From positions 1 through 64,000 of the forward strand of contig JAGXIQ010000112.1 of the NCBI GenBank assembly GCA_024635625.1: 64,000 nucleotides of DNA, written 5' to 3'. A program made the translations under genes and the position numbers. Origin of the DNA: Loktanella sp. (GTDB lineage: Bacteria > Pseudomonadota > Alphaproteobacteria > Rhodobacterales > Rhodobacteraceae). How positions within the stretch are numbered: position 1 is the first letter of the stretch; each line of letters opens with the position of its first letter. Under the pieces are notes generated by a model. The model had not been told where the DNA came from. It was given only the letters and a program-made list of their open reading frames with translations, and did not search any database. This document shows positions 1-64,000 of this stretch, piece by piece.

Positions 1-203
1 TTAGATGCCTCAGATCATTGTCGGCCATCAAACCGATCTCCATCAAGCCAATCGATTTTTATCTTTTAACAGACCTAATCAGACTCTTACGTTAGACCGG
101 TATTTGCCATCGGCATAGAATAATTCGCACGGCGAAGTGTGTCATCTACGAAAATGGCGCCGCAGGTTTCCCCGGCGACGCCATCTTTGGAATGTAAGCT
201 AGA
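1..203. other. Left-edge non-coding stretch with terminator-like hairpin
   Basis: No convincing coding frame is visible before the first gene. An imperfect inverted repeat lies at 156-166 and 172-182 (9 of 11 positions pair, loop TTTCC). Read on the minus strand it follows the stop of the ABC binding-protein gene and is followed by ATTTTCG, so it may be the terminator of the pyrimidine transport operon. The rest of the stretch is AT-richer than the genes, and I see nothing recognisable in it. Confidence 0.45.
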
Positions 204-1187
204 TTAGTTCAGCGCTTGATCCGTAATTGCATGCGTCCAAGCGCCTTCTGGCGCAGCCGAAATGACCGGATCAGATCCGCCAGCCAACAGCGTATCGACA
301 GTGCGCTGATAATCCGCTTCGTCCAGCGTGCCATTCGATCCCGCAGTCAGCTTGGCGACCTCGGTCATCATGCGTTCCTGCGCGGCAAGTGTCTGGGCGC
401 CCGTTTCGTCGTTATCCAGCACGATTTGTGCAGCCTCGGCGGGGTTCTCTTCCGCGTACTTCCAGCCTTTCATAGAGGCGCGAACGAACTTCACCATTTT
501 CTCGACAAACTCTGGCTTTTGCAGGCTGTCTTCCAGCACGTACATGCCGTCTTCCAAAGTCGCGACGCCTTGGTCTTCATACTTGAAGGTCACCAATTCG
601 TCTGGGCTAACACCCGCATCCAACACCTGACCATATTCGTTATAGGTCATGGTTGAAATGCAGTCAGCCTGACGCTGCAGCAGCGGGTCAACGTTAAAGC
701 CCTGCTTTAGAACGGTGACGCCATCATCACCGCCGTCGGTGGAAATGCCTGCCTGCGACATCCATGACAGGAAGGGATACTCGTTTCCAAAGAACCATAC
801 GCCGATGGTTTTGCCTTTGAAATCCTCAACGCTCGTGATGCCGGTGTCCTTCCAGCAGGTCAACATCAGGCCAGATGTCTTGAATGGCTGGGCAATATTC
901 ACAACGGGCAGGCCCTTTTCACGGGCGGCAAGGGCAGAGGGCATCCAGTTCAGCATCACGTCGGCACCACCACCAGCTAGCACTTGCGGCGGTGCGATGT
1001 CCGGGCCACCCGGCAAAATGCTGACATTCAGGCCTTCTTCTTCGTAAAAGCCTTTGTCCTGCGCCACGTAGTAGCCTGCGAACTGGGCCTGGGTAACCCA
1101 TTGCAGCTGCAGCTTGACGTCGTTGTCCTGTGCAGTGGCCACGCTGGCGACAAAGGCCAGCGTGGCGGCGGTGATCAGGTGTTTCAT
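204..1187 (-). CDS. ABC transporter periplasmic binding protein (NMT1/THI5-like), probable pyrimidine uptake
   Basis: A 327-residue secreted binding protein. Residues 1-19 form a typical signal peptide ending in a VATA-like cleavage site. The mature part begins with the NMT1/SsuA-type pattern (LQLQWVTQAQFAGYYVAQDK), where this family opens its ligand-binding lobe. It is the last gene of a minus-strand operon encoding two permeases, an ATPase, dihydropyrimidinase and carbamoyl amidohydrolase, so the ligand is inferred to be a pyrimidine base or a reduced derivative. Related proteins bind hydroxymethylpyrimidine, riboflavin or sulfonates, and the sequence alone does not fix the ligand. An AGGAG ribosome site precedes the ATG. 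Confidence 0.85.
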   Translation of the reverse strand: MKHLITAATLAFVASVATAQDNDVKLQLQWVTQAQFAGYYVAQDKGFYEEEGLNVSILPGGPDIAPPQVLAGGGADVMLNWMPSALAAREKGLPVVNIAQPFKTSGLMLTCWKDTGITSVEDFKGKTIGVWFFGNEYPFLSWMSQAGISTDGGDDGVTVLKQGFNVDPLLQRQADCISTMTYNEYGQVLDAGVSPDELVTFKYEDQGVATLEDGMYVLEDSLQKPEFVEKMVKFVRASMKGWKYAEENPAEAAQIVLDNDETGAQTLAAQERMMTEVAKLTAGSNGTLDEADYQRTVDTLLAGGSDPVISAAPEGAWTHAITDQALN

Positions 1188-1230
1188 CTGTTTCTCTCCT
1201 TGTTGATGGGTGCCGGATTGGCCCGGTCTG

Positions 1231-2067
1231 TTATCTGCGTTGGGACGGATGCCAAAAGGTCAGCCGCTTTTCGATCATCGCCATGGCGCCGTAAAAGGCA
1301 CTACCCGCGAGAGCCGCTACGACAATCTCTGCCCAGACCAGATCAAGCGCAAGCTGCCCCACGCTGGTCGAGATGCGAAAGCCCATGCCAACTGTAGGAG
1401 AGCCGAAAAATTCGGCAACGATCGCACCGATGAGGGCGAGCGTCGTGGCAATTTTGAGTCCGTTGAAGATGAAAGGCAGGGCAGCGGGCACGCGCAGCTT
1501 AAACAGGCTTGGCCAGTAGCCCGCGCCATATGTCCGCATCAGATCGCGCTGCATAGCCGTTGTATCACGCAAACCTGCGACCGTGTTCACGAGGATCGGA
1601 AAAAACACCATGACGCCGACGACGGCAGCCTTGGACGGCCAGTCGCTGCCTAGCCACTTAACAAAGATGGGTGCCGTTCCAACAATGGGTAGCGCGGCCA
1701 TAAAGGCGCCAACAGGCAGGATGCCACGGGTCAAAAAATCAGACCGATCAACCATAACGGCGACGACGAAGGCAGCGAGCGCACCAAGGATATATCCTGT
1801 CAGCGCACCCTTCAGAATGGTCTGCGCAAAGTCCGCCCAAAGAATAGGCAAACTTTCCATGAAACGCGCGGCAATGGCCGACGGCGGCGGCAGAATGATC
1901 GGACTGACGTTGCCAAGGCGCACGCCCACTTCCCAGATCAATAACAACGTCAAGCCAAAGACAAGCGGGGCCAACCAAGCGGCTGCGCTGTGATCGCGCC
2001 GGGTCAGCATCAGATTAATGAACCAACCCACGCCCCAAATTACCATGACTGCTGCGGCGGCCATCAT
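1231..2067 (-). CDS. ABC transporter permease, second subunit
   Basis: An inner-membrane permease of the SsuC/TauC (BPD_transp_1) type, 278 residues from the chosen start. It has about six hydrophobic segments and an EAA-type cytoplasmic loop around GAGYWPSLFKLRVPAALP, which would contact the ATPase. The start at 2067 is preferred over a start 33 codons upstream because its ATG overlaps the TGA of the preceding permease gene (ATGA), indicating translational coupling. The two neighbouring permeases are similar but not identical, so the channel is probably a heterodimer. Forty-three bases separate it from the binding-protein gene. Confidence 0.85.
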   Translation of the reverse strand: MMAAAAVMVIWGVGWFINLMLTRRDHSAAAWLAPLVFGLTLLLIWEVGVRLGNVSPIILPPPSAIAARFMESLPILWADFAQTILKGALTGYILGALAAFVVAVMVDRSDFLTRGILPVGAFMAALPIVGTAPIFVKWLGSDWPSKAAVVGVMVFFPILVNTVAGLRDTTAMQRDLMRTYGAGYWPSLFKLRVPAALPFIFNGLKIATTLALIGAIVAEFFGSPTVGMGFRISTSVGQLALDLVWAEIVVAALAGSAFYGAMAMIEKRLTFWHPSQRR

Positions 2068-2990
2068 CGTACCATCCCCATGCGCTTTAGCGAGGCACGC
2101 TCCATCACACTGAACAACCCAACGAGCAGGGCAGCGGTGATCGCGGCAGCAAATAGCGCGGCCCATGTGACCAGCGGCTGGCCATATTGGTCACCCACCA
2201 GCATCCGGGCCCCAAATCCAGCCCGCGCGCCCGTCGGCAACTCGCCAACGATAGCACCGACCAAAGCGGCAGAAATCCCGATCTTGAGCGATGCAAACAA
2301 GTAAGGCAGCGAGGCTGGCAACCGCAGCTTCCAGAACCCTTGGCCCGGACTGGCGTAATAGGTGCGCAACAAGTCCAGTTGCATTGCATCAGGGCTGCGT
2401 AGTCCTTTGACCATGCCGACGACGACCGGAAAGAACGAGAGGTAGGCACTGATGATCGCCTTTGGCAGCAACCCCTGAATACCCATTGAACCCAGCATGA
2501 CGATGATCATCGGCGCAAGCGCAAGAATGGGAATTGTCTGACTTGCGATGGCCCAAGGCATAACACTCCTGTCCATCGTGCGGCTGAAAACGATACCCAC
2601 TGCCAAGGCGATGCCCAGCGTCGTGCCCATCGCAAACCCAAGCAGCGTCGCCGACAACGTGACCCACCCATGATAGACCAGCGACTGCTTTGACGTGATA
2701 CGCGTACCGACGGTAGTCCGCCATAACTCGCCTATGACTTGCTGCGGCCCGGGCAGACGCGGCCGATCCAAAGTGTAAGTTGCTGACAAGACAGCTGGAT
2801 TGCGCAGCGCAAGCGCCACGGCGCCCACGTCTTGCCGCGCCGTAGGTGTATCAGGTTGTACTGCGACACCGTCCCGCTGCGCCTGATCCACTGCAAGGTG
2901 AATGTTCATTGGCACGACCGCTAGAACCCAAATTCCTAGCAGCACCGCGACGACGGTCAGGATCGGCAGGACATTACGCATCACAGCCAC
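2064..2990 (-). CDS. ABC transporter permease, first subunit with periplasmic insert
   Basis: A 308-residue inner-membrane permease of the same family as its downstream neighbour. After the first membrane segment there is a polar stretch of roughly 60-70 residues, absent from the second permease, that should lie in the periplasm. The EAA loop is seen around YYASPGQGFWKLRLPASLP. The given start is a GTG; an in-frame ATG three codons later (2981) is also possible. It lies downstream of the ATPase gene (63-base gap) and overlaps the second permease by 4 bases. Confidence 0.83.
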   Translation of the reverse strand: MAVMRNVLPILTVVAVLLGIWVLAVVPMNIHLAVDQAQRDGVAVQPDTPTARQDVGAVALALRNPAVLSATYTLDRPRLPGPQQVIGELWRTTVGTRITSKQSLVYHGWVTLSATLLGFAMGTTLGIALAVGIVFSRTMDRSVMPWAIASQTIPILALAPMIIVMLGSMGIQGLLPKAIISAYLSFFPVVVGMVKGLRSPDAMQLDLLRTYYASPGQGFWKLRLPASLPYLFASLKIGISAALVGAIVGELPTGARAGFGARMLVGDQYGQPLVTWAALFAAAITAALLVGLFSVMERASLKRMGMVR

Positions 2991-3053
2991 CCGTCCTCAC
3001 TTTTTTCCAAATGCTCCGAGCGGAGCGTCCGGCCTGGGCATCCGGCGCAATCG

Positions 3054-3827
3054 TCAGTCATACGAATGCCCCGCACGCAGCCCGTCCCGCACCCGGTGCG
3101 CAATGGCGATGAACTCTGCACTATCGCGGATATCCAAGGGACGCTCTTTCGGTAGCGTACTTTCGATCACGTCGGTGATGCGCCCGGGGCGCGGGGACAT
3201 AACGACGATTCTAGTCGACAGATAAACAGCTTCGGGGATCGAATGCGTAACAAAGCCGATGGTCTTGTCAGTCCGCGCCCACAACTTCAGCAGTTGCTCG
3301 TTCAGGTGATCGCGCACGATCTCGTCCAACGCACCAAAGGGCTCGTCCATCAGCAAGATATCCGCATCAAACGCCAGCGCCCGCGCAATACTTGCCCGCT
3401 GCTGCATCCCGCCAGAAAGCTGCCAGGGAAACTTCCGCTCGAACCCTGCAAGGTCCACGAGGTCCAACACGCGATTCACGCGCTCCGCCTGCTCGGCTTT
3501 CGAAAACCCCATGATTTCTAGGGGCAGCTTCACGTTGCCTCCGATCGTGCGCCAAGGGTAAAGCCCCGCCGCCTGAAAGACATAACCATAGGCGCGGGCC
3601 TTCCGCGCCTGCTCCGGCGACATCCCGTTGACGGTCAACGCTCCCCCCGTCGGCGATTCCAACCCCGCAATGCATCGCAGGAACGTCGTTTTGCCGCAGC
3701 CCGACGGCCCGATGAAACTTACGAAATCACCCTTGTTGATATCAAGCGTGACGTCTTTCAGGGCGTGAACGGGGCCGTCGTCGGTCTGGAAGGTCAGATC
3801 GACGGATTTGGCAGAAATGACTGTCAT
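3054..3827 (-). CDS. ABC transporter ATP-binding protein (SsuB/TauB-type)
   Basis: The cytoplasmic ATPase that drives the two permeases, 257 residues. Walker A (GPSGCGKTT) is at about 40-48, the Q-loop glutamine near 85, the signature LSGGMQQR at 137-144, Walker B with ILLMDE at 157-162, and the switch histidine (THS) near 195. The PWRT segment after the Q-loop is typical of nitrate, sulfonate and taurine-type importers. Its ATG overlaps the TGA of the upstream 173-aa gene by 4 bases, so it is translated as part of the pyrimidine operon. Confidence 0.9.
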   Translation of the reverse strand: MTVISAKSVDLTFQTDDGPVHALKDVTLDINKGDFVSFIGPSGCGKTTFLRCIAGLESPTGGALTVNGMSPEQARKARAYGYVFQAAGLYPWRTIGGNVKLPLEIMGFSKAEQAERVNRVLDLVDLAGFERKFPWQLSGGMQQRASIARALAFDADILLMDEPFGALDEIVRDHLNEQLLKLWARTDKTIGFVTHSIPEAVYLSTRIVVMSPRPGRITDVIESTLPKERPLDIRDSAEFIAIAHRVRDGLRAGHSYD

Positions 3828-4345
3828 GCGGCGTTCTTTTTCCCCGGCCGTCGCGGATTTCTCAGCGCCTCACGATAGTCTTTTTGCGAAATGAACGGCC
3901 AGACAGGATAATGGCCCGTGGACTCGAATATCCCTGCATTAGACGATTTGTCCTCTCTGACAAATACTGCGCGCAGCCAAGCAGCAACAGCCGACTCGCG
4001 TTGCGCGACGGGATCGTTTCCCGGCTGAGAGATCGCAGGCCAAAGATACTTCAGTTCCGTATCGAGAAACATGATCCATCTGATCCACGCTCGTTTGGTA
4101 TCGGGATGCAACCGATCCTGACCCGTCAAACGATGTTCTTTAAAATCCGAATAATAGGCCCATGCCGTATCCCAGATCGCGGCAATCGCGGGATCAGGGG
4201 TGACAGGCATGTTGTTATCAAACTGGTCATTCGTGAGCTGCCCAGACGCAAAGCGGCGCAACAGCATTGCGGCCTCGCTCCGTGCAACCCGGTCCACAAT
4301 TGAAAGGTCAGGCTTCGGATGCGTTTGAAAAAGTGACACCGTCAT
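3824..4345 (-). CDS. Uncharacterised 173-aa protein within the pyrimidine operon
   Basis: I do not recognise the family. The start at 4345 is chosen because its ATG overlaps the TAA of dihydropyrimidinase (TAATG); its stop overlaps the ATPase start by 4 bases, so it is locked into the operon on both sides. The protein appears soluble and mostly helical. It has a Trp/Tyr-rich core (WDTAWAYYSDF, then WIRWIMFLDTELKYLWP) and a basic tail ending RRPGKKNAA. It has no signal peptide and no catalytic motif I can name. Position suggests a role linked to dihydropyrimidinase or to uptake, but that is inference. Confidence 0.7.
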   Translation of the reverse strand: MTVSLFQTHPKPDLSIVDRVARSEAAMLLRRFASGQLTNDQFDNNMPVTPDPAIAAIWDTAWAYYSDFKEHRLTGQDRLHPDTKRAWIRWIMFLDTELKYLWPAISQPGNDPVAQRESAVAAWLRAVFVREDKSSNAGIFESTGHYPVWPFISQKDYREALRNPRRPGKKNAA

Positions 4346-5796
4346 TAGACCCCCGTCGCCGGAATGCCCGACCGCTCGACAGGTCGCGGTGCTGTCAGTT
4401 CTTTCCATGTCGACAGCGCCTGATTGACCGATCCCTTGGGCTCTCGCGCGACGAATTGGCCATGCCCCGGCTCCGGAATGATCGCGCCGTCGGCAAAGGC
4501 GACGCGGCCACGGGTCAGGGTGTAGCGGGGTAAGCCCTTGACCTCTTGCCCCTCGAAAACGTTGTAATCAATGTTTGATTGCTGGTCTCCGGCGGTGATG
4601 GTCTTAGATTTTTCCGGATCCCAAACGACCAAATCGGCATCGGACCCAACCAGCACGGCACCCTTGCGGGGGTAGCAATTCAAAATCTTGGCGATGTTGG
4701 TGGACGTCACGGCGACAAATTCGTTCGGTGTCAGCCGGCCGGTATTCACACCGTGCGTCCAAAGCATCGGCAAACGATCTTCCAGTCCGCCCGTGCCGTT
4801 CGGAATCTTGGTAAAATCACCGAGGCCTGTGCGCTTTTGGTCTGTTGTGAACGCACAATGGTCCGTGGCGACAACCGACAAGCTACCGCTTTGTAGTCCG
4901 GCCCAAAGGCTGTCCTGATGTTTTTTGTTACGGAACGGTGGCGACATGACGCGGCGGGCGGCGTGGTCCCAGTCAGTGTCAAAGTATTCGGACTCGTCCA
5001 GTGTCAGATGCTGGATCAGCGGTTCGCCCCAGACCCGCTTTCCCTGCATCCGCGCACGGCGGATCGCCTCGTGGGATTCCTCGCAAGAGGTATGAACGAC
5101 ATAAAGCGGCATGCCTGCCATATCGGCAATCATGATGGCCCGGTTCGTGGCCTCGCCCTCGACCTGCGTAGGGCGAGAGTATGCGTGCGCCTCTGGCCCG
5201 GTATTGCCTGCGGCCAGCAGCTTGGCGGACAATTCGGCCACCACGTCACCATTTTCGGCGTGAACCATACCAATTCCGCCCAGCTCTGCCAGACGGCTGA
5301 ACGAGGCAAAAAGCTCGTCATCATTCACCATGAGCGCGCCTTTGTAGGCCATAAAGTGCTTAAAGGTGGTGATACCGCGCTCGATGACCTTTGGCATTTC
5401 GTCAAAGACCTGCTTGTCCCACCACGTAACCGCCATGTGAAAACTATAGTCGCAATGCGCGCGGGTCGATTTGTTGTCCCACATCTGAAGTGCGTCCAGC
5501 AGGCCCTGACCCGGGCTGGGAAGTGCGAAATCCACCACCATAGTGGTGCCACCTGCCAGCGCCGCCCGAGTACCTGACTCGAAGTCGTCTGCGGAATAGG
5601 TGCCCATGAAAGGCATTTCCAGATGCGTATGCGGGTCGATACCGCCCGGCATGATATAGCAACCCGTCGCGTCCAGCACTTCGTCGCCTGTCAGGTCAGG
5701 GCCGATCGCGACGATAACGTCGCCATCAATCAGTACGTCCGCCTTGTAGGTCAGATCAGCGGTCACCACTGTCCCGTTCTTGATCACCTTGCTCAT
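4345..5796 (-). CDS. hydA: Dihydropyrimidinase (D-hydantoinase family)
   Basis: Opens the ring of dihydrouracil or dihydrothymine to N-carbamoyl-beta-amino acids, the second step of reductive pyrimidine degradation; cytoplasmic, binuclear zinc, amidohydrolase fold. It has 483 residues from the start at 5796, which has a GGAG ribosome site; a longer frame to 5901 would translate the GC-rich intergenic element and is rejected. Metal ligands visible are H56 and H58 (DPHTHLE), the probable carbamylated lysine K152 (FMAYKG), H179 (VHAENGD), H235 (VVHTSCEES) and D312 (ATDHCAF). It lies next to the carbamoyl amidohydrolase, consistent with consecutive reactions. Confidence 0.95.
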   Translation of the reverse strand: MSKVIKNGTVVTADLTYKADVLIDGDVIVAIGPDLTGDEVLDATGCYIMPGGIDPHTHLEMPFMGTYSADDFESGTRAALAGGTTMVVDFALPSPGQGLLDALQMWDNKSTRAHCDYSFHMAVTWWDKQVFDEMPKVIERGITTFKHFMAYKGALMVNDDELFASFSRLAELGGIGMVHAENGDVVAELSAKLLAAGNTGPEAHAYSRPTQVEGEATNRAIMIADMAGMPLYVVHTSCEESHEAIRRARMQGKRVWGEPLIQHLTLDESEYFDTDWDHAARRVMSPPFRNKKHQDSLWAGLQSGSLSVVATDHCAFTTDQKRTGLGDFTKIPNGTGGLEDRLPMLWTHGVNTGRLTPNEFVAVTSTNIAKILNCYPRKGAVLVGSDADLVVWDPEKSKTITAGDQQSNIDYNVFEGQEVKGLPRYTLTRGRVAFADGAIIPEPGHGQFVAREPKGSVNQALSTWKELTAPRPVERSGIPATGV

Positions 5797-5810
5797 ATCA
5801 CGTCTCCTCG

Positions 5811-5872
5811 TCCGGCCATTATCTGGCCAAAAAAATTCCGGGGGCGGCCCCTTGGCGCCGGGGGCAGCGCCC
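5811..5872. repeat. GC-rich hairpin element between the two pyrimidine hydrolases (REP-like)
   Basis: On the minus strand, directly after the TAG of the amidohydrolase gene, come nested G/C-rich inverted repeats (GGGGCGCTGCCCC, then GGCGCC and GGGGCCGCCCCC), then a T-rich tract and TGGCCAGATAATGGCC. From memory, this design (G/C hairpins, then a CCCGGA-T-rich-GGCCAGA tail) recurs between genes in Rhodobacteraceae. No second copy is visible in this window, so the repeat status is inference. Confidence 0.45.
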
Positions 5873-7123
5873 CTAGCTGACGATCTCCGCCGTTTCGACA
5901 ACCGCGTGGAACAATACGTCTGCTCCCGCGCCGGCCCATTCCTTGCTGATCTCTTCTGCCTCGTTGTGGCTTAACCCGCCCACGCAGGGACACATGACCA
6001 TGGCGGTGGGGTACAGTCGATTGATCCAGCAGGCGTCATGGCCAGCGCCAGACACGATGTTCATGTGACTGTAGCCCAAACGTTCAGCCGCGTCGCGGAT
6101 TGCGGCCACGCAACCTTCGTCGAACGTGACCGGATCGAAGTGGCCGACCGGTTCGATACTGATACCAAGCCCTAAGTCGGCGGCAATCTGGGCTGCCTCG
6201 ACCTCTAGTTTTTCGCGCATTGAAGTCAGCTTTGCTAAGTCGGGAGAGCGGAAATCGATGGTAAACACGGCCTTCCCAGGGATCACATTACGCGAATTGG
6301 GATAGACGTTGGCCTGCCCCACGGCGCCGACCGCGGCGGGTTGGTGATCCATGGCGATGCGGTGTACGGCCTCTGTGATCCGCGCCATGCCAAGGCCTGC
6401 GTTGACCCGCATGTTCATTGGCGTCGATCCGGTATGGGCGTCTTTACCGGTCAGCGTGACCTCTAGCCACCACAAGCCCTGCCCGTGGGTGACAACACCG
6501 ATCTGCTTGCCCTCCGCCTCTAGGATCGGCCCTTGTTCAATGTGCAGTTCGAAAAAGGCGTGCATCTTGCGTTCACCGACACGCTCGTCGCCTTCCCAAC
6601 CGATGCGGCGCAGTTCGTCGCCAAATTTCTTGCCATCAGCGTCCGTCCGATCTTTAGCCCAATCTTCAGTATGCATGCCCGCAAAGACACCAGAGGCAAG
6701 CATCGCGGGGGCAAAGCGTGTGCCTTCTTCGTTCGTCCAGTTGGTGACGACGATGGGGTGCTTGGTCTTGATGTTCATGTCATTCAACGACCGGATCACT
6801 TCCAGCCCGCCCAGAACGCCAAGGATGCCATCGTATTTGCCCCCTGTAGGCTGCGTATCCAAATGCGAGCCTACGTAGATGGGCAATGCATCTGGATCGG
6901 TGCCTTCTCGACGGGCAAACATGTTGCCCATACTGTCGACACCCATCTTCATCCCGGCCTTGGCGCACCAAGCGGCAAAGAGGTGCCGACCTTCACTATC
7001 GGCGTCTGTCAGGGTCTGTCGGTTATTACCGCCTGCAACACCCGGTCCAATTTTGGCCATTTCCATCAGGCTGTCCCACAGCCGATCTGGGTTGATGCGC
7101 AGGTTTTCTCCGGGGGCTGCCAT
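5873..7123 (-). CDS. Zn-dependent N-carbamoyl-beta-alanine amidohydrolase (beta-ureidopropionase type)
   Basis: A 416-residue M20/AmaB-type hydrolase that would cleave N-carbamoyl-beta-alanine to beta-alanine, CO2 and ammonia, the third step of reductive pyrimidine breakdown. Metal-site residues are visible in GSHLDT (H87, D89), at D98 in the GGKYDG stretch, and in the acidic pair in TNEEGTRF (E132, E133). The C-terminal part contains GAGHDACWINR, which carries another conserved histidine. It is the first gene of the operon; the start has an AGGAG site 6 bases upstream, and a RutR-type operator ends 24 bases before the ATG. Related enzymes act on other N-carbamoyl amino acids, and context decides the call. 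Confidence 0.9.
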   Translation of the reverse strand: MAAPGENLRINPDRLWDSLMEMAKIGPGVAGGNNRQTLTDADSEGRHLFAAWCAKAGMKMGVDSMGNMFARREGTDPDALPIYVGSHLDTQPTGGKYDGILGVLGGLEVIRSLNDMNIKTKHPIVVTNWTNEEGTRFAPAMLASGVFAGMHTEDWAKDRTDADGKKFGDELRRIGWEGDERVGERKMHAFFELHIEQGPILEAEGKQIGVVTHGQGLWWLEVTLTGKDAHTGSTPMNMRVNAGLGMARITEAVHRIAMDHQPAAVGAVGQANVYPNSRNVIPGKAVFTIDFRSPDLAKLTSMREKLEVEAAQIAADLGLGISIEPVGHFDPVTFDEGCVAAIRDAAERLGYSHMNIVSGAGHDACWINRLYPTAMVMCPCVGGLSHNEAEEISKEWAGAGADVLFHAVVETAEIVS

Positions 7124-7146
7124 CTGTCTCTCCTGTCGCTTCTTGA

Positions 7147-7164
7147 TTTGACCGAACGGTCAAA
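7147..7164. promoter_or_regulatory. RutR-type operator
   Basis: TTTGACCGAACGGTCAAA is an inverted repeat of two perfect 8-base arms around a 2-base centre. It matches the known RutR consensus (TTGACCAnnTGGTCAA) except for the innermost arm base on each side. It lies 24 bases upstream of the amidohydrolase ATG and about 125 bases upstream of the divergent rutR-like gene, where a TetR-family repressor could control both directions. Confidence 0.8.
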
Positions 7165-7290
7165 CAAACGCTAACAGAGGGTCAGGGTCAGTCAAGCGTC
7201 ACGCGCAAAGGCGTAGCAAGTGCATAAAGATTAAGCATCGGCATCAGCACTGACTGGACCATGCCAAGTTTTTCGGCGCAGGATGAAAAC

Positions 7291-7917
7291 ATGAACGATG
7301 AGCCGCAGTTGACGCGTATTCAAACAAGGAACCGGGCCGCCATCCTTTCGGGTGGGCTTGACGCCTTTTCCATCGCGGGATTTCGCGGTGCCACGTTGGA
7401 CCAGATCGCCGAAGCAGCAGGTCTGTCGAAACCAAATCTGCTGTATTACTTCCCCTCTAAAGATGCGATCTATACTGCCTTGCTAGAACATCTTCTGGCC
7501 ACGTGGCTGGACCCGCTTCATGCACTGGATGCCGACGGCGATCCTGTGGAAGAGATCTTGGCTTACGCCCAGCGCAAGCTGGTAATGAGTCGGGATTACC
7601 CTCGCGAAAGCCGTCTGTTTGCGAATGAAATCCTTGCAGGCGCACCCCAAATTGGTGCCGTTCTTGCGGGTCCGCTGCGGGAACTGGTGGACGAGAAGGC
7701 GGTCGTCATGCGCGGCTGGATGGACGCCGGAAAAATTCGGCGAACAGACCCGCATTACCTGATCTTCTCGATCTGGGCCCTGACTCAGCACTATGCGGAT
7801 TTCGACGTACAGGTACGGGCCGTCCTTGGGCAAGCCGACCCATTCGAGGGGGCGGGACGATTCATCGATCAACTCTATCGTAGCCTGCTGGACACGGCGC
7901 ACGACGACCACTTGTAA
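7291..7917 (+). CDS. rutR: RutR-like TetR-family transcriptional regulator
   Basis: A TetR-family repressor of about 208 residues, divergent from the pyrimidine operon. The N-terminal helix-turn-helix reads FRGATLDQIAEAAGLSKPNL followed by LYYFPSK. The ligand domain keeps features of E. coli RutR (RDYPRESRLFANEILAGAP, then TQHYADFDVQV); RutR binds uracil or thymine and releases DNA. The ATG at 7291 has an AGGA site 8 bases upstream; an in-frame ATG at 7261 lacks one and would add 10 residues. The adjacent palindrome at 7147-7164 matches the RutR box. Assignment as the local pyrimidine sensor is a strong inference. Confidence 0.88.
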   Translation: MNDEPQLTRIQTRNRAAILSGGLDAFSIAGFRGATLDQIAEAAGLSKPNLLYYFPSKDAIYTALLEHLLATWLDPLHALDADGDPVEEILAYAQRKLVMSRDYPRESRLFANEILAGAPQIGAVLAGPLRELVDEKAVVMRGWMDAGKIRRTDPHYLIFSIWALTQHYADFDVQVRAVLGQADPFEGAGRFIDQLYRSLLDTAHDDHL

Positions 7918-7971
7918 AGCAACTCTGACAGGTCTACCTGCGCGCTTGCTGCACTCATTTGGGTCACTGCC

Positions 7972-9867
7972 ATGTCCCCTGTCCACGCCGGTTCTGACGG
8001 TCGCATTGCGCGACCTGCGTCCACCGCGGCCCTCGCTTTGGGATCGGTCGGAGTTGTTTACGGCGATATTGGGACCAGTCCACTGTACGCCCTGCGCGAA
8101 GGCTTGGCCGCTGCCACCCGTGGCAGCCCGGCACAAGCAGGCGACGTGCTGGGGATCGTATCCCTACTGTTGTGGCTGCTGATCTTGATTGCCACATTCA
8201 AGTATGTCGTGTTGATCCTGCGGGCGGATAACCGTGGCGAAGGCGGTACGCTTTCGCTGTTAGCGCTGGGGCAAAGGGCTTTGGGGCAAAAGCGGGCTTT
8301 GCTGATACTCGGTGTCGTCGGGACATCCCTGTTCTTTGGCGATGCCATCATCACACCGGCAATATCAGTGCTGTCTGCGGTAGAAGGCGTGACGCTGATC
8401 GTGCCATCCTTCGGGCCATATGTGATTCCTGTGACAATCGGCATCCTGATTTGCCTGTTCGCCGCGCAGCGGCGGGGCACAGAGGGTATCAGCCGCCTGT
8501 TCGGACCAATCATGCTGGCGTGGTTCGCGCTGATGGCCCTGATGGGCCTGCGGCATATTGCCGACGATCCGCACATCTTTGCCGCCTTCAGCCCTGTGCC
8601 CGGCATCCAATTCCTTTTCACCCACGGAGCGTCAGCCCTGCCAGTGCTCGGATCCGTTTTTCTTGCGATCACCGGGGCAGAAGCACTGTATGCCGATATG
8701 GGCCATTTCGGTCGCAAGCCGATCCGGATCGCTTGGATAGTGGTCGTATTTCCATCGCTTGCACTGTCCTATTTGGGGCAAGGCGCGCTAGTCCTTGCTG
8801 ACCCAAGCGCAGCACGCGATCCGTTCTTTCTGATGGCCCCAGAATGGGCGCTTCCCGCACTTGTGGCCTTTGCCACCGTTGCCACGGTCATCGCGTCGCA
8901 GGCCGTCATTACGGGCGCATTTTCGGTCGCGCATCAAGCGGTGCAACTAGGCCTACTGCCGCGGATGGAGGTGCATCACACCTCTGAAACGCAGCTTGGC
9001 CAGATCTATATCCCCCGCATGAACGCTATTCTGCTTTTGTGCGTCGTGGTGCTGGTGCTGGCCTTTGGGTCGTCCACCAACCTTGCCACCGCCTACGGCA
9101 TCGCCGTCACCGGAGAGATGCTGGTCACGACGATCCTCGCCTTCGTGGTCTATCGCTATCTCTGGAAATGGTCAGTCCCGCTGGCGCTCGCGATGCTGGC
9201 CCCATTGGCCGTGATAGAGGTCGGGTTGTTCGCCGCGAACATGACCAAATTCCTTGAAGGCGGCTATCTGCCGATATCTGTAGCGGCGCTGCTGATCATT
9301 GTCATGCTGACATGGGTCCGCGGCAACCGGATCGTGCAGGCAAAGTCGCGTGCGGAATCGGTGCCACTAAGCACGCTGATTTCCTCGATAGAGGGGTCAG
9401 ATAACCTGCGCTATGTTAAAGGCACAGCGATGTTCCTCACTGCTGAACCGATTGTGGCACCCCCTGCCCTTTTGCATAATCTTAAGCATAATCAGGTTTT
9501 GCATGAACGAAACTACATCGTCACGGTGACGACGTCGAACGCGCCCCATGTGGCCCCGGCCGACATGGTGATGACAGAGGCGCTGACCGACGGCTTTACC
9601 CGTGTTTTCGTGACCTTCGGCTACATGGATGATCCGAACGTGCCGCGTGCCCTGATTATGGCCCGCAAACTGGGTGTGAAATTCGAAATCATGACCACAT
9701 CGTTCTTCATCAACCGGCGCAGCTTTAAGATCGCTGAAAACGGCGCGATGCCGGGATGGCAGCAGCGGCTGTATACGGCCATGACCAAGACGGCCAGCAA
9801 TGCACCTGCATATTATCACTTGCCACCCAACAGGGTCATCGAATTGGGGCAGCAGATCGTCATCTGA
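7972..9867 (+). CDS. kup: KUP-family potassium uptake permease
   Basis: A 631-residue K+/H+ symporter of the inner membrane. The diagnostic N-terminal signature GSVGVVYGDIGTSPLYALRE occurs in the first membrane segment, followed by about eleven more hydrophobic segments and a soluble C-terminal domain of roughly 170 residues starting near SRAESVPL. Length is normal for the family. It lies 54 bases after the rutR-like gene on the same strand. No link of potassium uptake with pyrimidine use is known to me, so co-location may be coincidental. Confidence 0.95.
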   Translation: MSPVHAGSDGRIARPASTAALALGSVGVVYGDIGTSPLYALREGLAAATRGSPAQAGDVLGIVSLLLWLLILIATFKYVVLILRADNRGEGGTLSLLALGQRALGQKRALLILGVVGTSLFFGDAIITPAISVLSAVEGVTLIVPSFGPYVIPVTIGILICLFAAQRRGTEGISRLFGPIMLAWFALMALMGLRHIADDPHIFAAFSPVPGIQFLFTHGASALPVLGSVFLAITGAEALYADMGHFGRKPIRIAWIVVVFPSLALSYLGQGALVLADPSAARDPFFLMAPEWALPALVAFATVATVIASQAVITGAFSVAHQAVQLGLLPRMEVHHTSETQLGQIYIPRMNAILLLCVVVLVLAFGSSTNLATAYGIAVTGEMLVTTILAFVVYRYLWKWSVPLALAMLAPLAVIEVGLFAANMTKFLEGGYLPISVAALLIIVMLTWVRGNRIVQAKSRAESVPLSTLISSIEGSDNLRYVKGTAMFLTAEPIVAPPALLHNLKHNQVLHERNYIVTVTTSNAPHVAPADMVMTEALTDGFTRVFVTFGYMDDPNVPRALIMARKLGVKFEIMTTSFFINRRSFKIAENGAMPGWQQRLYTAMTKTASNAPAYYHLPPNRVIELGQQIVI

Positions 9868-9934
9868 CCGGGTGTCGCAGGAACCTCTGCCCGTGTGAGG
9901 GGTTTTTCCCGCAACACATGCAGGAGCGACCCCG

Positions 9935-10603
9935 ATGACCTATACGCTGACACTCCAATCCATCTCTCCCGTGACCCACGATAGCTGGCACTTAATTTTC
10001 GATAAGCCTGCGGGTTTTGAATTTGTGCCCGGTCAGGCCACACATATGGCCCTAGACAAGGACGGTTGGCGCGAAGAGGACCGCCCCTTTACCATGACAT
10101 CTGACCCCGACGCGCAGGTCGTGGAATTCGTCATCAAGTCCTATCCAGACCATGACGGCGTGACCGAACAAATCGCCAAAATGAAGGTAGGCGATAAAGT
10201 GATTGCTGAAGAGCCGGCAGGGGCAATCACAGACCACGGCGCGGGCGTTTTTCTGGCTGCCGGGGCAGGAATTACGCCGTTCATTGCGATCCTCGACAAA
10301 CACGCCCGCGAGGATATCAGCGGGGATCGCCTACTTTTTGCGAACAAGACAGACGCCGACATCATCCTGAAGGACAAATGGGACGCGATGGACTGCGTGC
10401 AGTCGACGTATATCATCAGCGACCAGCCCGACACGGAACACGAAAAAGGTAAGTTGGATAAAAAGATGTTGCAGGACTTGCTGCGCGATCTGGATACGAC
10501 ATTTTACATTTGCGGTCCCGGTGCCTTCGTCGATGCAATGCGTGATGTCCTGACAGAACTAAGTGTGCCGAAATCCCAGATGATCATCGAAAATGGATGG
10601 TGA
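9935..10603 (+). CDS. Ferredoxin/flavodoxin reductase-like FAD oxidoreductase
   Basis: A 222-residue oxidoreductase of the ferredoxin-NADP reductase superfamily. An FAD-binding barrel covers about residues 1-95, with the RPFTMTSDP motif for the flavin phosphate. The nucleotide domain starts at GAGITPFIAIL and ends with YICGPGAFVDAMRDVL and a C-terminal aromatic residue (ENGW) typical of flavin stacking. There is no 2Fe-2S domain. The electron partner is unknown. It sits between kup and the convergent preA gene; a role in supplying or removing electrons for PreT/PreA is conceivable but unsupported. Confidence 0.8.
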   Translation: MTYTLTLQSISPVTHDSWHLIFDKPAGFEFVPGQATHMALDKDGWREEDRPFTMTSDPDAQVVEFVIKSYPDHDGVTEQIAKMKVGDKVIAEEPAGAITDHGAGVFLAAGAGITPFIAILDKHAREDISGDRLLFANKTDADIILKDKWDAMDCVQSTYIISDQPDTEHEKGKLDKKMLQDLLRDLDTTFYICGPGAFVDAMRDVLTELSVPKSQMIIENGW

Positions 10604-10853
10604 TTTTTACTGAGGTCTAACCCTGTGTCGGCAGATTTGAAGCATGCTGATTATCCAGCGTTAGACGGACCGGAATACCGTCGGGGGGGCGCCAAAGGGA
10701 TTTGCGGCTAATGCACAACGTGACAGCGCAACTTCGTCCGTCGCCTCGTTCGGTAGATCGGTTCAAGTCAAGCAGACGATGCTAAATGGCACTAAGTACC
10801 ATGCCTTTTTACGCCCCAAGAATCCTCTCTGGAAGATCTTTGGGGCGCTGGCG
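10604..10853. other. Convergent intergenic region with stem-loop
   Basis: This 250-base stretch lies between the convergent reductase and preA genes and has no coding frame I trust. A stem-loop pairs 10812-10821 with 10837-10847 (GCCCCAA/TTGGGGC core). It is just downstream of the preA stop but has no T-run on either strand, so if it ends transcripts it is not a canonical intrinsic terminator. A run of seven G residues lies near 10684-10690. Confidence 0.4.
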
Positions 10854-12158
10854 TCACTCTGCGGCAACGGCACCCGGATTGTTTGGATGTGTCGTCCAGT
10901 TGGCATAGTCTTTTTGCACAACCTTCCCGGTGCGCGGGTCCGTTGTGCCGGGGGCCATCGCTTCCATCGTGATGCAATCTTCTACTGGGCAAACATCGAC
11001 ACAAAGGTTGCAAGCCACGCATTCGGCGTCGATCACCGTGAAGGTTCGGTCAGCTGACATCGCGATGGCCTGGTGCGATGTATCTTCACAAGCGGCATAG
11101 CACCGTCCGCAAGAGATGCAGGCGTCTTGATCAATCTTAGCTTTCGCGACGTAATTTAGGTTCAGGTACTGCCAATCGGTGACGTTCGGTACGGCCTTGC
11201 CAATGAAATCAGCGGTCGAGGTATAGCCTTTTTCGTCCATCCACTGGGATAGACCCGATTTCATCTCTGCCACCACCTTAAAGCCGTAGGTCATCGCGGC
11301 GGTGCAAACCTGCACATTACCGCAACCCAAGGCCATGAATTCTGCCGCATCGCGCCACGTCGTGACCCCGCCGATGCCAGAAATTGGCATGCCGCGGGTG
11401 CCGGGGTCGCGAGCAATTTCAGCGACCATGTTCATGGCGATAGGCTTCACCGCTGGGCCGCAATAGCCACCATGCGTGCCTTTACCATCGATCATCGGCT
11501 CTGGCGACATGGCGTCCAAATTGACGGAGGTGATCGAGTTGATCGTGTTGATCAGGCTAACCGCATCCGCACCGCCATTCTTCGCGGCATGTGCAGGCTT
11601 ACGCACGTCGGTGATGTTGGGCGTCAACTTTACGATCACCGGGCGATCATAATATGTCTTGCACCAGCGAGTGACCATTTCGATGTATTCGGGCACCTGC
11701 CCTACAGCACTACCCATACCACGTTCGGCCATACCGTGCGGACACCCGAAGTTCAGCTCAATTCCGTCAGCGTTGGTTTCCATGACGCGTGGAAGAATAT
11801 CCTTCCAAGCCTGCTCTTCACACGGGACCATCAGGGACACGATCAGGGCACGGTCGGGGTAGTCGGCCTTGACCCGGGCGATTTCCTCTAGGTTTACCTC
11901 TAGCGGGCGGTCGGTGATCAGTTCGATGTTATTCAGGCCCAACAGACGGCGGTCGGCGCCGTAGATCGCGCCGTAGCGCGGGCCGTTCACGTTGACGACG
12001 GGCGGGCCTTCGGACCCTAGCGTCTTCCAGACAACACCGCCCCAGCCCGCCTCATAGGCGCGGCGGACATTGTATTCCTTGTCAGTTGGCGGCGCCGAAG
12101 CGAGCCAGAAGGGATTGGGGCTTTTGATGCCCAGAAAGTCGGTGGTCAGATCGGCCAT
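10854..12158 (-). CDS. preA: NAD-dependent dihydropyrimidine dehydrogenase subunit PreA
   Basis: The catalytic subunit (434 residues) that reduces uracil and thymine to dihydropyrimidines, the first step of the pathway, using FMN and iron-sulfur clusters. The N-terminal barrel resembles dihydroorotate dehydrogenase and contains NFGCPHGMAERGMGSAVGQ, VIVKLTPNITDV and the FMN-binding GIGGVTTWRDAAEFM. The C-terminal roughly 90 residues carry two [4Fe-4S] ferredoxin motifs (CISCGRCYAAC and CVACNLCVDVCP). It is the last gene of the preT-Fpg-like-preA operon, 21 bases after the glycosylase-like gene. It works with PreT, encoded upstream. Confidence 0.95.
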   Translation of the reverse strand: MADLTTDFLGIKSPNPFWLASAPPTDKEYNVRRAYEAGWGGVVWKTLGSEGPPVVNVNGPRYGAIYGADRRLLGLNNIELITDRPLEVNLEEIARVKADYPDRALIVSLMVPCEEQAWKDILPRVMETNADGIELNFGCPHGMAERGMGSAVGQVPEYIEMVTRWCKTYYDRPVIVKLTPNITDVRKPAHAAKNGGADAVSLINTINSITSVNLDAMSPEPMIDGKGTHGGYCGPAVKPIAMNMVAEIARDPGTRGMPISGIGGVTTWRDAAEFMALGCGNVQVCTAAMTYGFKVVAEMKSGLSQWMDEKGYTSTADFIGKAVPNVTDWQYLNLNYVAKAKIDQDACISCGRCYAACEDTSHQAIAMSADRTFTVIDAECVACNLCVDVCPVEDCITMEAMAPGTTDPRTGKVVQKDYANWTTHPNNPGAVAAE

Positions 12159-12179
12159 GTTGTCCTCCTTAGCGCGGCG

Positions 12180-12968
12180 TCAGCCCGCGTTGGTCTGATG
12201 ATCCGGGCAGTGATACGCCGTGCGTCCGCCCACTTTTAATGTGGTGATGGTGCCGCCACATCGCGGGCAGGCTGCCCCTTTGGTGCGGTTGTGAATGAGC
12301 CAATCGTGGGGCAAATGGCTGTAGTCCGCATTCTTGGACGTGACGTATCCCATGATGTCTTGGATCGCGCGGCGCAGATGGGCGACCCGGTCGGCGGACA
12401 GTTCGTTGGCCTTTGCAGTCGGCATGATGCCCGTGCAATACAGCGCCTCGTCCGACCATAAGTTGCCGACACCAGCCAGTTTGGACTGGTCCAGCAGCGC
12501 GGATTTCACCGCCCCACGAGTGCTGCCAACAGCTTGCGCAAACGCGTTGTCACCGATTTCCATCGCGTCTGGGCCAAGCCCCTTTGCTGCGATGAACTCG
12601 TCCACATCTTCGACCAGTTTTACGTGGCCAAACTTGCGCGGGTCGCGAAAGGCCAGACGGCGCTCTCCCTCGAACACAACGGTCAGGCGGGCGTAGTCAG
12701 GTGGGGTGTCGCCGTCGTCGTAGACCCGAAGTGACCCGGACATTCCAAGGTGGATATGCAACCAAGGACCATCCTTGGACCCAGCAAAGATATACTTACC
12801 GTGCCGCCGGGTCTGGCTGAACTGCGTGCCGACGAAACGATTCCGCTCTGCTTCGGACGGAAGGTCGACATGTTTCACCTCGCCCAAAGCAAAGCCTTGG
12901 ATCGTCCGGTGCAGACAATTATCCGCGATCCGCTGCCGAGCGGCGTCAGCTTCGGGCAATTCAGGCAC
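12180..12968 (-). CDS. Fpg/Nei-family DNA glycosylase-like protein in the preT-preA operon
   Basis: A 262-residue protein of the formamidopyrimidine-DNA glycosylase fold. After removal of Met, the N-terminal Pro nucleophile and Glu remain (PELPEAD in place of the usual PELPEVE). The beta-hairpin lysine (RRHGKYIF), the helix-two-turn-helix (LAGVGNLWSDEALY) and a C-terminal zinc finger (CPRCGG, then YHCPDH) are visible; the fourth zinc ligand is His rather than Cys. The start is GTG at 12968, overlapping the preT stop by 8 bases. In Fpg this fold excises oxidised purines and ring-opened bases. Why it is embedded between the two dehydrogenase subunits is unknown; it may be a true repair enzyme carried along or a repurposed base-binding protein. 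Confidence 0.85.
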   Translation of the reverse strand: MPELPEADAARQRIADNCLHRTIQGFALGEVKHVDLPSEAERNRFVGTQFSQTRRHGKYIFAGSKDGPWLHIHLGMSGSLRVYDDGDTPPDYARLTVVFEGERRLAFRDPRKFGHVKLVEDVDEFIAAKGLGPDAMEIGDNAFAQAVGSTRGAVKSALLDQSKLAGVGNLWSDEALYCTGIMPTAKANELSADRVAHLRRAIQDIMGYVTSKNADYSHLPHDWLIHNRTKGAACPRCGGTITTLKVGGRTAYHCPDHQTNAG

Positions 12969-14286
12969 CGGTCAGTACCGCATGGATATCTAGCGCCGCG
13001 TCACGCCCCTGTGCGACGGCGGTGACGGTCAGGTCATCGCCACCCAAGGCACAGTCACCACCAGCCCAAACACCATCGCGGGTGGTGCGACCAGCACCGG
13101 TCACCTTGATCTTGCGGCCCTCGACAGTCAGGCCACCATCCGTGGTCAAGGTCTGACCAATGGCACGAAACACCTGATCAGCAGACAGCGTCATCGTCTC
13201 TCCGGTGCCGCGCAGTCCGGTACCATCGTCGGATGTGTATTCAAGATCAATCGCATCGGCGTGAACGGCATGTGGCTTTACGTTGAACAGGATACGTACG
13301 CCATGACTGGCGGCAAGGTCCTGTTCGTAGCGGCTGGCCCCCATCGCCTCGCGCCCACGGCGATAGGCGATCGTGACGCTTTCGGCGCCAAGCAGTTTCG
13401 ATTGCACAGCCGCATCCACCGCCGTCATGCCACCGCCAATAACGACGACGTTGCGACCCACGGGCAGCGCGGACAGATCAGTGCTTTGGCGCAGTTCGGC
13501 AATAAAGCTGACGGCATCGCGGACACCATCGTGGTCGTCGCCATCGATACCCAAGGCATTTACCCCACCAAGGCCAACGCCAAGGAACACAGCGTCGAAT
13601 TCGTCCGACAGCGTATCAAGGCTTAATTCGCCGCCCAGCACCTTACCGGCGTCCAGCGTAATACCACCGATTCCCAGCAGCCACGCGACCTCTCGCTGTG
13701 CAAATCCATCGGTCGATTTGTAAGCCGCGATGCCGTATTCGTTTAGGCCACCAGCCTTGGGTCGGGCATCGTACAGCGTGACAGCGTGTCCAAGCATGGC
13801 CAGACGGTGGGCACAGGACAGACCGGCAGGACCAGCACCGACAACGGCCACGCGCTTGCCAGTCTCAGCAGCGCGCGTAAAGGGATGGCCTTGACGGGTC
13901 AGCACGGTGTCAGTGGCGTAGCGTTGAAGACGGCCGATCTCTACCGGCTTGCCTTCTGCCGCTTCGCGCACGCAGGCACCTTCGCACAGGTCCTCTGTCG
14001 GGCAAACGCGGGCGCACATACCGCCAAGGATATTAGATTCAAGGATCGTGCGCGCCGCCGCTTCTGGCGTGCCAGTACTGATTTGGCGAATGAATAGTGG
14101 GATGTCGATCCCCGTGGGGCATGCTGTCATGCAGGGTGCATCATAGCAAAAATAGCATCGATCAGCGGCGACATGCGCCTCGTGCCGATCCAGTGGGGCG
14201 TGCAGGTCAGCAAAGCCGGCGGTCAGCAGATCAGCGCTGAGGCGGCCAGCAACGATGCCGGGGGCGGTAGGAGATGTCATGGGCAA
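12961..14286 (-). CDS. preT: NAD-dependent dihydropyrimidine dehydrogenase subunit PreT
   Basis: The electron-input subunit (441 residues) that passes electrons from NAD(P)H through FAD and iron-sulfur clusters to PreA. The N-terminal cysteines C44, C47, C52, C56 and C91, C95, C101, C105 form the twin cluster pattern shared with GltD. The first dinucleotide fold is GAGPAGLS near 151-158, and a second is VVIGGGMTAVDAAVQ near 265-280. A similar design is seen in gltD later in this window, but neighbours and the PreA partner identify this one. It is the first gene of the operon, divergent from serB. Confidence 0.93.
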   Translation of the reverse strand: MPMTSPTAPGIVAGRLSADLLTAGFADLHAPLDRHEAHVAADRCYFCYDAPCMTACPTGIDIPLFIRQISTGTPEAAARTILESNILGGMCARVCPTEDLCEGACVREAAEGKPVEIGRLQRYATDTVLTRQGHPFTRAAETGKRVAVVGAGPAGLSCAHRLAMLGHAVTLYDARPKAGGLNEYGIAAYKSTDGFAQREVAWLLGIGGITLDAGKVLGGELSLDTLSDEFDAVFLGVGLGGVNALGIDGDDHDGVRDAVSFIAELRQSTDLSALPVGRNVVVIGGGMTAVDAAVQSKLLGAESVTIAYRRGREAMGASRYEQDLAASHGVRILFNVKPHAVHADAIDLEYTSDDGTGLRGTGETMTLSADQVFRAIGQTLTTDGGLTVEGRKIKVTGAGRTTRDGVWAGGDCALGGDDLTVTAVAQGRDAALDIHAVLTGA

Positions 14287-14329
14287 CCTCGGTCAGTTGA
14301 TGTGACCCAAGCTTGGCACAGGTTCATTT

Positions 14330-14345
14330 TTTATCAAACGGTAAA
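14330..14345. promoter_or_regulatory. Possible degenerate RutR-like site upstream of preT
   Basis: TTTATCAAACGGTAAA has the same 6-4-6 layout as the RutR box near 7.1 kb. Three of the twelve arm bases differ from TTGACC/GGTCAA. It lies 44 bases upstream of the preT ATG, in the divergent region with serB. Chance occurrence is quite possible. Confidence 0.25.
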
Positions 14346-14437
14346 TTTTAGGCGAAATGTAAACTGCTGCGGATGGTCTTTCCCAAACCCGGGAAAGGCG
14401 GTAGCACGACGCAACCGCCGAAAAGGACCTATTTCCG

Positions 14438-15307
14438 ATGTTCACCGCCACCCTAATCGCGAAACCTGACACGCTTGACGCCACATTGGTTGAGAACTTG
14501 CGCAACGCTTGGGGCGGAGGTGAGGCCCTTTGGCTGTCGCACGCAGAGGCAGCTGAATTCACGATGCCCGTGCCGCCCGATAACCTGTGGGCGGTCTGGG
14601 ATGACATGCAGACGCTTGGCATCGATCTGGTACTGCAGCCCAGCGCAGGCCGCCGCAAGAAAATGCTGCTGGCCGATATGGATAGCACGATGATCCGTCA
14701 GGAATGCATCGACGAACTCGCCGCCGCGGCAGGTGTGGGCGAGCGGGTTGCCACGATTACCGCAAAGGCGATGAACGGTGAACTGGATTTCGAGGGAGCG
14801 CTGATCGAACGGGTCGGTCTGCTAAAAGGCTTGCCCGAAAGCATCATCCAACATGTTCTGGATACCCGCATCACGCTGATGCCCGGTGGATACGAGCTGG
14901 TGCAGACGATGAAGGCCCATGATGGTTTTGCGGCCCTCGTGTCTGGCGGATTCACCGCCTTTACCGCGCGGATTGCGGCGGCTCTTGGGTTTGACGAAAA
15001 CCGTGCAAATAAGTTGTTGGTTACAGACGGCCGCCTGACTGGCGATGTGGGCAAGCCGATCCTTGGACGGCAGGCGAAGGTCGACGCCCTGCAAGAAATC
15101 ACTGCGCGGTTGGGCATTTCCGAGTCGGATGTCATCGCCGTGGGTGATGGCGCGAATGATCTGGGGATGTTGGGTCGGGCGGGGACAGGCGTCGCGCTGC
15201 ATGCGAAACCAAGTGTGCAAAAGGAATGTGAAGTGCGGATCAACCACGGTGATCTGACGGCGCTGTTGTTTATCCAAGGCTACGCCCGCACGGATTTCAT
15301 GACCTAA
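14438..15307 (+). CDS. serB: Phosphoserine phosphatase
   Basis: A 289-residue HAD-family enzyme that hydrolyses phosphoserine to serine in the last step of serine synthesis; cytoplasmic. The nucleophile motif is DMDST (D80, D82). The second and third motifs are LVSGGFTAF and the GRQAKVDALQ lysine region, and the metal-binding motif is VGDGANDLGML. An N-terminal region of about 75 residues corresponds to the partly degenerate ACT-like domain of long bacterial SerB proteins. It is divergent from preT with about 150 bases between starts. Confidence 0.94.
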   Translation: MFTATLIAKPDTLDATLVENLRNAWGGGEALWLSHAEAAEFTMPVPPDNLWAVWDDMQTLGIDLVLQPSAGRRKKMLLADMDSTMIRQECIDELAAAAGVGERVATITAKAMNGELDFEGALIERVGLLKGLPESIIQHVLDTRITLMPGGYELVQTMKAHDGFAALVSGGFTAFTARIAAALGFDENRANKLLVTDGRLTGDVGKPILGRQAKVDALQEITARLGISESDVIAVGDGANDLGMLGRAGTGVALHAKPSVQKECEVRINHGDLTALLFIQGYARTDFMT

Positions 15308-15308
15308 T

Positions 15309-16070
15309 ATGTTCGAGGTCGCGAACGACGTACTCGTCATGCTTATGCTGGCCGCCTTCGTGGCGGGGATTGTGGATTCGATTGCAGGCGGCGGTGGTCT
15401 GATCACCCTGCCAGTGCTGGTGTTGGCCGGTGCACCCCCCGTCACGGCAATCGCAACGAACAAGGTCCAAGGCGTCTTTGGCGCCGGGATGGCGGCGATC
15501 AATTATGCGCGCGGTGGTCATGTCGACCTGCGCAAGCAGGTGAAACCGGCAATTCTTGCCTTCGTGGCGGCAGTCGCGGGGGCTTTGTTGACCTCTCACC
15601 TGCCGACGGATGTGATCCGTTTAGGTTTACCGGTTTTGCTGATCGGGATCGCGCTGTTCTTTGCCTTAAAGCCCGGACTGAATGACGTAGATCGTGCACA
15701 ACGTATCGCGCCGGGCGTCTTCGCGCTGACCGTTGTTCCGCTAGTTGCGTTTTACGACGGGTTGATCGGGCCGGGCGCCGGGGCGTTCTATATGCTAGGA
15801 TTTGTGGCGCTGGCGGGCTACGGCGTTTTGCGGGCAACAGCGCACACCAAGTTATTGAATTTTGCGTCTAACCTTGGCGGTATCGCCACCTATGCGCTGG
15901 TAGCCAACCCGTGGTGGGGGGTCGGATTGGCCATGGGCGCGGCCCAGATCGCGGGGGCGTGGGTCGGATCGAAACTCGCCATGCGGGTGGGCGCGCGCCT
16001 GATCAAGCCGGTGCTGGTCACAGCCGCGACCGCGCTTGCGGTGCGGCTGCTTTGGCAAATGTCGGCTTAG
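15309..16070 (+). CDS. TSUP/TauE-SafE family membrane permease
   Basis: A 253-residue integral membrane protein with about eight hydrophobic segments. The two family repeats are visible: GIVDSIAGGGGLITLP near residue 20, and YDGLIGPGAGAFYML in the second half. Members export or import sulfite, sulfoacetate or other organosulfur anions; the substrate here is unknown. It starts one base after the serB stop, so it is probably co-transcribed with serB. Its stop codon interlocks with that of the convergent rhodanese gene (TTAG at 16067-16070). Confidence 0.88.
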   Translation: MFEVANDVLVMLMLAAFVAGIVDSIAGGGGLITLPVLVLAGAPPVTAIATNKVQGVFGAGMAAINYARGGHVDLRKQVKPAILAFVAAVAGALLTSHLPTDVIRLGLPVLLIGIALFFALKPGLNDVDRAQRIAPGVFALTVVPLVAFYDGLIGPGAGAFYMLGFVALAGYGVLRATAHTKLLNFASNLGGIATYALVANPWWGVGLAMGAAQIAGAWVGSKLAMRVGARLIKPVLVTAATALAVRLLWQMSA

Positions 16071-16444
16071 GCTTCTTCAGTCGGACCGCCGGCCTCTTTC
16101 CAGTCGGGCACGCCGCCGACGTTGGTGACATCGGTGTAACCCATGTCCTTCATCGTCTTGCCAGCCAATGCGGCCTGACCGCCGGCGCCACAGACCAGGT
16201 AGTACTTGCCGTCGAGCGTTAGAAATTCCTTGTGGTATGGCGATGCAGGATCCGCTGCAAATTCCATAAAGCCGCGCGGGACGCGCTTGGCACCCTTGAT
16301 GGTACCAGTTTTGGCAATATCAGCTGAATCGCGTACGTCGATCCAGATGCCGTCGTCCGCACCGTGGCGTTGTATTGCCTCTTCGGTCGGCAGGCGGGTG
16401 ATAACGGCGTTAGCGCCTTCCAAAAAATCTTTTGCAGTTTTCAT
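16067..16444 (-). CDS. Single-domain rhodanese-like protein
   Basis: A 125-residue protein with one rhodanese domain. The conserved DVRDSADIAKTGTIKGA segment precedes the active-site loop, LVCGAGGQAALAG, whose cysteine would carry a persulfide. The loop lacks the arginine common in thiosulfate sulfurtransferases (Gln instead), so the physiological donor is uncertain. The VGGVPDWKEAG tail is typical. It has no signal peptide. It ends against the TauE/TSUP permease gene; a sulfur-related pairing is tempting, but the genes are convergent. Confidence 0.85.
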   Translation of the reverse strand: MKTAKDFLEGANAVITRLPTEEAIQRHGADDGIWIDVRDSADIAKTGTIKGAKRVPRGFMEFAADPASPYHKEFLTLDGKYYLVCGAGGQAALAGKTMKDMGYTDVTNVGGVPDWKEAGGPTEEA

Positions 16445-16505
16445 CGCTGATGTCCTTCATTGCGTTCGTGTGTGATCTAGCGCGTTGCTACAGGCGTCAA
16501 ATGTC

Positions 16506-16535
16506 AAAAAAATGCCCGGGCAAGAGGCCCGGGCA
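16506..16535 (-). terminator. Intrinsic terminator of the OmpR-type regulator gene
   Basis: A perfect 9-bp stem (TGCCCGGGC at 16513-16521, GCCCGGGCA at 16527-16535) with a 5-base loop. On the minus strand it is followed by seven T residues (A7 at 16506-16512). It lies about 85 bases beyond the stop of the response-regulator gene. Confidence 0.9.
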
Positions 16536-16620
16536 AGTCCAACAGGGAGGGTGTCACATAACCCGGTGACGCGGGATTCTGATGACGTAACAACATGAAA
16601 CCAGTTCTGGTTCCATTGAT

Positions 16621-17307
16621 CTATGCGACTAATCGGTACCCGCCCTGTTCCGTCACTAACAAACGCGCGTTCGAGGGGTCGGGCTCAATTTTTTGGCGTA
16701 AGCGATAGATGTGAGTTTCCAGCGTGTGGGTGGTGACACCAGCGTTGTATCCCCACACCTCGTGCAGCAACACATCACGAGCGACCACACCGTCAGAGGC
16801 GCGGTAGAGGTACTTTAGAATGTTGGTTTCTTTTTCCGTGAGGCGAACTTTTTTGTCATCCTCGGTCACCAACATCTTTTGCGCCGGGCGGAAAGTATAC
16901 GGCCCAAGTTGAAAGACAGCGTCTTCGGACTGTTCATGCGTGCGAAGCTGGCTGCGGATGCGGGCCAGTAGAACAGGGAATTTGAAAGGCTTGCTGACGT
17001 AATCGTTGGCACCGGCATCCAGACCATAGATCGTGTCGGCGTCGCTGTCCTGTGCGGTCAACATGACGATTGGGCACTTTATGCCCTGTTTGCGCATTAG
17101 GCGGCACAGTTCGCGACCATCTGCATCGGGCAAACCGACGTCGAGGATGATCAGGTCGTAAAGTTGCTCTTTCGCCTTGATCATCGCGGTTGCGCCATCG
17201 TCGGCTTCGAAAACATCGAAATCTTCGGTCATTAACAACTGTTCGCCCAGCGCTTCGCGCAGGTCGTCGTCGTCGTCAACAAGCAGTATTTTCTTCAATT
17301 GGGCCAT
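16621..17307 (-). CDS. OmpR-family response regulator (CenR-like)
   Basis: A 228-residue two-component regulator. The receiver domain has the acidic pocket D11-D13, the phosphoacceptor D56 (ILDVGLP), T84 and K106 (SKPFKF). The C-terminal winged helix has LTEKETNILKYLYRA and TTHTLETHIYRLRQKIEPD, very like a conserved alphaproteobacterial regulator that I believe is CenR, which controls envelope and division genes in Caulobacter and Rhodobacter; that name is from memory and not certain. No kinase gene is adjacent. It is divergent from ribA, with a palindrome in the shared upstream region, and has its own terminator. Confidence 0.88.
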   Translation of the reverse strand: MAQLKKILLVDDDDDLREALGEQLLMTEDFDVFEADDGATAMIKAKEQLYDLIILDVGLPDADGRELCRLMRKQGIKCPIVMLTAQDSDADTIYGLDAGANDYVSKPFKFPVLLARIRSQLRTHEQSEDAVFQLGPYTFRPAQKMLVTEDDKKVRLTEKETNILKYLYRASDGVVARDVLLHEVWGYNAGVTTHTLETHIYRLRQKIEPDPSNARLLVTEQGGYRLVA

Positions 17308-17378
17308 GACAACCTCCAGAACTCTTTGACATCAGATGTGATGCACTCACGTGTTCAACAAGTTGTGCTGCAAAAGGT

Positions 17379-17394
17379 TCACACGGACGTGTGA
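17379..17394. promoter_or_regulatory. Palindrome between the response-regulator gene and ribA (candidate operator)
   Basis: TCACACGGACGTGTGA is a perfect inverted repeat with 7-base arms and a 2-base centre. It lies in the roughly 160-base divergent region between the OmpR-type regulator and ribA, 72 bases from the regulator start. The factor that would bind is not identifiable. Confidence 0.4.
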
Positions 17395-17466
17395 TTTCCT
17401 ATACAAATGTTTCATTTGCCGCAGACAGCGCCTAAGTCGGTCTGACGATTGAAAAGGCCAGACCTC

Positions 17467-18537
17467 ATGGGGTTCGCACCAGATAGTACCGAAAGACTGG
17501 CTCGCGCGCGAGCTGACCTGCGTATGGGCGTACCCGTGGTCGTAGCGCGGGCCGGTGTGATGCTGGCGGCAGAAACATTGAACCCGGATCGATTGGCAGG
17601 CCTGCGCGATCTAGGGGCCGCCGTGGCAATCACGGGATGGCGGGCGCGGACGCTAAAGGTCGCAGCCTATGACGGTGATATTGCCCGCATCTTGATTCCC
17701 CGTGATGCTGGCGCTGCGTGGGTGCAAGCGCTTGCCGACCCGGCTGATGACCTGCGCAGCCCGATGAAGGGCCCATTGAAGGCGATGCGCGATAGTTCCG
17801 CCGATCTGGGGCGCGCCGCAGTAGCGTTGTGTAAATCCGCGCGCCTTTTGCCTGCCGCCGTCATTGCCCCCCTTAGCGATCCCGAAGCCTTTGCCGCGCA
17901 GCATAGCTTGACCGTTATCAACGGTGATGCCGCCCGCGCGACGGACCTGTCCCCCTTGCACGGCGTCGTCAGCGCTCGCCTGCCTATGTCCGTGTCAGAA
18001 GCCGGGCGTCTGCATGTTTTTCGTCCAGAAGATGGCGGAGAGGAACACTACGCCGTCGAGATTGGCCAGCCTGATCGCGCGCTTCCTGTATTAGCGCGGT
18101 TGCACTCTGCCTGTTTTACTGGCGACTTACTTGGCAGCCTAAAGTGCGATTGCGGGCCGCAACTACGGGCAGCACTTGGCCAGATGGGGGCTGAGGGGCA
18201 TGGCGTGTTACTTTACCTGAACCAAGAGGGACGCGGGATTGGCCTTGCCAATAAAATGCGCGCCTACGCCCTACAGGATCAGGGGTTCGATACGGTCGAG
18301 GCGAACCACCGCCTAGGTTTTGACGATGACGAGCGTGACTTTCGCATCGGCGCCACAATCCTGCGACAGCTTGGTTTTGGCGCAGTGCGCCTTCTGACGA
18401 ACAACCCCGCCAAGATAGCCAGAATGGAGGCGTCGGGTATTTCTGTCATAGAGCGTGTTTCGCTAAAAGTCGGCGAAAACGCCCATAACCATGCCTATTT
18501 GGCGACAAAAGCGGCAAAGTCGGGCCACTTACTATAA
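17467..18537 (+). CDS. ribA: GTP cyclohydrolase II with N-terminal extension
   Basis: Converts GTP to the first pyrimidine intermediate of riboflavin synthesis; cytoplasmic zinc enzyme. The catalytic domain occupies about residues 165-356, with the zinc cysteines C216, C227 and C229, LNQEGRGIGLANKMRAYALQ and LLTNNPAKI. Residues 1-160 are extra relative to stand-alone RibA (about 200 residues). Their position matches that of a RibB domain in RibBA fusions, but I cannot see convincing RibB catalytic motifs. The ATG at 17467 has AAGG upstream; a TTG at 17449 would add six residues. Confidence 0.9.
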   Translation: MGFAPDSTERLARARADLRMGVPVVVARAGVMLAAETLNPDRLAGLRDLGAAVAITGWRARTLKVAAYDGDIARILIPRDAGAAWVQALADPADDLRSPMKGPLKAMRDSSADLGRAAVALCKSARLLPAAVIAPLSDPEAFAAQHSLTVINGDAARATDLSPLHGVVSARLPMSVSEAGRLHVFRPEDGGEEHYAVEIGQPDRALPVLARLHSACFTGDLLGSLKCDCGPQLRAALGQMGAEGHGVLLYLNQEGRGIGLANKMRAYALQDQGFDTVEANHRLGFDDDERDFRIGATILRQLGFGAVRLLTNNPAKIARMEASGISVIERVSLKVGENAHNHAYLATKAAKSGHLL

Positions 18538-18547
18538 AAGTGAGGGC

Positions 18548-19534
18548 TTACGGATTCGCCGTCAGGTCGATCAAAGCCGCCTGAAAATCCGGCCCGACGT
18601 TCACAGGGATTGCTAACGAGTGTAGACGTTCCACCTGTAACATATCGGCTGTATCGGCGCCTTTTCCGGGCGCGCGCAGGATCACCCGTGCGATCCGCCC
18701 CGGATGGCGCACAGCCGCATCGGCATAAATCTTGGCGTCGTGCTGCCCAGTATCGCCAATCAGAACAACGGGCAAATCTGGATGTGCGGTCAGAATTCGG
18801 TCAATGGCGCTACCCTTGTGATCGTCATGGCGACCCGTGATGAACTGATCCTTCCCGAAACCATAATCGCGCAAGAACTTTGGCGCGTCCGGCAGACCAG
18901 CCTTGGCAAAGACATCGTCCAAAAATCCGTGAAAATTCCAAGGCGAAGAGCTGACGAAATAGATCGGATTGCGCGCGCTCTGCCCCAGTAAACGCATCAG
19001 CAAGACGGCATCGTCAAAGACCTCTCTGCTTTCGACGCTACCGGTGAAAGATGTCCAGAGGTTGCGCACAGTGGACCATGCGCCAGTGTGCATCATAGTG
19101 TCGTCAATGTCTGACACGACAACGTATTGCGCATCATGCCGCGCCACCATCACCGGACAGATCGCACTGGACCCAGGTATCGATACTGCGACATTGACCC
19201 AGCCGACCTGCCCGTTGTGCGGTAGCAGCAGAGTGAAATATCCCTCTGCATCGGTCACGGCAGAGCATGCACCACTCGTCACTGTAACGTCCGCCACTTC
19301 GTGCGTCGCAAACAAGCGCATCATCTGACGTGCATTGGCCAACTTACTACGGCCCTTGATCTTTTCGACGTCTCGCGCAGCCAGCACCCGCCCTCGCGCG
19401 ACAAGATGATCGGGGGTCGCATAGCCATGATACGGCTCAATCGTCAGCCGTTCCAGATTGCCCTGAAAGAATACCCGCTCTGCCGCGACCTCGACGATCG
19501 CAGCAGCGCGCATCAGACTGTGGCGAGCGCCCAT
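18548..19534 (-). CDS. DUF2183 (APP1-like) phosphatase domain protein
   Basis: A 328-residue protein with the APP1/DUF2183 HAD-type phosphatase domain. The nucleophile motif is SDIDDTMMHTG (D142, D144); VSSSPWNFHGF and the LPVVLIGDTGQHD acidic motif follow. Yeast APP1 dephosphorylates phosphatidate; bacterial substrates are unproven. The N-terminal 130 residues look like a beta-rich accessory domain. The start overlaps the stop of the upstream PQQ-sugar-dehydrogenase-like gene (TAATG), so the two are translationally coupled. It converges on ribA with 10 bases between stops. Confidence 0.85.
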   Translation of the reverse strand: MGARHSLMRAAAIVEVAAERVFFQGNLERLTIEPYHGYATPDHLVARGRVLAARDVEKIKGRSKLANARQMMRLFATHEVADVTVTSGACSAVTDAEGYFTLLLPHNGQVGWVNVAVSIPGSSAICPVMVARHDAQYVVVSDIDDTMMHTGAWSTVRNLWTSFTGSVESREVFDDAVLLMRLLGQSARNPIYFVSSSPWNFHGFLDDVFAKAGLPDAPKFLRDYGFGKDQFITGRHDDHKGSAIDRILTAHPDLPVVLIGDTGQHDAKIYADAAVRHPGRIARVILRAPGKGADTADMLQVERLHSLAIPVNVGPDFQAALIDLTANP

Positions 19535-20691
19535 TAGCTACCAAGGCTCACACGCAAAACCTGACCGGGATCACTATCAATCAAAATAAGCAGGTCGCCA
19601 TCGGCCAAGACCTCTACATCGCGGACGCGGCCCACATCCTGCAGCAGGCGCTCCTCTCCGGTCACGCGTTCGCCTTCCAGTTCCAAGCGGGTCAACGATC
19701 CCGGGTTCAGGCCCGCAATCAACAGACAACCTTGCCAGTCGGCGTAATCGCCGTTGTAGAATGCCATGCCACCAGGCGCGATGACGGGATCCCAGTAATA
19801 GACCGGCTGCTCCATCCCATCTTGGGCGGCCGCTCCCGATCCGACGGGACTGCCGTTGTAGTTCACGCCATAGGAAATGACGGGCCAACCATAGTTTTTG
19901 CCAGCTTGGGGATGGTTCAGCTCGTCTCCGCCTGCGGGCCCATGTTCCATCGTCCAAAGCGTGCCATCAGGTCCCAGCGTTGCCCCCTGCACATTGCGAT
20001 GCCCGTAGGACCAAATGCTGTCGACACCATCGCGCCCAACGAAGGGATTATCTTCTGGCACAGTGCCGTCAGCATTCAGACGGATCGTTTTGCCGTACGT
20101 CGTGTCTACGTCCTGCGCCAATTTGCGATTGGCCTCGGTAAAGTGTTCTCCGGTAGTGATGAAAACCTTGCCATCGGGCGTAGGGACGACGCGGCTTCCG
20201 TAATGGGCATAGGTATCTGCGGGCGGGTCCTGCACGAAGATATCCAGCACATCCGTCAAGGTATCGCCATTCAGCACTGCCCGGGCGGCAGCCGTAACAG
20301 TGCCGCCATCAACGCTCTTGGCATAGGTCAAGTATATTACGTTGCTGGTGGCAAAATCTGGTGCGATTGCCACATCCAGCAACCCGCCTTGTTGCTGCGC
20401 ATCGACTGCGGGCACACCGCCGATGGGGTCAGACAAACTACCATCTGCAGCAATCCTGCGCAGCGTGCCCGACCGTTCCGTCACAAGGAAAGTGCCATCC
20501 GGCAATGCGGCGATGCCCCAAGGGTTTGCCAATCCATCGGCGAAGGTAGAAACCGAAACAGATGTCGGCGGCAGCGCCGGCGCGCGGGTCTGGTTTTCAA
20601 ATGCTGGCTGAAAATTGGCGTTTCTGGTCCCTCGTTCGACCTGCGCGCATGCGAGTCCGGGAATCAGGGCAAGGATGGCTGCGGTGCGCAT
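19534..20691 (-). CDS. PQQ-dependent sugar dehydrogenase-like secreted protein
   Basis: A 385-residue periplasmic protein of the soluble aldose/glucose dehydrogenase (YliI/Asd, GSDH) family. The signal peptide ends in GLACA at about residue 16. Six-blade propeller signatures are visible: [34 protein letters not shown] and [12 protein letters not shown]. The start at 20691 is chosen for its GGAGG site 7 bases upstream and the immediate signal peptide. It overlaps the queG 3' end by 28 bases. The substrate is unknown and no PQQ synthesis genes are in the window. Confidence 0.87.
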
Positions 20692-21728
20692 GGGGTGTCC
20701 TCCATCAGGCGTGTCATAGCCCATGCCGCGGCGTCGGCCACGGCATGGTCGGCGTCTGTCATCAGAGGACGCAACACATCAGCCAAGCCACGGTTCCCAC
20801 TATTGCCGATGGCGTAACATACATTTCGAACGAACCGGTCACGCCCGATCCGCTTGATCGGGCTGCCAGAAAACCGTGCGCGGAAAGCGGCGTCATCCAG
20901 AATCGCAAGTTCTGCCAAAGGTGGCGCCCGCAGATCGTCACGTGCTGCCAACCGTACATCACGTCCCTGAACCGCGAACTTATTCCACGGACAGACCGCC
21001 AAACAATCGTCGCAGCCGTAAATGCGATTACCCATCAGGCCGCGCAGATCAGGATCGATCGGCCCCTTGTGTTCGATCGTAAGATAGGAGATGCACCGCC
21101 GCGCATCAATTTGATAAGGCGCGGGAAAGGCCTGTGTCGGACAGATATCCAGACAGGCGGTACAAGATCCGCAATGTTCGGCCTCTGCATGATCCGGCTC
21201 TAGATCCACGGTGGTAAAAATTGCACCCAAGAACACCCAGTTCCCCAGATCACGGGCCAGCAGATTGGTATGCTTGCCTTGCCAACCTAATCCTGCTGCC
21301 TGCGCCAGCGGCTTTTCCATCACCGGTGCAGTGTCGACGAAGACCTTAATCTCTGCCCCCGGCACCCGGTCGATCAACCACCGGCCCACAAGCTTGAGCC
21401 GCTTTTTGACAACATCGTGATAATCGCGTCCCTGCGCGTAGACAGAAATCGCCGCCCGGTCCCGCTGTTCCAACACTGCCAATGGATCAACGTCAGGTGC
21501 ATAGTTTTCCGCTAGCATGATGACGGACCGCGCTTCAGGCCATAGCGCAGTGGGATCGCCTCGCCAATTCATGCGCTCTGCCATCCAACCCATCTGCCCG
21601 TGCCGTTCCGCCTCGACGAATGCAGCCAAGCGCCCCGCCGTCTCGGGAACGGCACCCGGCCGACACACACCGACCTTCGCAAATCCGGAATCGAGCGCAA
21701 AGGCACACAAATCTGCCTTCACTCCCAT
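20664..21728 (-). CDS. queG: tRNA epoxyqueuosine(34) reductase
   Basis: A 354-residue cobalamin- and iron-sulfur-dependent enzyme that reduces epoxyqueuosine to queuosine in the wobble position of tRNAs. The two [4Fe-4S] motifs are [12 protein letters not shown] and [11 protein letters not shown]. The C-terminus has the HEAT-like segment ([18 protein letters not shown]) seen in long QueG proteins. It is the probable first gene of a minus-strand set with the sugar-dehydrogenase-like and DUF2183 genes. No other queuosine gene is present in the window. Confidence 0.93.
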
Positions 21729-21797
21729 TTTTTGTCCAACCTAAAATATGTCCATGGCGTCGGAAATGCGACGAGGGCAAAGCTCACAGAAAGAATT

Positions 21798-21815
21798 GGG
21801 TAGGCTGGCCCACCC
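21798..21815 (-). terminator. Hairpin downstream of the GST gene
   Basis: GGGTAGGC at 21798-21805 pairs with GCCCACCC at 21808-21815 with one mismatch. On the minus strand it is followed by AATTCTTTCT, a weak T-tract. It lies 10 bases beyond the GST stop and upstream of queG. Confidence 0.45.
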
Positions 21816-21824
21816 TTCACTAAA

Positions 21825-22490
21825 TCAAAAATCAAGGTTCGCATAATGCGATGGCGGCAAGAAACCCGACACCTGATCGGCCAGCAGTGACCGGAACGCT
21901 GGCCGCGATTTGATCTTCGCGTACCAGTCTTTCACGACCTCTGACCGGTTCCAGTCCACGTCAGAGATGTAGTCTAGACAAGACAACTGCGCCGCCGCCG
22001 CAAAATCCGCCAGCGTCATCTCGTTACCAGCCAGCCAGCGACGGTGTTCGAGTAGATGAGTCATATAATCGATGTGAAAGCGCATCGCGCGACTACCAGC
22101 TTTGACGTTGGTGCTGTCCGGATATCCGGTCCCCATCACCTTGCGAAAGACGCGTTCGCCCAGCAATTTTTGCGTACAATCGCCATAAAACTTGTCGTCG
22201 AACCAGCCGATCAGACGCCGCACCTCAAAACGCCCGTCGGCGTCGCGCGGCATAAGGGGCGGATTAGGGTTCGTCTCTTCGAGATATTCGCAGATCGCGG
22301 CACTCTCGCTCATCAGCTTGTTGCCGAGTCGTAGGACAGGAACCTTGCCCGCAGGGTTGCGGCGCAGGAAATCGCTATCTTGTTCCCAGTACCGCTCCTC
22401 GATCAGTTCGACCTCGATACGCTTCTCGGCAAGGCTCAGGCGAACCTTGCGGGAAAAGGGGGACAGTGGAAAATGATAGAGGCGGTTCAT
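21825..22490 (-). CDS. Glutathione S-transferase family protein
   Basis: A 221-residue protein with an N-terminal thioredoxin-like domain (LYHFPLSPFSRKVRLSLAEK; the Ser in SPFS is a likely catalytic residue). The glutathione-binding motif GKVPVLRLGNKLMSESAAIC is followed by an all-helical C-terminal domain. This layout matches the conserved alphaproteobacterial GSTs near peptidoglycan and sulfur genes; the substrate is unknown. It sits between queG and mtgA on the same strand. Confidence 0.87.
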   Translation of the reverse strand: MNRLYHFPLSPFSRKVRLSLAEKRIEVELIEERYWEQDSDFLRRNPAGKVPVLRLGNKLMSESAAICEYLEETNPNPPLMPRDADGRFEVRRLIGWFDDKFYGDCTQKLLGERVFRKVMGTGYPDSTNVKAGSRAMRFHIDYMTHLLEHRRWLAGNEMTLADFAAAAQLSCLDYISDVDWNRSEVVKDWYAKIKSRPAFRSLLADQVSGFLPPSHYANLDF

Positions 22491-22543
22491 GGATCAGCTC
22501 GCGAAACAGGAATACCCCTCCATGCCGCACCTTGGGCCTGCAT

Positions 22544-23272
22544 TCAACTCTCGAAACATGCAGCGCGCCCATCAGCCCGGATCGTAGCAGCCCCGTCGAG
22601 GATCGAAGCCGACCGCCGACGCTGTGCATCTGTGGGCCTCGCGGCATCGCGGCCCTTCGGATCGGGCAGGACCATCGCCAGACGAGCGGCCTGCACAGGC
22701 GTCAAATCTGCCGCATCAACGCCAAAATAGCTTTGCGCCGCCGCTTGCACGCCAAAGACGCCCCGGTCAAATTCGGCCACGTTCAAGTAAAGCTCTAAAA
22801 TCCGTCGCTTGCTCCACAGCGCCTCTGTCAGCGGGGTCCAGACCGCCTCTAGCGCCTTGCGGGTCCAGTTGCGCCCCTGCCAAAGGAATACGTTCTTAAC
22901 CACTTGTTGAGAGATAGTAGAAGCGCCGCGATCACCGCCCGCTGCCAAGGCCGCCCGGATCGCGGTCACGTCCAGCCCCCAATGCAGGCAAAAGTTCGCG
23001 TCTTCGGCCGCAACAACAGACCGTACCATCACCGGAGAAACGGCCTCGATCGAGACCCAATCCTGCGCGACGCCACCGATGCGACGACCTTCAGCAAACA
23101 TGTAAGGCGTCGTTGGCGGGTTTATAATCTTGTAAAGCAACGTCACCATCAGGACGGCCGCGATCAAACCTAAAAGGGCTCGAAAGGCCCAGCGCCGCAC
23201 ACGGCGACCAAGGGACTGAACAGCGCGGGTCGGGGCGTCTGTCATCTTGCGAGATTTACGGGGTTTTGCCAT
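22544..23272 (-). CDS. mtgA: Monofunctional biosynthetic peptidoglycan transglycosylase
   Basis: Polymerises lipid II glycan strands; a GT51 enzyme anchored by one N-terminal membrane segment (about residues 28-48). The catalytic glutamate lies in VAAEDANF, followed by GASTISQQVVKN and the second conserved acid region KRRILELYLNVAEF. It is about 242 residues from the ATG at 23272; a GTG five codons upstream (23287) is also possible and has a better purine-rich leader. The catalytic part is of normal length. Confidence 0.9.
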   Translation of the reverse strand: MAKPRKSRKMTDAPTRAVQSLGRRVRRWAFRALLGLIAAVLMVTLLYKIINPPTTPYMFAEGRRIGGVAQDWVSIEAVSPVMVRSVVAAEDANFCLHWGLDVTAIRAALAAGGDRGASTISQQVVKNVFLWQGRNWTRKALEAVWTPLTEALWSKRRILELYLNVAEFDRGVFGVQAAAQSYFGVDAADLTPVQAARLAMVLPDPKGRDAARPTDAQRRRSASILDGAATIRADGRAACFES

Positions 23273-23319
23273 GGGCCCATAAGTCACGGCCCCTACCCTG
23301 CGGTCAAGATTGCAGAGAC

Positions 23320-23353
23320 AAAAACACCCCGCCGCAAGTTATGCGACGGGGTG
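23320..23353 (-). terminator. Intrinsic terminator of the glutamate synthase operon
   Basis: CACCCCGCCGCA at 23325-23336 pairs with TGCGACGGGGTG at 23342-23353 with one mismatch and a 5-base loop. On the minus strand it is followed by five T residues (A5 at 23320-23324). It begins 25 bases after the gltB stop. Confidence 0.92.
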
Positions 23354-23377
23354 CGACTAGCGGCATGCCCAAGGGGC

Positions 23378-26300
23378 CTATTCTGCCGGGATCGCCTGTT
23401 CCTCATGGCTCAACGGGGCCTTAAGGTGGATCAGCATTTCATTCGGGCAGACCTGCAGAAAGTTCGCCTTCTCGATATCCCAGTGCTGCAATATCTCGGT
23501 CGCCTTGCGGCTGGCAGTTTCGAGTGCATGCCGTTCGATCAGGCTTTTCAATTGATGTTCCCAGTGATCGACAGTGACCGGGCAGGTCACCAGCGTTTCG
23601 GGGTTGATCAACTCAGCAGAAATGCCATCAGGATCGTAAAGATAAGCCATCCCACCGGTCATACCAGCGCCAAAGTTTGCGCCGATGGACCCGAGGATCA
23701 CCGCAACACCGCCCGTCATGTATTCACAACCATTGGTGCCGCAGCCTTCGATCACCACATGCGCACCAGAGTTGCGCACAGCAAATCGTTCGCCCGCACG
23801 CCCCGAGGCAAAGAGGAAACCCTTTGTCGCGCCATAAAGCACGGTATTGCCGATAATAGTATTTTCGGACGCGACCAGTGGGCTTTGCATCTGGGGACGC
23901 ACCACGATGGTACCGCCCGACAGGCCTTTACCCACGTAATCGTTGGCATCGCCAGACACTTCCAGCTTTAGCCCGTGGACAAGGAAGGCACCCAAGGATT
24001 GACCGGCAGAACCGCGCAATTTCACCGTCAGGTGATCGTCCTGCAGGTCGTTATTCATGCCGAACCGCTGGACGATATGGCTGGATGTGCGGGTACCCAC
24101 GGTGCGCAGCGTGTTCTGCACCGCATATTCCAGTTGCATCTTTTCGCCATCCTTCAGGAAACGTTCAGCATCCTTTACGATTTCAACGTCGAGCGTATCC
24201 AGTACCACGTTGCGCGGCTGGTGGCGATCATACTTGATCTTGGATGCGCCATCGACGGTGATCAGCAGTGGGTTCAGGTCAAGATCGTCCAAGTGCGCAG
24301 AACCACGCGAAACCTGCGTCAGCAAATCAGCCCGACCGATGACTTCTTGTATCGACCGCGCACCGATGGACGCGAGTATTTCACGCACTTCCGTCGCATA
24401 GAAGGTGATCAGGTTCACAACCTTGTCGGCATTGCCCACAAACTTTTCACGCAGTGCAGGGTCTTGGGTACAAACGCCCACCGGGCAGGTGTTCGACTGA
24501 CACTGGCGGACCATGATGCAGCCCATCGCGATCAGGGCGGCTGTACCGATGCCGTATTCCTCGGCCCCCATCATCGCGGCCATGACGATGTCACGACCCG
24601 TACGCAGGCCGCCATCCGTCCGCAACGTGATGCGTTCGCGCAGATTGTTCATCGCCAGGACCTGATGCGCCTCGGTCAGCCCCATTTCCCACGGCAGACC
24701 TGCATACTTGATGCTCGTCGCCGGGGACGCCCCTGTACCGCCGTTGTGGCCAGAGATCAGGATCACGTCAGCCTTGGCCTTTGCAACACCAGCCGCAATC
24801 GTTCCGACCCCACTGGACGCCACCAGCTTGACCGTCACCTTGCAGCGCGGGTTGATCTGCTTGAGGTCGTAGATCAGCTGCGCGAGGTCTTCGATGGAAT
24901 AGATGTCGTGGTGCGGCGGGGGGGAAATCAGCGTGACTCCCTTCGTCGAGTGCCGGAGGCGCGCGATCAGATCAGTGACCTTCATACCGGGAAGTTGGCC
25001 TCCTTCGCCGGGCTTAGCACCCTGCGCGACTTTGATTTCCAACTCTTCGCAGGCGTTCAGATATTCCGCCGTCACACCAAAACGACCGGATGCAACCTGC
25101 TTGATCTTGGCCGACGGGTTGTCGCCGTTGGCCTCTGGCAAGAAGTGCGCTGGGTCTTCGCCGCCCTCGCCACTGTCGGATTTCGCACCGATGCGATTCA
25201 TGGCGACGTTCAGAGTCTTGTGCGCCTCTGGCGACAGCGCCCCCAAAGACATGCCGGGCGTCACAAAGCGCTTGCGGATCGCGGTGATGCTTTCGACTTC
25301 TTCGATTGGGATCGGCTTGCCCATCGGCTTGATCGCCAGAAGATCGCGCAGATGGATCGGCGGGTTCGACTGCATCGCCTTGGAAAACTGCTGCCACATC
25401 GCATAGGACGACTTTGCACAGGCAGCTTGCAGCATGTGCATCGTCTGCGCTTCCCAAGCATGCTTTTCGCCTGACCGCCGTGCTTTGTAGAAGCCGCCGA
25501 TAGGCAGGACTTGATCGGTCTGCCGCCAACCATGGGCGTGGACCTCTTCCAGTTTCGCTTGGATGCCGTTGATACCGATGCCCGAAATACGCGACTGCAT
25601 TCCGGGGAAGTATTCTGCAACCATGGCGCGGGACAAGCCAACAGCCTCGAAGTTCAGACCGCCGCGATAGGACGACAAAACAGAGATACCCATTTTCGAC
25701 ATGATCTTAAGCAGACCCGCATCGATAGCGGCACGGTAGCGGCCTACAGCTTCGGTCAGGGTGCCATCAACTAGACCACGGTTAACGCGATCGGCGATGC
25801 TGTCCTGCGCAAGATAGGCGTTCACAGTCGTCGCACCACAACCAATCAGCACCGCAAAGTAGTGCGGGTCAATACATTCGGCAGAGCGTACATTGACGGA
25901 ACAGAATGTCCGCAACCCATTGCGCGTTAAGCCGGAATGCACGGCGCTGGTGGCCAATATCATCGGCATTGAGACGCGGGCTTCGGACTGGTGCTGATCC
26001 GTCAGCACGAGGTGACCAGCACCTGATCGGACGGCATCTTCTGCCTCTGACCGGATACGTTCCAGTGCGTGGGCCAGCGCATGTTCGCCGGGTTCAAACG
26101 TGCAGTCGATAATCGCGACGCTATCACCAAAATGCTTAACCATTTCCTCAAACTCGGCGTTCGCGACAAAAGGACTATCCAGCACGAGGATTTCAGTCTG
26201 GCTGCTGTCTTCATCCAGCACGTTCTTAAGATTGCCGAAACGGGTCTTTAGCGACATCACCCGGCTTTCGCGAAGCGAGTCGATTGGCGGGTTCGTAACC

Positions 26301-27910
26301 TGAGAAAAGTTCTGGCGGAAGAAGTGCGACAAGGGCCGAAACGTCGTCGACAACACTGCAGATGGCGTATCGTCGCCCATAGAGGCGATCATTTCTTTGC
26401 CGTCCTCGGCCATTGGCGCAAGGACCTGCTCTAATTCTTCTATCGTATATCCTGCGGCGCGCTGACGTCGACGCAGGTCTTCCGCTGCAAAAAGTGCCTT
26501 TTCGGGTACATTCTTTAGCAAATCAGACAGTTCGACAACCTTCTCGACCCAGTCACCGAAAGGCTGGGCCACAGCAAGCTTATCCTTCAGCTCTGTGTCG
26601 TGATAAAGCCGACCTTCTTGCATATCGACGGCGATCATCTGACCGGGGCCGAGCGCACCTTTTTCAACCACGGTCGCTTCGTCAACCGGCACCATGCCAA
26701 CTTCGGAGCCAGCAACCAGCAGGCCATCACCAGTCACAACATACCGCAGCGGGCGAAGGCCATTTCGGTCAAGGCCACCACAGACCCATCGGCCATCGGT
26801 CATCGCAAGAGCGGCCGGGCCGTCCCATGGTTCCATCACGGCATTGCAGTAGCCGTACATGTCCTGCCAGCTTTGTGGCATTTCAGCCTGCTGCTTGGAC
26901 CATGCTTCGGGCACCATCATTGTCTTCGCCATAGGCGCGGTGCGGCCCGCACGGACCAGCACTTCGAACACGGAGTCCAACGCTGCAGAGTCGGATGCCC
27001 CTGACGGGATGATCGGCTTAATATCGCCAGCGGCCTCTCCGAAAGCCGACGAAGCCATACGAATTTCGTGGCTGCGCATCCAGTTCACGTTGCCCTTAAG
27101 CGTATTGATTTCGCCGTTATGCGCCAGCATGCGAAAAGGTTGGGCCAGCGACCATTGTGGGAATGTGTTGGTGGAATAGCGCTGATGATAGATCGCAAAA
27201 GCGCTTTCGAACCGCTGGTCCATCAGGTCGGGGTAAAAGACGGCAACCTGTTCGGCCAACATCATGCCTTTGTAGATAATCGAGCGTGTCGACAGCGAAC
27301 AGATGTAGAAACCAGCGACGCCAGCAGCCGTCACAGCCTTTTCGATGCGGCGGCGGATAATATAGAGTTCACGCTCGAAATGCTCTTCGTCGATGCCCTT
27401 CTCGCAGCGGATCAGGATCTGCTCGATCTCTGGCCGCGTCGCATTGGCCTTTTCACCCAGAACTTCGGTGTTCACGGGAACATGGCGCCAGCCATAGATC
27501 CAGTGACCCATGCGCAGTACTTCGGCCTCGACGATCGTCCGGCAGCGTTCTTGCGCAGCAAAATCCGTACGCGGCAGGAAAATTTGGCCGACAGCGATGC
27601 GTTCGTCGACAGCAGGTTCATGACCCGTGCGGCGGATCTGGTCCTGAAAGAACGCTTGCGGGATTTGCACGTGGATACCCGCGCCGTCACCGGTCTTGCC
27701 GTCGGCGTCCACGGCACCGCGGTGCCAGATCGCTTTCAGCGCGTTGATGCCCTTTTCGACCACGTCGCGTGACGCCACGCCCTTGATCGAGACGACAAGG
27801 CCTACTCCGCAAGAGGAGTGCTCGTCCTCTTCACGGTAAAGGCCATTTTCAGCCATCCACCGCCGCTTGGCTTCTTCGGCGGCAACCCAGGTTTCGTCAT
27901 AGGTGGTCAT
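23378..27910 (-). CDS. gltB: Glutamate synthase (NADPH) large subunit
   Basis: The large subunit (1510 residues) converts 2-oxoglutarate and glutamine to two glutamates; cytoplasmic flavoprotein. C34 follows a 33-residue propeptide (HSSCGVGLV) and is the N-terminal amidotransferase nucleophile. The central domain is followed by the FMN domain, with GHNGGTGASPATSIKYAG, the 3Fe-4S cysteines (CIMVRQCQSNTCPVGVC) and the C-terminal beta-helix (GTNGCEYMTGGVAVILGSIG). Its ribosome site AAGGAG lies inside the 3' end of the upstream unknown gene, with a 14-base overlap. Large open frames on the opposite strand here are shadows. Confidence 0.97.
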   Translation of the reverse strand: MTTYDETWVAAEEAKRRWMAENGLYREEDEHSSCGVGLVVSIKGVASRDVVEKGINALKAIWHRGAVDADGKTGDGAGIHVQIPQAFFQDQIRRTGHEPAVDERIAVGQIFLPRTDFAAQERCRTIVEAEVLRMGHWIYGWRHVPVNTEVLGEKANATRPEIEQILIRCEKGIDEEHFERELYIIRRRIEKAVTAAGVAGFYICSLSTRSIIYKGMMLAEQVAVFYPDLMDQRFESAFAIYHQRYSTNTFPQWSLAQPFRMLAHNGEINTLKGNVNWMRSHEIRMASSAFGEAAGDIKPIIPSGASDSAALDSVFEVLVRAGRTAPMAKTMMVPEAWSKQQAEMPQSWQDMYGYCNAVMEPWDGPAALAMTDGRWVCGGLDRNGLRPLRYVVTGDGLLVAGSEVGMVPVDEATVVEKGALGPGQMIAVDMQEGRLYHDTELKDKLAVAQPFGDWVEKVVELSDLLKNVPEKALFAAEDLRRRQRAAGYTIEELEQVLAPMAEDGKEMIASMGDDTPSAVLSTTFRPLSHFFRQNFSQVTNPPIDSLRESRVMSLKTRFGNLKNVLDEDSSQTEILVLDSPFVANAEFEEMVKHFGDSVAIIDCTFEPGEHALAHALERIRSEAEDAVRSGAGHLVLTDQHQSEARVSMPMILATSAVHSGLTRNGLRTFCSVNVRSAECIDPHYFAVLIGCGATTVNAYLAQDSIADRVNRGLVDGTLTEAVGRYRAAIDAGLLKIMSKMGISVLSSYRGGLNFEAVGLSRAMVAEYFPGMQSRISGIGINGIQAKLEEVHAHGWRQTDQVLPIGGFYKARRSGEKHAWEAQTMHMLQAACAKSSYAMWQQFSKAMQSNPPIHLRDLLAIKPMGKPIPIEEVESITAIRKRFVTPGMSLGALSPEAHKTLNVAMNRIGAKSDSGEGGEDPAHFLPEANGDNPSAKIKQVASGRFGVTAEYLNACEELEIKVAQGAKPGEGGQLPGMKVTDLIARLRHSTKGVTLISPPPHHDIYSIEDLAQLIYDLKQINPRCKVTVKLVASSGVGTIAAGVAKAKADVILISGHNGGTGASPATSIKYAGLPWEMGLTEAHQVLAMNNLRERITLRTDGGLRTGRDIVMAAMMGAEEYGIGTAALIAMGCIMVRQCQSNTCPVGVCTQDPALREKFVGNADKVVNLITFYATEVREILASIGARSIQEVIGRADLLTQVSRGSAHLDDLDLNPLLITVDGASKIKYDRHQPRNVVLDTLDVEIVKDAERFLKDGEKMQLEYAVQNTLRTVGTRTSSHIVQRFGMNNDLQDDHLTVKLRGSAGQSLGAFLVHGLKLEVSGDANDYVGKGLSGGTIVVRPQMQSPLVASENTIIGNTVLYGATKGFLFASGRAGERFAVRNSGAHVVIEGCGTNGCEYMTGGVAVILGSIGANFGAGMTGGMAYLYDPDGISAELINPETLVTCPVTVDHWEHQLKSLIERHALETASRKATEILQHWDIEKANFLQVCPNEMLIHLKAPLSHEEQAIPAE

Positions 27911-28631
27911 TGGAAATCTCCTTGGGTGTCACACGGGATGTTGCGGGTGCGGACGACAGGATCGCGCCGCAATCAAATTTAGGGTTGGCCGACAGAAAGC
28001 CCGGTTCGCCCGGAAAGATGAACTGCACAGGGCGGTCGTCCTTGTCGAAGCTGTCGCTAGATGTCGTAATCGTGCCGGTGCCGCCGATAAACATGCGCCA
28101 TTTATCGCTGACATATTCATTACCGGCAGAAGACCAAAGCTCTGTACCGTCAGCGGCGAACGCGGTAATCTTGTAGCTGGTCGTCTGCAGGGTCACGTCG
28201 TCGATAGTGACGACATCACCGGTTAAGTGATCCTCGCCAACATAACGCGTAGCGCCGATTTCATCGGACAAAGTGGTAAAATCGTAGGTATCAGATCCGG
28301 TCTTGAGCAGTTCGGTCAACGACGCAGGGTCTGTTGGCGCAGCTTCGAGGCGTTCAGTATGTTCCGAGAAGGCATAGAAGCTAGTCAGCCACTGCGCGTC
28401 GGCGTCGGTGCTGCCCAGATAGGTCATGCCATCCTCTGACAAACTAACCCGTCGCTTGACGCCCGTCGGGTCGCCCTCGCAAGTAAAGTGGTGTTCGACC
28501 GAGCAACTGTGGCTTTGGATCGTCACGAACCCTGAACAGCCTTGCGGCAAGGCAAAGTTATCGGCAGCCCAAAGCGGGCCGCAGGTCAGGATCGCCGTGG
28601 CGACCGCGGGGAACAGGCCCCCGCGCATCAT
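27897..28631 (-). CDS. Uncharacterised secreted protein between gltD and gltB
   Basis: A 244-residue protein that I do not recognise. The N-terminus is a signal peptide (hydrophobic to about residue 22, ending WAA-like). The mature part has four cysteines early (GCSGF, HSCSV, FTCEG), which could form disulfides, and one late Cys (DCGAI). It looks like a soluble beta-rich periplasmic protein. The start overlaps the gltD stop (ATGA) and its end overlaps gltB by 14 bases, so it is coupled on both sides to a cytoplasmic enzyme's genes. No function can be assigned from sequence. Confidence 0.8.
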   Translation of the reverse strand: MMRGGLFPAVATAILTCGPLWAADNFALPQGCSGFVTIQSHSCSVEHHFTCEGDPTGVKRRVSLSEDGMTYLGSTDADAQWLTSFYAFSEHTERLEAAPTDPASLTELLKTGSDTYDFTTLSDEIGATRYVGEDHLTGDVVTIDDVTLQTTSYKITAFAADGTELWSSAGNEYVSDKWRMFIGGTGTITTSSDSFDKDDRPVQFIFPGEPGFLSANPKFDCGAILSSAPATSRVTPKEISNDHL

Positions 28632-30097
28632 TCAGCTGCCACCGCGTCAGACTGGGACAGGTAATCAAGGATCGCAGTCGCACAATCGCGACCGTCCTTG
28701 ATTGCCCACACAACAAGGCTTGCACCGCGCACAATGTCACCCGCAGCAAACACACCATCCAAAGAGGTCTTGCCCGTTGTGAAATCCGCCTTGACGGTGC
28801 CCCAGCGCGTGACCTCTAGACCGTCAACACCCCAAAGTGCGGGCAGGTCTTCGGGCTCGAACCCTAGCGCCTTGACGACAAGGTCGGCCTCTTCCACGTA
28901 ATGCGCGCCGTCGATAAGTTCGGGGCTTTGACGACCCGTTGCATCCGGCTGGCCAAGGCGCATTTTGTCTACTACGACACCGCGCAGCGGGCCGGTGATG
29001 GCACGGGTATCGTTCAGGTTCGCAGCATCATCGACGAACATCTTTGGGGCAGACAGCCAGACGAATTCCACGCCCTCTTCTTCAGCATTCTGCACTTCGC
29101 GCTGCGATCCCGGCATATTGTTGCGGTCGCGGCGGTAAAGGCATTTCACAGAAGTCGCACCCTGCCGGATCGCTGTACGGACACAATCCATCGCCGTATC
29201 GCCACCGCCGATAACGACGACTTTCTTGCCTTCAGCGTTCAACTCTCCGGACGTAAATTCAACCACGTCGTCGCCAAAGCTGACGCGGTTAGATGCAGTC
29301 AAGTAGTCGATGGCCCGGACGATGCCGTCAGCATCCGCACCGGGATTTTCCAGTTCGCGTGTTTTATAGACGCCCGTGGCGATCAAGATTGCGTCGTGCT
29401 TGCCGCGGATCGCATCGAAAGACAGATCTTCGCCAACGTTGCAGTTCAACACAAATTCGACGCCGCCGTCCTCCAACTGCGCCATGCGCTGCATGACGAT
29501 GTCCTTTTCCAGTTTGAAGCCAGGGATGCCGTAGGTCATCAAGCCGCCCCCGCGGTCGTAACGGTCATACACAGTAACCTGAACGCCCTGACGGCGCAGC
29601 ATGTCGGCAGCAGCAAGACCACCAGGGCCAGCACCGATGATGCCGACACTTTCCGTCCGCTCTGCGTAAGGGCGGATCGGCTTGACCCAACCCTCCTCGA
29701 AAGCGGTGTCGGTGATGTATTTCTCTACCGCGCCAATCGTAACTGTGCCGTGGCCGGATTGCTCAATCACGCAGTTACCTTCACACAGACGATCCTGCGG
29801 ACAAATGCGGCCGCAGATTTCCGGAAATGTGTTCGTCGCCTGAGAGATCTCGTAGGCTTCTTCCAGCCGGCCCTCAGCCGTCAGTCGCAACCAATCAGGG
29901 ATATTATTTTGCAGCGGGCAATGGCTTTGGCAATACGGCACGCCGCATTGACTGCAACGGCTGGCCTGCTCTTCCGCCTTGGCGCTTGCGTATTCTGCAT
30001 AGATTTCTTGAAAGTCTTCTTTGCGCAGATTGGGTGGCCGTTTTTCGGGCATGTCCCGGCTGACGGTCGTGAACTTCAGCATCTTTTGGCCGGCCAT
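28628..30097 (-). CDS. gltD: Glutamate synthase small subunit
   Basis: The FAD/iron-sulfur subunit (489 residues) that feeds electrons from NADPH to GltB. The N-terminal cysteine clusters are CSQCGVPYCQSHCP and CGRICPQDRLCEGNC. The first dinucleotide fold is GAGPGGLAAADML, and the second is VVIGGGDTAMDCV with the RRDRNNMPGS region. The C-terminal FAD motif is GVFAAGDIVRGASLVVWA. It is the first gene of the operon; the ATG has a GGAG site. Homologous to PreT in the same window, but neighbours fix the role. Confidence 0.96.
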   Translation of the reverse strand: MAGQKMLKFTTVSRDMPEKRPPNLRKEDFQEIYAEYASAKAEEQASRCSQCGVPYCQSHCPLQNNIPDWLRLTAEGRLEEAYEISQATNTFPEICGRICPQDRLCEGNCVIEQSGHGTVTIGAVEKYITDTAFEEGWVKPIRPYAERTESVGIIGAGPGGLAAADMLRRQGVQVTVYDRYDRGGGLMTYGIPGFKLEKDIVMQRMAQLEDGGVEFVLNCNVGEDLSFDAIRGKHDAILIATGVYKTRELENPGADADGIVRAIDYLTASNRVSFGDDVVEFTSGELNAEGKKVVVIGGGDTAMDCVRTAIRQGATSVKCLYRRDRNNMPGSQREVQNAEEEGVEFVWLSAPKMFVDDAANLNDTRAITGPLRGVVVDKMRLGQPDATGRQSPELIDGAHYVEEADLVVKALGFEPEDLPALWGVDGLEVTRWGTVKADFTTGKTSLDGVFAAGDIVRGASLVVWAIKDGRDCATAILDYLSQSDAVAAE

Positions 30098-30120
30098 TAG
30101 TCTTCTCCATCCTCGCGTTG

Positions 30121-30233
30121 CCGCCGTTTTACGGCGGGCCCGCGAGAATGAAAAGGCAGTAATGCTGACCTATATAGCGAAAAATGATTGGTACTTATCG
30201 CGCGATGGGCGAAATATCGCGAATATAGGTCAG
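30121..30233. promoter_or_regulatory. gltD upstream region with hairpin and long inverted repeat
   Basis: CTGACCTATAT (30165-30175) recurs inverted as ATATAGGTCAG (30223-30233), 47 bases apart; the outer flanks GCGA and TCGCG also nearly pair. The AT-rich spacer holds two TATCGCG copies. Nearer gltD, CCGCCGT/ACGGCGG (30121-30137) forms a short hairpin. It may be a paired operator or a looping site controlling gltDB, or a transcript end for uppP; no T-tract is present. Confidence 0.4.
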
Positions 30234-30251
30234 TATTTGATACCTATCCCC

Positions 30252-31058
30252 TTAGGCGCCCATGGAAAGCGCTACGAACGCAACCGACCCAACAATGATT
30301 CGCCACCAACCAAACAGACCGTAACCGTGGCGACTAACGAAGCCCAACAACCACCGCACAACCAACACTGCGCTGATAAATGCGCAGATCAAGCCAATTG
30401 CGATCTCGTTCACGGCGCCTGCGTCGAGCACATCACGATTCTTGTAAATGTCGTAGGCGAACGCACCTGCCATCGTCGGCAATGAAAGGAAAAAACTGAA
30501 TTCTGCGGCAGCACGCTTACTAGCGCCCAACATCAAGGCACCGACAATGGTCGCCCCAGACCGAGACACACCAGGGATCATTGCGAGGCACTGGATAAAA
30601 CCTATGATCAGCGACATGCGGATTGGGAATGCGGTTGCGTCATCGTGGTGGGGCGCCGGAGCAATACGATCAACAAACAGCAGAACAACGCCACCCAGGA
30701 CCAGCATAATCGCAATCAAGCGAGGTGTTTCGAACAGGACGTTTTTGATAAAATCGTGTGCCATGACCCCGATGACGACAGCCGGAAGAAAGGCCACCAA
30801 CACCGACAAGATGAATCGGCGCGCGGCGGGATCATGTGGCGCATCACGAAAGACCTGCCATAGCTTGCCGAAGTAAACCGTCAGCAGGGCCAGAACTGCA
30901 CCAAGCTGGATTACAACCTCGAAGGTCTTGCCAGCGCTCTCGAACCCCAGAAAATGCCCGGCGAGCAAAAGGTGCCCAGTGGACGAGACCGGGATAAACT
31001 CTGTCAGCCCCTCGATCAGACCCAAAAAGGCGGCGACGAGGGTAGTGTGGGTATCCAT
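30252..31058 (-). CDS. uppP: Undecaprenyl-diphosphatase
   Basis: A 268-residue integral membrane enzyme that recycles the lipid carrier for peptidoglycan and other glycans and gives bacitracin resistance. Both BacA motifs are present: [14 protein letters not shown] near residues 15-28, and [11 protein letters not shown]. About eight hydrophobic segments are visible. The stop of the NDUFA9-like gene lies 4 bases upstream, so the two form an operon. Confidence 0.95.
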
Positions 31059-31062
31059 ACTT

Positions 31063-32046
31063 TTACAACTGCTTTAGGTTCTTGGCGCTATTCTTGATCG
31101 CCGCGTATTGTCCAGAGGGCCGGAACCGCCACAAGTATTCTGGCAGGACCGATTCCATGGCTGTCGGGGCAAGCCCCAAATCCGCAAAGCCGCGCGCACC
31201 GTCGGCGACAACATTATCCACGGCAAGATTTTTGACCTGATCGGTGGTCAAAGGTGGCGTCACAAGCCCCAGCGTCAACGTTTTAAGTATACCGAAGCCC
31301 GCAGCCATGGCGCGGGCGACGAAAAAAGGAATATTCGCGATCAAACGTTTGCGCTGCACGACATTCAGCATCTTGTGCATCAGCTCGCGAAAGGTCGCCA
31401 CGTCTGGACCGCCTAGTTCGTAGACGCCCTGAACGCTGGAGTCGCCCAATGCGACGACAACGGCGGCGGCAACATCATCGACAAAAACGGGTTGAAAGCG
31501 CGTGTCGGCCCCCACAACCGGCAAGATCGGCCCCATACGGGACATGCCGGCAAAGCGATTAAAGAATGCGTCCTCTGGTCCGAACACGATAGATGGACGC
31601 AGAATCACTGCCAGCGGCATATGTTCCAGCACGGCATTTTCGCCCAACGCCTTCGTGCGGGCGTAATCACTGTCGGCCTCGGCATCTGCGCCGATGGCCG
31701 AAATTTGAACCATGCGGGCAACGCCTTCTTCCTTGGCGATGCGTGCGACACGGCCCGGCGCCTCTGCCTGTACAGCCTTAAAGGTGTTCTTGCCGGTTTC
31801 CGCCAGCACACCTACGCAATTAACCACCGCATCGACACCGCGAGTCACGTTGCGAACGCTGTCGTCATCGCGAATGTTACAAAAAACAGGCTCCACCTGA
31901 CCGACCGCACCGTAGGTGCGCACGAACATTGCCTCGTTCGGCGTGCGACAAGCGACGCGGATACGCCAGCCATCCTTGGCCAGACGCCGGGCGATATATC
32001 GACCGACGAACCCGGAACCGCCGAAAATGGTGACAAGCTTGGACAT
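31063..32046 (-). CDS. NDUFA9-like NAD(P)-binding protein (complex I accessory family)
   Basis: A 327-residue protein of the atypical short-chain dehydrogenase type. The N-terminal Rossmann motif is [18 protein letters not shown], followed by AVVNCVGVL and the YARTKALGE active-site-like segment. Alphaproteobacterial members resemble mitochondrial NDUFA9. The start at 32046 has AGAGG upstream; the frame stays open further upstream but would run through the tRNA-Leu gene and is rejected. It is coupled to uppP. Confidence 0.87.
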
Positions 32047-32201
32047 AATGGGCCTCTTTCGCTGCTGAATGGGGTTTAGACCGCACCCCTGCATCAGACA
32101 AGCCGAAACGCCCGCTGCGCTACTGCAAGGAATTATCGAAAGGACGTAAAAATCGCGTTGACACTCCCCGGTGCGCCTTCTAGATCCCCCACACGACACC
32201 T

Positions 32202-32287
32202 GCCCAGGTGGCGGAATGGTAGACGCGCTAGCTTCAGGTGCTAGTGTTCGCAAGGACGTGGAGGTTCGAGTCCTCTCCTGGGCACCA
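32202..32287 (+). tRNA. tRNA-Leu (anticodon CAG)
   Basis: An 86-base cloverleaf with encoded CCA. The acceptor arms GCCCAGG (32202-32208) and CCTGGGC (32277-32283) pair perfectly, with discriminator A and CCA at 32285-32287. The anticodon arm is CTAGC-TTCAGGT-GCTAG, giving CAG. A long variable arm and the GGTTCGAGTCC T-arm mark a class II leucine tRNA. It lies in the divergent region between the NDUFA9-like gene and gph. Confidence 0.97.
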
Positions 32288-32343
32288 AAGTCGGCTTCCA
32301 CATTTTCTGTTATTATTTGAACATGTTACTTGGGAAGCCTATT

Positions 32344-32991
32344 ATGGCCTGCATCGTATTCGACCTTGACGGCACACTGATCGACAGCGCCCCAGACATA
32401 CGTGCCTGCGCCAATGCGGTGCTGGCAGATATGGGGTTAAAGACCATCGATCTTGCACAGACCCACAGCTTTATCGGTAGCGGCACGGCCGTCTTTATAG
32501 AACGCTTGCGGGCCGCAAAGAATTTACCAGATAATCTACAAAATCCGATGCTGGCCACCTTTATGGTGCACTATGAAACCGCCGTTGCACTGACGCAAAT
32601 CTATCCAAACGTGGTCGAGGCGCTGACGGCATTGCAAGCAGCTGGCCACCGTCTTGGTATCTGCACCAACAAGCCCATTCAGCCGACTCGCAAAGTCCTG
32701 TCGCATTTCGGACTTGATGGCTTTTTCGAAGTTGTGGTGGGTGGCGATAGCCTGACAGTACGCAAACCCGATCCCGCGCCGCTTCATGCTGTATTCGACG
32801 CCATGGGTGACAGTCCACAGATTTATGTTGGCGACAGTGACGTTGACGCCCAGACAGCACAGGCTGCCCAAGTACCATTTGCGCTTTTCACGATGGGCTA
32901 CCACCACCAACCCATCGCAGCCCTACCGCACGACCGCAGCTTTGACGATCACGCAGAATTACCGGACCTGATCACCGCCTTCCTGCGTTAG
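32344..32991 (+). CDS. gph: Phosphoglycolate phosphatase-type HAD hydrolase
   Basis: A 215-residue HAD-superfamily hydrolase. The nucleophile motif FDLDGTLIDSAPDI lies at the very N-terminus. Motif II is in GICTNKP, the lysine in VRKPDPAPL, and the metal acids in YVGDSDVDAQTA. This pattern matches Gph, which removes 2-phosphoglycolate formed in DNA repair or by oxygenation reactions. The start at 32344 is preferred because the catalytic motif begins five residues in; TTG/ATG codons at 32317 and 32323 would add up to nine unusual residues. Confidence 0.88.
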   Translation: MACIVFDLDGTLIDSAPDIRACANAVLADMGLKTIDLAQTHSFIGSGTAVFIERLRAAKNLPDNLQNPMLATFMVHYETAVALTQIYPNVVEALTALQAAGHRLGICTNKPIQPTRKVLSHFGLDGFFEVVVGGDSLTVRKPDPAPLHAVFDAMGDSPQIYVGDSDVDAQTAQAAQVPFALFTMGYHHQPIAALPHDRSFDDHAELPDLITAFLR

Positions 32992-33051
32992 CCGCAACAT
33001 GGACACTGCGGCGCACACCCTTACGATAGGCCGCAAAGACCGGAGAAACCT

Positions 33052-34404
33052 GTGCCGCTTAGTTGGCTGACAACCCACGCTGAAATTGTTCTCCTCAGCT
33101 TTCTCGTGCTGGCGGCGGCCGCATTTTTGCTGCAGCAGCGCCGATCACCGCAATCGACGGCGGCTTGGCTGATGTTTCTGATCGTCGCGCCCTATTTCGC
33201 AATTCCTATCTTTGTAGGTCTTGGCGTTCGTAAGCGGGCAACCGGACCTGGCGCATTGAAAATGCGCAAGATTAATGACGACGATGGGCTTAACAACTTA
33301 GACCGGATGCTGCGCGCCTATGATCTGCCTGGGGCTGTCGGGGGGCATGAGTTTACCCTGATCGACCGCCCCGATCACGCCAAGAAAGCGCTGTTTGAGA
33401 TGGTGAATGGCGCGACCGAACGGATCGATGCTTTGTTCTATATCGTAGCGAACGATCCAGTTGGCCGCGCATTTGTCGATGCACTGACTGCACGTGCCAA
33501 AGCTGGTGTGAAAGTTCGGCTGGCTATCGACCGGCTTGGCACCCTATTTCCGCCAAGCAAGGCGCTGAAAGCGCTGCAAGCTGCGGGAGGCGAGGTTCAT
33601 TTCTTTTCACCCCTCGTTCAGCGCCCGATGCGAGGGCACCTAAACCTGCGCAATCATCGCAAGATTATGGTCGTGGACAACGATACTGTCTTTGCGGGCG
33701 GCATGAACGTGGGAATGGAATATCTGGGCAATGGTGACGATGTTTGGACCGACTTGGCCTTTACTCTGCGCGGTCCTGCTGTGGCGAGTTTCGACGACGT
33801 CTTCGCCTCTGACTGGGACGGCACCGGAGGAGAACCGATCACGCCAGCGCCAATCCGTCAGGGCGACGGAACCACGTTTGCACAGTTGGTGCCATCAGGT
33901 CCGGATCTGCGTCACGACGGCCTTCACGACGTATTGACCAACACGATCCACCGGGCTGACCACCGGGTTTGGATTGCGACCCCATACTTTTTGCCCACCG
34001 ACTCGTTGGCAGAGGCGCTTTCGATAGCTGCACGGCGCGGTATCGACGTAAGGCTGATGATGCCGCACCACTCAAATCAGCGGATCGCAGATTTTGCCCG
34101 TGGCGCTTACCTGCGAGAGCTTGAACGGGCAGGATGCAGAATACTACTTTTTGAGGCCGGCATGATGCATGCCAAAGCCGGCGTTATCGACGATACAGCC
34201 TATGTTGGGTCCGCGAATTTTGACGTCCGCAGCATGTTGCTAAACTTCGAAGATGCTTTGTTCCTGCAGGATGCCGATAGCGTCGCAACCCTGTGCGATT
34301 GGTTCATCCGACAAGAAGAAAAGTGTACCGAAGGCATGTCAGAAGCCCGCGCCCTGCGCCGCATCAGCGAGGGACTTTTCCGGATTGGGGCACCCATCTT
34401 ATGA
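33052..34404 (+). CDS. cls: Cardiolipin synthase / phospholipase D-family protein
   Basis: A 450-residue membrane protein with two N-terminal membrane segments (about residues 10-28 and 38-58). Two HKD motifs are visible: NHRKIMVVDNDTVFAGGMN in the middle and MHAKAGVIDDTAYVGSANF near residue 370. This is the Cls layout that joins two phosphatidylglycerol molecules. The start is GTG with GGAG upstream. Its TGA overlaps the next gene's ATG (ATGA), suggesting joint translation with an EEP-family hydrolase. Confidence 0.9.
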   Translation: MPLSWLTTHAEIVLLSFLVLAAAAFLLQQRRSPQSTAAWLMFLIVAPYFAIPIFVGLGVRKRATGPGALKMRKINDDDGLNNLDRMLRAYDLPGAVGGHEFTLIDRPDHAKKALFEMVNGATERIDALFYIVANDPVGRAFVDALTARAKAGVKVRLAIDRLGTLFPPSKALKALQAAGGEVHFFSPLVQRPMRGHLNLRNHRKIMVVDNDTVFAGGMNVGMEYLGNGDDVWTDLAFTLRGPAVASFDDVFASDWDGTGGEPITPAPIRQGDGTTFAQLVPSGPDLRHDGLHDVLTNTIHRADHRVWIATPYFLPTDSLAEALSIAARRGIDVRLMMPHHSNQRIADFARGAYLRELERAGCRILLFEAGMMHAKAGVIDDTAYVGSANFDVRSMLLNFEDALFLQDADSVATLCDWFIRQEEKCTEGMSEARALRRISEGLFRIGAPIL

Positions 34405-35120
34405 CGTTTCACACCGATCGCATACGATTGATCAGCTACAACATTCGCAAAGCCATGGGGACTGATCGGCGGCGCGACCCCTACCGCATACTGACGGTTC
34501 TGCGTGAAGCACACGCCGACATCGACATTCTGCAAGAAGCCGATCTGCGCCTCGGCCAACGACCGACCGCTTTGCCGCACGACCGCATTTCAGAAAGTGG
34601 CATGGCCGTTGCACCAGTCGCGGTCAATGCCGTTAGCTTGGGCTGGCACGGTAACGCAATCCTTGTGCGGCCAGATTGGCGGATCGGGCAAATAGACCGC
34701 ATCGACCTGCCTGGTCTAGAACCCCGTGGCGCGGTGTCTTGCTGGGTCGAAACCCCAAGCGGTCCCTTGCGGATCATCGGCTTGCATCTGGGGTTGTTGC
34801 GAAAGTCCCGGCAAGGTCAGCAGCACGCGATCGTTGACTGGATCGCGGCGCAAACAGCTTGTCCGACCGTCATTGCCGGAGATCTGAACGAATGGTCCGC
34901 CCGCCGGGGACTTGCGCCACTTTCACAGGTCTTTGACCTTCATTCGCCAGGACATTCTTTTCACGCACGCTGGCGTCTGGCACCGCTGGACAGGATCGGT
35001 GTTTCGGATGGCTTACACCTACACGACATTACAATGATCGACACGGCGCTGACCCGCACCGCATCAGATCACCTGCCGATCCGTGCCGAAATCACGTGGC
35101 GCACAAAGACGGAACAGTAG
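34401..35120 (+). CDS. Endonuclease/exonuclease/phosphatase (EEP) family protein
   Basis: A 239-residue hydrolase of the EEP fold. Motifs in order are LISYNIRKAMG, the metal-binding Glu in ILQEADLR, GLHLGLL, VIAGDLNEW (catalytic Asp and Asn) and the C-terminal ASDHLPI (Asp-His pair). It could be a lipid-head-group phosphatase or a nuclease. Translational coupling to a cardiolipin synthase suggests a phospholipid substrate, but that is inference. The start at 34401 is fixed by the ATGA overlap. Confidence 0.84.
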   Translation: MTFHTDRIRLISYNIRKAMGTDRRRDPYRILTVLREAHADIDILQEADLRLGQRPTALPHDRISESGMAVAPVAVNAVSLGWHGNAILVRPDWRIGQIDRIDLPGLEPRGAVSCWVETPSGPLRIIGLHLGLLRKSRQGQQHAIVDWIAAQTACPTVIAGDLNEWSARRGLAPLSQVFDLHSPGHSFHARWRLAPLDRIGVSDGLHLHDITMIDTALTRTASDHLPIRAEITWRTKTEQ

Positions 35121-35476
35121 CGATTGTCGCGTGAATCAAGGTCAGAGCGGCAGATTGACCTATAGAAACCCGCCCCGCCTGTCCGCGCTCCAAATCTCAC
35201 TTATCGACTAGGCAGCAGACATTTCGCATGAATTCAAATACGGCGATGGGCCAGGTTCATATCCGGGTGCCGCCGGAATTCCGCTAGGCCAACGATCCAA
35301 CCGAACGCCTGCATTGACACCATCGCCAACCCTCTATGAATAGTTCAAGTGACTGGGCTGGGACCGCAGCAGACCTTTGACCATGGCTGCCAATACAAGC
35401 CCATTCGGCAGTCAGGGCTTGAGCGCATGACACCGGCGGCCTATCTGGAGGTGACCTGAATGAGGCAGACCACCAC
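35121..35476. other. 356-base stretch without a recognisable gene
   Basis: No credible gene is seen. Frames on both strands are short and of poor composition. A plus-strand frame ending in LERMTPAAYLEV-stop just before 35460 is faintly like the C-terminus of an integrase-type transposase, so the stretch could be a decayed remnant; this is weak. It ends with the leader of the RNase D-like gene. Confidence 0.4.
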
Positions 35477-36088
35477 ATGGCGAACCATCTTTACCGTGAC
35501 GACCTGCCCGACGGGCTAACACTAGGCCCTGTCGTTGCGATCGATTGCGAAACCATGGGTCTGATTCCACGCCGCGACCGGTTGTGTCTGATCCAGATGT
35601 CCAGCGGTGACGGAAACTGCCATATTGTGCAGGTCTCGCCCGACCGGGCGCCCGCGCCCAACCTGTGCAGGATGCTGGCGGATCCGAATGTACTGAAGCT
35701 TTTTCACTTCGGTCGGTTTGATATTGCGGCGCTTTATCAAGCTTTTAACATTGTTTGCGCGCCGGTGTGGTGCACAAAGATTGCCTCTAAACTCGTGCGC
35801 ACGTTCACTGATCGGCACGGGTTGAAATACCTGCTACACGAGATGGTCGGCGTCGACATCTCAAAGCATCAGCAGCAAAGCGACTGGGGCGCAACGAAAC
35901 TTACGTCGGCGCAGCTTGATTATGCGGCGTCAGATGTTCTGTATTTGCATAAATTGAAAGCCGTGCTGGAAGCGCGCTTGGATCGTGAGGGCCGCACGGA
36001 TATCGCGCAGGCCTGCTTTGATTTTCTACCGACCCGTGCACGCCTTGATTTGGCGGGCTGGGCGGAACCTGACGTGTTTGCGCACTGA
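35477..36088 (+). CDS. RNase D-like 3'-5' exonuclease
   Basis: A 203-residue DEDD-family exonuclease. The catalytic acids appear as D23 and E25 (AIDCETMGL), D82 (FGRFDIAAL) and Y149/D153 (DYAASDVLYL, the DEDDy form). It lacks the HRDC domains of full-length RNase D (about 375 residues), a short version common in alphaproteobacteria, and probably trims RNA 3' ends. It overlaps kdsD by one base (TGATG) and heads the kdsD-lpt operon. Confidence 0.9.
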   Translation: MANHLYRDDLPDGLTLGPVVAIDCETMGLIPRRDRLCLIQMSSGDGNCHIVQVSPDRAPAPNLCRMLADPNVLKLFHFGRFDIAALYQAFNIVCAPVWCTKIASKLVRTFTDRHGLKYLLHEMVGVDISKHQQQSDWGATKLTSAQLDYAASDVLYLHKLKAVLEARLDREGRTDIAQACFDFLPTRARLDLAGWAEPDVFAH

Positions 36089-37050
36089 TGCCGCAGGATC
36101 AAATCTTTCGCGACACCGGTCGCCGCGTCGTCATGGCAGAGGCCGAAGCCCTGCGCACCCTGTCTGACACACTAGGGGTCAGCTTTGCCGCTGCCGTTCA
36201 GGTGTTGCTGGATGCTAAAGGCCGCGTGATTGTGTCCGGTATGGGCAAATCCGGCCATATCGCGCGCAAGATCGCCGCAACCTTTGCCAGCACCGGCACG
36301 CCCGCCCACTTCGTCCACCCCGCCGAGGCGAGCCATGGCGACCTAGGGATGCTGGCCAAGGGCGATGCCGTAATCGTTCTGTCAAACTCTGGCGAGACGC
36401 CAGAACTGGCCGACCTTGTCGCATATACACGCCGCTTTGGCATTCCGCTGATTGGCGTCGCTAGCCGCGCTGAAAGCACGTTGCTGACGCAATCCGACGT
36501 CGCGCTGGTCCTGCCACAACTGGGTGAAGCATGCGGCACGGGCGTGGTTCCCACGATTTCTACCACGATGACTTTGGCGCTGGGCGATGCCCTTGCCATT
36601 GCGCTGATGGAGCATCGAAAATTCACACCGGAAAACTTTCGCGACGTGCACCCCGGCGGCAAGCTTGGCGCGCGCTTGTCCAAGGTTGCAGACCTGATGC
36701 ACCGCGGCAACGAACTGCCACTCGTGGCTGCCGACACGCCAATGGGCGAAGTTCTCCTGACAATCTCTCAGAAGGGATTTGGCGTAGCGGGCATTCTTTC
36801 TGACGAAGGCGCCCTTGCGGGCGTGATTACAGACGGTGACTTGCGGCGACATATGCAGGGCCTGCTGGATCATACCGCAGAAGAAGTGATGACCCGCAAT
36901 CCGACGGTCGTACAAACGGGCGCGCTGGCTGAAAAGGCCGTGGCGATCATGAATGATCGCAAGATTACCTGCCTATTTGCCGTCGACGACACGGGGCAAG
37001 TGGCGGGAATTCTGCATATCCACGACTGCCTGCGCGCCGGCGTAGTGTGA
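36088..37050 (+). CDS. kdsD: Arabinose-5-phosphate isomerase (KpsF/GutQ family)
   Basis: Interconverts ribulose-5-phosphate and arabinose-5-phosphate, the first committed step towards Kdo for LPS or capsule. The 320 residues comprise a SIS domain (about 25-170: VSGMGKSGHIARKIAATF, VLSNSGETPEL) and two CBS domains (about 205-320). The location directly before lptC-lptA-lptB fits LPS assembly. KdsB, which activates Kdo, is encoded at 47.8 kb in the same window. Confidence 0.94.
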   Translation: MPQDQIFRDTGRRVVMAEAEALRTLSDTLGVSFAAAVQVLLDAKGRVIVSGMGKSGHIARKIAATFASTGTPAHFVHPAEASHGDLGMLAKGDAVIVLSNSGETPELADLVAYTRRFGIPLIGVASRAESTLLTQSDVALVLPQLGEACGTGVVPTISTTMTLALGDALAIALMEHRKFTPENFRDVHPGGKLGARLSKVADLMHRGNELPLVAADTPMGEVLLTISQKGFGVAGILSDEGALAGVITDGDLRRHMQGLLDHTAEEVMTRNPTVVQTGALAEKAVAIMNDRKITCLFAVDDTGQVAGILHIHDCLRAGVV

Positions 37051-37054
37051 CGCA

Positions 37055-37672
37055 ATGGCTGCTGCGACGAACTTTCATTCACAACTCGTCGGCTGGCTAA
37101 AGATCCTGCTACCGCTTGCGGCGCTGATGTTGCTGTCGACTCTGTTCTTGTTTGCCAGGGGTGGGCCTAAAACAAACGATATCCCCTTTGCTGAAATCGA
37201 CGCCGCGGCTGCTGAACAACGCATCGCATCGCCGCGATTTTCTGGTCTGACCGATACGGGCGACACGATCCAGATCATCGCAGAGACCGCCCGCCCGGAT
37301 TCCGCAGGCGGGCCGGTGGTAACCATCGACCGCCCACGCCTGTCACTGGACAGCCCCGACGGCACCACACTGCGCGTGACGGCTGGCAATGGCAGCGTCG
37401 ATACGGTCGCACAGACCGCGCATCTTGGCGGTCTTGCCCGACTAGAGACGTCGTCAGGCTATATGATGGAAACATCGGGCCTACAGGCGGACATGACTAC
37501 GGGTAAAGTCACGTCTGATGGCCCATTAGAGGTACATGCCCCCTTTGGCACCCTAAGCGCCGGGCAGGTCACGTTTAGTGTTGGCGCCGATGGTGCCGGA
37601 CAGCAGATGGATTTCACCAAGGGGGTGAAGCTGGTATACACCCCTTCAACCACCGCACAAAAGGACGACTGA
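37055..37672 (+). CDS. lptC: LPS export ABC transporter periplasmic protein LptC
   Basis: A 205-residue inner-membrane bitopic protein that passes LPS from LptB2FG to LptA. One membrane segment is at about residues 13-32 (LPLAALMLLSTLFLF), followed by a periplasmic beta-jellyroll domain. Sequence conservation is low in this family; recognition rests on the topology and the fixed kdsD-lptC-lptA-lptB order. It starts 4 bases after kdsD and ends just before lptA. Confidence 0.88.
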   Translation: MAAATNFHSQLVGWLKILLPLAALMLLSTLFLFARGGPKTNDIPFAEIDAAAAEQRIASPRFSGLTDTGDTIQIIAETARPDSAGGPVVTIDRPRLSLDSPDGTTLRVTAGNGSVDTVAQTAHLGGLARLETSSGYMMETSGLQADMTTGKVTSDGPLEVHAPFGTLSAGQVTFSVGADGAGQQMDFTKGVKLVYTPSTTAQKDD

Positions 37673-37673
37673 C

Positions 37674-38153
37674 GTGATCCGAACCCTCGCCGCACTGCTT
37701 GTCCTGCTTGCCACACCGCTGGCTGCCCAAACCAATATAAATCTTGGCGGCATCAGCGCCGATCCAAATGCACCGGTCGAAGTGACCGCCGACAACCTGA
37801 ACGTAGATCAGGACACCGGGTCTGCCGTCTTTAGCGGCAATGTCGTAATCGGGCAGGGCGATTTGCGACTGGCCGCGCCAGAGGTCCGCGTGACCTATGC
37901 CGCAACGTCCGGCGATATCACCCGCCTGCAAGCCAGCGGTGGCGTGACCTTCGCGACCGCGACAGAGGCTGCAGAGGCGCAGAGCGCCGACTACAACCTG
38001 GCCAGCGGGATGCTGACACTAAATGGAGAGGTTCTGCTGACCCAAGGCAAAAGCGCTTTGTCGGCGGACAGCATGGTTGTGAATCTGAATGACGGGACGG
38101 CGCAGATGTCGGGCCGCGTTCGAACCGTGTTTCAGCAGGACGGCAATAACTGA
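37674..38153 (+). CDS. lptA: LPS transport periplasmic protein LptA
   Basis: A 159-residue periplasmic protein of the OstA jellyroll family that bridges inner and outer membrane for LPS. The signal peptide covers residues 1-17 (ending PLAAQ). The mature protein starts with VTADNLNVDQDTGSAVFSGN, a typical OstA pattern. The start is GTG, placed right after the lptC stop, and its stop overlaps the lptB start by one base (TGATG). Confidence 0.9.
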   Translation: MIRTLAALLVLLATPLAAQTNINLGGISADPNAPVEVTADNLNVDQDTGSAVFSGNVVIGQGDLRLAAPEVRVTYAATSGDITRLQASGGVTFATATEAAEAQSADYNLASGMLTLNGEVLLTQGKSALSADSMVVNLNDGTAQMSGRVRTVFQQDGNN

Positions 38154-38908
38154 TGCCGCGGGACCAGACAGCCTTGGACGACAATGACGGGCTACGCGTC
38201 ACGAACCTGCGCAAAAGCTATCGCAAACGGCCTGTGATCCGCGACGTCAGCCTTCATCTGGGTCGCGGAGAGGTCGTGGCATTGTTGGGGCCGAATGGAT
38301 CGGGCAAAACCACCTGTTTTTACCTGATAGCGGGCCTGATTACGCTTGAGGGCGGCCAAGTCACGGTCGATGGCGAGGACGTGACAACCATGCCGATGTA
38401 TCGCCGTGCCAACCGCGGGATCGGGTATTTACCGCAAGAAATGTCGATTTTTCGGGGGCTGACTGTCGAGGATAACATTAAGGCCGTCCTTGAAATCGCA
38501 GAGCCCAGCAAGAAACGGCGCCGTGACCGGCTAGAACAATTGCTGTCCGAATTCTCGATCGAACATCTGCGCCGTGCGCCAGCCATCGCCTTATCTGGCG
38601 GTGAACGCAGGCGTGCGGAAATCGCGCGCTGTTTGGCGGCCGGGCCAAAGTACGTTCTGCTGGACGAACCCTTTGCGGGCGTCGATCCCATTGCTGTGGC
38701 TGAAATTCGGGGTCTTGTCGCTGATCTAAAGAACCGCGGCATCGGGGTGCTGATTACTGACCATAACGTTCAGGAAACCCTGCAAATCGTCGACCGGGCG
38801 TACATCCTGCATGACGGAAAAGTTCTGATGAGCGGCACGACTGAAGAAGTTGTGCGCGACGAGAACGTGCAGCGCGTCTATCTGGGCCAAGGATTTCGCG
38901 TTAACTGA
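38153..38908 (+). CDS. lptB: LPS export ABC transporter ATPase LptB
   Basis: A 251-residue cytoplasmic ATPase that powers LPS extraction together with LptFG (not in the window). Walker A is GPNGSGKTT, the signature LSGGERRRAEIAR and Walker B VLLDEPFAGVDPIA. The FRGLTVEDNIKAVLEI segment is typical of LptB. An N-terminal extension of about 10 polar residues precedes the domain. It follows lptA with a 1-base overlap. Confidence 0.95.
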   Translation: MPRDQTALDDNDGLRVTNLRKSYRKRPVIRDVSLHLGRGEVVALLGPNGSGKTTCFYLIAGLITLEGGQVTVDGEDVTTMPMYRRANRGIGYLPQEMSIFRGLTVEDNIKAVLEIAEPSKKRRRDRLEQLLSEFSIEHLRRAPAIALSGGERRRAEIARCLAAGPKYVLLDEPFAGVDPIAVAEIRGLVADLKNRGIGVLITDHNVQETLQIVDRAYILHDGKVLMSGTTEEVVRDENVQRVYLGQGFRVN

Positions 38909-38915
38909 CCCGGCA

Positions 38916-38945
38916 TTGACAGACGCATGTTTGTGGCGCTGAATA
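38916..38945 (+). promoter_or_regulatory. Candidate sigma-70-type promoter for hpf-ptsN
   Basis: A perfect TTGACA at 38916-38921 lies just after the lptB stop, with CTGAAT/TGAATA at 17-18 bases spacing as a poor -10. A separate promoter would let hpf and ptsN be expressed apart from the lpt genes. Confidence 0.4.
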
Positions 38946-38975
38946 CAAGGGATGATGCATGTGACTTTCCAACGC

Positions 38976-39007
38976 TTTCCCGCCGTGGCGCTCGCGCCCG
39001 CGGGAAA
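38976..39007 (+). other. Stem-loop in the hpf leader
   Basis: TTTCCCGC at 38976-38983 pairs perfectly with GCGGGAAA at 39000-39007 around a GC-rich 16-base loop. There is no following T-tract. It may mark the end of the lpt transcript or act in the hpf leader RNA. Confidence 0.4.
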
Positions 39008-39124
39008 CATTAAGCCTTTAGAAAAGATCACGGCATCATCCTTTCAAGCACAAACCAATGGAACAAGCCGCCGTCCTGCGGCCTTGATCCGGTGTGTGTG
39101 AATACCAGCAGAACAGGAGAGATC

Positions 39125-39703
39125 ATGCGGTATCAGATCAGCGGAAAACAGATCGACATCGGCGCGGCCCTTCAGACTCACGTTGAAACTGAGATGGGCG
39201 AAACCTTGGCTAAGTATGCCGGTCGCCCGACAGAGGCCTACATCGTCTTCTCCAAATCAGGGCATGAACACGTCGCGGAATCCGTAGTGCATCTGTCCAC
39301 CGGCCTGACGGTTCAGGCATCAGGGAAAGATTCCGAAATCTACGCCGCCTTTGACGCATGCTGTGAAAAGATGGACAAGCAGTTGCGCCGTTACAAGCGT
39401 CGCCTAAAGGATCACCACCGCGACCGGCCTGACCCGGTTGAAGTTTCGGGCGGTGGGTCGTATATCATTGCCGCAACACAGGACGACAGCGACGAGGACG
39501 AGCAGGTCAACGACGCACCGGTGATCGTGGCAGAAACAGAGGCGAAGATCCCCTCTATTTCCGTTGGCGAAGCCGTTATGCAGATGGAACTTGCGAATAG
39601 TCCCGTCATGGTCTTCCGAAACGAAAAGCAGGGCCGCATCAATGTGGTCTACAAGCGTGACGATGGGAACATCGGCTGGATCGATCCGCACAACGCGGGT
39701 TGA
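39125..39703 (+). CDS. hpf: Long-form ribosome hibernation-promoting factor
   Basis: A 192-residue protein that dimerises ribosomes to 100S in slow growth. The N-terminal domain (about 1-100) carries the Hpf/RaiA fold (MRYQISGKQIDIGAALQTHV, basic DKQLRRYKRRLKDH). An acidic linker follows (DDSDEDEQ), then the C-terminal dimerisation domain (about 135-190: AVMQMELANSPVMVFRNE). The start at 39125 has AGGAGA 5 bases upstream; a longer frame from 39092 lacks this. Confidence 0.93.
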   Translation: MRYQISGKQIDIGAALQTHVETEMGETLAKYAGRPTEAYIVFSKSGHEHVAESVVHLSTGLTVQASGKDSEIYAAFDACCEKMDKQLRRYKRRLKDHHRDRPDPVEVSGGGSYIIAATQDDSDEDEQVNDAPVIVAETEAKIPSISVGEAVMQMELANSPVMVFRNEKQGRINVVYKRDDGNIGWIDPHNAG

Positions 39704-39733
39704 GCAGTCGGACGCTAACCAAGGGACGGATTG

Positions 39734-40198
39734 ATGCAACTGGCCGACATCCTTCAGCAAGGAGCCGTTAAGGTTCTGGGCGGCTGCACGAGTAAGAAGC
39801 GGCTATTCCATGATCTGGGTACCCTAGCAGAGCATTCATATCACGTGCCCGCTGCAGATGTGATTGATGCCCTGATAGAACGTGAAGGGCTTGGCCCAAC
39901 CGGCGTGGGGCATGGCATTGCCCTGCCCCACGCTCGCCTACCCGATGTGGACCGGGTTCACGGAATATTTTTGCGTTTGGAAAAGCCGCTGAACTTTGAT
40001 TCCGTGGACCGTCAGCCTGTTGACCTCATTTTTGCGCTTCTTGCCCCACAAGAGGCCGGTGTCGAACATCTGCGTGCTTTGGCCCTTGTGTCGCGAACCA
40101 TGCGCAACCCGGATGTCTGCACAAAACTACGTGCAAATAGCGACCCGGCCACGCTTTATGCAATCCTGACGGAAGCACGCTCGACCCAAGCGGCCTAG
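39734..40198 (+). CDS. ptsN: Nitrogen-related PTS EIIA protein
   Basis: A 154-residue regulatory phosphotransferase protein (EIIA-Ntr). The phosphorylated histidine is H66 in GVGHGIALPHARL. In proteobacteria it links the PEP phosphotransferase chain to nitrogen and potassium control. The ATG at 39734 is preferred over the TTG immediately before it. It follows hpf by 30 bases; rpoN, usually part of this cluster, is missing here. Its stop interlocks with that of the convergent sulfotransferase gene (CTAG at 40195-40198). Confidence 0.93.
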   Translation: MQLADILQQGAVKVLGGCTSKKRLFHDLGTLAEHSYHVPAADVIDALIEREGLGPTGVGHGIALPHARLPDVDRVHGIFLRLEKPLNFDSVDRQPVDLIFALLAPQEAGVEHLRALALVSRTMRNPDVCTKLRANSDPATLYAILTEARSTQAA

Positions 40199-41628
40199 CG
40201 CATTGGACCGAATCCGAACGCTTCGTAATCGCGACCGTAGGCATCGCGGGCAGCCATTTCCACGACATCGTCATAAATTGCTGCCAGCCGCGCTGCGTAA
40301 GGGTCTGTTGCGTCCGGTAGGGGGGGCATTGTGGTGCGCCCGATCTGACCAGCCAGTCGCGCCAGATCGCCGCGCAGGGTAGTTTCGCGCGCAATCACGT
40401 CAGCCAACCCGAAATCGGCCATGCCCTGCAACAACGACAATTGCGATGCCCAAGCTGCATCCGTACGCACACCTGTCTGCGCAGACAGGTTGTTGCGCAA
40501 GAATTTCAGGAAAGCGAGGAATGCAGTCCGATGCGCCTGCATGTTATAGACGACATCGGTTTCCGGGACAGCGCCGCCGTCCGGCACGTCGACGCCATGC
40601 ACCTTGCGCAGGGTCGCACGGATTTCCGCAAAGCTGCCGGACCCGCCTGCGACGATCCTTTCGCAAAAGGCCGTATGCGCCCAGACGACAGGGTGGCGCA
40701 CGACGGTAAAGGAGAGATGACTCTGATGTGCCCGTTGCCATTCGCGCAAGGTCTTTTGACTGAACCCCGTCAAAAGGTCTACGACTTTCACTTGATCCAA
40801 TGCCGCCATCCAGTCCTGAACAACGGCATTAGGGCCGGATTTCAGCGGCATGAATAGCAATGGACTACCTGCCGCCGCCACATAGGAAGGGATTAACGGG
40901 CCCCTTCGCGGTTCAAAGTTCGGCGTGCGGGAGAGGTTAAACCGGTCCATCCGGGCCAGCGCCTGTTCCATTTGTCCAAAATTTGCGACCTTGTCAGCCA
41001 TCGGCTCAGGGTTCTGCTTTTTCAACTTTTTGTTCAACGAGGTGATGTGACTATCGACACCCAGCCATCGGACAAGGCCGTTCATCACTTCGACGTCCTG
41101 CAAATCCTCGTAGGCGACATAGAATGCGGTCTGCCCGCTGCGTTGCAGAGTATTCAAAAGGCGCGTCTGAAATGCCTGTATGCCAGCCAAATGTGCTTCG
41201 AACTCTGCCACGTCGAAAGGCACCTGCTGGATTTTGGCGTGGGTCGCGTTGGTTAGCTTCCACTGCCCTGTCGCGCTTGCGATTTTCCAACTGACGAAAC
41301 TGTCGACGGGATTGCGTGTTAGCACGATCTTAGCGCAGCGCGGATCGGTCAGCGCAATATCAAGCACGCGGGCATCATGATCGTTAAAAAATCGAAACCC
41401 GTTCAGCCCCTGCGCTTCTTTCACGTGTTCAATCAAAATCTGTGGATCGGATTCCCGCTGATCCAACTTAACACCCAACACATCGGCGCTGTTAGGGTAG
41501 CCAATGAAATGAGGATTGAACGCCTCGCCCAGACAGGCGACGCCGTCGAACATGTTCAAGTTCGCTTCAAGAAAGTTCGAACCGGTACGCATTTCCGCGA
41601 AGACGATGAAGTAGTCGAATTTTGACAA
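40195..41628 (-). CDS. Tandem two-domain sulfotransferase
   Basis: A 477-residue protein with what appear to be two PAPS-dependent sulfotransferase-like domains. The first (about 1-245) has the 5'-phosphosulfate loop AEMRTGSNFLEANL and the 3'-phosphate motif LTRNPVDSFVSWK (103-115), as in Stf0-type enzymes. The second (about 255-400) repeats the plan with MPLKSGPNAVVQDW (260-273) and VVRHPVVWAHTAFCERI near 309-325. Residues 400-477 are a helical tail. It starts a glycan locus of glycosyltransferases, galU, kdsB and cysQ on the same strand, so it likely sulfates a surface glycan. The acceptor is unknown. Confidence 0.82.
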   Translation of the reverse strand: MSKFDYFIVFAEMRTGSNFLEANLNMFDGVACLGEAFNPHFIGYPNSADVLGVKLDQRESDPQILIEHVKEAQGLNGFRFFNDHDARVLDIALTDPRCAKIVLTRNPVDSFVSWKIASATGQWKLTNATHAKIQQVPFDVAEFEAHLAGIQAFQTRLLNTLQRSGQTAFYVAYEDLQDVEVMNGLVRWLGVDSHITSLNKKLKKQNPEPMADKVANFGQMEQALARMDRFNLSRTPNFEPRRGPLIPSYVAAAGSPLLFMPLKSGPNAVVQDWMAALDQVKVVDLLTGFSQKTLREWQRAHQSHLSFTVVRHPVVWAHTAFCERIVAGGSGSFAEIRATLRKVHGVDVPDGGAVPETDVVYNMQAHRTAFLAFLKFLRNNLSAQTGVRTDAAWASQLSLLQGMADFGLADVIARETTLRGDLARLAGQIGRTTMPPLPDATDPYAARLAAIYDDVVEMAARDAYGRDYEAFGFGPMR

Positions 41629-41629
41629 G

Positions 41630-43327
41630 TTATTTGACCAGATAAGGTTTGCGCGGCTTCGGCGCTTGATTCAGTGGGGTCGTCTCTACCGGAAAATCGC
41701 CCATCAGATAGGGGTGCATCCCTTGGTTCTTGAGGTTCTGCAGGAACTGACCGAACCCGGTCAGATTGTGCATCCGCGGTGCCTCTGTCAGGCGACGGGA
41801 CGTCTTTCCTGTCATTTCATCGACGACAAGCTGCAAAGCCTCCATCGGAGATTCGATGAAATCAGCCATGGTCCAAATTCGCACACGTGCCTTGGCCCAA
41901 GGCGACCGAAGTGCTGCAAGATGTTCGTTTTCGATGCGTTGCAACTGCGCCGCTTCGTGGCGCAAATCCGCAAAATTACGGTTCGACATGAACAGGGGCA
42001 CGGCCCAGCAACCAGAAATGACGGCGACCTGCGCGTTCGGGTCTTTTGCGATCATCCAGCTAATCTTTTGCGCGTCTGAAGGCCCGAATTGGAATGCCTG
42101 CCGCTCTCCTCTGGTGCTCCAGATAAGGTTGGTCAGGAACATCTGCGGATTTTGATCGCGGATCGCGGGTTCGTCCGACAACGCACCGTTGAAATGGGAT
42201 TGGCGCGCATCGAATTGGGCACGGTCGCGTGCATAAAGATGCCCGTGGACACGTGCGCCCGTAATCTTGGCCAACCAAGGCTCGAAGTTTTCGAACAACT
42301 CGCCAAAACCACCAAAGACGGAATACGGGCCGGAAGTGATCCCGTTTTCCCAATCCTTGTTCGGCCAGCGGCTTTGCATATACAGGCCCGGCCGCCCCTT
42401 CGTCCGCCTGTCAACGGCTTTGGAAAAAATGCGATCAATTTTGCCAGGGTTGGGTTCGGCCCCCTTCATTGTGGCAGCGTCGTCGATCAGAAAAGCCTGA
42501 TACAATCGGTCCGCACGCGGCCAAACTTTGCGCGCCACAAAACAGTCCGACCGCCGCAACAATTGCAGGTGGTCATCGTAAAAGATGTGCGGCTTTCCTT
42601 GGAAGTCGAATTTGGACAGGGTTAGCGACCGACTCTCAATATTGACGGAATAGACCCGCGCCAGCGTCTGGAAATAGCTTTCGTCAGGAATCCAGACCTT
42701 AGAGAAGTACTTGTCATAAAGCGGTCTGTCGGGATCTTGCAGGATCGCAGACAAGGTCTGACGCGTCAGGCACCACCACTGCGACCCCATATGCGGCACG
42801 ATCCCTTCGGGGATCCGACGTCGAAACCCAAACAGCCGCTGAACCGCGACATAACGATCAAAGAGGTAGCGGTTCTTGCGCCACGAAAACGGGAAACGCA
42901 GGGTAAACCGTTCATGATCCAACCCACCAACGGTCCAAGGCACGTCAGAGGTTGTGGCGCTTTCTATAAAGTCCGTGCGCGGGCGACTGTCGAGATAGCG
43001 GACCAGTTCACGCACTGGGCGGAGTGGCATGCAGGCCCCAGATGCAAGGAAAACATGCCGCACTTGCAGGAACGACTTCAGCATCAGCTCTGACGCCGAC
43101 TGCGTACCAGCGACAAGACCCCAGGTTCCCCACTCGCACCGGTGACGGCGGCAAAACTTCACCTGATTCAGGTCGGCTAAGGCGGCAACGAAACGGTCGT
43201 ATTTCGCGTTATCGACAGTCTTGTCGACGTGGATTACGACCGGGCAACCGCCGTCGACCCAGTGGCGGGCCAACTGCTCTGCTCGCTCGAATGCCGTGTG
43301 GACTAGCATGACGACGCCTACGGTCAT
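41630..43327 (-). CDS. Core-2/I-branching-type glycosyltransferase with C-terminal extra domain
   Basis: A 565-residue protein. The N-terminal half (about 1-280) resembles GT14 beta-1,6-N-acetylglucosaminyltransferases (VVMLVHTAFERAEQLARHW, FLASGACMPLRP, GSQWWCLTR, IPDESYFQTL). The C-terminal half (about 285-565) has no motif I can name; it contains NKDWENGITSGPYSVFGGFG and may bind or modify an acceptor. No membrane segment is obvious. It overlaps the upstream GT gene by 4 bases (ATGA), and the sulfotransferase starts one base after its stop, so the three are one translational unit. Confidence 0.82.
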   Translation of the reverse strand: MTVGVVMLVHTAFERAEQLARHWVDGGCPVVIHVDKTVDNAKYDRFVAALADLNQVKFCRRHRCEWGTWGLVAGTQSASELMLKSFLQVRHVFLASGACMPLRPVRELVRYLDSRPRTDFIESATTSDVPWTVGGLDHERFTLRFPFSWRKNRYLFDRYVAVQRLFGFRRRIPEGIVPHMGSQWWCLTRQTLSAILQDPDRPLYDKYFSKVWIPDESYFQTLARVYSVNIESRSLTLSKFDFQGKPHIFYDDHLQLLRRSDCFVARKVWPRADRLYQAFLIDDAATMKGAEPNPGKIDRIFSKAVDRRTKGRPGLYMQSRWPNKDWENGITSGPYSVFGGFGELFENFEPWLAKITGARVHGHLYARDRAQFDARQSHFNGALSDEPAIRDQNPQMFLTNLIWSTRGERQAFQFGPSDAQKISWMIAKDPNAQVAVISGCWAVPLFMSNRNFADLRHEAAQLQRIENEHLAALRSPWAKARVRIWTMADFIESPMEALQLVVDEMTGKTSRRLTEAPRMHNLTGFGQFLQNLKNQGMHPYLMGDFPVETTPLNQAPKPRKPYLVK

Positions 43328-44334
43328 GCCCAGTTTCCCTTAGACATAATCCCCAGAATCTCTAGCTGGCGCCAGTTAATGTAGCGCTCTGACCACTTGC
43401 ACCACAGGTCGGGATTCACATCGCCCGTTTCGGTATAGGCCCGGTATTCGGTGCTATTGGCGTAGTGTTGGCGGCGCTCCATCTCTTCGCGGGCCTTCTC
43501 TGTGAAGGTCGAGAGGAACTTCGTGTGAAGCAGGACACCACTGGCTTTTTCCCCACCCCATTCATCGTAGACAAGGTTCAGACCACGCGGCAGCAGCATA
43601 TGGGTGCTACTGACATAGGCGTATTTCTTGTCCCACTTGACCAGCGGGACTTTGTTCAAAGCAGGCGCGCGCTCTGGCGCTTTTGGAAAGAATGCGCGCG
43701 CGCGCGGGCCACCCTGTATCCACAGGTTACCGAATTTAGGGTTCCGCTTGATGACGTAGTTTCCGCTGTCAAACCATTCGGTGATCTGCAGCGGATCGGT
43801 GCCACGCCGGTAAGGTGTGTCGTCCACGCGGCCTTTTGGATACATATCCAGCAGCATCGCGCCAAAAGATTTGATTGACGACGCATCAAGCCAGTCCGTC
43901 AGCGCGCGCAAAGGCCGCGTATCGCAGAATGGATAAACCAGCAATTCATCCGGATCGACGACCAGAGCCCAATGACCATGGGCATACTTCCGCTGTAGCC
44001 AGTTCAGCCAATCAACGCCAAACCGCGCCTTCTTGTAGCTGGCGTCGGTGTGGAAAAGGCTGACATCTGGCTGATCCTTTAGATAAGCGGCGCCGCCGTC
44101 TGTGCTGGCATTATCAACCATAATGAAATGGTTGACGCCAAGACTGCGGTAATATTGTAGAAAATGCGGTAAACGCATGTCTTCATTGCGAAATGTCGAA
44201 AACAAAAGAATGTCTTCGGGCTTGATCTGACCAGTGCGATTGGCGACAGCCTGCAATTCGCGCCGTTTGAGAAACGCGCGCGCCAGCCAGCGTTGCCGCT
44301 GCACTCTCAGCCGATAAGACCGCCAAATGCCCAC
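43324..44334 (-). CDS. Glycosyltransferase family 2-like protein (Glyco_tranf_2_4 type)
   Basis: A 336-residue cytoplasmic protein. ILLFSTFRNEDMRLPHFLQY and FIMVDNASTDGGAAYL open the GT-A fold, and the metal-binding segment is ALVVDPDELLVYP. Proteins of this type (PF13704 style) are common in marine alphaproteobacterial polysaccharide loci. A (GC)n tract inside the gene encodes an RARA stretch. It overlaps the following GT14-like gene by 4 bases. Donor and acceptor sugars are unknown. Confidence 0.84.
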   Translation of the reverse strand: MGIWRSYRLRVQRQRWLARAFLKRRELQAVANRTGQIKPEDILLFSTFRNEDMRLPHFLQYYRSLGVNHFIMVDNASTDGGAAYLKDQPDVSLFHTDASYKKARFGVDWLNWLQRKYAHGHWALVVDPDELLVYPFCDTRPLRALTDWLDASSIKSFGAMLLDMYPKGRVDDTPYRRGTDPLQITEWFDSGNYVIKRNPKFGNLWIQGGPRARAFFPKAPERAPALNKVPLVKWDKKYAYVSSTHMLLPRGLNLVYDEWGGEKASGVLLHTKFLSTFTEKAREEMERRQHYANSTEYRAYTETGDVNPDLWCKWSERYINWRQLEILGIMSKGNWA

Positions 44335-44376
44335 CGCATTCCCTTATACCTGCCGTGCATCACGCGCCGTTCCATA

Positions 44377-45564
44377 TCAGCTATTTGCGAATACGGTCCT
44401 AAAATGGGCGGGCCAATCCGGCGGACGGAGCGGGTCCCTGCAATCTGTCGACGTGGCCTGCAACAATCTCTTAATTTCGTTTTGCCAGAGATAGCGATCT
44501 TGGCCGCCTACGTAAACGGCCCAGTTGCCCAACAACTCGCGGCAGGCAGGCAGGTCAGCGCACACGACCGGGACCCCCAAGGATGCTGCCTCTAGCGGGG
44601 GCAGACCGAAACCTTCGGCAACGGAAGGAAACAGCAATCCCTGCGAGCGCTGCAAAAGCGACGCGATTGCGCCGTCGGACAAGCCACTGACCTCGGTCAC
44701 ATGCGGCACACCCTCATCTAGGCGGACGAAAACTTCTGCATTCCGCCATCCACGCGTGCCGCAAATCAGCAGTTCCGGCGCGCCGGGCCCCCAGTCTTCC
44801 CAGATATCCAGTAGCATGGCGTGGTTCTTGCGCGGCTCGATGGTGCCGAGGCTAACGAAATAGGGGCGCAAGGGCATGATGCCGGGCGGAATATCCTCTG
44901 GCACTGGGGTCGGCAAATGGATGCCCAGATGTGCCGTTATGATGGGCGGCATCGGCCCTTTACCCCCCATGTGCCGCGTGACGTCGAAAGCGCAGGCATC
45001 AGAGGTACAGATCAGCCGATCCGCGTATTTTTGCGCAACGACTAACTTGGCCGAAAACTGCGCGACGCTTCCGGCGCGCTGCATCTCTGGAAAGTCGAGG
45101 GGAATGGTATCGTGGATCATAACCGCAATCCGCGCGCTCGGCTGCGCCCTGATCGCACGACAAACGGGGGCCGTCAGGTTGCTGTGACCCACGTTGTAAT
45201 AAGTAAACCCATGCGGCAGCCGTCGCAGAAGACGCTTTAATCGACCCCGCCGGGCCCGCGCTATCGCATGACGACGGGCAAAGCTTTGCCCAAGACGGGC
45301 TGCATGGGACAATCGACGATTAAGACGCGATAACAGGTCAGGCGCCGGAAAATCGCGTGTCGTCACGGAATGCGCGAGGGCGAGTAGGCCCATTCGATCC
45401 AACAGAACAAAACCCAACGCCGTACGGCACAACCCGAAGGCCGGGGCGTTGCCATCAGCGGCCAGTGCCTGCACATAGGCCAGCTCGACCCGGTCCACCC
45501 CCGTCGCAAACAATCCCGCGCGGGACGCGAGACGGGTAACGTCGATCAGGCGGGCGCGGATCAC
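44377..45564 (-). CDS. Glycosyltransferase family 4-like protein
   Basis: A 395-residue GT-B fold transferase. The N-terminal domain includes VMIHDTIPLDFPE. The linker to the nucleotide-sugar domain reads FVSLGTIEPRKNHAML, and the catalytic segment is LLFPSVAEGFGLPPLEAASL, with the two glutamates typical of GT4. An arginine-rich stretch around residues 85-115 may aid membrane contact. It begins 6 bases after the galU stop and lies within the surface-glycan gene row. Confidence 0.87.
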   Translation of the reverse strand: MIRARLIDVTRLASRAGLFATGVDRVELAYVQALAADGNAPAFGLCRTALGFVLLDRMGLLALAHSVTTRDFPAPDLLSRLNRRLSHAARLGQSFARRHAIARARRGRLKRLLRRLPHGFTYYNVGHSNLTAPVCRAIRAQPSARIAVMIHDTIPLDFPEMQRAGSVAQFSAKLVVAQKYADRLICTSDACAFDVTRHMGGKGPMPPIITAHLGIHLPTPVPEDIPPGIMPLRPYFVSLGTIEPRKNHAMLLDIWEDWGPGAPELLICGTRGWRNAEVFVRLDEGVPHVTEVSGLSDGAIASLLQRSQGLLFPSVAEGFGLPPLEAASLGVPVVCADLPACRELLGNWAVYVGGQDRYLWQNEIKRLLQATSTDCRDPLRPPDWPAHFRTVFANS

Positions 45565-45570
45565 GCCAGC

Positions 45571-46464
45571 TTATTGCGCGGCGAGGCGACGCGCCAAGAT
45601 ATCATGCAGATAGTCTTGGAATTCGCCCTGCAATTCGGGGCGGTCCAGTGCGAAAGCAACGGTCGCCTGCAGATATCCTGCCTTGGATCCGCAATCGTAA
45701 CGGTGACCTTCGAACTTGTAGCCAAAGACGTCGCGGCCCTGATCAATTTCCATCGCGATTGCATCGGTCAACTGCACCTCACCACCGGCACCGCGATCGA
45801 TCTTGTTCAGGTTCTGCAAAACGTTCGGTGTCAATATATAGCGGCCAATAACAGCAAGGTTGGAAGGCGCGGTCCCTTTGGCCGGCTTTTCCACCATGCC
45901 TTTGGCTTTTACGATGGCACCATTGTGCGATTCGACATCCAGCACACCATAAGACGACGTGCGATCCGGTGCGACTTCCATCGTGGCAACCATTGCACCG
46001 CCGGTTTCTTGATAAGCTTCGACCATTTGCTGCAAGCAAGGTTTGTCGCCCGCTATTACGTCATCAGGAAGCATAACGGCAAAGGGTTCATCACCAATCA
46101 GACGGCGTGCGCACCAGACGGCGTGACCCAGCCCCATCGCCTTGTGTTGACGGATATAGGCAATTGCGCCGCTGTCCATGTTGGTGCTTTTCAGCACCTC
46201 TAGCAGATCGTCCTTGCCAGCTTTGCGAAGGCTGCGTTCAAGGTCGGGCGCATGGTCAAAGTAATCTTCCAGCGCGTTTTTGCCGCGCGCGGTCACAAAG
46301 ATGAATTCAGTGATGCCAGCGGCGCGCGCCTCGTCGATTGCGTATTGGATCAGCGGCCGATCTACGAGCGTCATAATCTCTTTAGGCACGGACTTTGTTG
46401 CCGGCAGGAAACGGGTTCCCATCCCAGCAACTGGAAAAACGGCTTTCGTTACTTTGCTGCGCAT
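45571..46464 (-). CDS. galU: UTP-glucose-1-phosphate uridylyltransferase
   Basis: Makes UDP-glucose from UTP and glucose-1-phosphate; cytoplasmic. The 297 residues begin with AVFPVAGMGTRFLPATKS, followed by FAVMLPDDVI and KGMVEKPAKG, all typical of GalU. The start at 46464 has GAGG 6 bases upstream; a longer frame from 46542 is rejected because the conserved fold starts at the shorter one. It supplies donor sugar to the neighbouring glycosyltransferases. Confidence 0.95.
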   Translation of the reverse strand: MRSKVTKAVFPVAGMGTRFLPATKSVPKEIMTLVDRPLIQYAIDEARAAGITEFIFVTARGKNALEDYFDHAPDLERSLRKAGKDDLLEVLKSTNMDSGAIAYIRQHKAMGLGHAVWCARRLIGDEPFAVMLPDDVIAGDKPCLQQMVEAYQETGGAMVATMEVAPDRTSSYGVLDVESHNGAIVKAKGMVEKPAKGTAPSNLAVIGRYILTPNVLQNLNKIDRGAGGEVQLTDAIAMEIDQGRDVFGYKFEGHRYDCGSKAGYLQATVAFALDRPELQGEFQDYLHDILARRLAAQ

Positions 46465-46578
46465 GTACTGCCTCGGCTCAATATAATCTAAGGTTGTCAA
46501 TATGCGTCGATCTACTGCATCAGTGTGAAGAAACCAAGGCACAAGCTTATAGTGGTCACTTCTGCGACCTTTGTCTGC

Positions 46579-47793
46579 CTAGGAGTTATATCTGACCGCT
46601 TGGACACGCGCCACCTCTCGCGCGACACGGGCCGACGCTCGCCAAGGTCGCACGAAGGGCTCTTCGCGTAGGGATTTTCCGAATTGACCACCCGACTGTT
46701 CCCAGACTCCTGCATCGTTGAACCGGCAGCGATGAAACAGCGTAGTGGGCGACAGCAGGAAAAGTGACACAATAGCGCCGTCCCGCACGGATTGCGCGGC
46801 CCGCTTTCGCGCGGCAGTGGCCTGCCAGATGCGGGCACTTTCAATGACATGCGGGCGATGCGTTGCAGGAAACCGCAAGAAAGGTCGTGGATCGCCAAAC
46901 GTTGGGTGCTGCGCCAATGGGCGCGTCAAACCCTCAGCCCAGCCCGCGTCAAAAGTCCGCAGCAAACGCCACACATCACCGGGCAGCAGTCGCCCCGCCA
47001 CCATATGGCGCAGCAGCCGTTGATGCTGCTGTGCGCGCGGGACCTGCGCAGTTGGATGGCTGGCTAGCCCGTGCTTTCGCAAGAAAACTGCCAGACTTGC
47101 ACCGATTTGAAACAGCGTGCGCGGCACGCGGTCGACGCGGCGGCGTGCGCTGGGGGCAAATCCGTGGTGGACTTGTGCCAGTGGCACAATGGCAGTCGTC
47201 GCACCCTGCGCGGCCAAGCGTAGGTTCACGTCGGTTTCGTCCAGATAAAATGCGAAAGCTTCATCAAAGCCACCCATGGCAACGAGCGCCTTACGCCGGA
47301 CGGCCATATTTGTACCTTCAGTCTTGACCGCCCGACCCGGTCCGGCGGTCATCAATGTCGGCCGCACACCGTCCACTTCGATCGGGACCGTTTCGCCGTC
47401 GGGAAAAGCCAATCGCGCGCGCCATTGAAAACTGATGCCGTTGCGCCCCCGCACAAAACCGCCAGCGGCGCTGACCGCGCCATCGTCAAAGGGAGCGGCC
47501 AGATGCGTTAGCCACAAGGATTCTGGTACGGCGTCGTCGTCGATAAATGCGACGATGTCGCCTGCCGCCTGTGCCAGACCGGCGTTTCGCGCAGCAGAGA
47601 TGTTAGGCGTATCGAAAGCAACGACCTTTATGACCTTAACCAGTCCGCTTGCTGCAATGGCCTGCATTGAGGTCGCATCGGCGACGACGATGATTTCGCA
47701 GGCAGGATAATCAAGTTGGCTGAGGCCAAGAAGGCAGCGGCGCAAAGCGGCAGGGCGTCCGTTGCTCACAACGATCACGCTGACGCTTTGCAC
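46579..47793 (-). CDS. Glycosyltransferase family 2 protein
   Basis: A 404-residue transferase. The GT-A domain covers about residues 1-230: VSVIVVSNGRPAALRRCL, the metal triad in AFIDDDAVPE, GTNMAVRRKAL and the DETDVNLRL segment. The C-terminal 170 residues are basic and unrecognised. It lies one base after the kdsB stop, so it is part of the kdsB-cysQ transcription unit. Substrates are unknown. Confidence 0.86.
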   Translation of the reverse strand: MQSVSVIVVSNGRPAALRRCLLGLSQLDYPACEIIVVADATSMQAIAASGLVKVIKVVAFDTPNISAARNAGLAQAAGDIVAFIDDDAVPESLWLTHLAAPFDDGAVSAAGGFVRGRNGISFQWRARLAFPDGETVPIEVDGVRPTLMTAGPGRAVKTEGTNMAVRRKALVAMGGFDEAFAFYLDETDVNLRLAAQGATTAIVPLAQVHHGFAPSARRRVDRVPRTLFQIGASLAVFLRKHGLASHPTAQVPRAQQHQRLLRHMVAGRLLPGDVWRLLRTFDAGWAEGLTRPLAQHPTFGDPRPFLRFPATHRPHVIESARIWQATAARKRAAQSVRDGAIVSLFLLSPTTLFHRCRFNDAGVWEQSGGQFGKSLREEPFVRPWRASARVAREVARVQAVRYNS

Positions 47794-47794
47794 G

Positions 47795-48595
47795 TTAGTC
47801 AGCCCCCATTTCCCGCAACATCGACTCGATCCGAGGGACGTCTTCCGGGTTGTTCAGCTCCCAGAACTGGCGACCCTTCGCGTCAACCTCTACGCACAAA
47901 ACCGGGCGGGCCTGCTCAAGAAAGCGAAGCTGTTCCAACCCTTCCAGCGCTTCCAGTGGGCCGATAGGCCATGTGCCGTAGGCCCGCAGGGCGTCTGGGC
48001 GATAGGCATAGACGCCAACGTGGTGAAAGATGGGCGTGTCGGCATCATCAGCGTAGGTATTGCCAGTGTAGGGAATGACTTCTTTCGAGAAATAAAGCGC
48101 GTTGCGCTTTTCACCGAACACCGCTGTCGTCCCACCAACGCGGCCAGCGCGACGATCATCAAGGAATCCGTTCAGCGCGCGCCCCTCTGTCCGTAGAACA
48201 GGCGTCGCAACATCAACGTCGGGACGCGCACGCAATCCCGCAACAAGATCGCTGATGAACCACGCAGGCGTTAGCGGCGCATCGCCTTGCAGGTTCACGA
48301 CGATTTCGAAATCCTCTTCCATGGCGTCAATGGCGGCAGCGCAGCGTTCAGTGCCATTGCGGCAGGCTTCCGGCGTCATCACGACTTCGGCCCCGAATGC
48401 CTCTGCTGCGGTCCGGATACGGTCGTCGTCCGTGGCGATCACCACACGTGGACTTCCGTCAACCTGCATCGCCGCATCCCAGCTACGGCGGATCAGAGTT
48501 TTGGCTTCACCGCTTGCCCCACGCAGTTCGACCAGAGGCTTGCCCGGATACCGGGTCGATGCATAGCGAGCAGGGATAACAATCAGAACCGACAT
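47795..48595 (-). CDS. kdsB: 3-deoxy-manno-octulosonate cytidylyltransferase
   Basis: Activates Kdo to CMP-Kdo for LPS core or capsule. The 266 residues begin with VIPARYASTRYPGKPLVEL; ATDDDRI, LQGDAPLTPAW and the HVGVYAYRPDALRAY segment follow. Position beside glycosyltransferases and a KpsM-like permease suggests a Kdo-linked surface polysaccharide in addition to LPS, though one kdsB may serve both. It overlaps the cysQ stop by one base (TGATG). Confidence 0.93.
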   Translation of the reverse strand: MSVLIVIPARYASTRYPGKPLVELRGASGEAKTLIRRSWDAAMQVDGSPRVVIATDDDRIRTAAEAFGAEVVMTPEACRNGTERCAAAIDAMEEDFEIVVNLQGDAPLTPAWFISDLVAGLRARPDVDVATPVLRTEGRALNGFLDDRRAGRVGGTTAVFGEKRNALYFSKEVIPYTGNTYADDADTPIFHHVGVYAYRPDALRAYGTWPIGPLEALEGLEQLRFLEQARPVLCVEVDAKGRQFWELNNPEDVPRIESMLREMGAD

Positions 48596-49395
48596 CAGTA
48601 TTTCTGCAACGTAACGCCGGGCGCATAGGCGATAAAGAATGGGTTGGCATAGCCGTCTTTACCATAAACCAAAGGTTCGTGAGTGTCGAAACGCACCACA
48701 TGGCCGCCAGCACCCATTAGGACAGCGTGGCCCGCAGCCGTATCCCACTCCATCGTGCGACCGAGGCGGGGATAGATGTCCGCCTCTCCGGTCGCGATTA
48801 GGCAGAATTTCAGCGACGATCCCGCGCTTTTCATATCTTTGACCAGATATAGGTCGATGTAGTCGTCCGTCGCCTGATCCCGATGAGACTTAGAGGCGAC
48901 GACCATTAGCGCATTGTTGTCAGGGTTCTGGGTAACGGACATCGGGTCCACCTCTCCCACGGCATCCTTAGCGAAGGGGCCAGTTTCCTCGACCGATTGG
49001 CCATCAGCGTCAGTGTAAAATAGACGGCCCTTAGCTGGCGCGTAGACGACGCCGCGGATTGGTTCGCCATCGACGACGTAGGCGATGTTCACAGTAAAAT
49101 CGCCGCGGCGCTTGATGAACTCTTTGGTGCCATCCAGCGGATCAACAATCAGAAATGTGCTGGCATGTACGCTGTGCGACGCAGCCTGCTCTTCTGTCAC
49201 CAACGCCACATCGGGGAAGGCAGCACGCAGGCCGGCGCTGATGATCGCATCTGCGGCCTCGTCAGCGGCGGTTACGGGGCTATCATCACTTTTAGACCGC
49301 ACTTCGAAATCAGCTGATTCGTAGATTTCCATGATCCGGTCGCCCGCTTCGAGCGAGAGGCGTCGCATAACCTCGGTCAGTTTGTGAAAATCCAT
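48595..49395 (-). CDS. cysQ: 3'(2'),5'-bisphosphate nucleotidase
   Basis: Hydrolyses 3'-phosphoadenosine-5'-phosphate (PAP) to AMP, relieving product inhibition of PAPS-using sulfotransferases. The 266 residues carry the lithium-sensitive phosphatase motifs DPLDGTKEFIKR (metal site) and MEWDTAAGHAVL. The start is set at the ATG 49395; a GTG two codons upstream (49401) has better spacing to GGAG. It is the first gene of the unit with kdsB and a GT2 and shares a strand with the tandem sulfotransferase, which would generate PAP. Confidence 0.9.
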   Translation of the reverse strand: MDFHKLTEVMRRLSLEAGDRIMEIYESADFEVRSKSDDSPVTAADEAADAIISAGLRAAFPDVALVTEEQAASHSVHASTFLIVDPLDGTKEFIKRRGDFTVNIAYVVDGEPIRGVVYAPAKGRLFYTDADGQSVEETGPFAKDAVGEVDPMSVTQNPDNNALMVVASKSHRDQATDDYIDLYLVKDMKSAGSSLKFCLIATGEADIYPRLGRTMEWDTAAGHAVLMGAGGHVVRFDTHEPLVYGKDGYANPFFIAYAPGVTLQKY

Positions 49396-49549
49396 AGCCA
49401 CAGTATCTCCGTAATTGAGGGGCACACTTTGAATTGACTTAATTTCCGCCCTTTTCGCTCTTATGGTGCGGCGTAAAGCGAACGGCAAGAATTTCATGGC
49501 ATCAAAGCGTACGACGCGATGCCGATACGGATAAATAAGGCGACCACGG

Positions 49550-50371
49550 ATGTTTCACGTTCAGGCCCCAAAATCCCGCACCCGCACTGTACTGGGCATG
49601 GCAGAGCTTATCTATTACAGCGCCGTCCGCGATATCCGCAAAAGCCATCGCAATGCCCTGATGGGCTTGATCATGAACATCTTTCAGTCGGTGCTGATGA
49701 TCGCATCATTTTACGCGATGTTTGCACTGCTGGGCATGCGTGGCAACGCCGTCCGTGGCGATTACCTGCTGTATATCATGTCCGGAATCTTTCTTTACAT
49801 GGCGCACACCAAGGGAATGAGCGCGGTCGTCTCGTCCGAAGGGCCAGCGTCTGCGATGATGCAACACGCCCCGATGACGACAGCAATTTCTATCTGCGCC
49901 TCGGCACTTTCGTCGCTTTACCTACAGGTACTGTCGATCTTCGTTGTGCTGTTCATTTACCATGTCGGCTTTAAGCCCATCGTGATCGACAATCCCATTG
50001 GCGCTATGGAAATGCTTTTAATTGCTTGGTTTTCCGGTGTGGCCGTCGGCACGATCTTTCTGGCGATCAAGCCGTGGGCACCCGAGGTCACGCGCATCGG
50101 CAGTTCCGTCTACGGCCGGATCAACATGATCGCCTCAGGCAAGATGTTTTTGGCCAATACCTTGCCAGCGTCAATGCTAGCGATCTTTAACTGGAACCCA
50201 CTGTTTCACTGCATTGACCAGATGCGCGGCGATGTATTTCTAAACTACAATCCGCATTTCAGCTCTCCGACTTATCCGCTTTATGTGGCGCTCGTTCTGC
50301 TTATGTTGGGCCTGCTGGGCGAATTCTATACGCGCCGCCATGCCTCTGTCAGCTGGACCGCGGCGCACTGA
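49550..50371 (+). CDS. ABC-2 type polysaccharide export permease (KpsM-like)
   Basis: A 273-residue inner-membrane protein with about six hydrophobic segments, typical of the permease that exports capsular or O-antigen polysaccharide. The C-terminal FNWNPLFHCIDQMRGDVF segment is family-like. The matching ATPase (KpsT) and outer-membrane parts are not in this window. It is divergent from cysQ, with about 150 bases between starts. A role in exporting the glycan made by the adjacent locus is inferred. Confidence 0.83.
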   Translation: MFHVQAPKSRTRTVLGMAELIYYSAVRDIRKSHRNALMGLIMNIFQSVLMIASFYAMFALLGMRGNAVRGDYLLYIMSGIFLYMAHTKGMSAVVSSEGPASAMMQHAPMTTAISICASALSSLYLQVLSIFVVLFIYHVGFKPIVIDNPIGAMEMLLIAWFSGVAVGTIFLAIKPWAPEVTRIGSSVYGRINMIASGKMFLANTLPASMLAIFNWNPLFHCIDQMRGDVFLNYNPHFSSPTYPLYVALVLLMLGLLGEFYTRRHASVSWTAAH

Positions 50372-50445
50372 TTACCCCCCGTCCAAGAGGAGACGTGCCC
50401 GCACGTCATCGCGCATAAATTGCGGACGCGAACCTGCACACCCTG

Positions 50446-50473
50446 TTGCAGGGGCCAGACCCCCTCCCTATAT
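50446..50473 (+). promoter_or_regulatory. Candidate heat-shock (sigma-32-like) promoter of dnaK
   Basis: TTGCAG at 50446-50451 and CCCTATAT at 50466-50473 are separated by 14 bases, similar to alphaproteobacterial sigma-32 promoters. It lies about 110 bases before the dnaK ATG in an otherwise unremarkable 213-base gap. No CIRCE element is visible. Confidence 0.4.
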
Positions 50474-50584
50474 ACGCCAGACAGCCGGGGAAGGACGTAT
50501 CCTGATCCGCACTAATGAAACGGGCGCAGGTGCCGCAACGGGTCTGCGCCTCTCACATCGCCTGAAGTATAAGGGATTTGAACC

Positions 50585-52492
50585 ATGGCTAAAGTAATCG
50601 GGATCGACCTCGGTACCACCAACTCTTGCATCGCCATCATGGATGGCAGCAAACCCCGCGTGATCGAAAACAGCGAAGGGGCGCGCACCACGCCCTCAAT
50701 CGTCGCGTTTACGGATGACGAGCGTCTTGTAGGCCAGCCGGCAAAGCGCCAGGCCGTCACCAACCCAGAAAACACCATCTTTGCGGTCAAGCGTCTGATC
50801 GGTCGTCGGTTCGACGACACTGATCTGGCCAAAGAGAAAAAGAACATGCCGTTCGAAATCGTCAATGGCGGCAACGGCGACGCGTGGGTCGAAGCGAAGG
50901 GCGAGAAGTACTCTCCCTCCCAGATCTCTGCTTTCATCCTTGGAAAGATGAAGGAAACTGCCGAATCTTATCTGGGCGAAGAAGTCACACAGGCCGTCAT
51001 CACGGTTCCTGCCTACTTCAACGACGCCCAGCGTCAGGCCACCAAAGATGCTGGCAAGATTGCCGGTCTGGAAGTGCTGCGCATCATCAACGAGCCAACG
51101 GCTGCTGCGCTAGCCTACGGTCTGGATAAAAAAGACGCGAAAACCATCGCGGTCTATGACCTTGGCGGCGGTACATTCGACGTAACCATCCTTGAAATCG
51201 ACGATGGCCTGTTCGAAGTGAAATCCACCAACGGCGACACCTTCTTGGGTGGCGAAGACTTTGACATGCGGATCGTCAACTACCTTGCTGGCGAGTTCAA
51301 AAAAGAGAACAACGTCGATCTGACCAAAGACAAGATGGCGCTTCAGCGGCTGAAGGAAGCTGCCGAAAAGGCCAAGATCGAACTGTCTTCCTCTTCCTCG
51401 ACAGAGATCAACCAGCCGTTCATCTCGATGGGATCTAACGGCCAACCGCTGCACATGGTCATGAAGTTGACCCGTGCCAAGTTGGAAAGCCTTGTGTCCG
51501 ACCTGATCAAGAACTCGATCAAGCCTTGCCAAGCCGCTCTGAAAGATGCCGGCCTGTCTATTGGTGACATCGACGAAGTTGTGCTGGTCGGCGGTATGAC
51601 CCGCATGCCCCGCGTGAAAGAGGAAGTGGCCAAGTTCTTTGGCAAGGAACCGCATCAGGGCGTGAACCCGGACGAGGTCGTCGCACTTGGCGCTGCCATT
51701 CAAGCTGGTGTTCTGCAAGGCGACGTAAAAGACGTGGTCCTGCTGGACGTGACACCGCTGTCGCTGGGCATTGAAACGTTGGGTGGCGTATTCACTCGAC
51801 TGATCGACCGCAACACAACGATCCCGACGAAAAAGTCGCAGACTTTCTCGACCGCTGAAGACAACCAGAATGCCGTGACTCTGCGTGTTTTCCAAGGCGA
51901 GCGTGAAATGGCTGCCGACAACAAGATGTTGGGTCAGTTCAACCTTGAAGGTATTCCGCCCGCACCGCGCGGCATGCCACAGATCGAAGTCACATTTGAC
52001 ATCGATGCCAACGGTATCGTGTCCGTCGGCGCCAAGGATAAGGGTTCCGGCAAAGAGCAGACGATTACGATCCAAGCATCTGGCGGTCTGTCCGATGAAG
52101 ACATCGAAGCCATGGTCAAGGACGCCGAAGCAAACGCGGACGCGGACAAAGAGCGTCGCGCCCTCGTCGAAGCACGCAATCAAGCAGAGAGCCTGATCCA
52201 CTCGACCGAAAAGTCGATGGAAGAGCATAACGACAAGGTTGATCCAACGACGATTGAGGCCATCGAACTGGCGATCGCCGCGCTGAAGGACGAACTGGAA
52301 AACGACAACGTCGACAAGATCAAGTCGGGTATCCAGAACGTCACCGAATCCGCGATGAAGCTGGGCGAGGCGATCTACAAGGCGAGCCAAGACGCCGAAG
52401 ACGGCGGCTCGCAAGAGCCTAAGGCTGCGGATGAGGACGATATCCTCGACGCCGACTTCGAGGACCTCGACGACGACAAGCGCAACAAGTAA
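50585..52492 (+). CDS. dnaK: Molecular chaperone DnaK
   Basis: A 635-residue Hsp70 chaperone. The ATPase domain (about 1-380) has [17 protein letters not shown], the [17 protein letters not shown] phosphate motif and [13 protein letters not shown]. The substrate domain follows the [17 protein letters not shown] linker region, and the acidic tail ends in [13 protein letters not shown]. It is followed by its own terminator and then dnaJ. A long frame on the opposite strand is a codon shadow. Confidence 0.98.
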
Positions 52493-52511
52493 GGCATCCG
52501 CCTGACGGGAT

Positions 52512-52543
52512 AGACCGGCCCCCTCACCCGGGCCGGTCTTTTT
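52512..52543 (+). terminator. Intrinsic terminator between dnaK and dnaJ
   Basis: AGACCGGCCC at 52512-52521 pairs perfectly with GGGCCGGTCT at 52530-52539, followed by T residues to 52543. It lies 19 bases after the dnaK stop and only 25 before the dnaJ ATG, so it may attenuate dnaJ relative to dnaK. Confidence 0.9.
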
Positions 52544-52567
52544 CCATTCCCAAGGGGGAACTGTAGA

Positions 52568-53719
52568 ATGGCAAAACGCGATTATTACGAGACGCTGGGC
52601 CTGCAAAAGGGTGCTGGTGCCGATGACATCAAGAAGGCCTATCGCCAAAAGGCGAAGGAATTGCACCCCGACCGCAATTCGGACAATCCCAAGGCTGAAG
52701 ACCAGTTTAAAGAGGCTAACGAAGCCTACGAAGTCCTAAAGGACGTCGACAAGAAGGCTGCTTATGACCGCTATGGTCACGCAGCTTTTGAAGGCGGAAT
52801 GGGCGGTGGAGGACGTCGTCCCGGACCGCAAGGGAACGGTGATTTTGCGTCGGCGTTCTCCGACGTGTTCGATGACCTGTTCGGCGACTTTATGGGCGGC
52901 CAGCGCGCTGGCGGCGGCGGAAGATCCCGTGCTGCCCGTGGCAACGACTTGCGCTATAACCTGCGCGTCAAGCTAGAGGACGCTTTCGCGGGTCTGCAAA
53001 AAACGATCAACGTGCCGACGGCCGTACAATGTGGCAACTGTAGCGGCACAGGGGCGGATGATGGATCAGAGCCTGTCGTCTGCCCAACGTGTTCAGGCAT
53101 GGGCAAAGTACGCGCGCAGCAGGGCTTTTTCACGGTTGAGCGGACGTGCCCGACCTGTAATGGCATGGGCCAGACCATCAAGAACCCGTGCCATGTCTGC
53201 CACGGCGCAGGTCGGGTCGAGAAAGAAAAGTCACTTTCAGTCAACATCCCGGCCGGTGTCGAAACAGGTACTCGGATCCGACTTGCGGGTGAAGGCGAAG
53301 CAGGGATGCGTGGCGGGCCTGCGGGTGATTTGTATATCTTCATAGAGGTCGCGGACCACGCGCTGTTTGAACGGGAATCCACGAACCTGTTCTGCCGCGT
53401 ACCAGTCAGTATCGCCTCTGCCGCTTTGGGCGGAGAGATCGAGGTACCGACCATCGACGGTGGGCGGTCCCGTGTGAAGATCCCCGAAGGGTCGCAATCA
53501 GGCCGTCAGATGCGCCTGCGCGGCAAGGGTATGCCCGCACTGCGCGGCGGATCGGCGGGAGACATGTTTATTGAACTGTCAGTCGAAACGCCTGTTAACC
53601 TGACCCCACGCCAACGCGAAATCCTGAAGGAATTCGATACGTTGTCTAAAGAGAACAATCCACAGGGGTCGACTTTCTTCAAGTCGGTGAAAGGTTTCTG
53701 GGATTCAATGAAAGGCTAA
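52568..53719 (+). CDS. dnaJ: Co-chaperone DnaJ
   Basis: A 383-residue Hsp40 partner of DnaK. The J domain has the HPD triad (LHPDRN near 34-39). A Gly/Phe-rich region follows (about 75-120). Four zinc-binding repeats appear as [24 protein letters not shown] and CHVCHGAG. The C-terminal substrate domains end with [14 protein letters not shown]. The ribosome site GGGGGAA lies close to the dnaK terminator. Confidence 0.97.
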
Positions 53720-53747
53720 ACGCGCTTTCATTTCACGACATACGAAA

Positions 53748-53781
53748 AGAAGGGTCTCTGGTTCAGTCCAGGGACCCTTCT
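53748..53781. terminator. Shared hairpin terminator of dnaJ and the DUF475 gene
   Basis: AGAAGGGTCTCTGG at 53748-53761 pairs with CCAGGGACCCTTCT at 53768-53781 with a single mismatch and a 6-base loop. The minus-strand side is followed by TTTTCGT; the plus-strand side has only a weak ATCTT. The hairpin includes the stop codon and last codons of the DUF475 gene. Confidence 0.7.
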
Positions 53782-54805
53782 ATCTTACGGGCGCGGAGCG
53801 ATGACCAGAAAGCCGCGGCGATAAAGCCTGCCCCCAGCAAACCCGTAACATATTCTGGGACATCGATCATTGTTTGGGCGAACATGATGAACGATAGGAT
53901 CAAAATTGACCAAAAGGCCCCATTTTCCAGATACTTAAACTCTGCCAGTGTACCCTTCTCGACCAGCATGATCGTCATAGAACGCACGTACATTGCGCCT
54001 ATGCCAAGACCGATGGCGATCAGCAACAAGTCTTGCGTCAGCGCAAAGGCCCCGATGACGCCGTCGAAGCTGAATGAGGCATCCAACACCTCTAGATACA
54101 AAAATGCACCAAAGCCAGCTTTGGCCGCCCCTTCCAGCACGTCATCGGACGAATCCAGAAGATATCCGATGACGTCCAGCGCCAAGAACGTGACAAGGCC
54201 AGAGATACCAGCAAACAGAAATGGCGCGACTTCTTCCTCTGGTAACATGAAGCCGACAATCAGCATCGCTGACAAGACAACCGCCATCTCAATCCCGCGA
54301 ATGTTAGAGAACCGGACAACGAACCGTTCAATTGGCGCGATCCAGTGGACTTTTTTATCCGCGTCAAAGAAGAACCGCAGCCCAACCATCATCAAAAATG
54401 CCCCGCCAAAGCCCACAATCGCGACATGGGCCTCTTCCACGATATGGGCATATTGTTCGGGAGCCGTGATAGACAGACGCAGCGCCTCCCAAGGGCCCAC
54501 ACCGGCCGCGACGACAACGATCAACAGCGGAAAAATCAGCCGCATGCCGAAAACCGCAATCAAGATGCCCCACGTTAGAAATCGACGCTGCCAGACTTCT
54601 GACATGCGCTTCAGTGTGTTGGCGTTTACGATCGCATTGTCGAAGGACAGGCTAATTTCCAGGACAGCCAAAACTGCGCCGATCAGCAGGAACGACAGGG
54701 CCCCGGGCATCCCCCCTGCAACACATAACCAAGACCGGTAGCAAGAATCAGTCCCAGAATGGTCACCACAAAGGACCAGCGGAAATAGTGCATCACGTCG
54801 TTCAC
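53763..54805 (-). pseudogene. DUF475 (TerC-like) membrane protein gene, frameshifted
   Basis: Read with one correction, this is a 347-residue protein of the DUF475/TerC-type family, matching the family length of about 350. The N-terminus, from a GTG at 54805 with AGAGG 8 bases upstream, reads MNDVMHYFRWSFVVTILGL then GYVLQGG, and hits a stop in its frame soon after. The rest (MPGALSFLLIGAVLAVLEIS, SLSFDNAIVNANTL, LDASFSFDGVIGAFAL) is in another frame. The break is at a run of six G on the coding strand (C at 54711-54716); one more G restores a single reading frame. It may be a real lesion, a phase-variable tract or a sequencing error. The family is predicted to be multi-pass membrane, with a possible metal-ion role. 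Confidence 0.85.
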
Positions 54806-54913
54806 GAAGGTATCCTCTGGTCTGCCTCCTCTCACCTAGCTGTTCCTGCGGCCATCGCAAGCACCGCACTGGTGTTAAACGTTTGTTCACCAACCCCCGT
54901 CATCATCGTGATT

Positions 54914-55675
54914 ATGACCAATGCGTTTCAAGAAGCTCTGCCATTCTTTACCCCAACTGCCTCAGATGAGGCGGCTACCAGCTTGCCCCTGGGCAACAAG
55001 CTACCATCTTACATCAAAGACCACCGCCAACGGCTGCGGTACAGGTTCCTGATCGGTGGAGCTGCGGCCCTGCCGGATTACGAACTACTCGAACTTGTTC
55101 TGTTCCGCGCAATTCCGCGCAAAGACGTCAAGCCGCTGGCACGTGCGCTGATCGACAAGTTTGGCGACTTCAACCGTGTTATCGCGGCGCCAGTGACTGG
55201 GCTACAGAAGGTGATTGGCGTCGGTGATGCCGTCGTTCTTGAACTTAAGATCGTCGAGGCAGCCGCGCACCGTATGGCACGGGGAAGGATCATGGCACGG
55301 CATGTCGTCAGCAGTTAGGATGCGTTGCTGGATTACTGCCACACGGTCATGGCACACCGGGAAACCGAACAGTTTCGCATCTTGTATCTTGATACTAAAA
55401 ATACGCTGATCGCGGATGAAGAACAGGCAAGCGGCACAATCGATCACGTGCCCGTTTACCCCCGCGAGGTCGTCAAGCGGGGGCTGGAACTAAACGCTGC
55501 ATCACTTATCCTGGTCCGCAATCACCCCTCTGGTGACCCGACGCCGTCGCAGGCGGACATCAAGACGACCGGCCAAATCGCGGCCGCGGCGCAGGCATTG
55601 GGGATCACTGTCCACGACCACCTGATTATCGGAAAGTCCCGCGAACTGTCATTTCGGGCCGAAGGATTGCTTTAG
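54914..55675 (+). pseudogene. radC: radC (JAB-domain DNA repair-associated protein), interrupted by an in-frame amber codon
   Basis: The frame starting at ATG 54914 encodes an N-terminal helix-hairpin-helix region (DYELLELVLFRAIPRKDVKP, FNRVIAAP) and runs to ARHVVSS, then TAG at 55316-55318. It continues in the same frame with [19 protein letters not shown] and the JAB/MPN metal motif [13 protein letters not shown]. At the TAG position the family usually has Trp (TGG), so a single G-to-A change explains the stop. Without it the protein would be 253 residues, normal for RadC. Restart at a TTG (55325) could make only the JAB domain. Its 3' end overlaps the convergent OmpA-fusion gene by 4 bases. 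Confidence 0.88.
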
Positions 55676-57243
55676 TCTCCGACCCAGACTTCGACCCGGC
55701 GGTTCATGCGACGGCCCCAGACGGTATCATCGCAACCCATTGGCAGGGCCTCACCGAACCCGGCGGTGCCTATCCGAACGTCTTCTGGCGTTTTGCCCAG
55801 CAAGGAAAGCAACGCTGTTTCGACGGTCACGGCGCGGGCCGCAGAAAGATCCCTATTCGGCTGCGCAGATCCTTCGCCGTCGCTGAAGCCAATAAGCATA
55901 ATTTCTCGCCCGGCATAACGTCCGTCACGAATGTCCTGCGCCAGCGTACGAAGGTTCGCGGCGGACGCGGTATCAAGGTCGGTCGTACCATTGGAAAAAC
56001 GAAAAGTCAGCGAAACGCGCGCGCGCGCTTTCATGATGCCGACCATCTCTTGTAAATCCAGCAACGAAGTATCTGGCCCTGCGATCGCAATGGCATGGGC
56101 AAAGCGCTCCCCCTGATCGTCTAAAGGGATCGGCACGACACCCCTGTCGGCCAAGCCTGCCCGTCGAACGATCAATTGGGCGGTTGGACTGCGCAACCAA
56201 TCCAAAAAGTCGCGGACAACGTCCTGCTGTCGCACCGAACGAACAAAGGCAAAAGCGGGCGTTGCCAGCGGATAGTCCTGCGTCTTGATCTCCGTCAGGC
56301 GTGGCGCTGTGGTCAGCCCGCAGGCATCGCGCAGACCCAAGGGCTGCGCCACGGCTGTGGCACCCAGCGCCGTCACACCCAAAGCACCAGCGTCGGCAGC
56401 AACAGCGGCGGCAAGATCCGCGGCGCTGGGATGTCTGACAATGCTCGGGGATGCTTTACCGGGTAACAACGCCAGAAACGCCTCTGCCTGTCCGTCGCCT
56501 TGCGGGCCAAGATGAAGCGTCAACGGCCTTTCTGGTTGGCCCAGCATTCCCCAATCCGCGACGTCGCCGGTAAATGCCTTTACCACCGCCGCAGGATCAA
56601 TTGTCCGAACCTGGTTGCGCGGTGAGACGATGACGACCAGCGCGTCACTGCCAAGGATCACGATGCGGCCCGCATCACCATTTAGGCTTACTCCTATATC
56701 TGAAGCGCGAGCGGCCTCTGCTGGACTAGGGTCGCGGAATGTTAATGCAACGTCAGTGTCGAAAGTCAGCAGATCAGCGAAGGCTTCAGCGCTTTGCGTT
56801 GGTCGTAATACAACGGTCAGCACCTGATCCCCTTCGGCATTGGTCAGGATGGAAGTTGTATGGCCATCGTCTGAACTGTCGCGTGTCAGGCTCAGGTTTC
56901 GGTCGCGCGCGTACCCATCAAGAAGCGCTGGCAGCAACAGGTTGCTTAGCAATGGCTCGCCCGTCATGCGCAGTCGCGGTGCAACATTATCGGGATGCGG
57001 GCAGTTGTCACCGACGCACGTCACCCCGGCATAGGCCAGCGTCAATGGCCCATATTGCGATTCAATTTCCAAATATGTGCCGTCGTAACCGGACGCGCGC
57101 CCAGTCAGCGTCAAGTTGCCCTGCCGCGATGTGATCGTCACCTCTTGCGCAAAAGAGGACCCCACAAAGAGCAACAGTGCGGCAAGTCCCCCTGCCGCAC
57201 TGCGCAATATGGTTATGGATCGTCGGAAAGGGTTTGGCGTCAT
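55672..57243 (-). CDS. Periplasmic phosphate-binding-like / OmpA-domain fusion protein
   Basis: A 523-residue envelope protein. Residues 1-32 are a signal peptide (ending SFAQE). The middle (about 85-385) resembles a PstS-type periplasmic binding protein ([30 protein letters not shown]). The C-terminal OmpA domain (about 415-523) should bind peptidoglycan ([42 protein letters not shown]). The fusion suggests ligand sensing anchored to the wall. Its start overlaps the stop of the upstream envelope gene (ATGA). The ligand is unknown. Confidence 0.85.
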
Positions 57244-58340
57244 TTCGCCGCGAGTGTCAGGTCCGCGAACATATTTTTCAACACTAGAAATTCACCAATT
57301 GCATCACATCCAGGCATGGTCATCGTCAAATCGATGGCTGATGCCGGGTGATCCGGTCCAATCTGGATGCTTTGTGCTGCTACATCACGTCCGCAGTTGC
57401 GACTGGTGATTTCTGCCTCGACGTTCAGGACGATCTGCCCGTCGCGGGCAGACTGGCCTGTGGGGTAGGTATAGACCTCTGCCAGTAGCGCCTCGTTGAC
57501 ACCTGCATCGCCCAATGTCTTCAAGAACCCGCCCTGTCCGGTTTCAGCAGCAGACAGATCACCTGTGCTGGCGGACCAGACGTGACCAGCATCATCGTAG
57601 CCGGCGCCAAATTCCAACGCATGCAGTTGCACCCCGTCTTCGCCCTGCCACTGCAAAACCGCCCGGTCTATTCCATCGAGGTCAGGCACCATGACAGAGG
57701 CAGCGGCCCCCTTGCCCGTTTTAAAATCAGCAATGAACAATGCATCCCGCGCTAGTGCAGGCACATCGACCTCGACCGTTCCGGTCTCGTCCGTGATCAA
57801 ACTAAACATCATGCCTTGATGGTGAATCGTGACGGGCGTCGAAATATGGCAGACGTCCGCCAGCTTTAACTTGACCATAGCCAACGGCTGCACTGTCGCG
57901 GTCATGACAGGCGCACAGGATGCAACCATTGGCTGCATGAGTGTCGGAGTATCGATCATCGCGTCTGTGCCGGGCGCGGCCTTACTCGTGGCGGCAACCC
58001 GTATCGGTTTTTCTTCAGCGGCGGTGGCGGCCATCGGCTTATCGGCGGCATCCGCTTTCGTTAGACGGACATCAGGCACTTGCATCGTGGGCACGGCAAT
58101 TTCCTGCGGGATCGGCGCCATGGCAATCTGGTCAACTGGTGGGCGGGCAGGGGCCGCAAACGGCGACAGACTGGCGGCGTTCACACCCGAAATATCAATC
58201 TGTGTCGACGGGCCACCAATGGGTTCATCAACCCCGATCCGCGACGCCACTGCATCGCCGTATTGCATGGCAAATCCAATGCTCAGCGCCACCGAAAATG
58301 TGGTGCCTGCAGTGATTGCTTTGCGTGTCGCAATTTTCAT
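57240..58340 (-). CDS. Uncharacterised envelope protein coupled to the OmpA-fusion gene
   Basis: A 366-residue protein that I do not recognise. Residues 1-28 form a signal peptide or anchor. A Pro/Ala-rich low-complexity region follows (about 55-140), with a compact C-terminal domain of about 220 residues containing VKLKLADVCHISTPVTIHHQ and ending in a Leu/Ala-rich tail. Cysteines are few. It lies between secA and the OmpA-fusion gene on the same strand, overlapping the latter by 4 bases, so both are probably made together. Confidence 0.78.
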   Translation of the reverse strand: MKIATRKAITAGTTFSVALSIGFAMQYGDAVASRIGVDEPIGGPSTQIDISGVNAASLSPFAAPARPPVDQIAMAPIPQEIAVPTMQVPDVRLTKADAADKPMAATAAEEKPIRVAATSKAAPGTDAMIDTPTLMQPMVASCAPVMTATVQPLAMVKLKLADVCHISTPVTIHHQGMMFSLITDETGTVEVDVPALARDALFIADFKTGKGAAASVMVPDLDGIDRAVLQWQGEDGVQLHALEFGAGYDDAGHVWSASTGDLSAAETGQGGFLKTLGDAGVNEALLAEVYTYPTGQSARDGQIVLNVEAEITSRNCGRDVAAQSIQIGPDHPASAIDLTMTMPGCDAIGEFLVLKNMFADLTLAAK

Positions 58341-58383
58341 GTGCCGTCTCCATACCCGGTTGGGGTCGCAGACATTTCTCGCC

Positions 58384-58413
58384 TGCCCCGGTGTCCAGAT
58401 GGGGACCGGGGCA
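58384..58413. other. Stem-loop between secA and the envelope operon
   Basis: TGCCCCGGT at 58384-58392 pairs with ACCGGGGCA at 58405-58413. It lies downstream of the secA stop and 44 bases before the next gene's ATG. No T-tract follows, so termination would not be canonical. Confidence 0.35.
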
Positions 58414-58444
58414 AGGAATTAACGTGACATGATTGTGGCGGGCG

Positions 58445-61159
58445 TCAGTGTGCGCCGTGGCAATGCTTGAACTTTTTGCCGGACCCGCAAGGACAGGCGT
58501 CGTTGCGCGCGGGATTACCCCATGTGCTAGGATCACCCTCAACAAAGCCCTGACGGGCCGAAGCATCACCTGGCGACTCGGCAGAGGTTGCGCGTTCGAC
58601 TGTCTCAGTCGGTGCCGGCGGTGCGGCAGCAGCCTGCTGTTGGCGCAGTTGCGCGATCATTTGCGCCTGCTGTTCTTGCGACATTGGCTTCACTTGCCCC
58701 AGCTTTTGCGTCACGTCCAAACGCAGGCTATCCAGTAGCCGTTCGAACAGCTGGAAACCTTCCGTCTTGTACTCATTCAACGGATCGCGCTGCGCATAAC
58801 CGCGGAAGCCAACGACAGAGCGGAGGTGCTCTAGCGTCACCAGATGGTCGCGCCACTTGGCGTCGATCGTCTGCAACAGAATCTGCTTTTCCAGATTGCG
58901 GATCGTTTCAGCGCCGAAAGATTCCTCTTTCTTCGCCATCGCCTCGTCAGAGGCCTGTTCGATCCGTTCGCGCATGGCATCGGCGTCAACGCCCTCTTCT
59001 TGCGCCCAACCAATCACCGGGACATCAATGCCAAGGTTCTGGATCACATCGGCATAAAGGCCCTCTGCATTCCACTGGTCGGCATAGCTACGCGGCGGCA
59101 TATGTTCATCAACCATGTCCTCGACCACCTGATGGCGCATGTCCCCGGCGATTTCGGACAAGTCGGTCGCTTCCATAATCTCGCGGCGCTGGCTAAAGAT
59201 CACCTTACGCTGCTCGTTCATCACATCGTCGAACTTTAGCAATTGCTTGCGAATGTCAAAGTTGCGGCCTTCGACCTTTGCCTGCGCGCGTTCCAGCGAT
59301 TTGTTCACCCAAGGGTGCACGATCGCCTCGCCCTCTTTCATACCTAACGTGGACAGGACCTTGTCCAAACGCTCTGAACCGAAGATGCGCATCAGATCGT
59401 CATCAAGTGACAGAAAGAACGAGGAGCGGCCGGGATCACCCTGACGGCCAGAACGACCGCGCAACTGGTTATCAATTCGACGGCTCTCGTGACGCTCTGT
59501 CGCAAGCACGTATAGGCCGCCAGCTTCTAGCACTTTGGCCTTTTCATCAGCATGCTCTGCTTCGATCCGGGCACGGATTTCATCGGGGTTCGCCTCTGGG
59601 TCGGCGTCCAGCGCTTCGATCACCTTCAGTTCGACGTTACCACCCAGCTGAATGTCAGTACCGCGACCCGCCATATTCGTGGCGATTGTCACCGCGTTCA
59701 GCTTTCCTGCATCAGCGACAATCTGCGCTTCTTGCTCGTGCTGGCGGGCGTTCAGAACGTTATGCTCCAGCCCCTCGCCTTTGAGCAGGTTTGACAGAAA
59801 TTCAGATTTCTCGATGCTGGTCGTACCGACAAGAATCGGCTGACCCTTGGCGTGGGCTTCTTTAATCTCTTTTACGACGCCCTCAAATTTTTCGCGGGCG
59901 GTCCGGTAAACTTGGTCGTGCTCGTCTTTACGCTGGATCGGTCGGTTCGTCGGCACCTCGACAACGCCAAGGCCATAGATTTCCATGAACTCGTCAGCTT
60001 CGGTCAGCGCCGTACCGGTCATGCCGCCCAGTTTGTCGTAAAGGCGGAAATAGTTTTGGAAAGTAACAGAAGCGAGCGTGACGTTCTCTGGCCGAATCGA
60101 CACGCCCTCTTTCGCCTCGATTGACTGATGCAGACCGTCAGACAGACGACGTCCCGTCATCATGCGCCCAGTAAACTCATCGATCAAAACGACCTCGTCG
60201 TTGCGGACGATGTAATCCTTATCTTTGGCATAAAGCTTGTGCGCCCGCAGTGCCTGACTGGTGTGGTGAACCAATGTGGCGCTTTCGGGATCATAAAGAG
60301 ACTGACCTTCGGGCAGCAGTCCCGCGCGGGACAATGCATCTTCTAAATAGTCGTTGCCTTCGTCGGTAAAGCTGACCGACTTCTGCTTTTCATCCAGTGT
60401 AAAATGCTCTTCGGTGATGCCCGGCACGATCTTGTCGATATCGCGGTACATCTGACTGCGATCCTGCGCAGGGCCCGAGATGATCAGTGGCGTCCGCGCT
60501 TCGTCGATCAGGATAGAGTCGACCTCGTCAACAACAGCAAAGTTATGGGCACGCTGGTACATCTGGCTAAGTTCCGACCGCATGTTGTCGCGCAGGTAGT
60601 CAAAGCCAAGCTCGTTATTGGTGCAATATGTCACGTCGCACTGGTAGGCGACCTTCTTTTCAGCGTCGGGTTGTTGCGGTACGACGACACCCGTGGTCAG
60701 ACCGAGCGCGCCATAAACCTTGCTCATCCAGTCCGCGTCGCGACGGGCGAGGTAATCGTTCACTGTGACGATGTGCACGCCCTTGCCAGACAGGGCGTTC
60801 AGATAAGCCGGAAAGGTCGCGACGAGAGTCTTCCCCTCACCTGTTTTCATCTCGGCAATGTTACCTTGATGCAAGAAAATGCCGCCCATTAACTGCGTAT
60901 CAAAGGCCCGCAGCCCCAGCGCACGGCGTGCCGCCTCGCGACAGTTTGCAAAAGCTTCGGGCAGCATGTCGTCCAGGCTTTCGCCATTTCGGGCGCGCTC
61001 CTGCAGGGCACGGGTACGGTCCTTAATTTGTTCGTCGGACAAGGCGGCGAAATCAGGCTCCAGCGCGTTGATCTTCTCGATCAAGGGCCGTACGGCTTTG
61101 ACCTTGCGGTCATTTGAGGTCCCGAAGACCTTTTTCGCAATCGTTCCAAGACCCAGCAT
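58445..61159 (-). CDS. secA: Preprotein translocase ATPase SecA
   Basis: A 904-residue motor of the Sec pathway. Walker A is [11 protein letters not shown], the DEAD-like motif [16 protein letters not shown], and helicase motifs [14 protein letters not shown] and RSGRQGDPG are intact. The C-terminus has a Pro/Ala/Gln linker and the zinc-binding SecB-contact motif ([14 protein letters not shown]). The start at 61159 has GGAGA 5 bases upstream; a longer frame from 61237 adds unrelated residues. It is divergent from the parvulin gene. Confidence 0.97.
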
Positions 61160-61348
61160 GTTCTCTCCAAGCGGACTTGTGCCGCCCCTGTGATACCAAT
61201 TTGAGAGGAGGTTGCTTGTCGGCTTGCACCAAGGCACCTAAACAGGGCCCAAGACCAGCCCCCTCAAGGCTTCTATGCGATGTAAGGGGCGGGCTGATTA
61301 CTGTCAACGTTGCGCCCCGTGCGGGTGCAAGAGTGTAAGGAAGTTATA

Positions 61349-62299
61349 ATGACCCGACTAACCCACCTTCTGGGCACTGCCGCGATGGCTCTGGCCCTGA
61401 CGAGCGCCGCACAGGCGCAAGACACCACCGCGACCGACACGACGGAAGCGCCAACAACAGAAGCGCCGGCTGCTGACGCGCCCGCAACAGAGGCACCCGC
61501 AGATCTGGCCGCCGCGCCGACAGCAGACCCTGCGACCGTCGTCGCCAGCGTCGATGGTAGCGATATCACGCTAGGTCAGCTCATCATTGCTCGCAGCCAA
61601 CTGCCGCAGCAATATGACCAATTCCCCCCCGACGTGATCTTTCAAGGTGTCCTTGATCAGGTCGTCCAGCAGCAACTTTTGGCGAACAGCCTGTCCGACA
61701 CCCCAGACCGCGTCACTTGGGCACTTGCGAACGAGGAACGTTCCTTGCGCGCAGGCGAGGTCATCACAGACCTGACGGCCACAGCCGTCACCGACGAGGC
61801 GATCCAGGCCGCCTACGAAGAGATGACCGCAGCTGCGTCAGCCGATCCTGTGATGGAATGGAATGCTAGCCATCTGCTTGTCGAAACCAAGGAAGAGGCC
61901 GAGGCCGCCCAAGAGCGGATCAACGGCGGCGAAGACTTTGCGACCGTTGCTACCGAAGTCTCGACTGGCCCCTCCGGCCCCTCCGGTGGAGAGTTGGGTT
62001 GGTTCGGACCCGGCCAAATGGTTGCCGAATTTGAACAGACCGTCGAAGGCATGCAGCCCGGCGATGTGTCCGGGCCAGTTCAGACGCAGTTTGGCTGGCA
62101 CATCGTCAAGCTGAACGAGACCCGCGGAAAGCCCGTCCCACCGCTGGAAGAGGTCCAAGCCGAGATCGTTGGTGGCCTGCAAGAGGCTGTGATCCTTTCC
62201 AAGATCGAAGAGTTAAAATCAGCGGCAAAGATCACCCTGCCAGAACCCGGCGCTATTGACCCCGCCGTGTTGTCCAACCTCGACCTGCTGGAGAAGTAA
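61349..62299 (+). CDS. Periplasmic parvulin-type peptidyl-prolyl isomerase
   Basis: A 316-residue secreted foldase. The signal peptide ends at about residue 23 (AQAQ). A Thr/Glu/Ala/Pro-rich linker follows (about 24-60, repeats of TEAP), then helical SurA-like regions and the parvulin domain (ASHLLVETKEEAEAAQERI, GGELGWFGPGQMV, TQFGWHIVKLNETR). The start at 61349 has AAGGA upstream and gives the signal peptide directly. It is divergent from secA, fitting a role on exported proteins. Confidence 0.88.
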   Translation: MTRLTHLLGTAAMALALTSAAQAQDTTATDTTEAPTTEAPAADAPATEAPADLAAAPTADPATVVASVDGSDITLGQLIIARSQLPQQYDQFPPDVIFQGVLDQVVQQQLLANSLSDTPDRVTWALANEERSLRAGEVITDLTATAVTDEAIQAAYEEMTAAASADPVMEWNASHLLVETKEEAEAAQERINGGEDFATVATEVSTGPSGPSGGELGWFGPGQMVAEFEQTVEGMQPGDVSGPVQTQFGWHIVKLNETRGKPVPPLEEVQAEIVGGLQEAVILSKIEELKSAAKITLPEPGAIDPAVLSNLDLLEK

Positions 62300-62302
62300 G
62301 TC

Positions 62303-63514
62303 ATGCCATTATCCCCACTTGCCCCCGCCGCCTTTCCTGACCTGCCCGTCATCGACGGCGTCACCTTTGCGGCGGCGCAGGCGGGGGTGAAATACAAGAA
62401 CCGAACCGATGTGATGCTGGCGGTCTTGGCCCCCGGCAGCACAGTTACAGGTGTTTTTACCCGATCAGCCACCCGCTCTGCCCCCGTTTTGGACTGTCAG
62501 TCCAAGCTGGGCGGAGGCGATGGCCCGGCGGCAATACTGGTGAATTCCGGCAATTCCAACGCCTTCACGGGCAAGGCCGGACTAGAATCAGTTTCAGCAA
62601 TCACAGCGGCTGTCGCCAATGCCACCGGCGTGGATGCTGCCCGCGTGTTTACTGCGTCCACTGGTGTCATTGGGGAACCGTTGCCCCACGACCGTATCGT
62701 GGCAAAGATTGTCGAATTGATAGATGGGCAGTCGGCCACGGCCATGGACGATGCGGCGCGCGCCATCATGACGACCGATACCTTTCCGAAGGGATCAACC
62801 CAGACGATCACGATCAACGGGAAATCGGTTAAAATCGCCGGTATAGCCAAGGGCTCTGGCATGATTGCCCCCGACATGGCCACGATGCTGGTCTATATCT
62901 TCACCGATGCCCAGATCGCCTATCAACCACTACAAGACATGCTGTCTCGGCTGACAAACAATACTTTCAATAACATTACTGTCGACAGCGACACCTCCAC
63001 CTCCGACAGCCTGATGCTCGCGGCGACCGGCGCATCCGGTGTCGACGTAACCGGCAATGCGGCATTCGAAGATGCGCTGCATTCTGTCATGCTCGACTTG
63101 TCCCATCAGGTGGTCCGCGACGGCGAGGGCGCTACAAAGTTCGTGACCATCGCAGTGACGGGCGCCGCCACTGATGCCGATGCCCGCCTTGTCGCGATGG
63201 CAACCGCCAACAGCCCATTGGTAAAGACCGCCATCGCGGGCGAAGATCCGAACTGGGGCCGCATCGTTATGGCCGTCGGTAAGTCGGGCGCACAGGCCGA
63301 TCGCGACGCCCTGACGATAAGGCTCGGCGATTTGGTGCTCGCCGAAAATGGCTGGCGCTCTCCAAGCTACTCAGAAGATGAGGCCGCCGCCTATATGAAG
63401 CAACAGGACCTTACAATTGGAATCGATCTGGGTCTTGGCAACGGGACTAGTACCGTTTGGACCTGCGATTTGACCCATGAATACATCACGATCAACGCCG
63501 ATTACCGGTCGTGA
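62303..63514 (+). CDS. argJ: Bifunctional ornithine acetyltransferase / N-acetylglutamate synthase
   Basis: Transfers acetyl from N-acetylornithine to glutamate in arginine synthesis. The 403-residue precursor self-cleaves before Thr194 in KGSGMIAPDMATMLVYI, giving alpha and beta chains. The GVFTRSATRSAPV and VNSGNSNAFTG motifs are in the alpha chain, and NNTFNNITVDSDTSTSDS and GEDPNWGRIVMA in the beta chain. Whether it is bi- or monofunctional cannot be told from sequence. It starts 3 bases after the PPIase stop. Confidence 0.95.
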   Translation: MPLSPLAPAAFPDLPVIDGVTFAAAQAGVKYKNRTDVMLAVLAPGSTVTGVFTRSATRSAPVLDCQSKLGGGDGPAAILVNSGNSNAFTGKAGLESVSAITAAVANATGVDAARVFTASTGVIGEPLPHDRIVAKIVELIDGQSATAMDDAARAIMTTDTFPKGSTQTITINGKSVKIAGIAKGSGMIAPDMATMLVYIFTDAQIAYQPLQDMLSRLTNNTFNNITVDSDTSTSDSLMLAATGASGVDVTGNAAFEDALHSVMLDLSHQVVRDGEGATKFVTIAVTGAATDADARLVAMATANSPLVKTAIAGEDPNWGRIVMAVGKSGAQADRDALTIRLGDLVLAENGWRSPSYSEDEAAAYMKQQDLTIGIDLGLGNGTSTVWTCDLTHEYITINADYRS

Positions 63515-63909
63515 AAATCCTACTCGTCTCTGCTGTGGCCCTAGTAGACGTTGACGGGCGTATCCTGCTCGCCCAACGCCCCGCGGGCAAATCGCTAGCA
63601 GGGCTATGGGAATTTCCCGGGGGAAAGGTTGACCCCGGTGAAACCCCTGAAGTGGCACTGATTCGCGAACTTCAGGAAGAGCTTGGGATCGACACTTGGG
63701 CCTCTTGCCTCGCGCCGCTGACCTTCGCAAGTCACACTTACGACGATTTCCACCTGCTCATGCCGCTGTTTGCTTGCCGTAAATGGCATGGCACCCCTCA
63801 GGGTCGAGAGGGACAGACGCTGAAATGGGTTCGCGCCGCCGATCTTACTCAGTACCCAATGCCTCCGGCAGATATTCCGTTGATTTCAATCCTGCGCGAC
63901 TGGCTGTAA
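63511..63909 (+). CDS. mutT: 8-oxo-dGTP diphosphatase (MutT-type Nudix hydrolase)
   Basis: A 132-residue Nudix enzyme that removes oxidised dGTP from the nucleotide pool. The Nudix box runs from GGKVDPGE near residue 37 to RELQEELG near residue 59, with the catalytic glutamates intact. The LLAQRPAGKSLAGLWEFPGG lead-in is MutT-like. The GTG start overlaps the argJ stop (GTGA), so the genes are coupled. A strong terminator follows. Confidence 0.92.
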   Translation: MKILLVSAVALVDVDGRILLAQRPAGKSLAGLWEFPGGKVDPGETPEVALIRELQEELGIDTWASCLAPLTFASHTYDDFHLLMPLFACRKWHGTPQGREGQTLKWVRAADLTQYPMPPADIPLISILRDWL

Positions 63910-63955
63910 GCCAAGCAGGACTTTCGTCTTCGCATTTTTCTAGAATATTAAAAGA

Positions 63956-63988
63956 AAAAGGCCCGTCAGCATCGCTGACGGGCCTTTT
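63956..63988 (+). terminator. Intrinsic terminator of argJ-mutT
   Basis: A perfect 15-bp stem (63956-63970 with 63974-63988, core GGCCCGTCAGC/GCTGACGGGCC) and loop ATC. The arm ends in TTTT on the plus strand and, by symmetry, AAAA gives T residues on the minus strand, so it may work in both directions. It lies 47 bases after the mutT stop. Confidence 0.92.
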
Positions 63989-64000
63989 CAATCTTAATGG

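Follow-up and report, generated by a model that had tools for sequence, protein, structure and literature searches.

A Cys-Cys-Cys-His Fpg paralogue without a capping loop, located between preT and preA in Rhodobacteraceae and associated with the photosynthetic reaction centre

Why does a gene for a DNA glycosylase-like protein lie between two genes of pyrimidine breakdown? The question is raised by a stretch of 64,000 nucleotides from Loktanella sp. (contig JAGXIQ010000112.1; hereafter the window), in which a divergent second Fpg gene, given here the local label fpg2, is embedded between preT and preA (Table 1). The first-pass annotation offered two readings, a repair enzyme co-expressed with pyrimidine breakdown or a divergent base-processing protein. 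It also described fpg2 as overlapped by preT and separated from preA by 21 bases; the ORF coordinates confirm the 21-base gap and give an overlap of 8 bases.

Table 1. Coordinates of fpg2, its main sequence features and the neighbouring genes in the window
Feature	Position	Strand	Description
fpg2	12180..12968	-	262-aa Fpg/Nei-family protein without capping loop; GTG start
Pro2-Glu3 codons	12960..12965	-	P and E in 25 of 25 fpg2 rows
Lys58 codon	12795..12797	-	K in 25 of 25 fpg2 rows
Residues 190-228, helix alphaF to finger	12285..12401	-	39 residues; 8-oxoG-capping loop missing
Zinc finger C234-C237-C254-H257 and Arg249	12198..12269	-	C-C-C-H in 25 of 25 fpg2 rows
preT	12961..14286	-	Fer4_20 (dihydropyrimidine dehydrogenase domain II) and Pyr_redox_2; upstream of fpg2
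preA, NAD-dependent dihydropyrimidine dehydrogenase subunit	10854..12158	-	NF006183, 717.7 bits (cut-off 335)
Hydantoinase/carbamoylase-family amidase	5873..7123	-	TIGR01879, 393.0 bits (cut-off 204)
Dihydropyrimidinase	4345..5901	-	TIGR02033, 593.2 bits (cut-off 393.25)
RutR-like TetR-family regulator	7261..7917	+	TetR_C_3, 154 bits; TIGR03613, 227 bits (under cut-off 368)
Ferredoxin-reductase-like FAD/NAD-binding protein	9935..10603	+	Homologue adjoins displaced fpg2 in G1121

The fpg2 product matches three Fpg/Nei domains in Pfam, Fapy_DNA_glyco (89.2 bits), H2TH (56.5 bits) and zf-FPG_IleRS (22.6 bits), all above the cut-offs and far above chance. In an alignment of 87 rows, 25 of them fpg2, residues Pro2, Glu3, Lys58, Asn169 and Arg249 are invariant among the fpg2 proteins, whose identity goes down to about 50%. 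We take Pro2 and Glu3 to be the N-terminal nucleophile and acid of the family, Lys58 to be its beta-hairpin lysine, and Asn169 and Arg249 to be the H2TH asparagine and the finger arginine, with roles in the family's catalytic set. The domain matches and the invariant residues together bear out the earlier observation that the Pro-Glu N-terminus, the hairpin lysine, H2TH and the zinc finger are kept. The PELPEAD start of the window protein was also read correctly. Other members start with PELPEAE, PELPECE, PELPESD, PELPEVE, PELPENE or PELPAAE, and because the letters after PELP differ across the family, PELPEAD is not a diagnostic signature. In one row (G018) Glu6 is replaced by Ala, and the wedge position 113 is occupied by Phe in 15 and by Leu in 10 of the 25 proteins; thus, members of the family may differ in substrate. 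The alignment and the tree built from it leave out the loci L076, L077, L080 and L083, which duplicate other genomes, 21 of the 30 loci L121-L150, a frameshifted copy in G553 and the copy in G1121.

The 8-oxoG-capping loop of canonical Fpg falls within the stretch from helix alphaF to the zinc finger. This stretch, Leu190-Arg228 in the window protein, has 38-40 residues in all 25 fpg2 rows, compared to 49 residues in 12 of 12 canonical rows, a hand-chosen set of 11 canonical-looking loci and the N. meningitidis Fpg. In Arabidopsis FPG1, the equivalent stretch has 38 residues; the segment NADYSHLPHDWLIHNR of the window aligns with the plant segment DADSSQFPSNWIFHNR, and the Tyr-Gly-Arg motif is replaced. 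The finger is also altered: 11 of the 12 canonical rows have four cysteines, whereas the one histidine ligand already seen in the window protein (His257) is a trait of the whole fpg2 family. Judged by its sequence, fpg2 is a loop-less Fpg paralogue with a C-C-C-H finger. The missing 8-oxoG-capping loop, absent from the first-pass annotation, is the most telling of these changes. Four Gemmatimonadota rows (L097, L105, L114, and L127) have a stretch of 37-40 residues, though they are on the MutM side of the tree. Hence loop loss is not unique to the fpg2 side, and in Gemmatimonadota the shortening is apparently a separate loss.

The structure of the window protein, predicted with AlphaFold2 from an alignment of 26 proteins (the window protein and those of named loci), has a mean pLDDT of 95.1. 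It contains no strand of three or more residues between helix 192-211 and strand 242-246. The best PDB match to the model is Arabidopsis FPG (3twm, Z 29.8, rmsd 2.1 over 255 residues), followed by Fpg/MutM of Lactococcus, Geobacillus and E. coli with Z up to 28.3 and by Nei at about 24. Arabidopsis FPG is also the top Foldseek match (3twk, E 7.6e-26), and FPG1 is the best PDB sequence match in a phmmer search. As the gap in Z is small, the fold alone cannot separate a plant-like from a canonical protein, and the loop decides. The loop and the best structural match suggest that fpg2 resembles plant FPG more than it resembles the canonical MutM of its own genome.

The same features place fpg2 relative to the other known Fpg/Nei systems, whose clades are told apart, in excerpts of PMC3188539, by the loop, the finger and the Tyr-Gly-Arg motif. 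Arabidopsis FPG1 and the plant and fungal Fpg proteins (PFNei in the same excerpts) share with fpg2 the short stretch between alphaF and beta9/10 (38 against 39 residues), the loss of the Tyr-Gly-Arg motif as defined there, and the catalytic residues. The plant proteins are zinc-less, whereas fpg2 retains its putative zinc ligands. According to excerpts of PMC10573277 and PMC6264785, plant FPG removes Fapy bases, guanidinohydantoin and spiroiminodihydantoin well and 8-oxoG poorly, a preference ascribed there to its short capping loop. Canonical MutM/Fpg proteins (TIGR00577; BaFpg1 in the excerpts of PMC3188539) share with fpg2 the PELPE start, the hairpin lysine, the H2TH asparagine, the finger arginine and the fold. 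They differ in having the capping loop, a four-cysteine finger and a Tyr-Gly-Arg-like motif, while fpg2 has neither loop nor motif and its fourth ligand is His; it scores 163.2 bits against TIGR00577, under the equivalog cut-off of 203.3. Nei and metazoan NEIL2 belong to the same H2TH superfamily, and the score of fpg2 against the Nei model PRK10445 is 63.3 bits, under the cut-off of 252. PELPE, to our knowledge, is not the start of Nei. The finger of NEIL2 mixes Cys and His as that of fpg2 does, but in the order CHCC, with His as the second and not the fourth ligand, as given in the excerpts of PMC3188539. The BaFpg2 clade of that source, not to be confused with our label, is likewise a narrowly distributed second clade of bacterial Fpg; it is described there as including Actinomycetes and having four perfectly conserved cysteines and an 18-residue specificity loop, so that fpg2, with His in 25 of 25 rows, is set apart from it by description only. 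Finally, the loop is short or absent, as in fpg2, in several bacterial Fpg-like groups (the actinobacterial L088 and its kin, zinc-less Rokubacteria, and the alphaproteobacterial C4 proteins L062-L066), but their finger ligands and clades differ from those of fpg2.

In the maximum-likelihood tree of the 87 rows, midpoint-rooted for drawing only, the 25 fpg2 proteins are monophyletic (support 100/99) and are grouped with alphaproteobacterial loop-less proteins and with one row each from a Flavobacteriaceae and a Lokiarchaeota MAG (99/91). A branch with support 99/92 has on its fpg2 side also plant FPG, Rokubacteria, Armatimonadetes and the loop-less actinobacterial proteins, while the rows chosen as MutM stand apart and together (99/98). 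Thus fpg2 and plant FPG are on the same side of this branch and, as placed in this tree, in different subclades. Plant FPG groups with the Rokubacteria and Armatimonadetes proteins (100/98), although this placement is unsure, as the single plant row is long and has an unusual composition.

Several relatives in the tree deserve mention in their own right. The Rokubacteria proteins L100, L101, L109, L116 and L119 and the Armatimonadetes protein L113, which group with Arabidopsis FPG1, have a short loop and no finger cysteines; it is possible that such proteins are the bacterial source or a sister group of plant FPG. The two MAG proteins, L086:7001-7792 (Flavobacteriaceae) and L087:835-1638 (Lokiarchaeota), are 33% identical to fpg2, with binning error possible in both cases; of the two, L086 also has the C-C-C-H finger. 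Loop-less Actinomycetota proteins (L088-L094, L096, L098, L099, L103, L110, and L111) have Glu or His as the fourth finger ligand and often Asp as the second, a finger chemistry that, as aligned, is unusual.

The genome of the window, 92.5% complete, contains two Fpg genes in the Pfam search. The higher-scoring one (127.5 bits) is located on another contig, G000:C142, and its product has a loop stretch of full length as well as four cysteines; it is the second, canonical mutM that the first-pass annotation proposed to look for, and it rules out fpg2 as the only Fpg of the genome. The identity of fpg2 and MutM is 29-40% across the family and 29-35% within the same genome. Rhodobacteraceae is used here in a broad sense, as one family for the genomes with G-handles, and covers named carriers assigned by NCBI to Roseobacteraceae or Paracoccaceae. 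An Fpg match at E 1e-10 or better is present in 141 of 149 genomes of this family, and the divergent second gene in four of them (G000, G018, G065, and G066). A profile built from these four proteins was matched at more than 340 bits in 9 of 394 genomes of a wider family sample, and one further carrier, G953, comes from a phylum sample of 398 genomes. All 27 distinct carriers searched, 20 from Rhodobacteraceae and 7 from Sphingomonadales, have a second, higher-scoring Fpg-domain match (113-138 bits); hence fpg2 was added to mutM and did not replace it.

The distances between fpg2 proteins from 19 carriers (G553 excluded) follow those of mutM (Mantel r 0.74) more closely than those of preT (0.48) and preA (0.41), which fits mostly vertical descent with losses. 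Within the genus of the window (15 pairs), dN/dS is 0.08-0.22 for fpg2, 0.06-0.19 for preT and 0.01-0.07 for preA, and these low values, a sign of purifying selection, indicate that fpg2 is kept for its product. The sequence comparisons are best explained if fpg2 has long been present in Rhodobacteraceae and was passed on mostly by vertical descent. For most carriers, both the purifying selection and the Mantel correlation with mutM run counter to a recent horizontal gift or a decaying gene. The exception is Sphingomonadales: copies from Erythrobacteraceae and Sphingomonadaceae are nested among the Rhodobacteraceae proteins, beside G066 (99/99, 97/85, 100/98), and by this nesting look acquired by transfer. 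In G553 (L060:5930-6720), a genome of otherwise good quality, fpg2 is frameshifted near the start, which points to either early decay or a sequencing error.

Could the protein have kept the Fpg fold and lost its catalysis, so that its only role is to bind damaged DNA or to regulate the operon? The altered finger, the missing loop and the scores under the matched NCBIfam cut-offs for Fpg (163.2 against 203.3 bits) and Nei are what such a protein would have. However, the catalytic set is retained by all 25 proteins in spite of their divergence, the gene is under purifying selection, and, as described below, it persists away from preTA; we consider a loss of catalysis very improbable.

The surroundings of fpg2 in the window are those of a catabolic locus. 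Taken together, preT, preA, the dihydropyrimidinase, the amidase and the RutR-like regulator form a reductive pyrimidine-breakdown cluster. For preT, none of the best 25 of 60 NCBIfam models reaches its cut-off. The amidase would, from its context, perform the beta-ureidopropionase step, and the true start of the dihydropyrimidinase is probably downstream of the listed TTG. The overlap of preT and fpg2 makes co-transcription of preT, fpg2 and preA likely; a scan of positions 10600-14700 for promoters and terminators yielded no more matches than in shuffled sequence.

The order preT-fpg2-preA, the conservation of which was an explicit question of the first-pass annotation, is kept in 18 of the 20 Rhodobacteraceae carriers. 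Given this order and the separate canonical mutM, fpg2 is neither a lone Fpg gene nor a gene without a conserved position. Among the matches listed, at least eight named carriers have this order, as in Roseivivax halodurans, two Jannaschia species, Kandeliimicrobium roseum and an uncultured Marivita, and also in Loktanella sp. 3ANDIMAR09, Pseudoroseicyclus tamaricis and Histidinibacterium lentulum. The scan for related loci covered the best 80 of 547, which makes the number of named carriers a lower bound. An additional ORF, by eye DedA-like, separates preT from fpg2 in G018.

A natural explanation of this order would be a link to the pathway itself: Fpg2 would clear from DNA the lesions, for example dihydrothymine and dihydrouracil, that arise from PreTA activity. 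Saturated pyrimidines are targets of Fpg/Nei enzymes as a class, and the window contains the reductive pathway with both dihydropyrimidinase and amidase. The substrates of PreTA, however, are free bases, and most of the sampled PreTA users lack fpg2 (preA is present in 127 of the 149 family genomes and fpg2 in four of the same 149). Moreover, no preA was detected at E 1e-60 in any of the seven Sphingomonadales carriers. In G1121, from the genus of the window, an intact fpg2 (L191:3371-4153, 73% identity) is adjacent to a homologue of the reductase gene at 9935-10603 and has neither preT nor preA at its locus; a separate preT-preA pair without fpg2 is located elsewhere in this genome. This looks like a case in which the operon was replaced and fpg2 was left behind. 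In G066, fpg2 adjoins kdsA/kdsB-like genes (by eye), away from preTA. At the 37 preA loci, junctions of preT and preA without fpg2 are mostly tight, and several contain other ORFs (L176, L179, L181, and L184). Since preT and preA are seldom separated, any gene that has landed in their junction would remain there whether or not it takes part in the pathway. Carriers without preA, copies of fpg2 apart from preTA and unrelated junction ORFs leave the link to pyrimidine breakdown unsupported; it is improbable, and the original finding is at its weakest here. Of the two initial readings, the divergent Fpg fold with its catalytic residues has stood, and the functional tie to pyrimidines has not.

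Some junctions show further details. The ORFs in L179, L181 and L184 are, by eye, glyoxalase-like, methyltransferase-like and glycosyltransferase-like. The preT-preA junction of G050 (L167/L194) retains, next to other ORFs, a C-terminal relic of fpg2 covering residues 214-258 at 51% identity. A related small ORF (..PEATPGTVEHDV..) is seen by eye in the preT-preA junctions of L167 (G050) and L176 (G066), beside the relic in the former genome, while in the latter fpg2 itself has moved away. At four of the seven Sphingomonadales loci (L073, L078, L082, and L085, from Erythrobacteraceae and Sphingomonadaceae), fpg2 directly follows a gene that by eye is 5-formyltetrahydrofolate-cyclo-ligase-like. 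The literature search found no paper joining dihydropyrimidine dehydrogenase, formamidopyrimidine and a reductive-pathway operon, and no title on the fpg2 gene among the matches listed.

The most interesting new lead on fpg2 is its association with phototrophy. The photosynthetic reaction centre, scored by a PF00124 search, is present in 18 of the 20 Rhodobacteraceae carriers, including the genome of the window, and absent in G018 and G1121; in the family sample it is present in 61 of 149 genomes and in 58 of 145 non-carriers. In a one-per-genus scan, which is less biased, it is found in 8 of 9 carriers against the same 58 of 145. On a 153-tip mutM tree, the counts are 18 of 20 carriers and 52 of 133 non-carriers (Fisher p 1.5e-5). 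From the 149-genome sample, this tree leaves out 8 genomes without a mutM match and 5 with a partial or split mutM. In the Pagel test, LR is 15.1 for the protein tree (p 0.0045) and 15.8 for the nucleotide tree (p 0.0033), and p is 0.004-0.010 when the set is restricted to a single genome per genus, to genomes that contain preA, or in both ways. When the reaction centre was simulated as evolving alone, the observed difference was reached in 0 of 2076 and 0 of 660 kept runs. The fitted rate of fpg2 loss is much higher without the reaction centre.

Two traits, the reaction centre and flagellin, were tested for co-occurrence with fpg2. The flagellin control is flat (18 of 20 carriers against 53 of 60, p above 0.96, in 80 of the 153 genomes), and it is a weak control, since flagellin is very common (71 of 80). 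These tests use a single-gene (mutM) tree with over-sampled carriers and without habitat as a covariate, and G553 with its frameshifted copy is counted as a carrier; without it, the count is 17 of 19. In Sphingomonadales, where carriers alone were counted, only 3 of 7 have the reaction centre, a count that speaks against the association. It is absent in G050, which has the fpg2 relic, and in G006, which has no fpg2, and present in G1118, which also lacks fpg2. The 52 non-carriers with a reaction centre and the two carriers without it demonstrate that fpg2 is not needed for phototrophy. If the protein acts in the same way as plant FPG, the gene might be kept under heavy photo-oxidative damage.

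Published data on such damage point in more than one direction. In Rhodobacter, singlet oxygen from bacteriochlorophyll is given as the main photo-oxidative agent in excerpts of PMC3818230, and it raises DNA-repair proteins according to excerpts of PMC7074977. According to the latter source, singlet oxygen is mutagenic in E. coli through 8-oxoG itself, a lesion that Fpg2 is predicted not to remove, and this observation stands against a photo-oxidative reading. In PMC4030987, as excerpted, one-electron oxidation and not singlet oxygen was found in the paper's own double-stranded DNA system; thus the lesion chemistry of a photo-oxidative role is conjectural. The literature search found no paper linking aerobic anoxygenic phototrophy, singlet oxygen and a DNA repair glycosylase, and none on formamidopyrimidine in aerobic anoxygenic phototrophs.

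Based on these results, fpg2 probably encodes a working, bifunctional accessory glycosylase/AP lyase that acts beside MutM on lesions other than 8-oxoG, likely in photo-oxidative repair, and independently of pyrimidine breakdown. Fpg2 would flip the damaged base out and cut with its N-terminal proline, as plant FPG does. Without a loop closing over 8-oxoguanine, it should leave 8-oxoG to MutM. Its own substrates would be formamidopyrimidines, guanidinohydantoin and spiroiminodihydantoin, perhaps oxidised pyrimidines, and AP sites. The gene would have come to sit between preT and preA with a job independent of their pathway, and would have been gained or kept mainly in lineages with a photosynthetic reaction centre; given this distribution, selection likely acts on the repair of DNA damage caused by photo-oxidation through singlet oxygen.

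Another scenario, which we regard as unlikely though deserving serious attention, is that fpg2 is an ordinary extra copy, a back-up Fpg/Nei glycosylase with an accidental place in the operon and a spread that follows lineage and habitat. Intact catalytic residues are expected of such a copy, and its patchy occurrence (9 of 394 family genomes), its loss on more than one occasion (the relic in G050; G006 and G1118 without the gene), the unrelated ORFs in the junctions of L176, L179, L181 and L184, and the near inseparability of preT and preA, by which any gene between them stays put, all agree with it. Less easily explained in this way are the association with the reaction centre, which holds in the phylogenetic test with a flat, if weak, control trait, the purifying selection, and the joint presence of the loop loss and the C-C-C-H finger in all 25 rows.

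The accessory-glycosylase reading also has a narrower form, which we put forward tentatively as a possibility. Fpg2 may serve aerobic anoxygenic phototrophs as a glycosylase dedicated to photo-oxidative damage, with MutM taking 8-oxoG and Fpg2 taking Fapy and the hydantoins formed when 8-oxoG is oxidised further, in a logic similar to that of FPG and OGG1 in plants, and it would tend to be lost when phototrophy is lost.

In summary, a conserved place in a catabolic operon need not imply a shared pathway, and fpg2 corrects this tempting inference. If the proposed role is true, some phototrophic bacteria would split the repair of guanine oxidation as plants do, pairing an FPG that lacks the loop with another enzyme for 8-oxoG. 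The fpg2 family would then provide a simple bacterial system for the role of the capping loop, the importance of hydantoin lesions and the DNA cost of phototrophy.
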